Part shown: piece by piece, positions 1-64,000 of the stretch
How the letters are laid out: each line of letters starts with the position of its first letter
Numbering within the stretch: position 1 is the first letter of the stretch
DNA from: Lineus longissimus
Lineage: Eukaryota > Nemertea > Pilidiophora > Heteronemertea > Lineidae
Length of the DNA stretch: 64,000 nt
NCBI RefSeq assembly: GCF_910592395.1
Contig: NC_088310.1
Coordinates: forward strand, 7,501 to 71,500
Direction of reading: 5' to 3'
Made by a program: the position numbers and the translations under genes
Notes under the pieces: generated by a model
The model's database searches: none
Told to the model about the DNA's origin: nothing
What the model saw: only the letters and a program-made list of their open reading frames with translations

Positions 1-396
1 CGTTCAGAACTTTATGCATCTGCGAAGAGGAGTGAAAGCTCGGGCAAGCGGCAATTCTGTGGGAACGCAAGGCAATTAGTCTGGACAAATGTCGTGAATG
101 ATAATTCATAGGCCTACATCTTTCCTTTTCTTGGCCATAGGCATAGGCCTTGGTGTAGCATTTGAAAGTGGTCACTATCATGAGGCCAGTGGCATGGCAG
201 TGAGTAACATTTTGTAGAATACTAAACTACGGAAGTATTGACTTGTTGGATATCTAAATCGGTGTTCTGCGAGACGTCGTGGGCCGTGGCAGAGGACAAC
301 AGAATCGCCCAATTTTACAAACTGGATTTATAGACTATCACCATAGAAGGCAAAAAGGTGTTTGGGTGGCTGTCCCAGTGGCTGAGGCAGTCCAAG
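1..396 (+). other. 5' flank / probable 5' UTR of BORCS5
   Basis: There is no recognisable coding sequence or repeat here. The segment directly precedes the BORCS5 start codon (context CCAAGATGG, with purine at -3 and G at +4). It is probably 5' UTR plus promoter. No TATA box or splice pattern could be assigned with confidence. Confidence 0.35.
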
Positions 397-3112
397 ATGG
401 GTGCTGATCAAAGCAACCCTGTGGTTCCTCCAGCTGGACTCAAGTCACAGAGAGATGATGACATTCCTTACACATCATATTCCATAAGCAAGCCAATTGA
501 TGGAGGTAAGTGAAAATATTTTAAGTGCAAAATAGATCACATTCCTAAGTTTGCCAGCAGGCATTATCTTCTTGCTGTTGCGCATCATGCCATATGTGTT
601 AGCCCATTTTAACCTATCGCATTTACGCCTACTTAGCGATAGGTTAACGCGTTTCGTTCCCCGAAATTCAATATGGCCGCCATCGAATTACCAAGTGAGT
701 GACAGACCTGAAACTTATGTGGTGTGATAACCTAGGGTAGAGGAGGTTCCCTATCGATTTTGGACTCGACCTGAAATCTGAGATGGTCGCCAGGCCGCCA
801 TCTTTGTTTTGTATTCTGCCCCATCGAATTACCAAGTGAGTGACAGACCTGAAACTTATGTGGTGTGATAACCTAGGGTAGAGGAGGTTCTCTATCGATT
901 TTGGGCTATCATGGCCACCAGGCCGCCGTCTTTTTTTCACTTTCCACCCCACAACTCAATAACCGGTTTCAGGAGTCACAGACATGAAACTTATGTGGTG
1001 TGATGCCCCAGTGTAGGGGAGGTTCTCGATCCTAAATCGAATATGGTCTTTTTTTTCTCTCACATTCTGCCCCATAACTCCAGAACTGAGTAAGTGACAC
1101 TCCAGAAACTTCTGTGTTGTGATGGCCTAGTGTAGGGGAGCTTTCCTATAGATGAATGACCTGACACAATATCCAATATGGCTGCCAGGCTGCCATCTTT
1201 ACACCTCATAACTTCAAAATCAGTTTAGTGACAGGTCCGTGAACTCTGGTGCCCACGGAGCAGGGGCATACATTGCGATTCGCGTCGATCACGTTATATC
1301 TAGTTTGTGTGTAAAAATAAAGTTTTCGTACCTTTATACATTTGTCACTAAAAAAGAATTATCTATTTGATCTTTCTGTCAACCCATAAATTAGTATCCT
1401 TCTCAGGTTATTTTCCCATACTTTCAGGAACACCTCGCTCATCTCCCCGGCTTCACAATAAGCAGCGGGAGAAAGGACCGCAGCCTTCGAAAGATAAAGA
1501 GAAGGAGGGACAACTAATACACAATATTGTAGTTGTAAAAGAGGGCCAAGACGATTCTGATCAAGTAGATCCAGAGATCCAGAAACTTGAAGATATTGCA
1601 GTTTTCCTACCAGTGATGAGAGGATCTTTAAATATTCCCAATCTGCGTGATGTTGATTGTATGGATCGACTTGACCCAAAACAAGTCCTCATGATGTGTG
1701 TCCGCTATCAGGAACACTTGAAACAGTGTGCGGAAGCCATAGCCTTTGATCAGAATGCTTTGTGTGTCAGGATCAAAGAGGTGAGTACAGCTTTCCAAAG
1801 CTTCACAGATGTGATGTTTGAAAGTAAATTTGGTTCTTTTTTAGATCACCTTAGGGGAGTTTATACTATACCACAGTGTCTGTCCTCGTTCGTCGTCTGT
1901 ATCCTGTTTCAAAAACTGTGGCACGTTTCTTAACCACCAAAGCTTTGAACTGGAAACTTTTAACACATGAACCTTTTCGGTCCGTTGATCTTGGACACTG
2001 AATTTCGGTCCGATTGATGCCAAAAGTGAAAACCTGAAAATTATGATGTCTCGCTTATAAGAGACTTGTTTTCGATATGATTTTTATGGTAGGTACTACA
2101 TCCTAGCAAAGATACATCACATATCATACGGGTTTTTGACCTTTCTAGGTCACTGAGGTTAAATTGCGTACTTGGGTTTTGAGGCTTTAACTATGGCACG
2201 TTTCTTAACTGCAGTGTCCTTTGATCTTACACATGTACGGCACCCTATAGTCAGGTGATCTCAGGCACCGAAGTAAGGATTAATCTGCTTCACCGCTTGG
2301 CCAACGGGGGGGGCCAAATCTGAAATTCTTAAGAATTTTATCATTGCTTGCCCGATTACCACCTATACTGGTACCATGGGTACATCTGACCACCAAATGG
2401 TATTGTATGTCGTGGAGGTTTTTGATTTGACCTACTTTTCAAAGTCACAGAGGTTGAATGCCATAAAATGTCCATTTGTCTGTATACTGTCACACTGTGG
2501 AACGTTTCTTAACCAGCATGAATTGTCTACTAAATATCGATACGGGTGAGCACATGCCCCCTGGCCTTTTCATTTAGAAGAGATTTCGTGCTGCTTCAGA
2601 AAAAAGGTGAAGTCTAGGCAGCAACACTTAATCACAATTTGCCTCATCATCACACACATTGTTATGTGCTAAAGAGAGAAAGAAAGCTTTACCAAGTAGA
2701 GACTTTAATTATGATTTTTACTCTGTACTGTATTTATCGAGTTAAGAATATAAGGTACATACTGCTTGGAATCTCGAAAACATTGTGCATTAATTTTTTA
2801 GAATCAACCAATTTATTCTAATCACCAGATTTAATTTTGCTGCAACTTCAATGCTGCCCTACATGACTTTCTGTTTGACTATTTCAGATTGACTTTGCCA
2901 TTCAAACTCTGAACAGCATGATCACAGAACGACAGAAGAAGTATGCCAAATATGCTGAACAAATCCAGAAAGTGCAAGAAGTCTCCTCAGTTCTTACTCG
3001 GATCAAGATGAATGTTGATGAACTTGTTCCACTCATGGAAAGATTAAATAGTGTGCTCCCTCCTGATGACCAACTTGAACCATTTGTTATGAGGCCAACA
3101 AAGACTTGCTGA
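397..3112 (+). CDS. BORCS5: BORCS5 (myrlysin), BLOC-1-related complex subunit 5; 3 coding exons
   Basis: Coding exons are 397-505, 1428-1780 and 2888-3112. All introns are GT..AG and the phases agree, giving 687 nt (228 residues plus stop; the human protein is about 196). The start ATG is followed by Gly2 and Ser6 (MGADQS), a good N-myristoylation signal, as expected for the subunit that anchors BORC to lysosomes. Exon 2 encodes the family core, including KLEDIAVFLPVMRG, VRYQEHLKQCAEA and FDQNALCVRIKE. Exon 3 encodes the helical part, with ITERQKKYAKYAEQIQKV and the C-terminal LPPDDQLEPFVMRP. In the family, BORC recruits ARL8 to lysosomes and couples them to kinesin for outward transport. The extra length compared with human lies in the low-complexity linker between the myristoylated tip and the core. 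The match to vertebrate BORCS5 is from memory but is extensive and colinear. Confidence 0.93.
684..1262. repeat. Diverged tandem repeat, about 4 copies of a 120-140 bp unit, in BORCS5 intron 1
   Basis: Copies begin near 690, 829, 965 and 1086. Each holds a GTGACAG-like start, then GAAACTTATGTGGTGTGAT, then CCTAGGGTAGAGGAGGTT, and ends in a GGCCGCCATCTTT-like stretch. The first two copies are nearly identical over about 100 bp and the last two are diverged. The repeat lies wholly inside the intron. Confidence 0.8.
1880..2520. repeat. Degenerate tandem repeat (period near 280-300 bp) in BORCS5 intron 2
   Basis: A motif close to CTGTGGCACGTTTCTTAAC recurs near 1915, 2193 and 2495. The motif GTTTTTGACCT followed by AGGTCACTGAGGTTAAAT recurs near 2130 and 2420. 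The copies are strongly diverged, so this is an old tandem or dispersed repeat. Confidence 0.55.
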
Positions 3113-3780
3113 ATTAAGAATGCACTACAAGATGTGTGAAGAGGCAAATGATATGCAAAAACATTTTAATCAGACAGAATTCTTAGATCTTTGTTAAGGC
3201 TGGACTGTATAAATCAGTATGTCCTATCTACTCTAGTCACACAAAAAGACAAACCATGATATGATGTCAGTTATTACAGCATCCACCTAGACTCCATTTC
3301 CTGAAAAATGGCTCTGGTATTTTTGTGATTTTACACAGAAAATGAAGACTTGAACAAAGTTTTATATTTATTTTATCTGTAACTTCAAAGTTCAAAGTGT
3401 GTAAAAATACTTACTTTGCCGATCGGACAAAGCGTTAAGTAGAATGAGCCATTTGAAGTGAAATACTAACCAAGTTTCCCTCTCATTTTACCCTTGTTTT
3501 TATGAAATGGATGTATCAATGATGTGTCAAAGGCATGCCTTGGTATCATTAGTGCAGTCATGGTATAACTTGTAAACTCTCACTAATTTCTGTTGGCCGT
3601 ATTTTCAAAAACAGTCTTGAGAAGATTGAAGCATTGAAAACCAAGGAAAGGAGGTGATAAAAGCACCTATTGATTGAAGTCGATGGTTTAAGTATGGCTC
3701 CTAATTGTTTTCCTATTATATTGGTGTTTAAAATGTTGGGAGACTTTTTTCGAAATGTATTAAAATTGGAAACTTCTATT
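3113..3780 (+). other. Probable BORCS5 3' UTR
   Basis: This is AT-rich sequence after the BORCS5 stop with no coding content. A variant polyadenylation signal, ATTAAA, is at 3759-3764. No canonical AATAAA was seen between the stop and the minisatellite at 3917. The true 3' end is therefore uncertain. Confidence 0.35.
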
Positions 3781-3916
3781 CATTTGATTCTCAGTCATTT
3801 CCTTTAACCAAAACCTCTGTAGGATGGACACCTCTCTACTCCGAATTGCGGACACAGTGGTGGTGAATTTTTTTGGTCCAATCACCTCGTAATTGAGGAC
3901 AGTAGATGAAAAAGTG

Positions 3917-4590
3917 TCTTCCCATGTTCACTTCGGGATCGATTAGGCGAGCGCTACGTGGTGTGTCTTCCCATGTTCACTTCGGGATCGATTAGGCGAG
4001 TGCCACGCGGTGTGTCTTCCCATGTTCACTTTGGGATCGATTAGGCGAGTGCCACGCGGTGTGTCTTCCCATGTTCACTTCGGGATCGATTAGGCGAGTG
4101 CCACGCGGTGTGTCTTCCCATGTTCACTTCGGGATCGATTAGGCGAGTGCCACGCGGTGTGTCTTCCCATGTTCACTTTGGGATCGATTAGGCGAGCGCT
4201 ACGCTGTGTGTCTTCCCATGTTCACTTTGGGATCGATTAGGCGAGCGCCACGCGGTGTGTCTTCCCATGTTCACTTCGGGATCGATTAGGCGAGCGCCAC
4301 GCGGTGTGTCTTCCCATGTTCACTTCGGGATCGATTAGGCGAGCGCTACGCGGTGTGTCTTCCCATGTTCACTTCGGGATCGATTAGGCGAGCGCCACGC
4401 GGTGTGTCTTCCCATGTTCACTTCGGGATCGATTAGGCGAGCGCTACGCGGTGTGTCTTCCCATGTTCACTTCGGGATCGATTAGGCGAGCGCCACGCGG
4501 TGTGTCTTCCCATGTTCACTTCGGGATCGATTAGGCGAGCGCTACGCGGTGTGTCTTCCCATGTTCACTTCGGGATCGATTAGGCGAGCG
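3917..4590. repeat. 49-bp minisatellite, about 14 copies
   Basis: The unit begins GTGTGTCTTCCCATGTTCAC, continues through GGGATCGATTAGGCGAG, and ends in a GC(C/T)ACGCG block. Copies are nearly identical. In the second half, the units ending GCCACGCG and GCTACGCG alternate regularly. It lies between BORCS5 and the LINE fragment, with no coding relation. Confidence 0.95.
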
Positions 4591-5195
4591 CAAAGCAGTG
4601 TTTTCTTTGAAGGTGATATGCTTTACAGGTCATATCCAATACGCGCGAGACTATGCTAAAAAAGTACTGCCGCAACTTCGCATTGTCGTATTGTCTAATA
4701 TACTTGTATATTGAATACTTGGAACAAACACCTAATCACATATGGACCTAAACAACTGAACTGGCCCTTGCTAGACGAACGGAAAAGAGTAGCATTGAGA
4801 AGTGACTATCAAACGTATACCATAGCCAATGCTAAGCGCTAACTCCCCCCACCCCCACCCCCATGAAAATCCGACAAAACTACGGGCCGTATTGTCTGTT
4901 TCATGTTTTTTTGCATTACGCCCCCTGGTGCCAAAAAAAGAATAATTTTGAAACGAAATTTGGTGTGAATTTGTAAACAAAGTTTTAAGTCCAGACCTCA
5001 AGCGGTTACGGGTACACACTACATTTATTATCAAATTGCTAATGCATTAAATAGTTGAATTGGTCAAGTTTAGCGCCCCATAGATTTTTCCCAGACGTGC
5101 CGATGAAAATCAATTTCCGGCAGATAATACAGCCCGGGGTTAGATCTTCAAACCATAGAAATTTTGTTGTGGGCTGACCGTGATAATGGTATCAG
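4591..5195. other. Intergenic, nothing recognised
   Basis: No gene, RNA or repeat could be supported here. A C-rich run lies at about 4846-4861. The short open frames have no family resemblance. Confidence 0.4.
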
Positions 5196-5420
5196 GCTGT
5201 TTCGCTACATTGCCAGTTCGCTACCAGTCGTTTCGCTACATGTGGCGGTCGTTTCGCTACATGGAAGGTCGTTTCGCTACATGGGTGGAGTCGTTTCGCT
5301 ACATGATGGGTACGGTCGTTTCGCTACATGGAGGACGTTTCGCTACATGGGTAGAGTCGTTTCGCTACATGGATGTAGGTAATTTCGCTACATCGTAGGT
5401 CGTTTCGCTACATGGGTGGA
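5196..5420. repeat. Short tandem repeat with TTTCGCTACAT core, about 10 copies
   Basis: The core TTTCGCTACAT recurs every 20-24 bp from 5199 to 5415, usually preceded by GTCG and followed by GG. Spacing between cores varies while the core is almost invariant. Two overlapping 72-codon frames across it only reflect the absence of stops in the repeat. Confidence 0.85.
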
Positions 5421-5644
5421 GTCATTATTTTTTCAAGTTTGTGCCAAACTCCGGGAAACCCTCCTAACCACTGGTACTAGAGATGCTGGGGGACCATTTG
5501 AGCTATATTTGATCAATTTTGACTTAGGGCGCATGGAGAACTTGCTGTGCGAAAAGGTGGTAATTTCACTTTCGGCGGCGTGATAATTACCAGGTTGGGG
5601 GTCTGAAGTTTTGGGGTCATTTTTGACCATTTGTGACACAATGG

Positions 5645-7535
5645 TTTATTCCTTAAAATGATGAAGGTCAATATTACTGGCAATTTTCTTGACTATGTAA
5701 AAAGTTTTTATGGATCAATGTCAAGCTGTGTCAAATTTCCTCAAGGAATGTCACAGTTTTTTAATGTTGAGGCTGGGACTCGTCAGGGTGATGTCTTGAG
5801 CCCCACACTGTTCAATCTTTTCATCAATGATGTTGTAAATGTATTAGATCAGGTCAATCCTTCACCAGCTTTGTTAGAAACAACTAGGTTATCATCTCTA
5901 CTGTATCGGACGATTTGTTTCTCTTCTCTCTTACCCCAAAAGGCCTCCAGACATGTCTAGATGGTCTTTCCCAATACTGCAAAACTTGGGAGACTTCAAA
6001 TCAATTTCAACAAATCAAAGATTATGGTCTTTGAAAAGAATATCAGATCAGAGACCTTTTATGCTGGATGGTGTTATACTTGATCGGGTGTACGACTTCA
6101 CATACCTTGGTACATCAATTGATTTCAGGGGCTCTTTTAAAGCCAGAGTTGATTTGTGAACTAAAAAAGGTTCCAAAGCTTTCTATGTATTAATGAAAAC
6201 AATCAACTCCAATGGTATAGAACTACGCACTACTATTCGTTTGTTTAGTAGTTATATCAAGCCAATTCTTTCTTATAATTGTGAAATCTGGAGTTTTACC
6301 TATCTTAAGTCACTCCTTGTTAACGACAGTAATAAGTTCTTTAAACAGGTAGATCGATTTCCTTTTGAACAACTGTTGTCTAAATTTTTGGGTGTTAACA
6401 GATTTACTTCCAATTGTGGAGTTAAAGCAGAATTAGGTCTTTATCCATTTGTTAATTTCATGTTCAAGCATGCTTTTATAATAATAATAATACGAGTCTT
6501 ATATAGCGCAGTATCCAACCATCAACTGGTCGCTCAAAGCGCTTGGGGAAATCATATTATTACCCCGGTCTCCACAGAAATCAATCAGGGGTTTCAAGGA
6601 GCAACCCCAGAAGGTGCTCACTTGAACTCGACCAGTAGGGGAACTATGCAGTGACTCGGCCGGGAGTCGAACCCACGACCTCCTGATCATGAGGCCGACT
6701 CTCTTCCACTGCGCTTCCGCTACTTAACTTACCTATTTATTTTATGTTAAATCCTCCAGTAATGCCTTTCTCAATGAAGCTTATGAAATTGACAATAAGC
6801 TCACACAGTCTTGTAGTATCAACAAGGCGGTCTCTGCAATTATTGATGCATTGAATGCTAAATGTCAGAAAGATTTTGACCTTTCCTCTGGTAGCACTTG
6901 CATTTCCAATTTGCTTGAATCCTTTTATCGCACTCACTTTTTCTCTGTCCTAAAAAACGACAGAAGGTCGGATCCTAATCAAAAGAATAAACTCAGGACA
7001 TACAGAACTTTTAAAACAGAGTATCAATTTGAGCCCTACCTCGATGCATTAAAAAATCGTGGGGTCTTTTCCAAAATGGCTAAGTTTCGCCTGAGCAATC
7101 ACAACCTACCGGTACTCATTGAAAAAGGTAGACATTTTGGTACTCAGTTGGAAAAGCATCTGTGTCCATTTGGGTGTGACGTAGTAGAAGACGAATTTCA
7201 TTTTTTGCTAGATGTCCTTCTATTCAAAAACTAAGAGATGAGTATTTTAAGAATATTGCTTTTTGTAAAGATAGTCACTTGTTCTCCAATTCGGATTTTA
7301 TTTCCACATTGAGCAGCACTGATGATCACGACATCATCATCAAGACTGCTATTTTTATCTCCAGGGCTTTTTACGAAAGGCAAGCAGCTCTTCAGGAGCA
7401 ATGACAATATAATTTTACCAATGTGACTTCTGATATGTTTTAATGTAATGTCTTTTATTGTGTAATATTCATGCATGTATATGCCATACTGTCTGTACTT
7501 GTGATAGTTGTGCAGATAAATAATTTGAATTTGAA
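5645..7535 (+). mobile_element. Decayed, 5'-truncated non-LTR retrotransposon (LINE) with reverse-transcriptase remnants
   Basis: Frames in this span read as the C-terminal half of a LINE polyprotein. It starts in the RT palm, with GTRQGDVLSPTLFNLFINDV at about 5775-5834. The YADD catalytic box is broken by a one-base loss at about 5904-5914 (TAT CG GAC GAT). YLGTSIDFRG-like and SSYIKPILSYNCEIWSF blocks follow. After a SINE insertion (6484-6723) the frame resumes and reads KFRLSNHNLPVLIEKGRH, then a Cys-rich CPFGCDVVEDEFHFLL end with a frameshift near 7200, and RAFYERQAALQEQ with a stop at about 7401. The 3' end is an AATTTGAATTTGAATTTG-type tail near 7517-7538, typical of CR1/L2-like elements. 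The element is inactive. Its exact clade is inferred. Confidence 0.85.
6484..6723 (-). mobile_element. tRNA-derived SINE inserted in the LINE
   Basis: On the minus strand the head (6723 down to 6651) is a 73-nt tRNA-like sequence. It has an A-box-like AGCGCAGTGG, an anticodon region CTCATGA and a B box GGTTCGACTCC, and is most like elongator tRNA-Met(CAT). The body runs to a tail with a CAAAGCGCTT / TATATAGCGC pair and ends in an (ATT)n run seen as ATAATAATAAT on the plus strand at 6480. It splits the LINE coding sequence, so it is younger than that LINE. No clean target-site duplication was identified. Confidence 0.8.
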
Positions 7536-7689
7536 TTTGGTACTCTGCCAAATAGGAATATCTTCGGGTATGTGGGTATGTGGTATGTGGTTTTAGATAC
7601 TGCCGGCTGTGAAACAATATGCGAAAACGTGGTTACACACGTATGTAAAAGATTATGCATATAAGTGAATTGTGCAATTTCAAAATGCG

Positions 7690-8060
7690 GCAGCCAATCA
7701 ATAAGATAGACAAGTTAATTGCCCAAGGTCTGAAACTGACAAATGATTTGCCCAAGATGACCCATGTAGCCAATAGATAGAAAGCCTAATGACTTGCCCG
7801 AGGTCACAATGTAGACGACTCTGAAAAATTTAGACCCAAGACTGATTTCCAAGGACCATATATACTCGAAATGACCCATCAGTAAGATGGACAAGTGACT
7901 TAGTGCCCAAAGTCACACACTAGATGACAAATCAATGAACTACAGTGAGTCTGACCTGCTCAAGATCACAAATTCTTAAAAGCCCATTAAAGATAGACAA
8001 GAGGCTTTACCCGATCTCACTCGTGATAACTGCAAGAACACGGGTTAGGGTGACCTGCCG
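7690..8060. repeat. Degenerate short repeat with GACTTGCCC(A/G)AGGTCAC-like core
   Basis: Variants of a core resembling GACTTGCCCGAGGTCACA, often preceded by AGATAGACAAG, recur about every 60-90 bp (near 7720, 7750, 7790, 7890, 7955 and 8005). Copies are strongly diverged. This could be an old tandem array or debris of one element. The rest of 7540-8445 shows no gene and is presumably POMT2 upstream sequence. Confidence 0.4.
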
Positions 8061-8445
8061 AAGATCGATGGCGAAACGATTCCCTCTTTATAGATTTGAC
8101 AACCCTGGAAATGGAAAGGACATCTACTTTGACACTTGTACTTTCCCGCAAGTGCAGTAAATATCATTGTACATGTGGAGTTTATCTATGAATTTCAACA
8201 GATCATTGTACCGGGGTACTTTCTCCATGTTCTCAATCCCCAACAAAAAGATCGAGGGAGCGACACGACTGGGGGCGAAAAGGTCAGGGAGCGAAACCAC
8301 CGGATACCGTATTCGTTATCAATCTTTCGTGATTGAACATGTTGAAACATTGCCTATTTTGCTATAGTCGAATTCGTTCATGTCGTTCACATTAGTTTGC
8401 TAATGAAAGTTTGTGTTATTCATACCGTAAATCCGTCCACCCACC

Positions 8446-11400
8446 ATGCTGAGTAAAGCTGACAAGGTTGATGTAAAGTCAACAGCTTCTTCGACTAGTT
8501 TGAATGAAAGTCGAGCTGGAGGAACGTCTGTTGCCAATGATGACGATGAAGTGTGTCACACTCGCAGTGCACTGACTAGTGCTGGTGATATGGACGCTGT
8601 AGATGCCGAATACACCCGTCTGTGTCTTCATCCGTTTGGTGGAACAGGGAGAGCAAGAGCTGGAGATTATGTAGTGTGCTTCTGGTTGCTTGGGATTTTG
8701 AGTTTCATGACGCACATGTATAACATTGAAGTCCCAGATCATGTTTGGTAAGAAAGATGGTATGCGAAAATAAATTTCGGCCATTAAACTAGAGACTGCT
8801 GTGGCGTAATAACAGCTACTGTCTTTGAAAAGAACTTTTTAACTTCTATGGTTATGATCTTTGAACTCCCACTTGCCTGGTTTTCCCGATAGAGGCACGA
8901 CTGTCTTATCGTGAAAAATGTGATGAGTCCAACATCGTTGTAGTATGCACCGAGCATTATCCGTGAGTTATGAAAAAAAGATGTATTTTGGCATAAAGAA
9001 TACAACACAATACATGCAAGATATGAATAAGTAAACATTTTAAAAAGTATTGCTTTCTTGGAGAGTGAACACAAATGTTGGATGTTTTGTGAATTGTATT
9101 CTTTGTCCCAAAATGCATCTTTTTTATTTAAATATTTTTTTCATAACTCGCGGATAATGCTCGGTGCATACTACAACGATGTTGGACTCGTCACATTTTT
9201 CACGATTAGACAGTGGTGCCTTTATCGGGAAAACCAGGCAAGTGGGAGTTCAAAGGTCATAACCAACTTCCAGCTATGGTATGGAAATAGTTGGTGTATG
9301 TTTTCCCGGTTTGGAAATAAAACGGATGGTTTGATTTAAGTAAAATTGTAAAATTGGTGGTTTGAATACAAAATAATTCTTTCCAAAAAGTACTTAAAAT
9401 TGGATGGCTGAAATTTTTTTGGAATGAAGAATTTCGCTGTGGTAGTTTTTGATATCATCACAAGTCAATGGATTGTTCCTAAAAGCACACAGTAGAGACA
9501 TTATTGAGAGACAGTCTTATTGACGTCTGAATGAATTACTTTCTATAGTACAAGTACCATGGTACTTTTCTGAAGGCATATTTCATCCAACTAAATGTGA
9601 CAGCTACTTTATCTAAAGTCAACTGTATGTCGTGTGATATTCTTGTCTTTGTCCATTTCAGCTGGGATGAAACTCATTTTGGTAAAATGGGTAGCTGGTA
9701 CATCAACCGAACATTCTTCTTTGATGTTCATCCTCCTCTTGGAAAGGTGAGAGCTTATGGATCTTGAGGTTAAGTTAACTCTGAGGCTCATCCTCCTCTC
9801 AGTCTCAGAAAGGTGAGTTCCTCTTACGGATCTTGAGGTTAAGTTAACTCTGAGGCTCATCCTCCTCTCAGTCTCAGAAAGGTGAGTTCCTCTTATGGAT
9901 CTTGAGGTTAAGTTAACTCTGAGGTTCATCCTCCTCTCAGTCTCAGAAAGGTGAGTTCCTCTTATGGATCTTGAGGTTAAGTTAACTCTGAGGCTCATCC
10001 TCCTCTCAGTCTCAGAAAGGTGAGTTCCTCTTATGGATCTTGAGGTTAAGTTAACTCTGAGGCTTATCCTCCTCTCAGTCTCAGAAAGGTGAGTTCCTCT
10101 TACGGATCTTGAGGTTAACTCTGAGGTTCATCCTCCTCTCAGAAAGGTGAGTTCCTCTTATGGATCTTAAGGTTAACTCTGAATTTCATCCTCCTCTCAG
10201 TCTCAGAAAGGTGAGTTCCTCTTATGGATCTTGAGGTTAACTCTGAGGCTCATCCTCCTCTCAGTCTCAGAAAGGTGAGTTCCTCTTATGGATCTTGAGG
10301 TTAACTCTGAGGCTCATCCTCCTCTCAGTCTCAGAAAGGTGAGTTCCTCTTATGGATCTTGAGGTTAACTCTGAGGCTCATCCTCCTCTCAGTCTCAGAA
10401 AGGTGAGTTCCTCTTACGGATCTTGAGGTTAACTCTGAGGTTCATCCTCCTCACAGAAAGGTGAGTTGAGGCTCATCCTCCTCACAGTCTCAGAAAGGTG
10501 AGTTCCTCTTATGGATCTTAAGGTTATCTCTGTGGTTCATCCTCCTCTCAGAAAGGTGAGTTCCTCTTACGGAATTTGAGGTTTAGTTAACTCTGAGGTT
10601 CATCCTCCTCTCAGAAAGGTGAGTTCCTCTTACGGAATTTGAGGTTAAGTTACTTCTGAGGTTCATCCTCCTCTCAGAAAGGTGAGTTCCTCTTATGGAT
10701 CTTGAGGTTAACTCTGAGGTTCATCCTCCTCTCAGAAAGGTGAGTTCCTCTTATGGATCTTGAGGTTAACTCTGAGGTTCATCCTCCTCTCAGAAAGGTG
10801 AGTTCCTCTTATGGATCTTGAGGTTAACTCAGAGGTTCATCCTCCTCTCAGAAAGGTGAGTTCCTCTTATGGATCTTGAGGTTAACTCTGAGGTTCATCC
10901 TCCTCTCAGAAAGGTGAGTTCCTCTTGATCTTAAGGTTTACTTTGAGGTTCATTCTCCTCGGAATGGTGAGTCCATCTATGGATCTGGGGTTTATCATCT
11001 GTCCTAAATATGATTGGTATACGTTGTGTCCATCTCCCCTCATTCCAAGACATCCAGATCTTAGTATAGTTCTACTTTGTACTTTCAGATGCTAATCGGG
11101 TTTGCTGGACAGTTGACTGGCTATGATGGAACATTTGCTTTTGACAAACCTGGAGACAAATACAGGAATAGCTCAGATTTTGTTGGTATGAGAGTGGTAA
11201 GTTAGTAAGAAGTGCAATTCATCATCTTTGTAGCCTGGTGTGCTTGTTGCATGTGTTGGCTGTGTTTACTTGGCAAGCTGGATTGCTTCTCAAATGTCAA
11301 TGTGTTCTGGTTGGTCTTGCATCATTCGGAATTGATTTTCATATGGAATGCCTCTTGTGTTAAGCAGGTGTTAGATAATGTTTGTGTTGAGCAGGTGTTA

Positions 11401-14400
11401 TATGAGTTTTTAGTATTGTTCATCGACTTGATTATTGATTCCTTTGCAGGTGACTTTTTGTTTGATGTCACCATTGACATTCAAGCACATGTAGACTTGT
11501 CATCATTTGCGATGATTAAACACCTGTGCATATGCTCTGTTCCCTCATCTCGTCCTCTATTCAGCCACAAATCAATGATAGACCTATAAATCATGTGTGA
11601 CTTCTCAATGCTGCAATGTTGACTTTTTCATGTCAAGAATAACCTCACAGCGTCTGGTTTTGTCAATCAATAAGGCCTAACCCAATACCTATTCTTTTTG
11701 GAACATAAAAAACTTTGTCTGACACATCTTCTGTGGGAAAATAATATGGTGGGCATGGTTGATTCCTTGGCAAAAGTTGTAGAAAAAGTGCAATTCTTCA
11801 TGTTCTCTTTCAGTTCTGTGCATGTTTTGGAGCCCTGCTGGTGCCTTTTGCCTACCATATTGTCTATATCCTCTCACAGTCGGTTCCTGCTGCACTACTT
11901 GCTGGCATTATTGTGCTATGTGGTGAGTGAGCAAATGTTGCACTTCATAAAAATGAGCAAAAAAGTCCACATTTTGTAACATCGTTCTGAATTTTTGAAA
12001 AGTTGTCGTAACTTGGTTTGGGTTAAACAAAAACCATTTAAAAGTCACTGTCACAAGAGCTAGTTGGCATTGTGCTTGAAGTTGCTCACACACTGCCGAT
12101 GAGCAATAGAATATAATGATATCGATAAATGCATTAAATAGATGTAAAACAGTTGAAAGCATGACATAAACATAAACAAGTTTGTTCATATTTCAGAGAA
12201 TGGTACTTTAACTCTGACCCGTTATATCCTCCTCGATCCTTTTCTCATCTTCTTCATTGTTGGATCTGTCTTCTCCTATGTTAACTTTATGGTGGAATAT
12301 TCAAGGTAAGAGATTCTACCTTACACTGTCAGTTGTCACTCGTTGCTGATCAACATGGTTCTTTTCGAGATCAGGACAGGTTCAAAAACTCATTGAAAGT
12401 GAGCTGCCTGTTAACCTGTCATAGGTGGAATAGAGAGAATCATTTGCCAGCTTCCAACAACATAAAGTTAGGCTTGTTATAAAAGGGTTCAGCGTTTGAA
12501 AAGTACAGACAAAACTCTGTAGCAAAATGGTTAATCTGCCCCTGTGCCAGAAATAGCCATTTTTCAAATCACAGAGGCGGAGCGCTCGTAAATTTGAACC
12601 ATGCACCAGACGTATAGCCCATCTGGAAAATCAATAACCCAACAAACTCCGCTTTCATGCAGTGAATATCTTAATTTCAGGCCATTTGGTGTCACGTGGT
12701 GGTACTGGTTGTCCATGACTGGTATATTCCTTGCCTTCTCTATTGGGTAAGTCGTGTGGTACTGGTTGTCCATGACTGGTATATTCCTTGCCTTCTCTAT
12801 TGGGTAAGTCGTGTGGTACTGGTTGTCCATGACTGGTATATTCCTTGCCTTCTCTATTGGGTAAGTCGTGTGGTACTGGTTGTCCATGACTGGCATATTC
12901 CTTGCCTTCTCTATTGGGTAAGTCGTGTGGTACTGGTTGTCCATGACTGGTATATTCCTTGCCTTCTCTATTGGGTAAGTCGTGTGGTACTGGTTGTCCA
13001 TGACTGGTATATTCCTTTCCTTCTCTATTGGGTAAGTCGTGTGGTACTGGCCATAGATGACTGGTATATTCCTTGCCTTCTCTATTGGGTAAGTCGTGTG
13101 GTACTGGCCATAGATGACTGGTATATTCCTTGCCTTCTCTATTGGGTAAGTCGTGTGGTACTGGCTGTCCATGACTGGTATATTCCTTTCCTTCTCTATT
13201 GGGTAAGTCGTGTGGTACTGGTTGTCCATGACTGGTATATTCCTTGCCTTCTCTATTGGGTAAGTCGTGTGGTACTGGTTGTCCATGACTGGTATATTCC
13301 TTGCCTTCTCTATTGGGTAAGTCGTGTGGTACTGGTTGTCCATGACTGGTATATTCCTTGCCTTCTCTATTGGGTAAGTCGTGTGGTACTGGTTGTCCAT
13401 GACTGGTATATTCCTTTCCTTCTCTATTGGGTAAGTCGTGTGGTACTGGTTGTCCATGACTGGTATATTCCTTGCCTTCTCTATTGGGTAAGTCGTGTGG
13501 TACTGGCCATAGATGACTGGTATATTCCTTTCCTTCTCTATTGGGTAAGTCGTGTGGTACTGGCCATAGATGACTGGTATATTCCTTGCCTTCTCTATTG
13601 GGTAAGTCGTGTGGTACTGGTTGTCCATGACTGGTATATTCCTTGCCTTCTCTATTGGGTAAGTCGTGTGGTACTGGCCATAGATGACTGGTATATTCCT
13701 TGCCTTCTCTATTGGGTAAGTCGTGTGGTACTGGCCATAGATGACTGGTATATTCCTTGCCTTCTCTATTGGGTAAGTCGTGTGGTACTGGTTGTCCATG
13801 ACTGGTATATTCCTTGCCTTCTCTATTGGGTAAGTCGTGTGGTACTGGCCATAGATGACTGGTATATTCCTTGCCTTCTCTATTGGTTAAGTCGTGTGGT
13901 ACTGGCCATAGATGACTGGTATATTCCTTGCCTTCTCTATTGGGTAAGTCGTGTGGTACTGGCCATAGATGACTGGTATATTCCTTGCCTTCTCCATTGG
14001 GTAAGTCTGCGCTGTTTACTGTATATCGAATGGAATAGAGTTTGCTTGTTGGCTTCCTCACTTTCTTGCCTTCTCACCTTTGCCGAGCCAACGATTGACT
14101 TTCCATGGATTACCAGTCATTCCAAGCCACCAAACCTAATCATTGCTCCTTGTTTTCTAGGGTGAAGTTTGTGGGGTTTTTTGTCATCCTCTTTATTGGT
14201 TTGAATACAATCAAGGAACTCTACGATCTTTTCTCTGATACCTCAAATCAACTGGTAAGTTTTTCAAAAAGCATTCTGGCATGTTATTTGGTGAAAGTCT
14301 TTTTCTTTTAAACCTAAATTGTAATAAACCATGATGCAGTTATGGTACTCTGACAGAGTGCTGACTGAGAGCTTATCACCATCGCATCACTGTTAGTCTT

Positions 14401-17400
14401 TCAGGGCTTCAATGTTGCTTTTGAAGTGAAGTTCCACTCTCCTTGAATGTAAAACATTGTCCACTTAGTCCATTTCCAGTTAGGACGTGCCCACATAGAC
14501 AGCTGATGTTCTGTCCCCAAGAAAACATTGCACAGGTCTATTCTTGGTTTACTTTGACGCTTTGCTGTTTCTTTTCAGATGGTTATTTTCAAGCATTTTG
14601 TTGGTCGTGCCGTTTGTCTGATAGCCTTGCCGGTGGTTGTTTATATGGGTATATTTGCTAACCATCTCCACATGTTGAACCATAGGTAGGTCCCGTCTGA
14701 TTTCACTTCTTGTTAGTCTTAGGCCACACAACCTGTATTTCTGCTGGTTGCAGCAGGTTTTGTGATTTGCGTCCAATGCAGCATTATGAATCGGCCTTAT
14801 GATTCCTCCCTTTTCTTTCCAGTGGCGGTGGTGATGGGATGTTCAGTGCCCAGTTTCAGATTCACCTTAACAACAATAGACTGAATGGTCTCGATTTGCC
14901 TGAAGGTATGTACATGTATAAAGATGACAATAAACCATCTTAATTCGAGCTGCATGGACAGAAGGGAACATAATGGTTGTGATGATTCCTGGTTGGTTGT
15001 ATGTCAAACATGTATTGTTGTTTCAAGACCTTCTTTGTTTGTTGCAGAAGTAGCATTTGGTTCCAAAGTAAGTATCAAGCAGTACCGCACCGGGGGAGCT
15101 TATCTCCACTCACACTGGCATCTCTACCCCAAGGAGCATCCACCTCAGCAACAACAGGTGACCAGCTATGGACACAAGGATGAGAACAACATCTGGATCA
15201 TCAAGAAATCAACAGGTCAAGTGAACGTATCAGTCGATCCTGTGGAGTACGTTAAGAATGGCGATATCATCAGACTGGAGCATGAACAGTAAGCCAAGTT
15301 CAACGCTTATGCATTATTGTAATGAACAAGATTAATCTGCATGGAACTATGATCAACCAAGGCATGGTAGTAAGGCCTGTGTTTCTCGGCTGGTTGGTGA
15401 TTATCTTCCCAGCGACGTCTAATGGTCTCGTGTTCATCCATATGGTCATATATTTTCAGTGATATTTTTCTTTACCTAATTCTGGTGATGTTATCTGATA
15501 GTATGCACATATTTCATTTGTGTCTCTGCAGGACTAGACGGAATATGCACAGTCACAAAGAGCCAGCTGCACTAACAAAAACACATTTCCAAGTCAGTTG
15601 CTATGGAGAGGTAAGGTTTTTCACTCCATTTGATTGGCTTGCTGGAACCTTGGTAACTTTGAATATTTTGAAATTTGTACAGACATATTGTCAAAATAGA
15701 AGACAGTCAACTCCCCAATGCTGCAGTGATGCTTGATATTGGTTAGGGGCAACAGGGGGTGAGGAAGTTAGATGGGTGGATGGACACTGCTTATGTAGAG
15801 GAAAGGAATACATCATCGGCTGGTGTAGGTTGAGAGCTTGTAGAGGCTGCTGTGGACCAGGATTGCATGATTGATGTCATTGACAAGGGAGGGATACATA
15901 TGTTTGTCAGGAGAGATGTATGATGTGTGGCTTGATTCAAGACTAACCCAGAGAGCATCCCAAAACAGAGTTGATCCCTTTCCCACTTTTTCATTTGTGT
16001 ATTTCAGAATGGAACTGGAGATACAAACGACTACTTCAGAATCAATATTGTGAATGGTGAACCTGGAGAGAGACTTAAGATCATCAATCACCGTGTTCAG
16101 TTCATTCACGTGTCAACAGGATGTACCATCCATTGTAATCAAAGGAAGCTTCCAAAGTGGTGAGTTATAGGTGCTCAAAGGAAACTAGCAAAGTGGTCAG
16201 TTATAGGTGTTCAAAGGAAACTATCAAAGTGGTCAGTTATAGGTGCTCAAAGGAAACTCTCAAAGTGGTCAGTTATAGGTGCTCAAAGGAAACTATCAAA
16301 GTGGTCAGTTATAGGTGCTCAAAGGAAACTAGCAAAGTGGTCAGTTATAGGTGCTCAAAGGAAACTATCAAAGTGGTCAGTTATAGGTGCTCAAAGGAAA
16401 CTATCAAAGTGGTCAGTTGCGACTATCGTATTCAGTTTGTGACAGTTGTATTCAGTTTCAAGCCAAGGCTTCAGTGAAATGAAATAAGTGTGGTTAATTG
16501 TGCTCAGACATGTTTCAACTTGGAAGTTCTTGACCCGACAACTTAATTACCGCATCGCTGCATCCATACTCTTGTTCCAGCTGAAAATGATGGACTTATC
16601 TGATCAGTATCTATTTCATGTGGGTAAATTGTACCGTTCTGTTCTTTGTAATGTACTGAACAGCTCCTTCACTATATGTTTTGATTTCTTTCCCTAGGGG
16701 CTTTGAACAGTTGGAAGTATCATGTACAACCCAGCTGTGGAACCCAAATACAGAGTGGCATATAGAAGAGGTGATTGATGAGAGATGTGAGTACAATGGA
16801 GAGCCCAGTTCTCTTTTTAACAGTACAGAGCATTGTAGTCAGGCTAATGTTCCCAACACGTAGGCAACACATAGAGTTTTCATTGGAGTCATATTTATGT
16901 TCTTTCAGCAGCATTCGATTCTATGCAAGAACTTTTTCTCCAAAATTGCGAAACATACGTAGAAAGTGTTTTTCTCGCATATTTCTTGTTCTTTAATGAT
17001 TGTCCGTTATGAACAGTGACTTACAGGTCAGGGTTAGTGGCTGAAGAAAGTGGACAGTGTTGAAGAGTAGACATGTACCGGTTGTGGGCCCATAGTTGTG
17101 TGGGTGATGCTTTATTCCCTTATCTGCTATCTAGACATTATAATAAACAACATGTAGGTATTCATATTATCCTATCTGAGTTTCAGTACCTAATGTCAGT
17201 TTGAAGAGATATGCCTCGGGATTCCTCTCCAGATTCTATGAATCTCATTTAGTTATGACACAGGTAATCATCCGTTCATGTTCTAGACAGAGCAGTACTT
17301 CCAAAATTCCCAGTCTGCATATACTATTCAGTCTGGCTGAAATTCAGGAAGCTGTGTGAGGGCCCAAGACTGACTGCTTACAGTTTGTTTACAGTATATT

Positions 17401-19043
17401 TGTGATATAACTAGTTAACTCCAAGGATGAGATAGCATGTCTGTGTGAGCCTGCCTATCAGCATAAAGAGAGTTTGTCCTTGCGAGCCTGCCTGTGAGGA
17501 TAATGTTAGTTTGTCCTAGCGAACATGTGCAGATAAAGATAGTTTGTTCTTGCAAGCCTGCCTGTCAGGATAAAGTTAGTTGGTCCTTGTCACTTTAAAG
17601 ATAGTTTGTCCTTGTGAACCTGCCTGTTGGGGTAAACATATATTGTACTTGTGCAACTGTGCCTTGTGCTTGATATAATGTTTCCTTTGCAGGGAAACCG
17701 TGGGCTGAAACCACGACAAGGAGAGGTGACCTCGAGACCATGGATGTGGCCTATCAACCTGAAGGGCCAAGGTTTCTCTGGTGGCGACCATCGTGTCTAC
17801 TTACTTGGTAATCCTATCATCTTCTGGGGTAACATGCTGGTCACCATCATCTACACCGGATTCTACTTGTACCACACTGTCAGGAAGCAGAGGCGCAGAT
17901 ACGATGCCTACCCATACTACGGTGAGTGAAATGAGTCTGGCATGTGGTACAGCTGTGTTTGTTTATGGAGAACCCATATGGGTGAGAGTTGGGAAGGGTT
18001 TAATTTTAACTTAGACACTCTCTTTTGGTGTAATTATTAGCGATAATTGCAAACGATTTGTCAGTGCCACAGATTAAATTGACAATCCCAGATTGCCTCC
18101 AGATATTGTTCTAGTTTGGGTACAGCGTTCTGTTTTCTTCTGCTGAGTGGCTTGTGCCACCTAAAAGGAGAAGTGATCTTTTGACTCTGTTGTTTCTTTA
18201 ATGGTCCTGTTGGTTCTCTTCCAGATTACAAAGAGCGTCAGTTCAGCAGTTTCTGGTGGTTGATTTCATGTTGGGCGATCCACTACCTCCCATTCTGGTC
18301 CATGACAAGAATATTATATTTTCATCATTATTTCCCTGCACTTATGTTTCACTGTATGGCAAATGGTAAGTGGTAGTTTCTGGTTGTTGTTCGGCTGACC
18401 ACTTTTCCCGTCAGTAAACCAACTAACCTGATGAGGAGATACAGCTATCAAGTCCAAACGAGGAGAAATCTTGTTAAAGGCAGAGCACTCGACTTGCTCC
18501 TTATCTCTCATGCATGGTCTAACAAAATCCAGATAATTGAAGCGTCCGAGTTGTCTTATCCCCATCCAGCTTTGCATCATCCTCAACAAGTCATCTCTTG
18601 TTTTAACATTGATTCTCTCTATTCATATATTCGTTCATTTTATTATTGGTTTTTTCAGCCATTGCTTTAGATTATATGTTGGTGAACCTTACGTGGGTGA
18701 TTCCTCAGCGACTACGACAGACAGTCTACTACACTTTCTATGGCCTGCTAATCGCTGGTATAGGACAGAGGTGCGTTTGATTTCCATCATAGGTTATACT
18801 CTCCCACAGTAGCCCCTCTACAATAAGTTTCCCAAAGTTGTTCTTTCTGTTTGAAAGTTTTTAAAGCTCTCATAACCAGTTTTCTCTTCTTGATGATCTG
18901 TATTGCCTCTTTCTATCTTTTACTTGTTCTCTTTCAGCTTTTACTTATTCAGCCCGACTGTGTATGGTATGAATGGTGACTTTGCTACCTCACCCAACAG
19001 CTCCATGTACGGCCTGAAGTGGCTAGATACCTGGGAAATATAG
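8446..19043 (+). CDS. POMT2: POMT2, protein O-mannosyltransferase 2; 18 coding exons
   Basis: Coding exons: 8446-8747, 9662-9746, 11089-11196, 11814-11922, 12197-12305, 12681-12746, 14161-14254, 14579-14685, 14823-14905, 15048-15288, 15532-15610, 16008-16159, 16698-16786, 17187-17263, 17693-17921, 18225-18365, 18659-18770, 18938-19043. All introns are GT..AG and phases close to 2289 nt (762 residues; human about 750). The start has good context (CCACCATGC). A polar N-tail of about 70 residues precedes TM1 (74-92). The GT39 acidic pair is at 103-104 (CWDETHFGK), then DVHPPLGK (122-129) and multi-span membrane exons 4-8. Lumenal MIR repeats cover about 350-540 ([32 protein letters not shown]). 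The C-terminal membrane part contains [20 protein letters not shown] and the ending LKWLDTWEI. The family enzyme works with POMT1 in the ER membrane, moving mannose from dolichyl-phosphate mannose to Ser/Thr, as on alpha-dystroglycan. Introns 2, 6 and 12 begin with minisatellites copied from the exon end. Confidence 0.95.
8850..9264. repeat. Large inverted repeat (about 155-180 bp arms) in POMT2 intron 1
   Basis: The segment 8850-9004 is the near-perfect reverse complement of 9085-9264. Both carry GGTTATGATCTTTGAACTCC / GGAGTTCAAAGGTCATAACC, the CCTGGTTTTCCCGATA segment and the GCACCGAGCATTATCCG segment. The right arm has an extra AT-rich insertion of about 17 nt near 9127. The spacer is about 80 bp. 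Transcribed as part of the POMT2 intron, it would fold into a long dsRNA-like hairpin. It could be a fold-back element or a local inverted duplication. Confidence 0.9.
9726..10978. repeat. Minisatellite built on the exon 2 / intron 2 junction of POMT2 (about 20 copies)
   Basis: The first member is the genuine end of exon 2 and its donor (GTTCATCCTCCTCTTGGAAAG then GTGAGAGC). About 20 further units of roughly 55-70 bp follow. Each holds TTCATCCTCCTCTCAG, AAAG, GTGAGTTCCTCTTA and GATCTTGAGGTTAACTCTGAG. So every unit carries a copy of the coding sequence for VHPPLGK and a strong 5' splice site. Most units also contain a pyrimidine-rich stretch ending in CAG just before the AAAG. Unit length varies by presence of GTCTCA and of AAGTTA. 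Confidence 0.95.
12697..14007. repeat. 57-bp minisatellite built on the exon 6 / intron 6 junction of POMT2 (23 copies)
   Basis: The unit is the last 50 bp of exon 6 (coding [16 protein letters not shown]) plus its donor GTAAGT and a few intron bases. It is repeated 23 times with very high identity. Two unit types interleave: TTGTCCATGACTGG (like the exon) and CCATAGATGACTGG. Because 57 is a multiple of three and one frame lacks stops, open frames of 411-489 codons run across it on both strands. These are artefacts. In the exon frame each unit ends in TAA straight after GGG, so only the first donor preserves POMT2. Confidence 0.97.
16141..16425. repeat. 36-bp minisatellite built on the exon 12 / intron 12 junction of POMT2 (about 8 copies)
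   Basis: The first member is the true exon 12 end and donor (CAAAGGAAGCTTCCAAAGTG then GTGAGTTATAGGTGC). About seven near-identical 36-bp units follow: TCAAAGGAAACTATCAAAG, TGGTCAGTTATAGGTGC. In every downstream unit the donor GTGAGT has become GTCAGT, so the extra splice sites are weakened. This contrasts with the arrays in introns 2 and 6. Confidence 0.93.
17405..17640. repeat. Degenerate tandem repeat (about 40 bp, 5-6 copies) in POMT2 intron 14
   Basis: Copies share TAGTTTGTCCTTG, then GAGCCTGCCTGTCAGGATAAAG, in several diverged versions. It lies within the intron between 17263 and 17693 and does not touch either splice site. Confidence 0.7.
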
Positions 19044-20798
19044 GAAGCATCAGCTGGTGTCTCCTCATCATTACCATCATTGGAGACTGTAAAATAGGCT
19101 AGCTGATATCGGTACCCTTCACTCTATGATGTACATGTACTCATTTCCATTACAAACCAGGCATTTATTGTTTGACCCAAACCAGATTTATTGTGTTGGG
19201 GCTCAAGGAGACTCTGGCTGAGAATCAAGATTAAGTACTTGTTTCATTTGAAGGCGATGTTTCTGTTCTAGAAATTGATTATCATTTGAAGTTATCAGCT
19301 GTCAAGAGATCATGTATTCTAATGTTAGTTAGCCTTGGGCAGGAGATTATGTTGAAATGGTGACAGGTTACATATGTATTCTAATGTTAGTTAGCCTTGG
19401 GCAGGAGATTATGTTGAAATGGTGACAGGTTACATACGTATTCTAATGTTAGTTAGCCTTGTCCACAACAAGGGAATCCTATTTGCAGTAGCGTTTTAGT
19501 TTTGCTGTCATGATTTCTAACTGCTTGCTGAGGTATTTAAAGGTTAACTCAATAGTTGATTGACATCGGTGTTGCTTACTTTCTACATTTTGTAGGTGAT
19601 GTACAATCAGAGAAATCAAGCTATTTCTGGTTGACCAACATTTTTGTGTCAAATTCCTGGATAAGGTGCATTAAATTCTCTTGTTAGTTTAGTATAATTG
19701 TGTAATATGAACTGTATCTGTGCCATTATCTCATTCAACATCACAACAGCTGAGACAGCCTTGGCAGTACCTCCTGTTTTTCTCATAACGAGTCATACAT
19801 GTAGTTGCTTTTGTTGAATTAGTTGAAATGTCAAACAAGTGATCTTTTTTGAGGCATGCTTTATAACTTTAGAGTTCTGTATTCTATGCAGTCTTGTGTG
19901 GCTATGACAAGCCTCATTCACACCATGTTTACATTCCATATTGTTTATTGCTTTGCCTGTCTTTTGAATGTATTGTGTACATGTATGTTCTGATCTCAAA
20001 TCAGTTTAGTATAAATGATTAGGATTTCACTTGACCGTATTTATTAGAATAGAGTTGTGACATATCGCAGGGTTTCACATAATTCATGTAGCGGGATTTG
20101 TTCACTGTCTATCTGAGTGGCATCTTCAAGAGTGTTTTGCTGCCACTTGTTTACATTGCAGGAAACACAAAGACAATAGACATTAGTGGTGAACTAGATA
20201 CCTGGTTGGTAAAGCACAAAATCCTATTTGGTATGTTACAACTATGTCTTCCTACATGTAGGTGTCACTGTAGTTTATTTGTCTTTATTCTTGGCCTTAT
20301 GCTTGAATATCCACTACATTCATATCTTACAGACATACAGAGTACATACTCACTACTTTGTAGAATCAGCACTTAGTACACTTGAAATTAATCATTTAAT
20401 TTATTAGTTGTTCATATTGGTGAAAGTTTTATTTTCGAATTTTATTTAATATAATTTTATCTATGAAACACAAGATGATTACTTGATACGATGTTTTTGA
20501 TTTTTTGTGTTAAATTTCAAATTTCAAATTTGTAACTAACGGCAAAGGCCTTTAAGATCAGACAACTCCATGAAGGATCACAAGGACTGTGGCATCATCT
20601 TACTGCCTCATCCCATACCTGGTTGGCTGTTTTTCAGATCATACTTTGTAGATGCCAAATTCTTGATGTGTTGTGTCTTCAGAAATGAAGTTGATATCCT
20701 TGCTGTTGAAAATGGTGGGAGACAGTACATTTTGTATTCTGGATATAAGCAGTGTTTTAGGTAATATCAAACATATTGTATGGGTTTTCTTGAATAAA
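19044..20798 (+). other. Probable POMT2 3' UTR and flank
   Basis: AT-rich sequence without coding content follows the POMT2 stop. The first canonical polyadenylation hexamer noted is AATAAA at 20793-20798, followed by an A-rich stretch. If it is used, the 3' UTR is about 1.75 kb. Earlier variant signals cannot be excluded. Confidence 0.35.
19313..19461. repeat. 62-bp tandem repeat, about 2.4 copies, downstream of POMT2
   Basis: The unit starts TGTATTCTAATGTTAGTTAG and contains GGGCAGGAGATTATGTTG and GGTGACAGGTTACATA. Two full copies start at 19313 and 19375, and a partial third at about 19437. Identity is nearly complete, so the duplication is recent. Confidence 0.9.
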
Positions 20799-20984
20799 TG
20801 ATTTTTAAAAAAATTCTTGTTTGTGTTTTCTTATTTCTATTGGCGAGTTTGAAGCGGCAACTGGGCGCATGTTTCGATGTCAATGGCAAAACAGTCATTT
20901 CTGACACCATGATTGTGCATTGCAACCAGCATGCCTTTGCTCGTGCCACATTCAGCAACACCCTTGTAAAAATGATCGGGGATT

Positions 20985-21165
20985 CACCATGGTCAATTCA
21001 GCGTTCACCAAGGTGAAATCGGGTTTACCATGCTAACCATGGTGAATGTAGAATTTACCATACTCGCTGTGGTAAATATTTCTCACCGTCCAAATTTACC
21101 ATGGTGAAGTGCTGTCAGTTTAACACGATGAATAGTGGATTTACCAAGGTGAAAGTAAGACACAT
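20985..21165. repeat. Cluster of TTCACCATGGTGAA-type palindromes, copy 1
   Basis: Short palindromic or near-palindromic words (TTCACCATGGT, TTCACCAAGGTGAA, TTTACCATGGTGAA) recur every 20-40 bp. The block continues into GAAAGTAAGACACATTTTTCC. A related block lies at 21555-21690. Confidence 0.75.
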
Positions 21166-21352
21166 TTTTCCTTAGGGTCATGCAACATCGAGGAAAGATT
21201 ATAAAGCTTGCTGAGGTTGTCCGCAAGTGAAATTCTCTCCTCCAGGAAGACACGAGACGTGATTTGCATTGCATAAGGACAGAAGTCAGTGCAGCTGCTC
21301 ACCATGGTGAGAAACATTTTTCGTAAGAGAAGGTCCCAGCCACGACCTATAC

Positions 21353-21421
21353 CTCCAGACAGACATGGCCATCCTTGATTTCTCTAAAATGTTAGACGTT
21401 GTGACTGATCATGAATGTTGA
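21353..21421 (+). mobile_element. Fragment of a LINE reverse transcriptase
   Basis: The frame reads LQTDMAILDFSKMLDVV and then a stop. This resembles the RT motif TDxAxLDFSKAFDxV found in CR1-like elements. The fragment is about 20 codons long and sits between the two palindromic repeat blocks. It is too short to classify further. Confidence 0.5.
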
Positions 21422-21554
21422 CGAACTTCGTTATCTTGTCACTACTGATCAATTTCATAGGATACAGTTTGAAGGGCCCCATTTATCTATCTGCAGTATT
21501 GATTGATTAATGGTATTGATGACTGATATTGTCTTTAAGGAGACACATTTTGGG

Positions 21555-21690
21555 GTCCCTAGCATTGATGTGGAGTTTACCATGCTCACCATGGTTAATA
21601 TTTCACCGTCCCAATTCACCATGGTGAAGTGCTGATAGTTCACCATGGTGAATTGTGGATTTACCATGGTGAAAATGAGACACATTTTCC
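21555..21690. repeat. Cluster of TTCACCATGGTGAA-type palindromes, copy 2
   Basis: This block matches that at 20985-21165 in order: GTTTACCATGCT, CTCACCATGGTTAATATTTCACCGTC, CCAATT, CACCATGGTGAAGTGCTG, and the end GGTGAAAATGAGACACATTTT. It is a second copy of the same repeat about 0.55 kb away in direct orientation. Confidence 0.75.
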
Positions 21691-21770
21691 AGAGGGAAGA
21701 GACGGCCAGGTTGTGCATGTATTCGCAAGCATAGTGAGATGATAACCCAGTCTAAGGCAGTAGGCCCTGG

Positions 21771-22208
21771 TGCCTGCGGTAACTGCCGCAGAGGTACCAG
21801 GCGGTCCAATATTCGTCTGGAGTGTATACCGCACCCATGACATTATCAAAACATACCACAGGTACCTGTCCCCAAATGGAAACATCTTATCACGTCATAG
21901 TATCCCTTGCGTTGACATCATTGGCTCGCGACCCCTGATTCAGGAAACCAACTGTCTGTCACCAAGGATCCAACGCTTCCTACATCAGTTCACGGCAGGG
22001 AGAGTAGGCTCGACAATTCAAGCCAGGAATACAGGCGGATACCTTTCAGGTAAGTCCACTGTGTTTGCAGCTTTTTCATGTTTTTTCTTCTGTTGTAACA
22101 GTATGTTACATTCTACGTTTCCTTTTACATGTTGTAGGTGATCCAATGACACCCCAGAAGATCGCTCGTTTTGATCCCAACTGCTCCGTCACTTCGATGG
22201 CTGCCTGA
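21771..22208 (+). CDS. 3' end of an unrecognised gene (two exons joined in frame)
   Basis: An open frame runs from about 21771 to 22049 and ends at a strong donor (CAG then GTAAGT). The next exon starts at 22138 after a pyrimidine-rich TGTTGTAG acceptor and ends at TGA 22206-22208. The phase is kept across the 88-bp intron (YLSG then DPMTPQKIARF). Base composition is GC-richer than the surroundings, as in exons. The product fragment is about 115 residues, with FVWSVYRTHDIIKTYHRYL, GRVGSTIQARNTGGYLSG and the C-terminus VTSMAA. No transmembrane segment or catalytic motif was seen. There is no ATG in frame at the 5' side and an in-frame TAG lies at 21761-21763, so upstream exons must exist if it is real. 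Possible acceptors are CAG at 21789-21791 or 21798-21800. I do not recognise the family. Confidence 0.5.
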
Positions 22209-22499
22209 CGAGCACAGGAGCTATTTTGTCAGTGTTTGAATATAAGCCAACTATTTCCTGCATAAAAGTTATTGTAAATATACATGGCCAATTGGTTGGT
22301 TGCTTTCCGCATTCCGTGACAAGGAACTGCATCAACGCTATATACCTCTACATATCCCTACCATCAAATGGTCAGCATGCCTAACAGCAGTAAGCATGCA
22401 ATATCAAAGTCATTTAGATAGATTGCATTCGCAAATCCATCATAACGGCTCATGGAAACTACTCTAGCAATAGCACATCAAGGTTGAGCTGCATATATA

Positions 22500-22995
22500 G
22501 CTATCGATTCGTTCTCGAAACCCGTTATAGGGAATTGTTTTATTAGATAACGAAATAGCGTCTTTCTCTAGCCCGTGATCGGCGATTCTTTATCAGATAT
22601 CCCTTTCTCTAACCCGTGATCGGCGATTCTTTATCAGATATCCCTTTCTCTAAGCTGTGATCGGCGATTCTTTATCAGATATCCCTTTCTCTAACCCGTG
22701 ATCGGCGATTCTTTATCAGATATCCCTTTCTCTAACCCGTGATCGGCGATTCTTTATCAGATATCCCTTTCTCTAACCCGTGATCGGCGATTCTTTATCA
22801 GATATCCCTTTCTCTAACCCGTGATCGGCGATTCTTATAGGTGATTGTTTTATCAGACAACGCTATCTTCCTCTGGCCCGAATCGAAGATTGTTTTATTA
22901 CTATCGAATATATAATGCTATCTATCTCCAGTCCTTTATCGGGAACTTTTTAGAATCAGATACTCGTTATCGGGGATTGTTTTATCAGATGACAT
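22500..22995. repeat. 41-bp minisatellite with diverged flanks
   Basis: The unit CCCGTGATCGGCGATTCTTT plus ATCAGATATCCCTTTCTCTAA is repeated about six times between 22572 and 22835 with high identity. Diverged relatives with TCGGGGATTGTTTTATCAGA flank it on both sides (22510-22570 and 22835-22995). Confidence 0.88.
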
Positions 22996-23471
22996 TGCCA
23001 ATTCAAACTAGCTGGTTGCATTTGCAATAGTCAGCACAACTACGTATATAAAGGCAAGACATCTACATTATGTAAATATATCTAATAAGGTAATTTGTGT
23101 GGCGTATTTTACCGGAATGAGTAACATATTTTCTTACAAGCAGCAATGGACAGTATAGAAATGTCAGGTATTGCAGAACAGCAAAAAAGTATAAAGAAGA
23201 GTGTGTCATGCAAGCAATGGTAAAGACTTTGAAAGCTTTTAGCGGGATTAAGCCACGGGTCCTCTATCAACACCATCATAACCTCATTGCCGAGCTCGTG
23301 CACTGCTTCATAAAAATCACCAGCCATACATTTATGATATCACACCGGTCTAACGTAAAGCTGGTTAAAGTACAACATATTGAAAAACGTGATAATGGAC
23401 CTTAAAGGTCACACGGCAGAAGAAAGTACATCGTGGTTTTCGAGTCAGTGAGGGAAGAAAAACAACGTATA
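22996..23471. other. Intergenic, nothing recognised
   Basis: No supported gene. The open frames at 23109-23327 (-) and 23208-23405 (+) overlap antiparallel and match no family I know. Confidence 0.3.
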
Positions 23472-23721
23472 CAGTGGTACCCCGGTCGGCGACCATCCCG
23501 GTAACGCGAGTCCCCCCCCCCCCCCGCTATGACGACCAAGAATCGCCGGTCCCGAATGGTTTCCTCTCTAATTACAATTACAAGGCCCCCGGTAACAGTC
23601 CCAAAACTTTTTTGACTTTGGACATTTTTCAAATTTTGAACCGACTGAAAGTAGAAAAAAAGTCCAAATTCTATCATTCTACCTCGCTCCCATGAGTGGT
23701 GGTGTTACCGGGGTTCCACTG
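23472..23721. mobile_element. 250-bp MITE with CAGTGG(A/T)ACCCCGGT inverted repeats, TA-flanked
   Basis: The left end reads CAGTGGTACCCCGGTCGGCG. The right end, reverse complemented, reads CAGTGGAACCCCGGTAACAC. Both are flanked by TA (23470-23471 and 23722-23723). The TA target site and CAGTGGAACC terminus fit the pogo/Tc1-mariner superfamily. There is no coding capacity. It contains a C-run at about 23513-23525. Confidence 0.8.
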
Positions 23722-25013
23722 TATATTCTTAAGAGCTAAGCGTGAATCTTTTTGTCCTAATGGAAATGTCATATCTTTTTGAGGTAAAAATAGATGTCTG
23801 CATCAAAAGGATTCCTTTATCAGGATAATACTGTGACCAAACCGTCATCTCCTTTTACCATACAAATAAGGGGATAACGGGCAGCGAATGGCCATGGGTG
23901 GCTAAACCATACCATACAAATCATACCGATACCGATATTGACTTAAACTCGCCTCTTCATTCTGATGTTCACCCGGGTTAGAATCACCTGAAGTAAAGTC
24001 CTTTTCTGCAGAATGTATACGAAACTCCATTTGATCATTTGAGTATGTGTGCTTGATGTTCAATCCACCCTGGTTGCCAAAGATTACTGATTCCACGTCG
24101 TCAGTCAGCACTGGTGTTCGATTCAACTGAACACAGCTCGAAAGTGAACTTGGAAGTTGAAACAAACCGATTGTACACCAACGTTTGTTGACTGGAGAAC
24201 ATTCCTTATGAGCGTTTATAGACGATTTGCAGGTATGTGCCGGTTTCCACGGCAACGTGTGCACATTTGAAAATACACATTCTCTCGTCATAACCTAACA
24301 GGTTGATGCTGGTACCGCGTATGAAATATACTCGTGCAGATGAGCCGGGTTGATTCTAGATCTACTCTGATCTTGGGGTCGAATTGGTGAATTAATAGCT
24401 CATGGCAACGACCGGACATCATCAGGATACTTACATTTGCATCGAATGCAAAATATGTTTTACAATTTTAATCATGCCAGTCAGCAACGATGCTGGCTCA
24501 AGATAGGACAAAGGTTTTAGTGCACGGTTGCGACTTTCAACGTCGAGATTATAAATTCAATTCCATGATTGGAAAAAGAGGAGTGTGTAGTAAATGTATA
24601 CACGTGGAACATCGAGTTTGTGTACAATAGAAAATGAAACAAAAAGGACAGTCTGGACTTATCACATCGTCATTTTCTTGCATCATAGACGCTTTTTGAG
24701 TCAATTCCTTGGGATTCCTTGTTTTCTAGATACTGCTTTACAATTAATTATGCTCATCGAGACCTTTTCAAATACATGTACGTCATTAAAAACCTGGAGT
24801 TTCACTGCGAAATAATGGCAACCCAACGTTAGCTTTTCAATGGCGTCGTCAGATATTTCTTTTCTTATCCCATAATAAACCCTGTTCAACTTATCGCGGA
24901 TCATGATTTTGCTAACGTCTTACCGCTAACTTTCTCGTCCGTTCATCCAGAAGTATTAAGGTAGCAGGAAGGGTTGGGCGTTTGTGGTTTCTGAGTCTGA
25001 GGGGGGTTGGTGT
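23722..25013. other. Intergenic, nothing firmly recognised
   Basis: A 129-codon minus-strand open frame (23902-24291) has no recognisable domain, signal peptide or splice context. No repeats of note were seen apart from short AT-rich tracts. Confidence 0.3.
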
Positions 25014-25077
25014 CTGTTGACTGTGCTTTAAGAGAGACTAGGCATGGCGCCAGTCTCTCTTAAAGCACAGTCAACAG
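25014..25077. repeat. Perfect 26-bp inverted repeat (hairpin, 12-nt loop)
   Basis: CTGTTGACTGTGCTTTAAGAGAGACT at 25014-25039 (26 nt, key core GTGCTTTAAGAGAGACT) is exactly complementary to 25052-25077. The loop contains GGCATGGCGCC. The right half and loop recur at 25392-25454. Confidence 0.95.
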
Positions 25078-25391
25078 GCATTTGGTCTCAGTATTTGGGT
25101 TTTGATTGCCATGACTGTACCCCTGTAAAAGTCAGAGGAGGAGAAGTTTGGAATGATGAAAGCATTGAAGAAGAAGAAATGTTATTATTGAGGAAAGCAA
25201 AATTTATTATGAGACTAGAAGGCAGTGTCCTGACTTGATTATTTTGAAAATGGCGGTCTGAACACATTAAAAGGTGGAACATGGCATTTTATCGACTTTG
25301 AAGTGTTCCGCAGTTAAAGGGAGACTATAGGCAGCAGCTAGGTAGGCAAGATAAAGTCATACAAATTTGCCAATAGGGGTCAGTCATATCT

Positions 25392-25454
25392 CTAGGCATG
25401 GCGCCAGTCTCTCTTAAAGCACAGTCAACAGGCATTTGGTCTTAGTATTTGGGT
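25392..25454. repeat. Direct copy of the 25038-25100 segment
   Basis: About 62 bp, starting CTAGGCATGGCGCCAGTCTC and ending TTAGTATTTGGG, repeats 25038-25099 with a single visible mismatch. Only the right arm and loop of the hairpin are copied. Confidence 0.9.
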
Positions 25455-25603
25455 AAGTACAGAATCAAGGCAGCTCAGAGAGCAATGATTGAACGATGGT
25501 GTGGACAAGTCCAAGGATACTGCATCAGTCACGACCAACTTCTCATCAGAAAGCGTCACCACCAGCATATTCAATGTTCAGTTCCAACCTGTACCAGTCC
25601 AAT

Positions 25604-25737
25604 GCACGCCTGTCATGGTCAGCAGTGGTCAGCTTAGCGCGATATGGAACTTTCTTCTGAAACTCAAGCGAGGGAAGTCTGCTCATTAGCCTATCTCGCG
25701 CACTGCTCCTTCTTGTCAAACATCGTAGTGAAATCGT
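25604..25737. repeat. Dispersed repeat, copy 1 of a pair
   Basis: This segment (GCACGCCTGTCAT ... CTTAGCGCGATATGGAAC ... CATCGTAGTGAAATCGT) is repeated at 27578-27712 in the same orientation with about 90 percent identity by eye. It contains no recognised gene. Confidence 0.85.
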
Positions 25738-27577
25738 GGTACAGTGGGGCGTCCTCGAGGATTGCAGCTGGTCGGACAGACGTGAGGTGGAATGTGGGCG
25801 GCTGCGCTTCTTCGTTGATGTGCGATGGCAGATAGCACAGTTGTTGCGTTGCATGACAGCTGAAAGTGAATGTGATATCATAGAAGTGAGGCGTTTGCAA
25901 TGAGACTATAGGTGAAGTAGAAGCAAGGAGTGAAATGGGCCATCTTCCAGTGACTAATATACAGAGTAAGGGCACTGGGTGTTGTTAGATTCAGCATTGA
26001 ATGTATTCCTCGTACAAGCGTGAATAGTATGGACATACAGTGAGAGGTGAGAGACCCCTATTGACTACTTCTTGTAACTTTATCTTGGATATTATATTAG
26101 TATTGAACTTCTAGCCATGGAATAATGAAGAAATTGAGGTTGTAGGCATGGAATATGAAAAATTATTCAACGGTGAAAGACATTATTCCATGAGGCTTTG
26201 CCGTGATCGCAAAGGACGCGACGCGATTGGTTCACATGCTAATGAGGTATGATAATGATAATTACCTCTATAATGCTACTTGGATAGCGACTGTCTCGTT
26301 GATTGCAACAGTGGTCAGGTCTATGTCAATTTGTGCCTGTAATGTCAATGAAGTATGATGAGGTGATGACGATAGTGCAATTATTAAATATTGGCAAGAG
26401 ATCATACTACAACATAGGTCTTGTTTTCGACAGATGACTGTGCGACATTCCTATTGGGTCTTGTTAGAGTCAGCGCTGCATGTATTCCTTGTACAAACTT
26501 GAATAGTTGTGACAGACTTTGAGGGGTGAGAGACCCCTATCGGCTACTTCGGCTAACTTTATCTTGCCTACCTAGCTGCTAGCAATAGTGCCCCTTTATC
26601 AAGACTGAAACCCACTGTGCGGGGCTAAGAAATTACCTTTATAATCCTAGTTGGATAACCACTGTGTAGATGATTTGAAGAGTGCTCTGTGGATGTGTGC
26701 CTGTAATGTCAATGAAAGTATGATGAGGTGATGACGATAGTGGAATGACGAAATATTGGAAAGAGATCTATTCCTAGAAGAACATATGTCCTGTTTTGAC
26801 TAGGTGGCGCATTTTAGAATCAGCAGTGAGCACTGTGTGTAACATGGTGGATGGTGGAGACAGCGGAGATAATAACTGTGTCGAAAGTATTGTTATAGGG
26901 CCTTCCCTAGGCCCATGGGGTTAAATTTACAATCCACGATTGAAAAGACGTAGTTTGATCGCATTCAACTATAAATCCATTGAACAGTTGTGTTCCTTTA
27001 GTCAACCGATGACCTTTTGTTGGGCCATGATCGGGGATTGTAAACTGTAAATGTATTATGGACTGGGAGAGGGGGGAAACACAAGTGAAATAGACCAAAA
27101 CAAGTGATTTTGGGGCTTTGGTTTAGACGCTTGCCCCACATGCGCCATGCGGGATTATACGGTTCATCATCATCATGTGAACTTGTTGACATCTACATGA
27201 TCTAGTGCTGTTATTGGTCATGGTACATGGTAGGCCTAATCATCATGGCTATATGTTTCAGGAAAAGCTCGGAGTAAAATGAACTGCCGATGAATAATGA
27301 TGTTGTTCATGTTTACCATGTTTACTAGTACATAGCCATAGGGTATGCACTGGCCAGTGCACTTTCTGCACGTCGTCATGGTCATGTGTGATACCTTGCA
27401 TATTTTGTTTTTTGAATGCGCATGCTTTTTGGGCAAAATCACTTGTACCAACAATAATGAATAATGTCTTCTTATCCCTATGACTCCATACACAGTGAGG
27501 GCATTGTCCCATTCCCATCAAATGGTAACTTATTGTACCGTATTCGGGTGGAAGTTGGGGAGCAGATACCTACCGTT

Positions 27578-27712
27578 GCACGCCTGTCATAAATCAGCAG
27601 TGATGAGCTTAGCGCGATATGGAACATTCTTCAGAAACTCAAGCGAGGGAAGTCTGCTCATTAGCATAACTCGCGCACTGCTCCTTCTTGTCAAACATCG
27701 TAGTGAAATCGT
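27578..27712. repeat. Dispersed repeat, copy 2 of a pair
   Basis: Direct partner of 25604-25737, about 2 kb away. It is followed at 27721-27743 by a small perfect hairpin (ACGTCTGGC, loop TTTGC after the stem start, GCCAGACGT). Confidence 0.85.
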
Positions 27713-27743
27713 AATGGAAAACGTCTGGCTTTGCGCCAGACGT

Positions 27744-29169
27744 TGAGACTAATAAGTGAAGAACTAATAGGTAAAGAACTTCTACTTGCGCGAGACTGCT
27801 CTGATAAAATTATCATTGCAGAGACTACGGTGACGTACACATATATTTTTTACAATCAAAAATGCCCTCAAAAGACGACATGGAATGATTATTTTATTGA
27901 TATTTCCTACTATATACCTTCCAATTATCACTTTATATAAATAGATCGGCGTTAGGTCGCATGCTTTTCTTTCCTGGTGACACTATAAAGCAAAATAGTT
28001 GCAACCCCGTAAATGCGCTATAAGTCCAATAATAAGTGACGGTGACCCGTTATAAATGTTTCGCCAGCTTCGCTTTTTTGCCGCTACGCGGCGCGTTGGG
28101 CCCTTGCGTCCAGAGATTCTCCTTATCAGGAATGGACAGCCTGTATCTACCTTAAGTCAATCCGATACGGCTTTTGAAATCAATCAAAACTTACGATCGT
28201 GCTTTGTCAACTTTCATCTTGCTAATCCACTTTAGTGGCCGTCGCTTAAATCGCAGTTATAGTTCACAAACTGATCATTTTAGCATTAGAATGACATTTT
28301 ATCTGGTTGTCAGGATTGTAGCTAGGTCTGTTAGCAAGTTTGGTGAATTTAGCTCATTGCCAATATCCAATTGCTGCAGACCTGGAACAGACCATGATGT
28401 CCATTCTCGTTCAGAGTGTCGGATCTTAATGGTTAGACGTGATTTCAAACCTTAGAGGAATGCCCATGCCTGAAGCTTCATCATTTGATTGCAAGTATCA
28501 CCAAACACAGAGTGGTTTAGTTCTGTTTTGGCTGGATGATCACACTATGAAATAAACTTGAATGCTAACATTTCCAAGCAAATCATTGGGCATTTGGTCC
28601 AGCTAGTGAATCACGTGATCACCAGCTATTATCTGATAGGGCGGTTCAAAGAGCATGTTCAAACAATTCGAAACAAGTTTGCATGTGTTTAGCAGCATAT
28701 CCACATTACCAGTTCACAACCAAACACAATGTTTGCAAGCAAATGTCTTGCGGTTTTGCCGGCGTGTTCATGACATGCATTGATTGTTACGAATACAAGC
28801 ATTTATATCAAGCAAGTCCACATTGTGATAGCGGCATGCGGCATCTCGAAGAGAAAAAACGCCGAGCACTCGAAAAGTTCTGCAGGCATCAAAGTTATAA
28901 TCATCACTGTAATAGAAGAGAGATATTGCCCGCAGCTGAGGCAGGATGAAAGGCCCGTAATTACTTAATCCCTCACTTTCTCTTTGTCTTTATGGTATCT
29001 ACATTATGCGATCGTTAGAGGTGAGGATGTCTCAATCATCTCTGACGGTATTCCACAGAGAGGAAATGGCACTCAGAATCTAAAGCAGCATCTGGGAGGA
29101 CCCCCCCCCCCCGGCGAATTCTTTGTACAACTATTACCAAGTGTTTATTTGATAGCTTCAACGAAAACA
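27744..29169. other. Intergenic, no supported gene
   Basis: A GC-rich short hairpin (GCCGCTACGCGGC) lies at about 28080-28093 and a C-run at about 29101-29112. The open frames at 28174-28455 and 28683-28949 match no family I recognise and lack splice or promoter context. Confidence 0.3.
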
Positions 29170-29420
29170 TTTTCAAAGTCAAAAAAGTTTTTGGACTGAT
29201 GATTTTGTTTCATTTTGAGCAGAAAACAAAAAAAACAGTGAAAACAATTTTTGGACTTAGACATTTTTTCAGGGTTTAGGGTAAGGGTTAGCAGAAAAGA
29301 AAGTTAAAATTTTGAAAAATTTTCAAAGTCAAAATAATTTTGGGACTGAAGATTTTGGTTCATTTTGAGCAGAAAACAAAAAAAACAGTGAAATTTTTTT
29401 TGGAAAGTGAAAACAATCTT
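29170..29420. repeat. AT-rich duplicated block related to the MITE interior
   Basis: The segment TTTTCAAAGTCAAAA ... GGACTGATGATTTTG ... TTCATTTTGAGCAGAAAAC occurs near 29170 and again near 29320. It also occurs inside the MITE at 30880-31374 (near 31027-31090). It is probably a rearranged member of the same family, but its ends were not found. Confidence 0.6.
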
Positions 29421-29605
29421 TGATAATAGAGGAATAATGATGTTGTAGCACATCATCAGGTTTTTCGTTAAAATTCATTGTAAGCTAACTGCCATTTATC
29501 AACATTACTTTCATGGGAATATTTACAGCAAGCATTTCAAGGCGAATGTAGCTTTGACGTGAAACCATTTTTTCCGTGAAAAAAACATTAGAAAGAAAAC
29601 TTCAT

Positions 29606-29750
29606 CGCAGGGATGCTGTTCATTCAATACGGAATCATCCATGCAGGGATGCTGTTCATTCAATACGGAATCATCCATGCAGGGATGCTGTTCATTCAAT
29701 ACGGAATCATCCATGCAGGGATGCTGTTCATTCAATACGGAATCATCCAT
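29606..29750. repeat. 36-bp minisatellite, 4 copies
   Basis: The unit GCAGGGATGCTGTTCATTCA plus ATACGGAATCATCCAT is repeated four times without a visible mismatch. Both strands remain open across it because 36 is a multiple of three. Confidence 0.95.
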
Positions 29751-30879
29751 TTTTGACACGTTCTTCCTATTGATCGTCAGTCTTCATCTCCTAGTGAAGA
29801 GGCGTTTGGCTTGCTGATGATGATTTACTGAGACAGTGTGTGCTCACCCCGTCCTTTAAACTGGAGCTTAGCATGTTTTCTCAAACGGAGAGTGTTATTG
29901 CCAGTCAGACAAAACCCAGGTGGTGCTTTCCTTCTTCCAATTCCTTTTCACCACACTTCCACTCAAGTTAACTCCTGACGGGTCTTAAACCCGGCATAGG
30001 CGAGAGTTAAAACATACATCGCTATTCCCGCTCAATTCTACCTCTGACGTCAACACATGACGGCTAACGGCATTATTTCCTCCGCAACTTCTATGCTCCT
30101 CCTTCACTTTAGCCTATTCCCATCACCACTCGGTCAGGTGGGTGAACATTATCGAGGCAAGTTCCACATAAACTCGTTTTCACCACAGCTTATCGCCGCT
30201 TCTGTGGTTTTTATGGCGATTTTACGGCAAATCACATCAGGCTGAAGACATGTTATCGTCTCTGTAAAACCGTCACAAGATTAGCTTCCCCGCCATTCCG
30301 CTGATGTCTACGCATGCGTAATTGGAGTGTTTACCGTAGAAATGCTCTCATCAGTTCTAACCGGATCATTCAAGTGAGTGACAATGGTCGTTATCTTGTT
30401 AAAACTCCTCAAATTAAGTGATAATTTGATGAACGTGACGTGCCGAAAGGTCTAGCTCTTGTTTCATCAAGAGAAAGGGGGCAAATGGTAATTAAAATGA
30501 CATCTAAATGGAGCAGCGTCTTCGTCGAGTTATATCTTGATCTCAAATTCGCCTAGGAGGTTTTGCTATGATATCAGGAGCGAGGAAATAACGCTAATAA
30601 CTAGCGGTGGCATAGATCGTCACATGAGTGTACGATCTGGTCTATCCTAATTGGCCAGTAGAAAAACCTATCTTTCAAGTAGAGGCAGCCGTGAAGTTAC
30701 AAATGTCACATATATCTGACAAGACCAAGTTTGGTGCAGTATGGCATGGAATCTTAAGCAACGTAATTAATAATTATATCAAACGCGCGCCATTTCATCA
30801 AAAGGGAAATTTAATTACACGAGTTTGCGAATGAGGAGCAGTTTTCGAAAACCTTCCACTCAATAACGTTGCACAATTA
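29751..30879. other. Intergenic, nothing recognised
   Basis: No coding region, RNA gene or repeat could be supported in this stretch. Confidence 0.35.
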
Positions 30880-31374
30880 CATTCGAAACCCAGTAACACG
30901 ACCACTCGTGGGACCGAGGTTGAATGGTCGCGTTAGTGAAGTTGAAAATTCGGGGACAAAATGCATGATTAAATTTTCTCGCCAAAATTGTTGAACTTTT
31001 TCATAAGTTCAAAATCCTGTAAAATTTTCAAAGCCAAACATTTTTGGGGACTGATGATGTTTCTTCATTTTGAGCAGAAAAAAACCAGTCAAAAAACAAA
31101 TTTGCACTTCGAATATTTTTTCATCTGTCGCCTGTTAAATTTGCCGCAATCAATTTCTTAAACAGAAATCATGGCAGCATTCGTCTTTTCACGGCAATAA
31201 GGCCCTTTGGTCGGGTTAGAGGGGTGAATTTGGTCATTGGGACTGCCATATCCAGTAGTTGTGGTCTGGGTAACCGGGGTCGTGTTACCGGGGGCCTTGT
31301 AATGGTATTTAGAGACACGTCGTTATAGCGGGGTGGTCGGGTTACCGGGGTGGTCGCCGACCGGGGTTCCACTG
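30880..31374. mobile_element. 495-bp MITE, second member of the CAGTGGAACCCCGGT family, inverted
   Basis: The right end, reverse complemented, reads CAGTGGAACCCCGGTCGGCG and aligns over about 100 bp with the left part of the MITE at 23472, including the ATTACAAGGCCCCCGGTAACA stretch. The other end near 30880 (CATTCGAAACCCAGTAACAC) is a decayed version of the opposite terminus. TA dinucleotides flank both ends. The interior is longer than in the first copy. Confidence 0.7.
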
Positions 31375-32137
31375 TACCTTCATTTCTGGCAAAATAGACG
31401 AATTCTTGGTGTAACGATTGTCTACGTGGTGGGAATGAGAAGTCGCCGCCATTTTTGATCCAACCAGTGATTGATGCCGTCTTATCATCCGCGCAATAGA
31501 AACCGGGAAATGACGTTTTCCGCCCCAGGACTTTCTAGAACAGGCTTTCCATACAAATGTAGCTGCGCGGAATTCTGCATATGGCATTGACCTTGGTTAA
31601 GGACATTATCCGCGATGGTCTCGATGCATCGATCTCGGCTGCTTCGTCTGCCACACGCGTGTCAACAGGCTTCAATGCAATTAGAAAAAATACACGAAAA
31701 ATAATTTGAATTAGATAAGACTAGAAAGATTAGAGAGACATACGTAAAGTGTAACCTTAATGTATCCCATGACAACAACCCCGGCGATATCCCTGGCAAG
31801 TGTTTCAAATGGCTCCGCGATCGGTGTACCAGAGAGTAGTTAAAGTACGAACAAGTCCCTCGGCAATACATCTAACCATTAATCACGACAAGATCGGCTC
31901 CGAAAGTAGAGATGTTATAGTACGTCGACTGCTAATAAGTCGACAGACAATATTTGGCATTTAGATGCTTCAAAATCCAAGACCGTGACGTGATGGAATC
32001 GATCGTCTGCGACCCTTCACCTTCAGAACAAGTAGCAGTAGAAAGTGCAATAAACTCCTTACAAGATTCCCTACTGGTGTCACGAAACCTCTTATGCTAG
32101 CTTCTGGTGGTTCCACTGACCGTTGGTGCGGAATTCA
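31375..32137. other. Intergenic, nothing recognised
   Basis: No gene, RNA or repeat could be supported. Confidence 0.3.
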
Positions 32138-32925
32138 GCTTGGTTAAGCACTCATGCATCAGTGCAGCTGACCTTTGCAGCTGCTCGAGCTTGGTTAAGC
32201 ACTCATGCATCAGTGCAGCTGACCTTTGCAGCTGCTCGAGCTTGGTTAAGCACTCATGCATCAGTGCAGCTGACCTTTGCAGCTTCTTGAGCTTGGTTAA
32301 GCACTCATGCATCAGTGCAGCCGTCCTTTGCAGCTGCTCGAGCTTGGTTAAGCACCAATGCCGGAATGCAGCTGACCTTTGCAGCTGCTCGAGCTTGGTT
32401 AAGCACCAATGCCGGAGTGCAGTATGTTGTCCATTGCAGCTGCTCGAGCTTGGTTTAGCACCAATGCAGCAGTGCAGGTGTTCTTTGCAGCTGCTCGAGC
32501 TTGGTTAAGCACAAATGCCGGAGAGTAGTTGTCCATTGCAGCTACTCGAGCTTGGTTTAGCACCAATGCAGCAGTGCAGGTGTCCTTTGCAGCTGCTCGA
32601 GCTTGGTTTAGCACCAATGCCGGAATGCAGTTGTCCTTTGCAGCTACTTTGTTAAGTACCAATGCCGGAGTGCAGTTGTCCTTTGCAGCTGCTTGAGCTT
32701 GGTTAAGCACCAATGCAGCAGTGCAGGTGTCCTTTGCAGCTGCTCGAGCTTGGTTTAGCACCAATGCCAGAGTGCAGTTGTCCTTTGCAGCTGCTTGAGC
32801 TTGGTTAAGCACCAATGCCGGAGTGCAGTTGTCCTTTGCAGCTGCTCGAGCTTGGTTAAGCACCAATGCAGTAGTGCAGTCGTCCTTTGTAGATGCTTGA
32901 GCTTGGTTAAGCACTAAATGCTTCA
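32138..32925. repeat. 51-bp minisatellite, about 15 copies
   Basis: The unit is GCTTGGTTAAGCAC, (T/C)(C)AATGC.., GTGCAG.TG.CCTTTGCAG, CTGCTCGA. The first four copies (CTCATGCATCAGTG) are almost identical and the later ones (CCAATGCCGGAGTG or CCAATGCAGCAGTG) form variant types. The 51-bp length keeps frames open on both strands (133 and 198 codons), which is not evidence of coding. Confidence 0.93.
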
Positions 32926-32994
32926 GGAGAGCAGAGAAGCTTATATCGTTGAAGATGGCATTAAGGTGTTGATCGATATCATGCTGTCGAGTCA

Positions 32995-33863
32995 ACCAAA
33001 CAGTGTAAGTATATATTGCCCATGATCAACGCAGTAAATTATCCTCAGTCAAATTCAGCATTACACGTTAATTTTGAGCATTACTGACAAGTCCGGACTT
33101 CCAGAAATGCTTTCTCTATTCATCAACACTTTTGCCGGACAAAATGGCCGCCAATTTGCTTCTGTGTTACCATGATAATGGCATTACTTAGATATAATAA
33201 CCAAGGTTTCCGCAGTCATGCCATATTTGGTCACATCTTACCGGGAACACAATAATGCCAATATGCTAAATACAAGTCGCACAATTCCTTCCATGTGATC
33301 GAGGGGCATAAAGACCTTTCGCGGAGAGACAGCTCATTTTGAAGTCAAACAAAGAACGCGTGTATCGTCTGCGCCTTGTAAAAAGACGCTTCTATTCGCT
33401 CGAGACGATGCATTAAATGAGTCGAGCTGTGTGCCTGGAGACATTTTCTCCACCACAACTAGAGCAGCCTTCTAGAAATGGATTCTACCAATCATTTCTT
33501 GGTGATGGGCTTGCTGGAAGATAAACATGAGCAACCCTTTTTGTTCAACCCTTTGGCTTCTTCTCTTTGCCATCCACACCTCTTGCTTATCATTATGTTT
33601 GTGTCTCCTTCACAGGGTGTCAACGTGCTATGATGATAGGGTGCGCTTCATATCACGGCAAATGACATTCCTTGATAGCACCAAAGATTGCTAAATGCAT
33701 AGCAACACGATTTTGAAAGAAGGTACCGCACCACAAACCGGTGGCGACTAATCTAAAACGACTGAATGCAATGGTTCAGGCGAAGAGAAAACTACGCTAA
33801 GCATTGATCGCTGTTTTACTCAAAAAGAGTTAAAACTTTTGATATGTCTGGATTAAGGATAGT
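32995..33863. other. Intergenic, nothing recognised
   Basis: Unique-looking sequence without supportable genes or RNA. Confidence 0.3.
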
Positions 33864-34966
33864 CTTGTGGTAACATGCACTAATCTTGACCAGGCCACAT
33901 TATCATCTTACCACTGGTCTTGTGGTAACATGCACTAATCTTGACCAGGCCACATTATCATCTTACCACTGGTCTTGTGGTAACATGTACTAATCTTGAC
34001 CAGGCCACATTATCATCTTACCACTGGTCTTGTGGTAACATGCACTAATCTTGACCAGGCCACATTATCATCTTACCACTGGTCTTGTGGTAACATGCAC
34101 TAATCTTGACCAGGCCACATTATCATCTTACCACTGGTCTTGTGGTAACATGCACTAATCCTGACCAGGCCACATTATCATCTTACCACTGGTCTTGTGG
34201 TAACATGTACTAATCTTGACCAGGCCACATTATCATCTTACCACTGGTCTTGTGGTAACATGCACTAATCTTGACCAGGCCACATTATCATCTTACCACT
34301 GGTCTTGTGGTAACATGCACTAATCTTGACCAGGCCACATTATCATCTTACCACTGGTCTTGTGGTAACATGCATTAATCTTGACCAGGCCACATTATCA
34401 TCTTACCACTGGTCTTGTGGTAACATGCACTAATCTTGTCCAGGCCACATTATCATCTTAACACTGGTCTTGTGGTAACATGCACTAATCTTGACCAGGC
34501 CACATTATCATCTTAACACTGGTCTTGTGGTAACATGTACTAATCTTGACCAGGCCACATTATCATCTTACCACTGGTCTTGTGGTAACATGCACTAATC
34601 TTGACCAGGCCACATTATCATCTTACCACTGGTCTTGTGGTAACATGCATTAATCTTGACCAGGCCACATTATCATCTTACCACTGGTCTTGTGGTAACA
34701 TGCATTAATCTTGACCAGGCCACATTATCATCTTACCACTGGTCTTGTGGTAACATGCATTAATCTTGACCAGGCCACATTATCATCTTACCACTGGTCT
34801 TGTGGTAACATGCACTAATCTTGACCAGGCCACATTATCATCTTAACACTGGTCTTGTGGTAACATGTACTAATCTTGACCAGGCCACATTATCATCTTA
34901 CCACTGGTGTTGTGGTAACATGCACTAATCTTGACCAGGCCACATTATCATCTTACCACTGGTCAA
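33864..34966. repeat. 55-bp minisatellite, about 20 copies
   Basis: The unit GGTCTTGTGGTAACATGCAC plus TAATCTTGACCAGGCCACAT plus TATCATCTTACCACT is repeated about 20 times. Units differ almost only at ATG(CAC/TAC/CAT) and at TTA(C/A)CACT, so the array is very homogeneous. Confidence 0.96.
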
Positions 34967-35583
34967 ATGGTTTTGCAGTGGCAAAGAAAAGTTTTGACCT
35001 TCCTTATGTGACATGGAACCTGTTGTCTTGAAAGCCTGAATGGGCTTGACCTGTGACATTTATAGAGGGTCGGTATTCTATTTCGATACTCTACCAATAC
35101 CTTTATTCCAGTGCCTTATACCTTTCATTGTGACTTTGACGAAAGGTTTTCTACCTTGAATACTCCATTTACACTATTCATATTAATGTACATGAATGAT
35201 AACAGCAACTCTCCTCATCGACCTGTTTAATTCACTATGAAACTTTAGATGATATGAGCTAAGATTCTTTGTTGCCAATAATGTCCGCAGGCCAGAAAGA
35301 TCCCCTTATTTTACGATAGAATTTTATACATCTGCAAGCAGATTAATTATCAAAGCTCGCCATGCATGCTAAACCTCCTCGGAGATAAATTTGATAACTC
35401 AGTATTTGGTTGTCATAATGAGTGTTCAATCGAGTAATGTGCGCGCTTACAGTTGAGCACAATAAAGGATTAGGATCATAATTGGGGTGGTCAGACAAGG
35501 TCACTGCAAAGGGTTTGATGAACCGATGGAAACAACTCGTCAAATTATTGTGTGAAGTTAGTTTGAAATTGATCACCATATCG
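34967..35583. other. Unique sequence between the 55-bp array and the satellite
   Basis: No gene or RNA seen. It directly borders the start of the 817-bp array. Confidence 0.35.
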
Positions 35584-35851
35584 GTGCCGGCCGTGCGAGG
35601 TCATTTCAATGAAAAAGACGCACGCCACTGCTGTACCCGTAAAACTTGCCGTTTTAGGCAGATTTGCGATGATTGAAACGATACATCTACCTCATAATTC
35701 ATGAACTCGAACGCCCGGAATCAGTATGTGCTGGAGTTTGAAAAGTTTGGGTGCGGGGTATGATAATGATGATAATGAAAATGTTTACATCTGTACATGG
35801 ATGATTAGATAGCAAGACAAGGAAAAAGAAAAAAAAAAGAAAAAAAATCGG

Positions 35852-35925
35852 CAGATTCACCGGGGGTCGAACCCGTGACCAGCCGATCCAAAGTCAAACA
35901 CCTTCAGCGCTGAACCGTCAAGGCT
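35852..35925 (-). other. tRNA-Gln-like sequence with pol III-type boxes, one per satellite unit (first example)
   Basis: On the minus strand 74 nt read like a degenerate tRNA. There is an A-box-like GGTTCAGCGCTGAAGG, an anticodon loop CTTTGGA (anticodon TTG, glutamine, if read as a tRNA), and a B box GGTTCGACCCC within a T-arm-like CGGGTTCGACCCCCG. It is followed within about 5 nt by a long T-run (plus-strand A tract at 35841-35847 and upstream), which is what a pol III terminator looks like. The acceptor stem pairs only partly, so a functional charging tRNA is unlikely. The same segment recurs in every unit at about 817-bp steps, for example 36667-36740, and is cut off at the window end near 63970-64000. 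Confidence 0.65.
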
Positions 35926-36659
35926 TTCATGTTGAAATGAAGATTTTATTTGTCTCTTATATGCGGTATGCAAACGAGCGCGCCACAATAGTGACAAGGT
36001 CGCGCAGGTGGCAAAGTGATTAGCCGAAATAGTTCCAAGTAATCGTATATTTCGATAGTTGTACAGATTTTTCTCAACATATCGTATGTATATACCTCAG
36101 TGATATAAAATATTATCTTTGCAGTTGATTTAACGTTTGAATGACCTTTTTTAAAAAGTTTTTCAAAATCGAGGTCAGCAGGGTCAGACACAATCATTTA
36201 TTGTTTTGAAAGACTCCGGCAGGGTCAAAAGAAACAGTTGTTGGCGCCGATGATGTCAGCAATATGGCGAATTTCCGCCCCACCCGTGAGATTTGCTCTC
36301 GTCACGTCATGAGCACATTGAACTGCTAGTGAACCGTGCTCAATATGTACCGGCTACCGCTCTCTCCATCATCATCAACGACGATATATGTCGGTGCCGG
36401 CCGTGCGAGGTCGTTTCAATGAAAAAGACGCACGCCACTGCCGTACCCGTACCTGAGAAAACTTGCCGTTTTAGGCAGATTTGCGATGATTGAAACAATA
36501 CATCTACCTCATAATTCATGTACTCGAACGCCCGGAATCAGTATGTGTTGGAGTTTGAAAGGTTTGGGTGCGGGGTATGATAATGATGATAATGAAAATG
36601 TTTACATCTGTACATGGATGATTAGATAGCAAGACAAGGAAGAAGAAAAAAAAAAAGAA

Positions 36660-39600
36660 AGAAAATCGGCAGATTCACCGGGGGTCGAACCCGTGACCAG
36701 CCGATCCAAAGTCAAACAACTTCAGCGCTGAACCGTCAAGGCTTTCATGTTGAAATGAAGATTTTATTTGCCTCTTATATGCGGTATGCAAACGAGCGCG
36801 CCACAATAGTGACAAGGTCGCGCAGGTGGCAAAGTGATTAGCCGAAATAGTTCCAAGTAATCGTATATTTCGATAGTTGTACAGATTTTTCTCAACATAT
36901 CGTATGTATATACCTCAGTGATATAAAATATTATCTTTGCAGTTGATTTAACGTTTGAATGACCTTTTTTAAAAAGTTTTTCAAAATCGAGGTCAGCAGG
37001 GTCAGACACAATCATTTATTGTTTTGAAAGACTCCGGCAGGGTCAAAAGAAACAGTTGTTGGCGCCGATGATGTCAGCAATATGGCGAATTTCCGCCCCA
37101 CCCGTGAGATTTGCTCTCGTCACGTCATGAGCACATTGAACTGCTAGTGAACCGTGCTCAATATGTACCGGCTACCGCTCTCTCCATCATCATCAACGAC
37201 GATATATGTTGGTGCCGGCTGTGCGAGGTCGTTTCAATGAAAAAGACGCACGCCACTGCCGTACCCGTACCTGAGAAAACTTGCCGTTTTAGGCAGATTT
37301 GCGATGATTGAAACAATACATCTACCTCATAATTCATGTACTCGAACGCCCGGAATCAGTATGTGCTGGAGTTTGAAAAGTTTGGGTGCGGGGTATGATA
37401 ATGATGATAATGAAAATGTTTACATCTGTACATGGATGATTAGATAGCAAGACGAGGAAGAAGAAAAAAAGAAAAAAAAATTCGACAGATACATCTACCT
37501 CATAATTCATGTACTCGAACGCCCGGAATCAGTATGTGCTGGAGTTTGAAAAGTTTGGGTGCGGGGTATGATAATGATGATAATGAAAATGTTTACATCT
37601 GTACATGGATGATTAGATAGCAAGACAAGGAAGAAGAAAAAAAAAAAGAAAAAAAATCGGCAGATTCACTGGGGGTCGAACCCGTGACCAGCCGATCCAA
37701 AGTCAAACAACTTCAGCGCTGAACCGTCAAGGCTTTCATGTTGAATGATTTTATTTGCCTCTTATATGCGGTATGCAAACGAGCGCGCCATAATAGTGAC
37801 AAGGTCGCGCAGGTGGCAAAGTGATTAGCCGAAATAGTTCCAAGTAATCGTATATTTCGATAGTTGTACAGATTTTTCTCAACATATCGTATGTATATAC
37901 CTCAGTGATATAAAATATTATCTTTGCAGTTGATTTAACGTTTGAATGACCTTTTTTAAAAAGTTTTTCAAAATCGAGGTCAGCAGGGTCAGACACAATC
38001 ATTTATTGTTTTGAAAGACTCCGGCAGGGTCAAAAGAAACAGTTGTTGGCGCCGATGATGTCAGCAATATGGCGAATTTCCGCCCCACCCGTGAGATTTG
38101 CTCTCGTCACGTCATGAGCACATTGAACTGCTAGTGAACCGTGCTCAATATGTACCGGCTACCGCTCTCTCCAACATCATCAACGACGATATATGTCGGT
38201 GCCGGCCGTGCGAGGTCGTTTCAATGAAAAAGACGCACGCCACTGCCGTACCCGTACCTGAGAAAACTTGCCGTTTTAAGCAGATTTGCGATGATTGAAA
38301 CAATACATCTACCTCATAATTCATGTACTCGAACGCCCGGAATCAGTATGTGCTGGAGTTTGAAAAGTTTGGGTGCGGGGTATGATAATGATGATAATGA
38401 AAATGTTTACATCTGTTCATGGATGATTAGATAGCAAGACAAGGAAGAAGAAAAAAAAAAAGAAAAAAAAAATTCGGCAGATTCACCGGGGGTCGAACCC
38501 GTGACCAGCCGATCCAAAGTCAAACACCTTCAGCGCTGAACCGTCAAGGCTTTCACGTTGAAATGAAGATTTTATTTGCCTCTTATATGCGGTATGCAAA
38601 CGAGCGCGCCACAATAGTGACAAGGTCGCGCAGGTGGCAAAGTGATTAGCCGAAATAGTTCCAAGTAATCGTATATTTCGATAGTTGTACAGATTTTTCT
38701 CAACATATCGTATGTATATACCTCAGTGATATAAAATATTATCTTTGCAGTTGATTTAACGTTTGAATGACCTTTTTTAAAAAGTTTTTCAAAATCGAGG
38801 TCAGCAGGGTCAGACACAATCATTTATTGTTTTGAAAGACTCCGGCAGGGTCAAAAGAAACAGTTGTTGGCGCCGATGATGTCCTCAATATGGCGAATTT
38901 CCGCCCAGCCCGTGAGATTTGCTCTCGTCACGTCATGAGCACATTGAACTGCTAGTGAACCGTGCTCAATATGTACCGGCTACCGCTCTCTCCATCATCA
39001 TCAACGACGATATATGTCGGTGCCGGCCGTGCGAGGTCGTTTCAATGAAAAAGACGCACGCCACTGCCGTACCCGTACCTGAGAAAACTTGCCGTTTTAG
39101 GCAGATTTGCGATGATTGAAACAATACATCTACCTCATAATTCATGTACTCGAACGCCCTGAATCAGTATGTGCTGGAGTTTGAAAAGTTTGGGTGCGGG
39201 GTATGATAATGATGATAATGAAAATGTTTACATCTGTACATGGATGATTAGATAGCAAGACAAGGAAGAAGAAAAAAAGAAAAAAAAAATTCGGCAGATT
39301 CAACGGGGGTCGAACCCGTGACCAGCCGATCCAAAGTCAAACACCTTCAGCGCTGAACCGTCAAGGCTTTCATGTTGAAATGAAGATTTTATTTGCCTCT
39401 TATATGCGGTATGCAAACGAGCGCGCCACAATAGTGATAAGGTCGCGCAGGTGGCAAAGTGATTAGCCGAAATAGTTCCAAGTAATCGTATATTTCGATA
39501 GTTGTACAGATTTTTCTCAACATATCGTATGTATATACCTCAGTGATATAAAATATTATCTTTGCAGTTGATTTAACGTTTGAATGACCTTTTTTAAAAA

Positions 39601-42600
39601 GTTTTTCAAAATCGAGGTCAGCAGGGTCAGACACAATCATTTATTGTTTTGAAAGACTCCGGCAGGGTCAAAAGAAACAGTTGTTGGCGCCGATGATGTC
39701 CTCAATATGGCGAATTTCCGCCCCACCCGTGAGATTTGCTCTCGTCACGTCATGAGCACATTGAACTGCTAGTGAACCGTGCTCAATATGTACCGGCTAC
39801 CGCTCTCTCCATCATCATCAACGACGATATATGTCGGTGCCGGCCGTGCGAGGTCGTTTCAATGAAAAAGACGCACGCCACTGCCGTACCCGTACCTGAG
39901 AAAACTTGCCGTTTTAGGCAGATTTGCGATGATTGAAACAATACATCTACCTCATAATTCTTGTACTCGAACGCCCGGAATCAGTATGTACTGGAGTTTG
40001 AAAAGTTTGGGTGCGGGGTATGATAATGATGATAATGAAAATGTTTACATCTGTACATGGATGATTAGATAGCAAGACAAGGAAGAAGAAAAAAAGAAAA
40101 AAAAATTCGGCAGATTCACCGGGGGTCGAACCCGTGACCAGCCGATCCAAAGTCAAACACCTTCAGCGCTGAACCGTCAAGGCTTTCATGTTAAAATGAA
40201 GATTTTATTTGCCTCTTATATGCGGTATGCAAACGAGCGCGCCACAATAGTGACAAGGTCGCGCAGGTGGCAAAGTGATTAGCCGAAATAGTTCCAAGTA
40301 ATCGTATATTTCGATAGTTGTACAGATTTTTCTCAACATATCGTATGTATATACCTCAGTGATATAAAATATTATCTTTGCAGTTGATTTAACGTTTGAA
40401 TGACCTTTTCTAAAAAGTTTTTCAAAATCGAGGTCAGCAGGGTCAGACACAATCATTTACTGTTTTGAAAGACTCCGGCAGGGTCAAAAGAAACAGTTGT
40501 TGGCGCCGATGATGTCAGCAATATGGCGAATTTCCGCCCCACCCGTGAGATTTGCTCTCGTCACGTCATGAGCACATTGAACTGCTAGTGAACCGTGCTC
40601 AATATGTACCGGCTACCGCTCTCTCCATCATCATCAACGACGATATATGTCGGTGCCGGCCGTGCGAGGTCGTTTCAATGAAAAAGACGCACGCCACTGC
40701 CGTACCCGTACCTGAGAAAACTTGCCGTTTTAGGCAGATTTGCGATGATTGAAACAATACATCTACCTCATAATTCATGTACTCGAACGCCCGGAATCAG
40801 TATGTGCTGGAGTTTGAAAAGTTTGGGTGCGGGGTATGATAATGATGATAATGAAAATGTTTACATCTGTACATGGATGATTAGATAGCAAGACAAGGAA
40901 GAAGAAAAAAAAAAAGAAAGAAAATCGGCAGATTCACCGGGGGTCGAACCCGTGACCAGCCGATCCAAAGTCAAACAACTTCAGCGCTGAACCGTCAAGG
41001 CTTTCATGTTGAAATGAAGATTTTATTTGCCTCTTATATGCGGTATGCAAACGAGCGCGCCACAATAGTGACAAGGTCGCGCAGGTGGCAAAGTGATTAG
41101 CCGAAATAGTTCCAAGTAATCGTATATTTCGATAGTTGTACAGATTTTTCTCAACATATCGTATGTATATACCTCAGTGATATAAAATATTATCTTTGCA
41201 GTTGATTTAACGTTTGAATGACCTTTTTTAAAAAGTTTTTCAAAATCGAGGTCAGCAGGGTCAGACACAATCATTTATTGTTTTGAAAGACTCCGGCAGG
41301 GTCAAAAGAAACAGTTGTTGGCGCCGATGATGTCAGCAATATGGCGAATTTCCGCCCCACCCGTGAGATTTGCTCTCGTCACGTCATGAGCACATTGAAC
41401 TGCTAGTGAACCGTGCTCAATATGTACCGGCTACCGCTCTCTCCATCATCATCAACGACGATATATGTTGGTGCCGGCTGTGCGAGGTCGTTTCAATGAA
41501 AAAGACGCACGCCACTGCCGTACCCGTACCTGAGAAAACTTGCCGTTTTAGGCAGATTTGCGATGATTGAAACAATACATCTACCTCATAATTCATGTAC
41601 TCGAACGCCCGGAATCAGTATGTGCTGGAGTTTGAAAAGTTTGGGTGCGGGGTATGATAATGATGATAATGAAAATGTTTACATCTGTACATGGATGATT
41701 AGATAGCAAGACGAGGAAGAAGAAAAAAAGAAAAAAAAATTCGACAGATACATCTACCTCATAATTCATGTACTCGAACGCCCGGAATCAGTATGTGCTG
41801 GAGTTTGAAAAGTTTGGGTGCGGGGTATGATAATGATGATAATGAAAATGTTTACATCTGTACATGGATGATTAGATAGCAAGACAAGGAAGAAGAAAAA
41901 AAAAAAGAAAAAAAATCGGCAGATTCACTGGGGGTCGAACCCGTGACCAGCCGATCCAAAGTCAAACAACTTCAGCGCTGAACCGTCAAGGCTTTCATGT
42001 TGAATGATTTTATTTGCCTCTTATATGCGGTATGCAAACGAGCGCGCCATAATAGTGACAAGGTCGCGCAGGTGGCAAAGTGATTAGCCGAAATAGTTCC
42101 AAGTAATCGTATATTTCGATAGTTGTACAGATTTTTCTCAACATATCGTATGTATATACCTCAGTGATATAAAATATTATCTTTGCAGTTGATTTAACGT
42201 TTGAATGACCTTTTTTAAAAAGTTTTTCAAAATCGAGGTCAGCAGGGTCAGACACAATCATTTATTGTTTTGAAAGACTCCGGCAGGGTCAAAAGAAACA
42301 GTTGTTGGCGCCGATGATGTCAGCAATATGGCGAATTTCCGCCCCACCCGTGAGATTTGCTCTCGTCACGTCATGAGCACATTGAACTGCTAGTGAACCG
42401 TGCTCAATATGTACCGGCTACCGCTCTCTCCAACATCATCAACGACGATATATGTCGGTGCCGGCCGTGCGAGGTCGTTTCAATGAAAAAGACGCACGCC
42501 ACTGCCGTACCCGTACCTGAGAAAACTTGCCGTTTTAAGCAGATTTGCGATGATTGAAACAATACATCTACCTCATAATTCATGTACTCGAACGCCCGGA

Positions 42601-45180
42601 ATCAGTATGTGCTGGAGTTTGAAAAGTTTGGGTGCGGGGTATGATAATGATGATAATGAAAATGTTTACATCTGTTCATGGATGATTAGATAGCAAGACA
42701 AGGAAGAAGAAAAAAAAAAAGAAAAAAAAAATTCGGCAGATTCACCGGGGGTCGAACCCGTGACCAGCCGATCCAAAGTCAAACACCTTCAGCGCTGAAC
42801 CGTCAAGGCTTTCACGTTGAAATGAAGATTTTATTTGCCTCTTATATGCGGTATGCAAACGAGCGCGCCACAATAGTGACAAGGTCGCGCAGGTGGCAAA
42901 GTGATTAGCCGAAATAGTTCCAAGTAATCGTATATTTCGATAGTTGTACAGATTTTTCTCAACATATCGTATGTATATACCTCAGTGATATAAAATATTA
43001 TCTTTGCAGTTGATTTAACGTTTGAATGACCTTTTTTAAAAAGTTTTTCAAAATCGAGGTCAGCAGGGTCAGACACAATCATTTATTGTTTTGAAAGACT
43101 CCGGCAGGGTCAAAAGAAACAGTTGTTGGCGCCGATGATGTCCTCAATATGGCGAATTTCCGCCCAGCCCGTGAGATTTGCTCTCGTCACGTCATGAGCA
43201 CATTGAACTGCTAGTGAACCGTGCTCAATATGTACCGGCTACCGCTCTCTCCATCATCATCAACGACGATATATGTCGGTGCCGGCCGTGCGAGGTCGTT
43301 TCAATGAAAAAGACGCACGCCACTGCCGTACCCGTACCTGAGAAAACTTGCCGTTTTAGGCAGATTTGCGATGATTGAAACAATACATCTACCTCATAAT
43401 TCATGTACTCGAACGCCCTGAATCAGTATGTGCTGGAGTTTGAAAAGTTTGGGTGCGGGGTATGATAATGATGATAATGAAAATGTTTACATCTGTACAT
43501 GGATGATTAGATAGCAAGACAAGGAAGAAGAAAAAAAGAAAAAAAAAATTCGGCAGATTCAACGGGGGTCGAACCCGTGACCAGCCGATCCAAAGTCAAA
43601 CACCTTCAGCGCTGAACCGTCAAGGCTTTCAGGTTGAAATGAAGATTTTATTTGCCTCTTATATGCGGTATGCAAACGAGCGCGCCACAATAGTGATAAG
43701 GTCGCGCAGGTGGCAAAGTGATTAGCCGAAATAGTTCCAAGTAATCGTATATTTCGATAGTTGTACAGATTTTTCTCAACATATCGTATGTATATACCTC
43801 AGTGATATAAAATATTATCTTTGCAGTTGATTTAACGTTTGAATGACCTTTTTTAAAAAGTTTTTCAAAATCGAGGTCAGCAGGGTCAGACACAATCATT
43901 TATTGTTTTGAAAGACTCCGGCAGGGTCAAAAGAAACAGTTGTTGGCGCCGATGATGTCCTCAATATGGCGAATTTCCGCCCCACCCGTGAGATTTGCTC
44001 TCGTCACGTCATGAGCACATTGAACTGCTAGTGAACCGTGCTCAATATGTACCGGCTACCGCTCTCTCCATCATCATCAACGACGATATATGTCGGTGCC
44101 GGCCGTGCGAGGTCGTTTCAATGAAAAAGACGCACGCCACTGCCGTACCCGTACCTGAGAAAACTTGCCGTTTTAGGCAGATTTGCGATGATTGAAACAA
44201 TACATCTACCTCATAATTCTTGTACTCGAACGCCCGGAATCAGTATGTACTGGAGTTTGAAAAGTTTGGGTGCGGGGTATGATAATGATGATAATGAAAA
44301 TGTTTACATCTGTACATGGATGATTAGATAGCAAGACAAGGAAGAAGAAAAAAAGAAAAAAAAATTCGGCAGATTCACCGGGGGTCGAACCCGTGACCAG
44401 CCGATCCAAAGTCAAACACCTTCAGCGCTGAACCGTCAAGGCTTTCATGTTAAAATGAAGATTTTATTTGCCTCTTATATGCGGTATGCAAACGAGCGCG
44501 CCACAATAGTGACAAGGTCGCGCAGGTGGCAAAGTGATTAGCCGAAATAGTTCCAAGTAATCGTATATTTCGATAGTTGTACAGATTTTTCTCAACATAT
44601 CGTATGTATATACCTCAGTGATATAAAATATTATCTTTGCAGTTGATTTAACGTTTGAATGACCTTTTCTAAAAAGTTTTTCAAAATCGAGGTCAGCAGG
44701 GTCAGACACAATCATTTACTGTTTTGAAAGACTCCGGCAGGGTCAAAAGAAACAGTTGTTGGCGCCGATGATGTCAGCAATATGGCGAATTTCCGCCCCA
44801 CCCGTGAGATTTGCTCTCGTCACGTCATGAGCACATTGAACTGCTAGTGAACCGTGCTCAATATGTACCGGCTACCGCTCTCTCCATCATCATCAACGAC
44901 GATATATGTCGGTGCCGGCCGTGCGAGGTCGTTTCAATGAAAAAGACGCACGCCACTGCCGTACCCGTACCTGAGAAAACTTGCCGTTTTAGGCAGATTT
45001 GCGATGATTGAAACAATACATCTACCTCATAATTCATGTACTCGAACGCCCTGAATCAGTATGTGCTGGAGTTTGAAAAGTTTGGGTGCGGGGTATGATA
45101 ATGATGATAATGAAAATGTTTACATCTGTACATGGATGATTAGATAGCAAGACAAGGAAGAAGAAAAAAAGAAAAAAAAA
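36660..45180. repeat. Higher-order block: two five-unit segments of 4259 bp
   Basis: Unit-specific variants recur in the same order exactly 4259 bp apart: the CTGTGCGAGG variant (37220 and 41479), the 987-bp unit (37487 and 41746 regions), CCAACATCATC (38172 and 42431), the CCGCCCAGCCCG variant (38902 and 43161), and the GACCTTTTCTAAAAAG variant (40404 and 44663). A few differences exist (TTTCATGTTG at about 39368 against TTTCAGGTTG at about 43627), so the two blocks are not a simple assembly duplicate. Confidence 0.85.
37316..37656. repeat. 170-bp internal duplication inside the 987-bp satellite unit
   Basis: The stretch from ATACATCTACCTCATAATTC to the purine tract occurs twice in tandem (about 37316-37486 and 37487-37656). 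The same arrangement recurs at about 41576-41916. The first of the pair ends in TTCGACAGAT without a tRNA-like segment, so the unit still has only one tRNA-like copy. Confidence 0.85.
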
Positions 45181-48100
45181 ATTCGGCAGATTCAACGGGG
45201 GTCGAACCCGTGACCAGCCGATCCAAAGTCAAACACCTTCAGCGCTGAACCGTCAAGGCTTTCAGGTTGAAATGAAGATTTTATTTGCCTCTTATATGCG
45301 GTATGCAAACGAGCGCGCCACAATAGTGATAAGGTCGCGCAGGTGGCAAAGTGATTAGCCGAAATAGTTCCAAGTAATCGTATATTTCGATAGTTGTACA
45401 GATTTTTCTCAACATATCGTATGTATATACCTCAGTGATATAAAATATTATCTTTGCAGTTGATTTAACGTTTGAATGACCTTTTTTAAAAAGTTTTTCA
45501 AAATCGAGGTCAGCAGGGTCAGACACAATCATTTATTGTTTTGAAAGACTCCGGCAGGGTCAAAAGAAACAGTTGTTGGCGCCGATGATGTCCTCAATAT
45601 GGCGAATTTCCGCCCCACCCGTGAGATTTGCTCTCGTCACGTCATGAGCACATTGAACTGCTAGTGAACCGTGCTCAATATGTACCGGCTACCGCTCTCT
45701 CCATCATCATCAACGACGATATATGTCGGTGCCGGCCGTGCGAGGTCGTTTCAATGAAAAAGACGCACGCCACTGCCGTACCCGTACCTGAGAAAACTTG
45801 CCGTTTTAGGCAGATTTGCGATGATTGAAACAATACATCTACCTCATAATTCTTGTACTCGAACGCCCGGAATCAGTATGTACTGGAGTTTGAAAAGTTT
45901 GGGTGCGGGGTATGATAATGATGATAATGAAAATGTTTACATCTGTACATGGATGATTAGATAGCAAGACAAGGAAGAAGAAAAAAAGAAAAAAAAATTC
46001 GGCAGATTCACCGGGGGTCGAACCCGTGACCAGCCGATCCAAAGTCAAACACCTTCAGCGCTGAACCGTCAAGGCTTTCATGTTAAAATGAAGATTTTAT
46101 TTGCCTCTTATATGCGGTATGCAAACGAGCGCGCCACAATAGTGACAAGGTCGCGCAGGTGGCAAAGTGATTAGCCGAAATAGTTCCAAGTAATCGTATA
46201 TTTCGATAGTTGTACAGATTTTTCTCAACATATCGTATGTATATACCTCAGTGATATAAAATATTATCTTTGCAGTTGATTTAACGTTTGAATGACCTTT
46301 TCTAAAAAGTTTTTCAAAATCGAGGTCAGCAGGGTCAGACACAATCATTTACTGTTTTGAAAGACTCCGGCAGGGTCAAAAGAAACAGTTGTTGGCGCCG
46401 ATGATGTCAGCAATATGGCGAATTTCCGCCCCACCCGTGAGATTTGCTCTCGTCACGTCATGAGCACATTGAACTGCTAGTGAACCGTGCTCAATATGTA
46501 CCGGCTACCGCTCTCTCCATCATCATCAACGACGATATATGTCGGTGCCGGCCGTGCGAGGTCGTTTCAATGAAAAAGACGCACGCCACTGCCGTACCCG
46601 TACCTGAGAAAACTTGCCGTTTTAGGCAGATTTGCGATGATTGAAACAATACATCTACCTCATAATTCATGTACTCGAACGCCCGGAATCAGTATGTGCT
46701 GGAGTTTGAAAAGTTTGGGTGCGGGGTATGATAATGATGATAATGAAAATGTTAACATCTGTGCATGGATGATTAGATAGCAAGACAAGGAAGAAGAAAA
46801 AAAGAAAAAAAAAATTCGGCAGATTCACCGGGGGTCGAACCCGTGACCAGCCGATCCAAAGTCAAACACCTTCAGCGCTGAACCGCCAAGGCTTTCATGT
46901 TGAAATGAAGATTTTATTTGCCTCTTATATGCGGTATGCAAACGAGCGCGCCACAATAGTGACAAGGTCGCGCAGGTGGCAAAGTGATTAGCCGAAATAG
47001 TTCCAAGTAATCGTATATTTCGATAGTTGTACAGATTTTTCTCAACATATCGTATGTATATACCTCAGTGATATAAAATATTATCTTTGCAGTTGATTTA
47101 ACGTTTGAATGACCTTTTTTAAAAAGTTTTTCAAAATCGAGGTCAGCAGGGTCAGACACAATCATTTATTGTTTTGAAAGACTCGGGCAGGGTCAAAAGA
47201 AACAGTTGTTGGCGCCGATGATGTCAGCAATATGGCGAATTTCCGCCCCACCCGTGAGATTTGCTCTCGTCACGTCATGAGCACATTGAACTGCTAGTGA
47301 ACCGTGCTCAATATGTACCGGCTACCGCTCTCTCCATCATCATCAACGACGATATATGTCGGTGCCGGCCGTGCGAGGTCGTTTCAATGAAAAAGACGCA
47401 CGCCACTGCCGTACCCGTACCTGAGAAAACTTGCCGTTTTAGGCAGATTTGCGATGATTGAAACAATACATCTACCTCATAATTCATGTACTCGAACGCC
47501 CGGAATCAGTATGTGCTGGAGTTTGAAAAGTTTGGGTGCGGGGTATGATAATGATGATAATGAAAATGTTAACATCTGTACATGGATGATTAGATAGCAA
47601 GACAAGGAAGAAGAAAAAAAGAAAAAAAAAATTCGGCAGATTCAACGGGGGTCGAACCCGTGACCAGCCGATCCAAAGTCAAACACCTTCAGCGCTGAAC
47701 CGTCAAGGCTTTCATGTTGAAATGAAGATTTTATTTGCCTCTTATATGCGGTATGCAAACGAGCGCGCCACAATAGTGATAAGGTCGCGCAGGTGGCAAA
47801 GTGATTAGCCGAAATAGTTCCAAGTAATCGTATATTTCGATAGTTGTACAGATTTTTCTCAACATATCGTATGTATATACCTCAGTGATATAAAATATTA
47901 TCTTTGCAGTTGATTTAACGTTTGAATGACCTTTTTTAAAAAGTTTTTCAAAATCGAGGTCAGCAGGGTCAGACACAATCATTTATTGTTTTGAAAGACT
48001 CCGGCAGGGTCAAAAGAAACAGTTGTTGGCGCCGATGATGTCCTCAATATGGCGAATTTCCGCCCCACCCGTGAGATTTGCTCTCGTCACGTCATGAGCA

Positions 48101-51100
48101 CATTGAACTGCTAGTGAACCGTGCTCAATATGTACCGGCTACCGCTCTCTCCATCATCATCAACGACGATATATGTCGGTGCCGGCCGTGCGAGGTCGTT
48201 TCAATGAAAAAGACGCACGCCACTGCCGTACCCGTACCTGAGAAAACTTGCCGTTTTAGGCAGATTTGCGATGATTGAAACAATACATCTACCTCATAAT
48301 TCTTGTACTCGAACGCCCGGAATCAGTATGTACTGGAGTTTGAAAAGTTTGGGTGCGGGGTATGATAATGATGATAATGAAAATGTTTACATCTGTACAT
48401 GGATGATTAGATAGCAAGACAAGGAAGAAGAAAAAAAGAAAAAAAAATTCGGCAGATTCACCGGGGGTCGAACCCGTGACCAGCCGATCCAAAGTCAAAC
48501 ACCTTCAGCGCTGAACCGTCAAGGCTTTCATGTTAAAATGAAGATTTTATTTGCCTCTTATATGCGGTATGCAAACGAGCGCGCCACAATAGTGACAAGG
48601 TCGCGCAGGTGGCAAAGTGATTAGCCGAAATAGTTCCAAGTAATCGTATATTTCGATAGTTGTACAGATTTTTCTCAACATATCGTATGTATATACCTCA
48701 GTGATATAAAATATTATCTTTGCAGTTGATTTAACGTTTGAATGACCTTTTTTAAAAAGTTTTTCAAAATCGAGGTCAGCAGGGTCAGACACAATCATTT
48801 ACTGTTTTGAAAGACTCCGGCAGGGTCAAAAGAAACAGTTGTTGGCGCCGATGATGTCAGCAATATGGCGAATTTCCGCCCCACCCGTGAGATTTGCTCT
48901 CGTCACGTCATGAGCACATTGAACTGCTAGTGAACCGTGCTCAATATGTACCGGCTACCGCTCTCTCCATCATCATCAACGACGATATATGTCGGTGCCG
49001 GCCGTGCGAGGTCGTTTCAATGAAAAAGACGCACGCCACTGCCGTACCCGTACCTGAGAAAACTTGCCGTTTTAGGCAGATTTACGATGATTGAAACAAT
49101 ACATCTACCTCATAATTCATGTACTCGAACGCCCGGAATCAGTATGTGCTGGAGTTTGAAAAGTTTGGGTGCGGGGTATGATAATGATGATAATGAAAAT
49201 GTTTACATCTGTACATGGATGATTAGATAGCAAGACAAGGAAGAAGAAAAAAAGAAAAAAAAAATTCGGCAGATTCACCGGGGGTCGAACCCGTGACCAG
49301 CCGATCCAAAGTCAAACACCTTCAGCGCTGAACCGCCAAGGCTTTCATGTTGAAATGAAGATTTTATTTGCCTCTTATATGCGGTATGCAAACGAGCGCG
49401 CCACAATAGTGACAAGGTCGCGCAGGTGGCAAAGTGATTAGCCGAAATAGTTCCAAGTAATCGTATATTTCGATAGTTGTACAGATTTTTCTCAACATAT
49501 CGTATGTATATACCTCAGTGATATAAAATATTATCTTTGCAGTTGATTTAACGTTTGAATGACCTTTTTTAAAAAGTTTTTCAAAATCGAGGTCAGCAGG
49601 GTCAGACACAATCATTTATTGTTTTGAAAGACTCGAGCAGGGTCAAAAGAAACAGTTGTTGGCGCCGATGATGTCAGCAATATGGCGAATTTCCGCCCCA
49701 CCCGTGAGATTTGCTCTCGTCACGTCATGAGCACATTGAACTGCTAGTGAACCGTGCTCAATATGTACCGGCTACCGCTCTCTCCATCATCATCAACGAC
49801 GATATGTGTCGGTGCCGGCCGTGCGAGGTCGTTTCAATGAAAAAGACGCACGCCACTGCCGTACCCGTACCTGAGAAAACTTGCCGTTTTAGGCAGATTT
49901 GCGATGATTGAAACAATACATCTACCTCATAATTCATGTACTCGAACGCCCGGAATCAGTATGTGCTGGAGTTTGAAAAGTTTGGGTGCGGGGTATGATA
50001 ATGATGATAATGAAAATGTTTACATCTGTACATGGATGATTAGATAGCAAGACAAGGAAGAAGAAAAAAAGAAAAAAAAAATTCGGGAGATTCACCTGGG
50101 GTCGAACCCGTGACCAGCCGATCCAAAGTCAAACACCTTCAGCGCTGAACCGCCAAGGCTTTCATGTTGAAATGAAGATTTTATTTGCCTCTTATATGCG
50201 GTATGCAAACGAGCGCGCCACAATAGTGACAAGGTCGCGCAGGTGGCAAAGTGATTAGCCGAAATAGTTCCAAGTAATCGTATATTTCGATAGTTGTACA
50301 GATTTTTCTCAACATATCGTATGTATATACCTCAGTGATATAAAATATTATCTTTGCAGTTGATTTAACGTTTGAATGACCTTTTTTAAAAAGTTTTTCA
50401 AAATCGAGGTCAGCAGGGTCAGACACAATCATTTATTGTTTTGAAAGACTCCGGCAGGGTCAAAAGAAACAGTTGTTGGCGCCGATGATGTCAGCAATAT
50501 GGCGAATTTCCGCCCCACCCGTGAGATTTGCTCTCGTCACGTCATGAGCACATTGAACTGCTAGTGAACCGTGCTCAATATGTACCGGCTACCGCTCTCT
50601 CCATCATCATCAACGACGATATATGTCGGTGCCGGCCGTGCGAGGTCGTTTCAATGAAAAAGACGCACGCCACTGCCGTACCCGTACCTGAGAAAACTTG
50701 CCGTTTTAGGCAGATTTGCGATGATTGAAACAATACATCTACCTCATAATTCATGTACTCGAACGCCCGGAATCAGTATGTGCTGGAGTTTGAAAAGTTT
50801 GGGTGCGGGGTATGATAATGATGATAATGAAAATGTTTACATCTGTACATGGATGATTAGATAGCAAGACAAGGAAGAAGAAAAAAAGAAAAAAAAAATT
50901 CGGCAGATTCACCGGGGGTCGAACCCGTGACGAGCCGATCCAAAGTCAAACACCTTCAGCGCTGAACCGTCAAGGCTTTCATGTTGAAATGAAGATTTTA
51001 TTTGCCTCTTATATGCGGTATGCAAACGAGCGCGCCACAATAGTGACAAGGTCGCGCAGGTGGCAAAGTGATTAGCCGAAATAGTTCCAAGTAATCGTAT

Positions 51101-54100
51101 ATTTCGATAGTTGTACAGATTTTTCTCAACATATCGTATGTATATACCTCAGTGATATAAAATATTATCTTTGCAGTTGATTTAACGTTTGAATGACCTT
51201 TTTTAAAAAGTTTTTCAAAATCGAGGTCAGCAGGGTCAGACACAATCATTTATTGTTTTGAAAGACTCCGGCAGGGTCAAAAGAAACAGTTGTTGGCGCC
51301 GATGATGTCAGCAATATGGCGAATTTCCGCCCCACCCGTGAGATTTGCTCTCGTCACGTCATGAGCACATTGAACTGCTAGTGAACCGTGTTCAATATGT
51401 ACCGGCTACCGCTCTCTCCATCATCATCAACGACGATATGTGTCGGTGCCGGCCGTGCGAGGTCGTTTCAATGAAAAAGACGCACGCCACTGCCGTACCC
51501 GTACCTGAGAAAACTTGCCGTTTTAGGCAGATTTGCGATGATTGAAACAATACATCTACCTCATAATTAATTTACTCGAACGCCCGGAATCAGTATGTGC
51601 TGGAGTTTGAAAAGTTTGGGTGCGGGGTATGATAATGATGATAATGAAAATGTTTACATCTGTACATGGATGATTAGATAGCAAGACAAGGAAGAAGAAA
51701 AAAAGAAAAAAATATTCGGCAGATTCAACGGGGGTCGAACCCGTGACCAGTCGATCCAAAGTCAAACACCTTCAGCGCTGAACCGTCAAGGCTTTCATGT
51801 TGAAATGAAGATTTTATTTGCCTCTTATATGCGGTATGCAAACGAGCGCGCCACAATAGTGACAAGGTCGCGCAGGTGGCAAAGTGATTAGCCGAAATAG
51901 TTCCAAGTAATCGTATATTTCGATAGTTGTACAGATTTTTCTCAACATATCGTATGTATATACCTCAGTGATATAAAATATTATCTTTGCAGTTGATTTA
52001 ACGTTTGAATGACCTTTTTTAAAAAGTTTTTCAAAATCGAGGTCAGCAGGGTCAGACACAATCATTTATTGTTTTGAAAGACTCCGGCAGGGTCAAAAGA
52101 AACAGTTGTTGGCGCCGATGATGTCAGCAATATGGCGAATTTCCGCCCCACCCGTGAGATTTGCTCTCGTCACGTCATGAGCACATTGAACTGCTAGTGA
52201 ACCGTGCTCAATATGTACCGGCTACCGCTCTCTCCATCATCATCAACGACGATATATGTCGGTGCCGGCCGTGCGAGGTCGTTTCAATGAAAAAGACGCA
52301 CGCCACTGCCGTACCCGTACCTGAGAAAACTTGCCGTTTTAGGCAGATTTGCGATGATTGAAACAATACATCTACCTCATAATTCATGTACTCGAACGCC
52401 CTGAATCAGTATGTGCTGGAGTTTGAAAAGTTTGGGTGCGGGGTATGATAATGATGATAATGAAAATGTTTACATCTGTACATGGATGATTAGATAGCAA
52501 GACAAGGAAGAAGAAAAAAAGAAAAAAAAAAGTCGGCAGATTCACCGGGGGTCGAACCCGTGACCAGCCGATCCAAAGTCAAACACCTTCAGCGCTGAAC
52601 CGTCAAGGCTTTCATGTTAAAATGAAGATTTTATTTGCCTCTTATATGCAGTATGCAAACGAGCGCGCCACAATAGTGATAAGGTCGCGCAGGTGGCAAA
52701 GTGATTAGCCGAAATAGTTCCAAGTAATCGTATATTTCGATAGTTGTACAGATTTTTCTCAACATATCGTATGTATATACCTCAGTGATATAAAATATTA
52801 TCTTTGCAGTTGATTTAACGTTTGAATGACCTTTTTTAAAAAGTTTTTCAAAATCGAGGTCAGCAGGGTCAGACACAATCATTTATTGTTTTGAAAGACT
52901 CCGGCAGGGTCAAAAGAAACAGTTGTTGGCGCCGATGATGTCAGCAATATGGCGAATTTCCGCCCCACCCGTGAGATTTGCTCTCGTCACGTCATGAGCA
53001 CATTGAACTGCTAGTGAACCGTGCTCAATATGTACCGGCTACCGCTCTCTCCATCATCATCAACGACGATATATGTCGGTGCCGGCCGTGCGAGGTCGTT
53101 TCAATGAAAAAGACGCACGCCACTGCCGTACCCGTACCTGAGAAAACTTGCCGTTTTAGGCAGATTTGCGATGATTGAAACAATACATCTACCTCATAAT
53201 TCATGTACTCGAACGCCCTGAATCAGTATGTGCTGGAGTTTGAAAAGTTTGGGTGCGGGGTATGATAATGATGATAATGAAAATGTTTACATCTGTACAT
53301 GGATGATTAGATAGCAAGACAAGGAAGAAGAAAAAAAGAAAAAAAAAAGTCGGCAGATTCACCGGGGGTCGAACCCGTGACCAGCCGATCCAAAGTCAAA
53401 CACCTTCAGCGCTGAACCGTCAAGGCTTTCATGTTGAAATGAAGATTTTATTTGCCTCTTATATGCGGTATGCAAACGAGCGCGCCACAATAGTGATAAG
53501 GTCGCGCAGGTGGCAAAGTGATTAGCCGAAATAGTTCCAAGTAATCGTATATTTCGATAGTTGTACAGATTTTTCTCAACATATCGTATGTATATACCTC
53601 AGTGATATAAAATATTATCTTTGCAGTTGATTTAACGTTTGAATGACCTTTTTTAAAAAGTTTTTCAAAATCGAGGTCAGCAGGGTCAGACACAATCATT
53701 TATTGTTTTGAAAGACTCCGGCAGGGTCAAAAGAAACAGTTGTTGGCGCCGATGATGTCAGCAATATGGCGAATTTCCGCCCCACCCGTGAGATTTGCTC
53801 TCGTCACGTCATGAGCACATTGAACTGCTAGTGAACCGTGCTCAATATGTACCGGCTACCGCTCTCTCCATCATCATCAACGACGATATATGTCGGTGCC
53901 GGCCGTGCGAGGTCGTTTCAATGAAAAAGACGCACGCCACTGCCGTACCCGTACCTGAGAAAACTTGCCGTTTTAGGCAGATTTGCGATGATTGAAACAA
54001 TACATCTACCTCATAATTCATGTACTCGAACGCCCGGAATCAGTATGTGCTGGAGTTTGAAAAGTTTGGGTGCGGGGTATGATAATGATGATAATGAAAA

Positions 54101-57100
54101 TGTTTACATCTGTACATGGATGATTAGATAGCAAGACAAGGAAGAAGAAAAAAAAAAAAAAAAAGTCGGCAGATTCAACGGGGGTCGAACCCGTGACCAG
54201 CCGATCCAAAGTCAAACACCTTCAGCGCTGAACCGTCAAGGCCTTCATATAGAAATGAAGATTTTATTTGCCTCTTATATGCGGTATGAAAACGAGCGCG
54301 CCACAATAGTGACAAGGTCGCGCAGGTGGCAAAGTGATTAGCCGAAATAGTTCCAAGTAATCGTATATTTCGATAGTTGTACAGATTTTTCTCAACATAT
54401 CGTATGTATATACCTCAGTGATATAAAATATTATCTTTGCAGTTGATTTAACGTTTGAATGACCTTTTTTAAAAAGTTTTTCAAAATCGAGGTCAGCAGG
54501 GTCAGACACAATCATTTATTGTTTTGAAAGACTCCGGCAGGGTCAAAAGAAACAGTTGTTGGCGCCGATGATGTCAGCAATATGGCGAATTTCCGCCCCA
54601 CCCGTGAGATTTGCTCTCGTCACGTCATGAGCACATTGAACTGCTAGTGAACCGTGCTCAATATGTACCGGCTACCGCTCTCTCCATCATCATCAACGAC
54701 GATATATGTCGGTGCCGGCCGTGCGAGGTCGTTTCAATGAAAAAGACGCACGCCACTGCCGTACCCGTACCTGAGAAAACTTGCCGTTTTAGGCAGATTT
54801 GCGATGATTGAAACAATACATCTACCTCATAATTCATGTACTCGAACGCCCGGAATCAGTATGTGCTGGAGTTTGAAAAGTTTGGGTGCGGGGTATGATA
54901 ATGATGATAATGAAAATGTTTACATCTGTACATGGATGATCAGATAGCAAGACAAGGAAGAAGAAAAAAAGAAAAAAAAAATTCGGCAGATTCAACGGGG
55001 GTCGAACCCGTGACCAGCCGATCCAAAGTCAAACACCTTTAGCGCTGAACCGTCAAGGCTTTCATGTTGAAATGAAGATTTTATTTGCCTCTTATATGCG
55101 GTATGCAAACGAGCGCGCCACAATAGTGACAAGGTCGCGCAGGTGGCAAAGTGATTAGCCGAAATAGTTCCAAGTAATCGTATATTTCGATAGTTGTACA
55201 GATTTTTCTCAACATATCGTATGTATATACCTCAGTGATATAAAATATTATCTTTGCAGTTGATTTAACGTTTGAATGACCTTTTTTAAAAAGTTTTTCA
55301 AAATTGAGGTCAGCAGGGTCAGACACAATCATTTATTGTTTTGAAAGACTCCGGCAGGGTCAAAAGAAACAGTTGTTGGCGCCGATGATGTCAGCAATAT
55401 GGCGAATTTCCGCCCCACCCGTGAGATTTGCTCTCGTCACGTCATGAGCACATTGAACTGCTAGTGAACCGTGCTCAATATGTACCGGCTACCGCTCTCT
55501 CCATCATCATCAACGACGATATATGTCGGTGCCGGCCGTGCGAGGTCGTTTCAATGAAAAAGACGCACGCCACTGCCGTACCCGTACCTGAGAAAACTTG
55601 CCGTTTTAGGCAGATTTGCGATGATTGAAACAATACATCTACCTCATAATTCATGTACTCGAACGCCCGGAATCAGTATGTGCTGGAGTTTGAAAAGTTT
55701 GGGTGCGGGGTATGATAATGATGATAATGAAAATGTTTACATCTGTACATGGATGATTAGATATCAAGACAAGGAAGAAGAAAAAAAGAAAAAAAAAATT
55801 CGGCAGATACACCGGGGGTCGAACCCGTGACCAGCCGATCCAAAGTCAAACACCTTCAGCGCTGAACCGTCAAGGCTTTCATGTTGAAATGAAGATTTTA
55901 TTTGCCTCTTATATGCGATATGCAAACGAGCGCGCCACAATAGTGATAAGGTCGCGCAGGTGGCAAAGTGATTAGCCGAAATAGTTCCAAGTAATCGTAT
56001 ATTTCGATAGTTGTACAGATTTTTCTCAACATATCGTATGTATATACATGTACCTCAGTGATATAAAATATTATCTTTGCAGTTGATTTAACATTTGAAT
56101 GACCTTTTTTAAAAAGTTTTTCAAAATCGAGGTCAGCAGGGTCAGACACAATCATTTATTGTTTTGAAAGACTCCGGCAGGATCAAAAGAAACAGTTGTT
56201 GGCGCCGATGATGTCTGCAATATGGCGAATTTCCGCCCCACCCGTGAGATTTGCTCTCGTCACGTCATGAGCACATTGAACTGCTAGTGAACCGTGCTCA
56301 ATATGTACCGGCTACCGCTCTCTCCATCATCATCAACGACGATATGTGTCGGTGCCGGCCGTGCGAGGTCGTTTCAATGAAAAAGACGCACGCCACTGCC
56401 GTACCCGTACCTGAGAAAACTTGCCGTTTCAGGCAGATTTGCGATGATTGAAACAATACATCTACCTCATAATTCATGTACTCGAACGCCCGGAATCAGT
56501 ATGTGCTGGAGTTTGAAAAGTTTGGGTGCGGGGTATGATAATGATGATAATGAAAATGTTTACATCTGTACATGGATGATTAGATAGCAAGACAAGGAAG
56601 AAGAAAAAAAGAAAAAAAAATTCTGCGATTCACCGGGGGTCGAACCCGTGACCAGCCGATCCAAAGTCAAACACCTTCAGCGCTGAACCGTCAAGGCTTT
56701 CATGTTGAAATGAAGATTTTATTTGCCTCTTATATGCGGTATGCAAACGAGCGCGCCACAATAGTGACAAGGTCGCGCAGGTGGCAAAGTGATTAGCCGA
56801 AATAGTTCCAAGTAATCGTATATTTCGATAGTTGTACAGATTTTTCTCAACATATCGTATGTATATACCTCAGTGATATAAAATATTATCTTTGCAGTTG
56901 ATTTAACGTTTGAATGACCTTTTTTAAAAAGTTTTTCAAAATCGAGGTCAGCAGGGTCAGACACAATCATTTATTGTTTTGAAAGACTCCGGCAGGGTCA
57001 AAAGAAACAGTTGTTGGCGCCGATGATGTCAGCAATATGGCGAATTTCCGCCCCACCCGTGAGATTTGCTCTCGTCACGTCATGAGCACATTGAACTGCT

Positions 57101-58209
57101 AGTGAACCGTGCTCAATATGTACCGGCTACCGCTCTCTCCATCATCATCAACGACGATATATGTCGGTGCCGGCCGTGCGAGGTCGTTTCAATGAAAAAG
57201 ACGCACGCCACTGCCGTACCCGTACCTGAGAAAACTTGCCGTTTTAGGCAGATTTGCGATGATTGAAACAATACATCTACCTCATAATTCATGTACTCGA
57301 ACGCCCGGAATCAGTATGTGCTGGAGTTTGAAAAGTTTGGGTGCGGGGTATGATAATGATGATAATGAAAATATTTACATCTGTACATGGATGATTAGAC
57401 AGCAAGACAAGGAAGAACAAAAAAAGAAAAAAAAAGTCGGCAGATTCACCGGGGGTCGAACCCGTGACCAGCCGATCCAAAGTCAAACACCTTCAGCGCT
57501 GAACCGTCAAGGCTTTCATGTTGAAATGAAGATTTTATTTGCCTCTTATATGCGGTATGCAAACGAGCGCGCCACAATAGTGATAAGGTCGCGCAGGTGG
57601 CAAAGTGATTAGCCGAAATAGTTCCAAGTAATCGTATATTTCGATAGTTGTACAGATTTTTCTCAACATATCGTATGTATATACCTCAGTGATATAAAAT
57701 ATTATCTTTGCAGTTGATTTAACGTTTGAATGACCTTTTTTAAAAAGTTTTTCAAAATCGAGGTCAGCAGGGTCAGACACAATCATTTATTGTTTTGAAA
57801 GACTCCGGCAGGGTCAAAAGAAACAGTTGTTGGCGCCGATGATGTCAGCAATATGGCGAATTTCCGCCCCACCCGTGAGATTTGCTCTCGTCACGTCATG
57901 AGCACATTGAACTGCTAGTGAACCGTGCTCAATATGTACCGGCTACCGCTCTCTCCATCATCATCAACGACGATATATGTCGGTGCCGGCCGTGCGAGGT
58001 CGTTTCAATGAAAAAGACGCACGCCACTGCCGTACCCGTACCTGAGAAAACTTGCCGTTTTAGGCAGATTTGCGATGATTGAAACAATACATCTACCTCA
58101 TAATTCATGTACTCGAACGCCCGGAATCAGTATGTGCTGGAGTTTGAAAAGTTTGGGTGCGGGGTATGATAATGATGATAATGAAAATGTTTACATCTGT
58201 ACATGGATG

Positions 58210-61200
58210 ATTAGATAGCAAGACAAGGAAGAAGAAAAAAAGAAAAAAAAAATTCGGCAGATTCACCGGGGGTCGAACCCGTGACCAGCCGATCCAAGTC
58301 AAACACCTTCAGCGCTGAACCGTCAAGGCTTTCATGTTGAAATGAAGATTTTATTTGTCTCTTATATGCGGTATGCAAACGAGCGCTCCACAATAGTGAT
58401 AAGGTCGCGCAGGTGGCATAGTGATTAGCCGAAATAGTTCCAAGTAATCGTATATTTCGATAGTTGTACAGATTTTTCTCAACATATCGTATGTATATAC
58501 CTCAGTGATATAAAATATTATCTTTGCAGTTGATTTAACGTTTGAATGACCTTTTTTAAAAAGTTTTTCAAAATCGAGGTCAGCAGGGTCAGACACAATC
58601 ATTTATTGTTTTGAAAGACTCCGGCAGGGTCAAAAGAAACAGTTGTTGGCGCCGATGATGTCAGCAATATGGCGAATTTCCGCCCCACCCGTGAGATTTG
58701 CTCTCGTCACGTCATGAGCACATTGAACTGCTAGTGAACCGTGCTCAATATGTACCGGCTACCGCTCTCTCCATCATCATCAACGACGATATATGTCGGT
58801 GCCGGCCGTGCGAGGTCGTTTCAATGAAAAAGACGCACGCCACTGCCGTACCCGTACCTGAGAAAACTTGCCGTTTTAGGCAGATTTGCGATGATTGAAA
58901 CAATACATCTACCTCATAATTCATGTACTCGAACGCCCGGAATCAGTATGTGCTGGAGTTTGAAAAGTTTGGGTGCGGGGTATGATAATGATGATAATGA
59001 AAATGTTTACATCTGTACATGGATGATTAGATAGCAAGACAAGGAAGAAGAAAAAAAGAAAAAAAAATTCGGCAGATTCACCGGGGGTCGAACCCGTGAC
59101 CAGCCGATCCAAAGTCAAACACCTTCAGCGCTGAACCGTCAAGGCTTTCATGTTGAAATGAAGATTTTATTTGTCTCTTATATGCGGTATGCAAACGAGC
59201 GCGCCACAATAGTGATAAGGTCGCGCAGGTGGCAAAGTGATTAGCCGAAATAGTTCCAAGTAATCGTATATTTCGATAGTTGTACAGATTTTTCTCAACA
59301 TATCGTATGTATATACCTCAGTGATATAAAATATTATCTTTGCAGTTGATTTAACGTTTGAATGACCTTTTTTAAAAAGTTTTTCAAAATCGAGGTCAGC
59401 AGGGTCAGACACAATCATTTATTGTTTTGAAAGACTCCGGCAGGGTCAAAAGAAACAGTTGTTGGCGCCGATGATGTCTGCAATATGGCGAATTTCCGCC
59501 CCACCCGTGAGATTTGCTCTCGTCACGTCATGAGCACATTGAACTGCTGGTGAACCGTGCTCAATATGTACCGGCTACCGCTCTCTCCATCATCATCAAC
59601 GACGATATGTGTCGGTGCCGGCCGTGCGAGGTCGTTTCAATGAAAAAGACGCACGCCACTGCCGTACCCGTACCTGAGAAAACTTGCCGTTTTAGGCAGA
59701 TTTGCGATGATTGAAACAATACATCTACCTCATAATTCATGTACTCGAACGCCCGGAATCAGTATGTGCTGGAGTTTGAAAAGTTTGGGTGCGGGGTATG
59801 ATAATGATGATAATGAAAATGTTTACATCTGTACATGGATGATTAGATAGCAAGACAAGGAAGAAGAAAAAAAGAAAAAAAAATTCTGCGATTCACCGGG
59901 GGTCGAACCCGTGACCAGCCGATCCAAAGTCAAACACCTTCAGCGCTGAACCGTCAAGGCTTTCATGTTGAAATGAAGATTTTATTTGCCTCTTATATGC
60001 GGTATGCAAACGAGCGCGCCACAATAGTGATAAGGTCGCGCAGGTGGCAAAGTGATTAGCCGAAATAGTTCCAAGTAATCGTATATTTCGATAGTTGTAC
60101 AGATTTTTCTCAACATATCGTATGTATATACCTCAGTGATATAAAATATTATCTTTGCAGTTGATTTAACGTTTGAATGACCTTTTTTAAAAAGTTTTTC
60201 AAAATCGAGGTCAGCAGGGTCAGACACAATCATTTATTGTTTTGAAAGACTCCGGCAGGGTCAAAAGAAACAGTTGTTGGCGCCGATGATGTCAGCAATA
60301 TGGCGAATTTCCGCCCCACCCGTGAGATTTGCTCTCGTCACGTCATGAGCACATTGAACTGCTAGTGAACCGTGCTCAATATGTACCGGCTACCGCTCTC
60401 TCCATCATCATCAACGACGATATATGTCGGTGCCGGCCGTGCGAGGTCGTTTCAATGAAAAAGACGCACGCCACTGCCGTACCCGTACCTGAGAAAACTT
60501 GCCGTTTTAGGCAGATTTGCGATGATTGAAACAATACATCTACCTCATAATTCATGTACTCGAACGCCCGGAATCAGTATGTGCTGGAGTTTGAAAAGTT
60601 TGGGTGCGGGGTATGATAATGATGATAATGAAAATGTTTACATCTGTACATGGATGATCAGATAGCAAGACAAGGAAGAAGAAAAAAAGAGAAAAAAAAT
60701 TCGGCAGATTCACCGGGGGTCGAACCCGTGACCAGCCGATCCAAAGTCAAACACCTTCAGCGCTGAACCGTCAAGGCTTTCATGTTGAAATGAAGATTTT
60801 ATTTGCCTCTTATATGCGGTATGCAAACGAGCGCGCCACAATAGTGACAAGGTCGCGCAGGTGGCAAAGTGATTAGCCGAAATAGTTCCAAGTAATCGTA
60901 TATTTCGATAGTTGTACAGATTTTTCTCAACATATCGTATGTATATACCTCAGTGATATAAAATATTATCTTTGCAGTTGATTTAACGTTTGAATGACCT
61001 TTTTTAAAAAGTTTTTCAAAATCGAGGTCAGCAGGGTCAGACACAATCATTTATTGTTTTGAAAGACTCCGGCAGGGTCAAAAGAAACAGTTGTTGGCGC
61101 CGATGATGTCAGCAATATGGCGAATTTCCGCCCCACCCGTGAGATTTGCTCTCGTCACGTCATGAGCACATTGAACTGCTAGTGAACCGTGCTCAATATG

Positions 61201-63900
61201 TACCGGCTACCGCTCTCTCCATCATCATCAACGACGATATATGTCGGTGCCGGCCGTGCGAGGTCGTTTCAATGAAAAAGACGCACGCCACTGCCGTACC
61301 CGTACCTGAGAAAACTTGCCGTTTTAGGCAGATTTGCGATGATTGAAACAATACATCTACCTCATAATTCATGTACTCGAACGCCCGGAATCAGTATGTG
61401 CTGGAGTTTGAAAAGTTTGGGTGCGGGGTATGATAATGATGATAATGAAAATGTTTACATCTGTACATGGATGATTAGATAGCAAGACAAGGAAGAAGAA
61501 AAAAAGAAAAAAAAAATTCGGCAGATTCACCGGGGGTCGAACCCGTGACCAGCCGATCCAAAGTCAAACACCTTCAGCGCTGAACCGTCAAGGCTTTCAT
61601 GTTGAAATGAAGATTTTATTTGCCTCTTATATGCGGTATGCAAACGAGCGCGCCACAATAGTGATAAGGTCGCGCAGGTGGCAAAGTGATTAGCCGAAAT
61701 AGTTCCAAGTAATCGTATATTTCGATAGTTGTACAGATTTTTCTCAACATATCGTATGTATATACCTCAGTGATATAAAATATTATCTTTGCAGTTGATT
61801 TAACGTTTGAATGACCTTTTTTAAAAAGTTTTTCAAAATCGAGGTCAGCAGGGTCAGACACAATCATTTATTGTTTTGAAAGACTCCGGCAGGGTCAAAA
61901 GAAACAGTTGTTGGCGCCGATGATGTCAGCAATATGGCGAATTTCCGCCCCACCCGTGAGATTTGCTCTCGTCACGTCATGAGCACATTGAACTGCTAGT
62001 GAACCGTGCTCAATATGTACCGGCTACCGCTCTCTCCATCATCATCAACGACGATATATGTCGGTGCCGGCCGTGCGAGGTCGTTTCAATGAAAAAGACG
62101 CACGCCACTGCCGTACCCGTACCTGAGAAAACTTGCCGTTTTAGGCAGATTTGCGATGATTGAAACAATACATCTACCTCATAATTCATGTACTCGAACG
62201 CCCGGAATCAGTATGTGCTGGAGTTTGAAAAGTTTGGGTGCGGGGTATGATAATGATGATAATGAAAATGTTTACATCTGTACATGGATGATTAGATAGC
62301 AAGACAAGGAAGAAGAAAAAAAGAAAAAAAAAATTCGGCAGATTCACCGGGGGTCGAACCCGTGACCAGCCGATCCAAAGTCAAACACCTTCAGCGCTGA
62401 ACCGTCAAGGCTTTCATGTTGAAATGAAGATTTTATTTGTCTCTTATATGCGGTATGCAAACGAGCGCTCCACAATAGTGATAAGGTCGCGCAGGTGGCA
62501 TAGTGATTAGCCGAAATAGTTCCAAGTAATCGTATATTTCGATAGTTGTACAGATTTTTCTCAACATATCGTATGTATATACCTCAGTGATATAAAATAT
62601 TATCTTTGCAGTTGATTTAACGTTTGAATGACCTTTTTTAAAAAGTTTTTCAAAATCGAGGTCAGCAGGGTCAGACACAATCATTTATTGTTTTGAAAGA
62701 CTCCGGCAGGGTCAAAAGAAACAGTTGTTGGCGCCGATGATGTCAGCAATATGGCGAATTTCCGCCCCACCCGTGAGATTTGCTCTCGTCACGTCATGAG
62801 CACATTGAACTGCTAGTGAACCGTGCTCAATATGTACCGGCTACCGCTCTCTCCATCATCATCAACGACGATATATGTCGGTGCCGGCCGTGCGAGGTCG
62901 TTTCAATGAAAAAGACGCACGCCACTGCCGTACCCGTACCTGAGAAAACTTGCCGTTTTAGGCAGATTTGCGATGATTGAAACAATACATCTACCTCATA
63001 ATTCATGTACTCGAACGCCCGGAATCAGTATGTGCTGGAGTTTGAAAAGTTTGGGTGCGGGGTATGATAATGATGATAATGAAAATGTTTACATCTGTAC
63101 ATGGATGATTAGATAGCAAGACAAGGAAGAAGAAAAAAAGAAAAAAAAATTCGGCAGATTCACCGGGGGTCGAACCCGTGACCAGCCGATCCAAAGTCAA
63201 ACACCTTCAGCGCTGAACCGTCAAGGCTTTCATGTTGAAATGAAGATTTTATTTGTCTCTTATATGCGGTATGCAAACGAGCGCGCCACAATAGTGATAA
63301 GGTCGCGCAGGTGGCAAAGTGATTAGCCGAAATAGTTCCAAGTAATCGTATATTTCGATAGTTGTACAGATTTTTCTCAACATATCGTATGTATATACCT
63401 CAGTGATATAAAATATTATCTTTGCAGTTGATTTAACGTTTGAATGACCTTTTTTAAAAAGTTTTTCAAAATCGAGGTCAGCAGGGTCAGACACAATCAT
63501 TTATTGTTTTGAAAGACTCCGGCAGGGTCAAAAGAAACAGTTGTTGGCGCCGATGATGTCTGCAATATGGCGAATTTCCGCCCCACCCGTGAGATTTGCT
63601 CTCGTCACGTCATGAGCACATTGAACTGCTGGTGAACCGTGCTCAATATGTACCGGCTACCGCTCTCTCCATCATCATCAACGACGATATGTGTCGGTGC
63701 CGGCCGTGCGAGGTCGTTTCAATGAAAAAGACGCACGCCACTGCCGTACCCGTACCTGAGAAAACTTGCCGTTTTAGGCAGATTTGCGATGATTGAAACA
63801 ATACATCTACCTCATAATTCATGTACTCGAACGCCCGGAATCAGTATGTGCTGGAGTTTGAAAAGTTTGGGTGCGGGGTATGATAATGATGATAATGAAA
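58210..63900. repeat. Higher-order block near the window end, repeated at 4082 bp (five units)
   Basis: Variant pairs lie 4082 bp apart: GAGCGCTCCACAATAG with GTGGCATAGTG (58383 and 62465 regions), and GACGATATGTGTCGG with CTGCTGGTGAACC (59540-59610 and 63622-63690). This is a second, independent higher-order period in the same array. Confidence 0.8.
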
Positions 63901-64000
63901 ATGTTTACATCTGTACATGGATGATTAGATAGCAAGACAAGGAAGAAGAAAAAAAGAAAAAAAAAATTCGGCAGATTCACCGGGGGTCGAACCCGTGACC

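Follow-up and report, generated by a model that had tools for sequence, protein, structure and literature searches.

Minisatellites lying over exon/intron boundaries, termed mirages, have been described in amphioxus in Adh3, TnC and the globin genes BflGb6 and BflGb9 (PMC3087553, PMC3902484), so that the mention of such repeats in amphioxus in an earlier note on the DNA studied here is confirmed in print. As far as these reports describe them, the units measure 10-72 bp in Adh3 and 150-160 bp in the globins (PMC3087553), the interior copies are homogenised while the edges are divergent, regular mRNA splicing is undisturbed, and the Adh3 mirage shows length and somatic instability (PMC3087553, PMC3902484). 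It was proposed that they might be general among cephalochordates and give rise to new introns (PMC3087553). Amphioxus PGBD5 is described as carrying tandem repeats of 60 and 108 bp, in 2-7 copies, that form two splice-site arrays, for which the authors also considered heterozygosity and assembly error (PMC3902484). In human genes of segmental duplications, variable internal tandem repeats at exon-intron boundaries (on average ~30 bp x 4 copies) are reported to alter intron length in recently changed genes, which was read as the appearance of new introns; such repeats often also stay within the exon in some transcripts of duplicated genes (PMC2812944), and strict use of the exon-side copy is therefore not to be taken for granted. 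Exon-boundary minisatellites are thus known before from amphioxus and some human genes, and Lineus adds another phylum.

The stretch of 64,000 nucleotides from the nemertean Lineus longissimus analysed here (the window) contains POMT2; the gene is situated some 16-27 kb into a contig of 29 Mb. Our splice model of the coding region comprises 18 exons and 17 GT-AG introns with a single open frame of 762 aa, and the identity of the gene, proposed in the earlier note from the letters alone, is borne out by the Pfam domains PMT, MIR and PMT_4TMC and by the alignment to yeast PMT2, the best solved relative, which is gap-free across junctions 2/3, 6/7 and 12/13. TRF, mapping of the copies by donor position and the splice model together confirm the central claim of that note: introns 2, 6 and 12 each open with a tandem array, the unit of which is the 3' end of the preceding exon plus its donor (Table 1). 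Homology supports the first copy of each array as the working exon junction, the first donor is probably the one used in the RNA, and the arrays apparently leave the protein unspoiled.

Table 1. Features of POMT2 and its repeats (positions in the window; a slash marks the predicted exon end)
Feature	Position	Strand	Basis
POMT2 coding region	8446..19043	+	splice model, Pfam, PDB relatives
Exon 2, 3' end seeds array A; predicted working donor at 9747 (AAG/GTGAGA)	9662..9746	+	
Array A, intron 2	9723..10986	+	TRF (9754-10986) and copy map; first 31 bases joined on by eye, guided by copy map
Exon 6, 3' end seeds array B; predicted working donor at 12747 (TGG/GTAAGT)	12681..12746	+	
Array B, intron 6	12699..14007	+	TRF and copy map
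Exon 12, 3' end seeds array C; predicted working donor at 16160 (GTG/GTGAGT)	16008..16159	+	
Array C, intron 12	16139..16418	+	TRF and copy map
37-nt array within intron 14, no junction touched (in-gene contrast)	17447..17652	+	TRF
Two-copy 21-nt unit spanning exon 18 acceptor	18907..18950	+	TRF score 67

Array A has 21 donor-bearing copies, counting the exon's own, with units of 53-69 nt and one of 37; array B has 23 copies of a 57-nt unit (48 exonic and 9 intronic bases), and array C has 8 donor positions in a 36-nt unit (21 exonic and 15 intronic). One of the 23 donor positions of B is mutated to TT, 22 of the 23 are identical over the nine U1-pairing bases, and all seven internal donors of C read GTCAGT. 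Every one of the 49 alternative array donors in POMT2 leads to a premature stop, an in-frame stop is present in 9 of the 22 internal B copies, and conserved coding is lost in internal copies (DVHPPLGK giving way to a 12-letter peptide and this to LSKW). A selected function of the arrays, whether they serve as decoys or have a regulatory role, be it as a buffer for nonsense-mediated decay, as a U1 reservoir or through a longer intron, would accord with the calculated pairing to U1, in which 19 of 20 internal A donors surpass the working one (-10.2 vs -9.6 kcal/mol), and with the shortness of introns 2, 6 and 12, which without their arrays rank 1, 4 and 8 of 17 (P 0.046). We nevertheless regard such a function as very improbable: the same calculation makes all seven internal C donors weaker than the working one (-4.5 vs -8.7), and stops follow automatically after phase-2 GTRAGT donors.

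The independent origin of the three arrays, also claimed in the earlier note, is upheld by the complete absence of common 6-mers from the three unit consensuses on the gene strand, as well as by their differing divergence from the exon copy. A sequence motif common to the units was rejected as a candidate for the gene strand, the only strand compared. Divergent copies beside a homogenised interior are those at both edges in array A and the exon copy in array C; the exon copy of B is matched exactly by 9 of the 22 internal copies. This identity, together with the greater number of mismatches in B copies farther from the exon (Spearman 0.48, P 0.023) and the location of four of the five POMT2 repeats at junctions (P 0.008), is what would be expected if arrays started anywhere and those at exon ends outlasted the others, the selected exon copy serving as a template for re-homogenisation. 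Array B, however, may just be young, and the exon copy departs from the consensus of the internal copies at 3 of 24 exonic sites in A and 3 of 21 in C, so that it did not re-seed these two arrays; we consider such persistence unlikely.

Each junction was compared with its own intron for 17 donors of POMT2, two of BORCS5 and an equal number of acceptors, skipping the 20 intron bases adjoining the junction (two BORCS5 junctions being one base off). Donors 2, 6 and 12 alone were positive, and the remaining 14 POMT2 donors gave no array signal in this comparison. The assertion that other exon ends of the gene bear no repeat holds for the donors and fails for the acceptor of exon 18, where the score of the duplication was reached by none of 500 shuffles in each of two slices. 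Under random tolerated placement, the location of all three large arrays over donors has a P of 0.002, and that of at least three of the five in-gene arrays a P of 0.010, both calculated post hoc. Among ten arrays of the window, hand-picked from the TRF output (period 20-100, at least 3 copies, first 35 kb), three lie over donors vs 0.28 expected (P 0.0023, likewise post hoc).

Elsewhere in the genome we found donor arrays at UROD-, galactosyltransferase-, carboxylesterase- and DNA-PKcs-like exons, the first of which aligns end to end with a solved UROD, and acceptor arrays in TCP1-alpha (locus L031) and in another gene (L021). Two more of the 34 arrays examined were flagged as possible acceptor cases, namely L009, a 2-copy array that stops 8 bases short of an acceptor (score 16.4), and L032, a 1.9-copy array (score 12.8). 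Exon models that end at the first copy scored at least 12 in 13 of 19 array loci (16% in shuffles) and at least 16 in 11 of them (2.1% in shuffles), the first site tested in L043, L049 and L053 being the first with a neighbour within 70 bases; six loci have no such model. Of 13 exon peptides searched, four matched Pfam above the cut-off. Control AGGTRAGT sites from a 200-kb sample reached a score of at least 12 as exon ends in 7 of 13 cases and of at least 16 in 4 of 13, which is not significantly different from the array loci (Fisher P 0.47 and 0.17, respectively). Because control sites score similarly, the 13 of 19 loci show that arrays sit on real donors and do not prove that donors attract arrays. 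In the eight multi-exon PF00118 (CCT) loci, a sample from which a ninth (C16) and two long single-frame places (C2, C3) were left out, none of the 29 donors and none of the 29 acceptors tested bears an array. No relatives were found in viral contigs, and the Rfam search gave no match. A GFP-family search, the controls of which stayed silent as well, found nothing in the genome, which speaks weakly against amphioxus as the host.

These data bear on the mechanism suggested in the earlier note, in which R-loops or U1-bound nascent RNA at transcribed 5' splice sites would provoke duplication specifically at donors. In its favour, the three large arrays of POMT2 all lie over donors and none over acceptors, with the nominal placement excess given above (P 0.002-0.010), and the genome-wide motif control yields a borderline 2.28-fold donor excess by loci (CI 1.07-4.87). 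The same control, the counts of which concern the donor motif, the acceptor motif (TTTTCAGG triple) lying outside them, gives a ratio of 1.11 by matches, and the locus ratio becomes 2.01 (CI 0.92-4.38) after removal of POMT2 and one simple repeat. Acceptor arrays moreover exist in TCP1-alpha, in L021, as a two-copy form in POMT2 itself and, as reported, in amphioxus (PMC3087553); at least three donors among four junction repeats have a P of 0.31 under equal sides; the units have no unusual hairpin potential and G-skews of 0.00, 0.15 and 0.29; and donors 2, 6 and 12 do not have the strongest U1 pairing of the 17. Our findings do not support a donor-tied mechanism, which appears unlikely; counted by loci, the motif control is still compatible with a two-fold preference for donors. 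R-loop or hairpin seeds were rejected as candidates, the units being without hairpin or G-quadruplex tendency.

Among the array loci listed, 11 of 21 lie within 0.5 Mb of contig ends vs 4.3% expected, and minisatellite density around POMT2 is about ten times that of the sampled chromosome interior. The presence of three arrays in one gene is probably due in large part to the location of POMT2 in a minisatellite-dense subtelomere, although placement inside the window nonetheless favours donors, as calculated above. Altogether, we consider it probable that the arrays are minisatellites of the mirage type, which arose by ordinary tandem duplication in a subtelomere rich in minisatellites and are tolerated as splicing takes the exon-side copy. 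A short tandem duplication would happen to straddle an exon/intron boundary; it would be neutral, or nearly so, if splicing takes the copy adjoining the exon (the first donor or the last acceptor), because the surplus copies then remain within the intron; and the array would subsequently grow and homogenise like any minisatellite, presumably via slippage and unequal exchange. The other suggestion of the earlier note, that expansion just inside the intron is tolerated by selection, is supported. A broader proposition is put forward tentatively, and we hold it to be possible rather than probable: splice-site minisatellites may occur generally in animal genomes rich in minisatellites, with the spliceosome keeping strictly to the exon-side copy even where 20 donors are equal, which would make junction duplication near-neutral, and with a real, roughly two-fold bias to form or keep arrays at junctions.

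Vertebrate subtelomeres contain clusters of minisatellites, which are strongly enriched near chromosome ends, and the strong enrichment of Lineus arrays near contig ends resembles them; to our knowledge, splice sites were not considered in that work. In classical in-vitro competition of strong donors, the intron-proximal one is often favoured. Array B, with 22 of 23 donors alike in the U1-pairing bases and the first used according to homology, offers a natural test of donor competition, and RNA from one gene could therefore tell how the first donor prevails over 22 others. The nemertean cases at several genes make junction minisatellites comparable across phyla. With the mirages, as described, the Lineus arrays share a unit holding the exon end and the splice signal (three POMT2 donors and one two-copy acceptor), the occurrence at both boundaries (donors in POMT2, acceptors in L031 and L021) and unit lengths (36 nt in C, 57 in B, 53-69 in A apart from a single unit of 37) within the printed range (PMC3087553). 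They differ from the published mirages in the nemertean rather than cephalochordate host, in having up to 23 copies and three arrays in one gene, and in the measured clustering at contig ends; the gap-free homology over the junctions agrees with normal mRNA splicing, and the array lengths are those of a single haplotype. Several arrays per gene are not unprecedented, since PGBD5 has two, although with 2-7 copies and in a different phylum (PMC3902484). POMT2 also shares with the human boundary repeats, as reported, the expansion of a minisatellite at an exon-intron boundary, (PMC2812944), and differs from them in that homology fixes the position of the exon end and stops occur in the surplus copies.

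In the POMT2 gene, introns 2, 6 and 12 each open with a tandem array (A, B and C, respectively) whose unit is the 3' end of the preceding exon plus its donor, as claimed in the earlier note; counting the exon's own, the arrays hold 21, 23 and 8 donor positions, the 23 of B being near-identical. The last 24 (A, by eye), 48 (B) and 21 (C) bases of the exon form the exonic share of the unit, the rest being the start of the intron. The POMT2 product matches the Pfam families PMT, MIR and PMT_4TMC, and its best solved relative is yeast PMT2 (437.7 bits; next 340.1). Because the PDB alignment is gap-free across all three array-bearing junctions, the first copy of each array is predicted to be the working donor. 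Splicing from any of the later donors would introduce a stop codon (49 of 49 cases), which at the two phase-2 introns is automatic owing to GTRAGT, and the internal copies have lost conserved residues or gained stops. In array B, 9 of 22 internal copies are identical to the exon copy, while the consensuses of A and C differ from theirs at 3 of the 24 (A) and 3 of the 21 (C) exonic positions. The unit consensuses, compared on the gene strand, have no common 6-mer, and with this and the unequal divergence from the exon copies the plain reading of the sequences remains that A, B and C are three separate events, as the earlier note had proposed. With the array length subtracted, introns 2, 6 and 12 measure 122, 160 and 286 nt, the shortest, fourth shortest and eighth shortest of the 17 (P 0.046). 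Between 20 and 35 kb of the window a codon-usage scan, a weak test, recognised no additional gene.

Coordinates of genes, repeats and other features (window positions unless a locus or contig is named)
Feature	Location	Strand	Remarks
BORCS5-like gene (LOH1CR12)	397-505, 1428-1780, 2888-3112		three exons, upstream of POMT2
Reverse-transcriptase-like fragment	5637-5957		29.5 bits, slightly below Pfam cut-off 29.6
POMT2	8446-19043	+	18 exons, 17 GT-AG introns, 762 aa, complete; splice model
Inverted repeat, POMT2 intron 1	8849-9265		137-nt arms 94% complementary, 143-nt spacer
Array B copies with in-frame TAG	12754-14007		9 of 22 internal copies, via 5 substitutions clustered within 6 bases
Long tandem satellite	35200-64000		period ~817 bp, near start of contig; best 1-kb stretch 99.8% identical at ~817-bp lag
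Tandem units, CCT locus L029	3122-3567, 3884-4178
Tandem units, CCT locus L031	1701-2193, 3724-4065
AGGTRAGT at regular 84-base steps	G000 C1:111825-112168		further donor-motif array, unit longer than search pattern admitted
AGGTRAGT at regular 81-base steps	G000 C1:538237-538406		further donor-motif array, unit longer than search pattern admitted

When junctions were each compared with their own intron (17 POMT2 and 2 BORCS5 donors, 19 acceptors; two BORCS5 junctions placed one base off), donors 2, 6 and 12 were the only positives, and the junctions of the BORCS5-like gene showed no arrays. TRF reported an array within intron 14 of POMT2 and a 2-copy 21-nt duplication spanning the exon 18 acceptor, with a score that none of 500 shuffles reached in either of two slices. 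Thus, the contention that the other exon ends are clean holds for the remaining donors and fails at this acceptor. Under random placement at tolerated sites, the post hoc probabilities are 0.002 for three of three large arrays over donors, 0.010 for at least three of five in-gene arrays over donors, and 0.008 for at least four of five over any junction; window-wide, 3 of 10 arrays lie over donors against 0.28 expected (P 0.0023, also post hoc). A bias between donor and acceptor sides is not significant (at least three donors of four junction repeats, P 0.31, post hoc).

Contig C3 is 29.08 Mb long and the window begins 7.5 kb from its start; minisatellites in the window's first 35 kb are about 10 times as dense as in a C3 sample, with 11 TRF rows (array A twice) versus 6 in 200 kb (P 2e-5 with array A counted once). 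This density accounts for much of the co-occurrence of three arrays in one gene, but within POMT2 their placement still nominally favours donors.

The genome (391,118,348 bases in 30 contigs, long-read assembly) was searched for three AGGTRAGT motifs 20-50 bases apart, with the reversed motif as control. This yielded 210 donor versus 279 control matches, single sites numbering 25,356 versus 37,430, with a match-level ratio of 1.11 (0.93-1.33). Loci, grouped by eye, were counted on C1-C5, which both searches cover completely as far as match order shows: 17 donor versus 11 control loci (ratio 2.28, 1.07-4.87; one-sided P 0.024), or 15 versus 11 without POMT2 and a simple repeat (2.01, 0.92-4.38; P 0.056). 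The donor excess is therefore anywhere from nil to roughly two-fold; the enrichment check suggested in the earlier note, run here as a motif search, gave no significant excess for matches and a borderline one for loci. Eleven of the 21 donor-array loci among the matches listed, which span C1-C12 (C12 possibly incomplete), lie at most 0.5 Mb from a contig end (4.3% expected, P 2e-10); within 1 Mb on C1-C5 there are 5 of 11 control and 11 of 17 donor arrays (7.3% expected).

Nineteen of these 21 loci were fetched, omitting POMT2 and the simple repeat. An exon model ending at the first copy scored at least 12 in 13 of them (shuffles 16%) and at least 16 in 11 (shuffles 2.1%), and none was found in six. 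Four of the 13 exon peptides passed the Pfam cut-off, as Glyco_transf_7N (galactosyltransferase-type), URO-D, DNA-PKcs CC1/2 and carboxylesterase, the URO-D exon aligning end to end with a solved UROD. AGGTRAGT sites of the 200-kb C3 sample reached these scores as exon ends in 7 and 4 of 13 cases, not significantly fewer than the array loci (Fisher P 0.47 and 0.17). Arrays thus coincide with real donors about as often as AGGTRAGT sites in general do; attraction of arrays by donors is not demonstrated.

Other genes were represented by twenty 10-kb stretches of C3 taken at even steps and by eight CCT-family loci (237 kb). For CCT introns, 34 rows were considered and 29 gave usable models (three had no model, two were dropped for poor fit), with arrays at 0 of 29 donors and 0 of 29 acceptors tested. 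At L031, a CCT locus, a 59-nt unit in 3.6 copies lies across an acceptor, its last copy entering an exon outside the 29-model set, whose peptide matches TCP1-alpha chains over 39 of 40 residues and has no Pfam match. At L021, from the even-step sample, five copies of a 64-nt unit cross an acceptor, the last entering a long open frame without Pfam match. In both, the fitting copy is the exon-side one, mirroring the arrangement seen at donors. Altogether, 5 of the 34 arrays from the window to 35.2 kb, the C3 sample and the CCT loci span a junction (three in POMT2, L031 and L021), with L009, L032, L015 and L020 as possible further cases; the POMT2 exon 18 repeat falls short of the score threshold, and the 34 do not include it. 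Tandem units of 156 and 178 nt, each found twice within one CCT locus (L029, L031), resemble dispersed repeats that are tandemly organised internally.

A donor-tied mechanism (e.g. R-loops), one of the possibilities raised in the earlier note, is not supported: the units show no excess of hairpin potential (z -0.39 to +1.48, six strands) and no shared motif, and the acceptors of L031 and L021 also carry arrays. G runs are absent from the units except for one GGG per B unit, and G-skew is 0.00, 0.15 and 0.29. Most simply, the arrays would result from ordinary tandem duplication combined with a filter: duplications within exons would be lost, and those spanning a junction would stay silent as long as splicing uses the site on the exon side.

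Exon/intron-boundary minisatellites are known from amphioxus as mirages. The GFP family, which is large in amphioxus, had no match in the host genome in a search without positive control. In human segmental-duplication genes, exon-intron boundaries are likewise reported to carry variable tandem repeats, which can either be retained or be removed by splicing and may give rise to new introns (PMC2812944). Mirages, to which the earlier note had rightly pointed, occur in Adh3, TnC, globins and PGBD5 and resemble the POMT2 arrays in anatomy, in presence on both sides and in occurring more than once per gene (PMC3087553, PMC3902484). Their hosts are amphioxus, whereas that of the POMT2 arrays is a nemertean; judged by anatomy, the latter would belong to the mirage kind, in another phylum.
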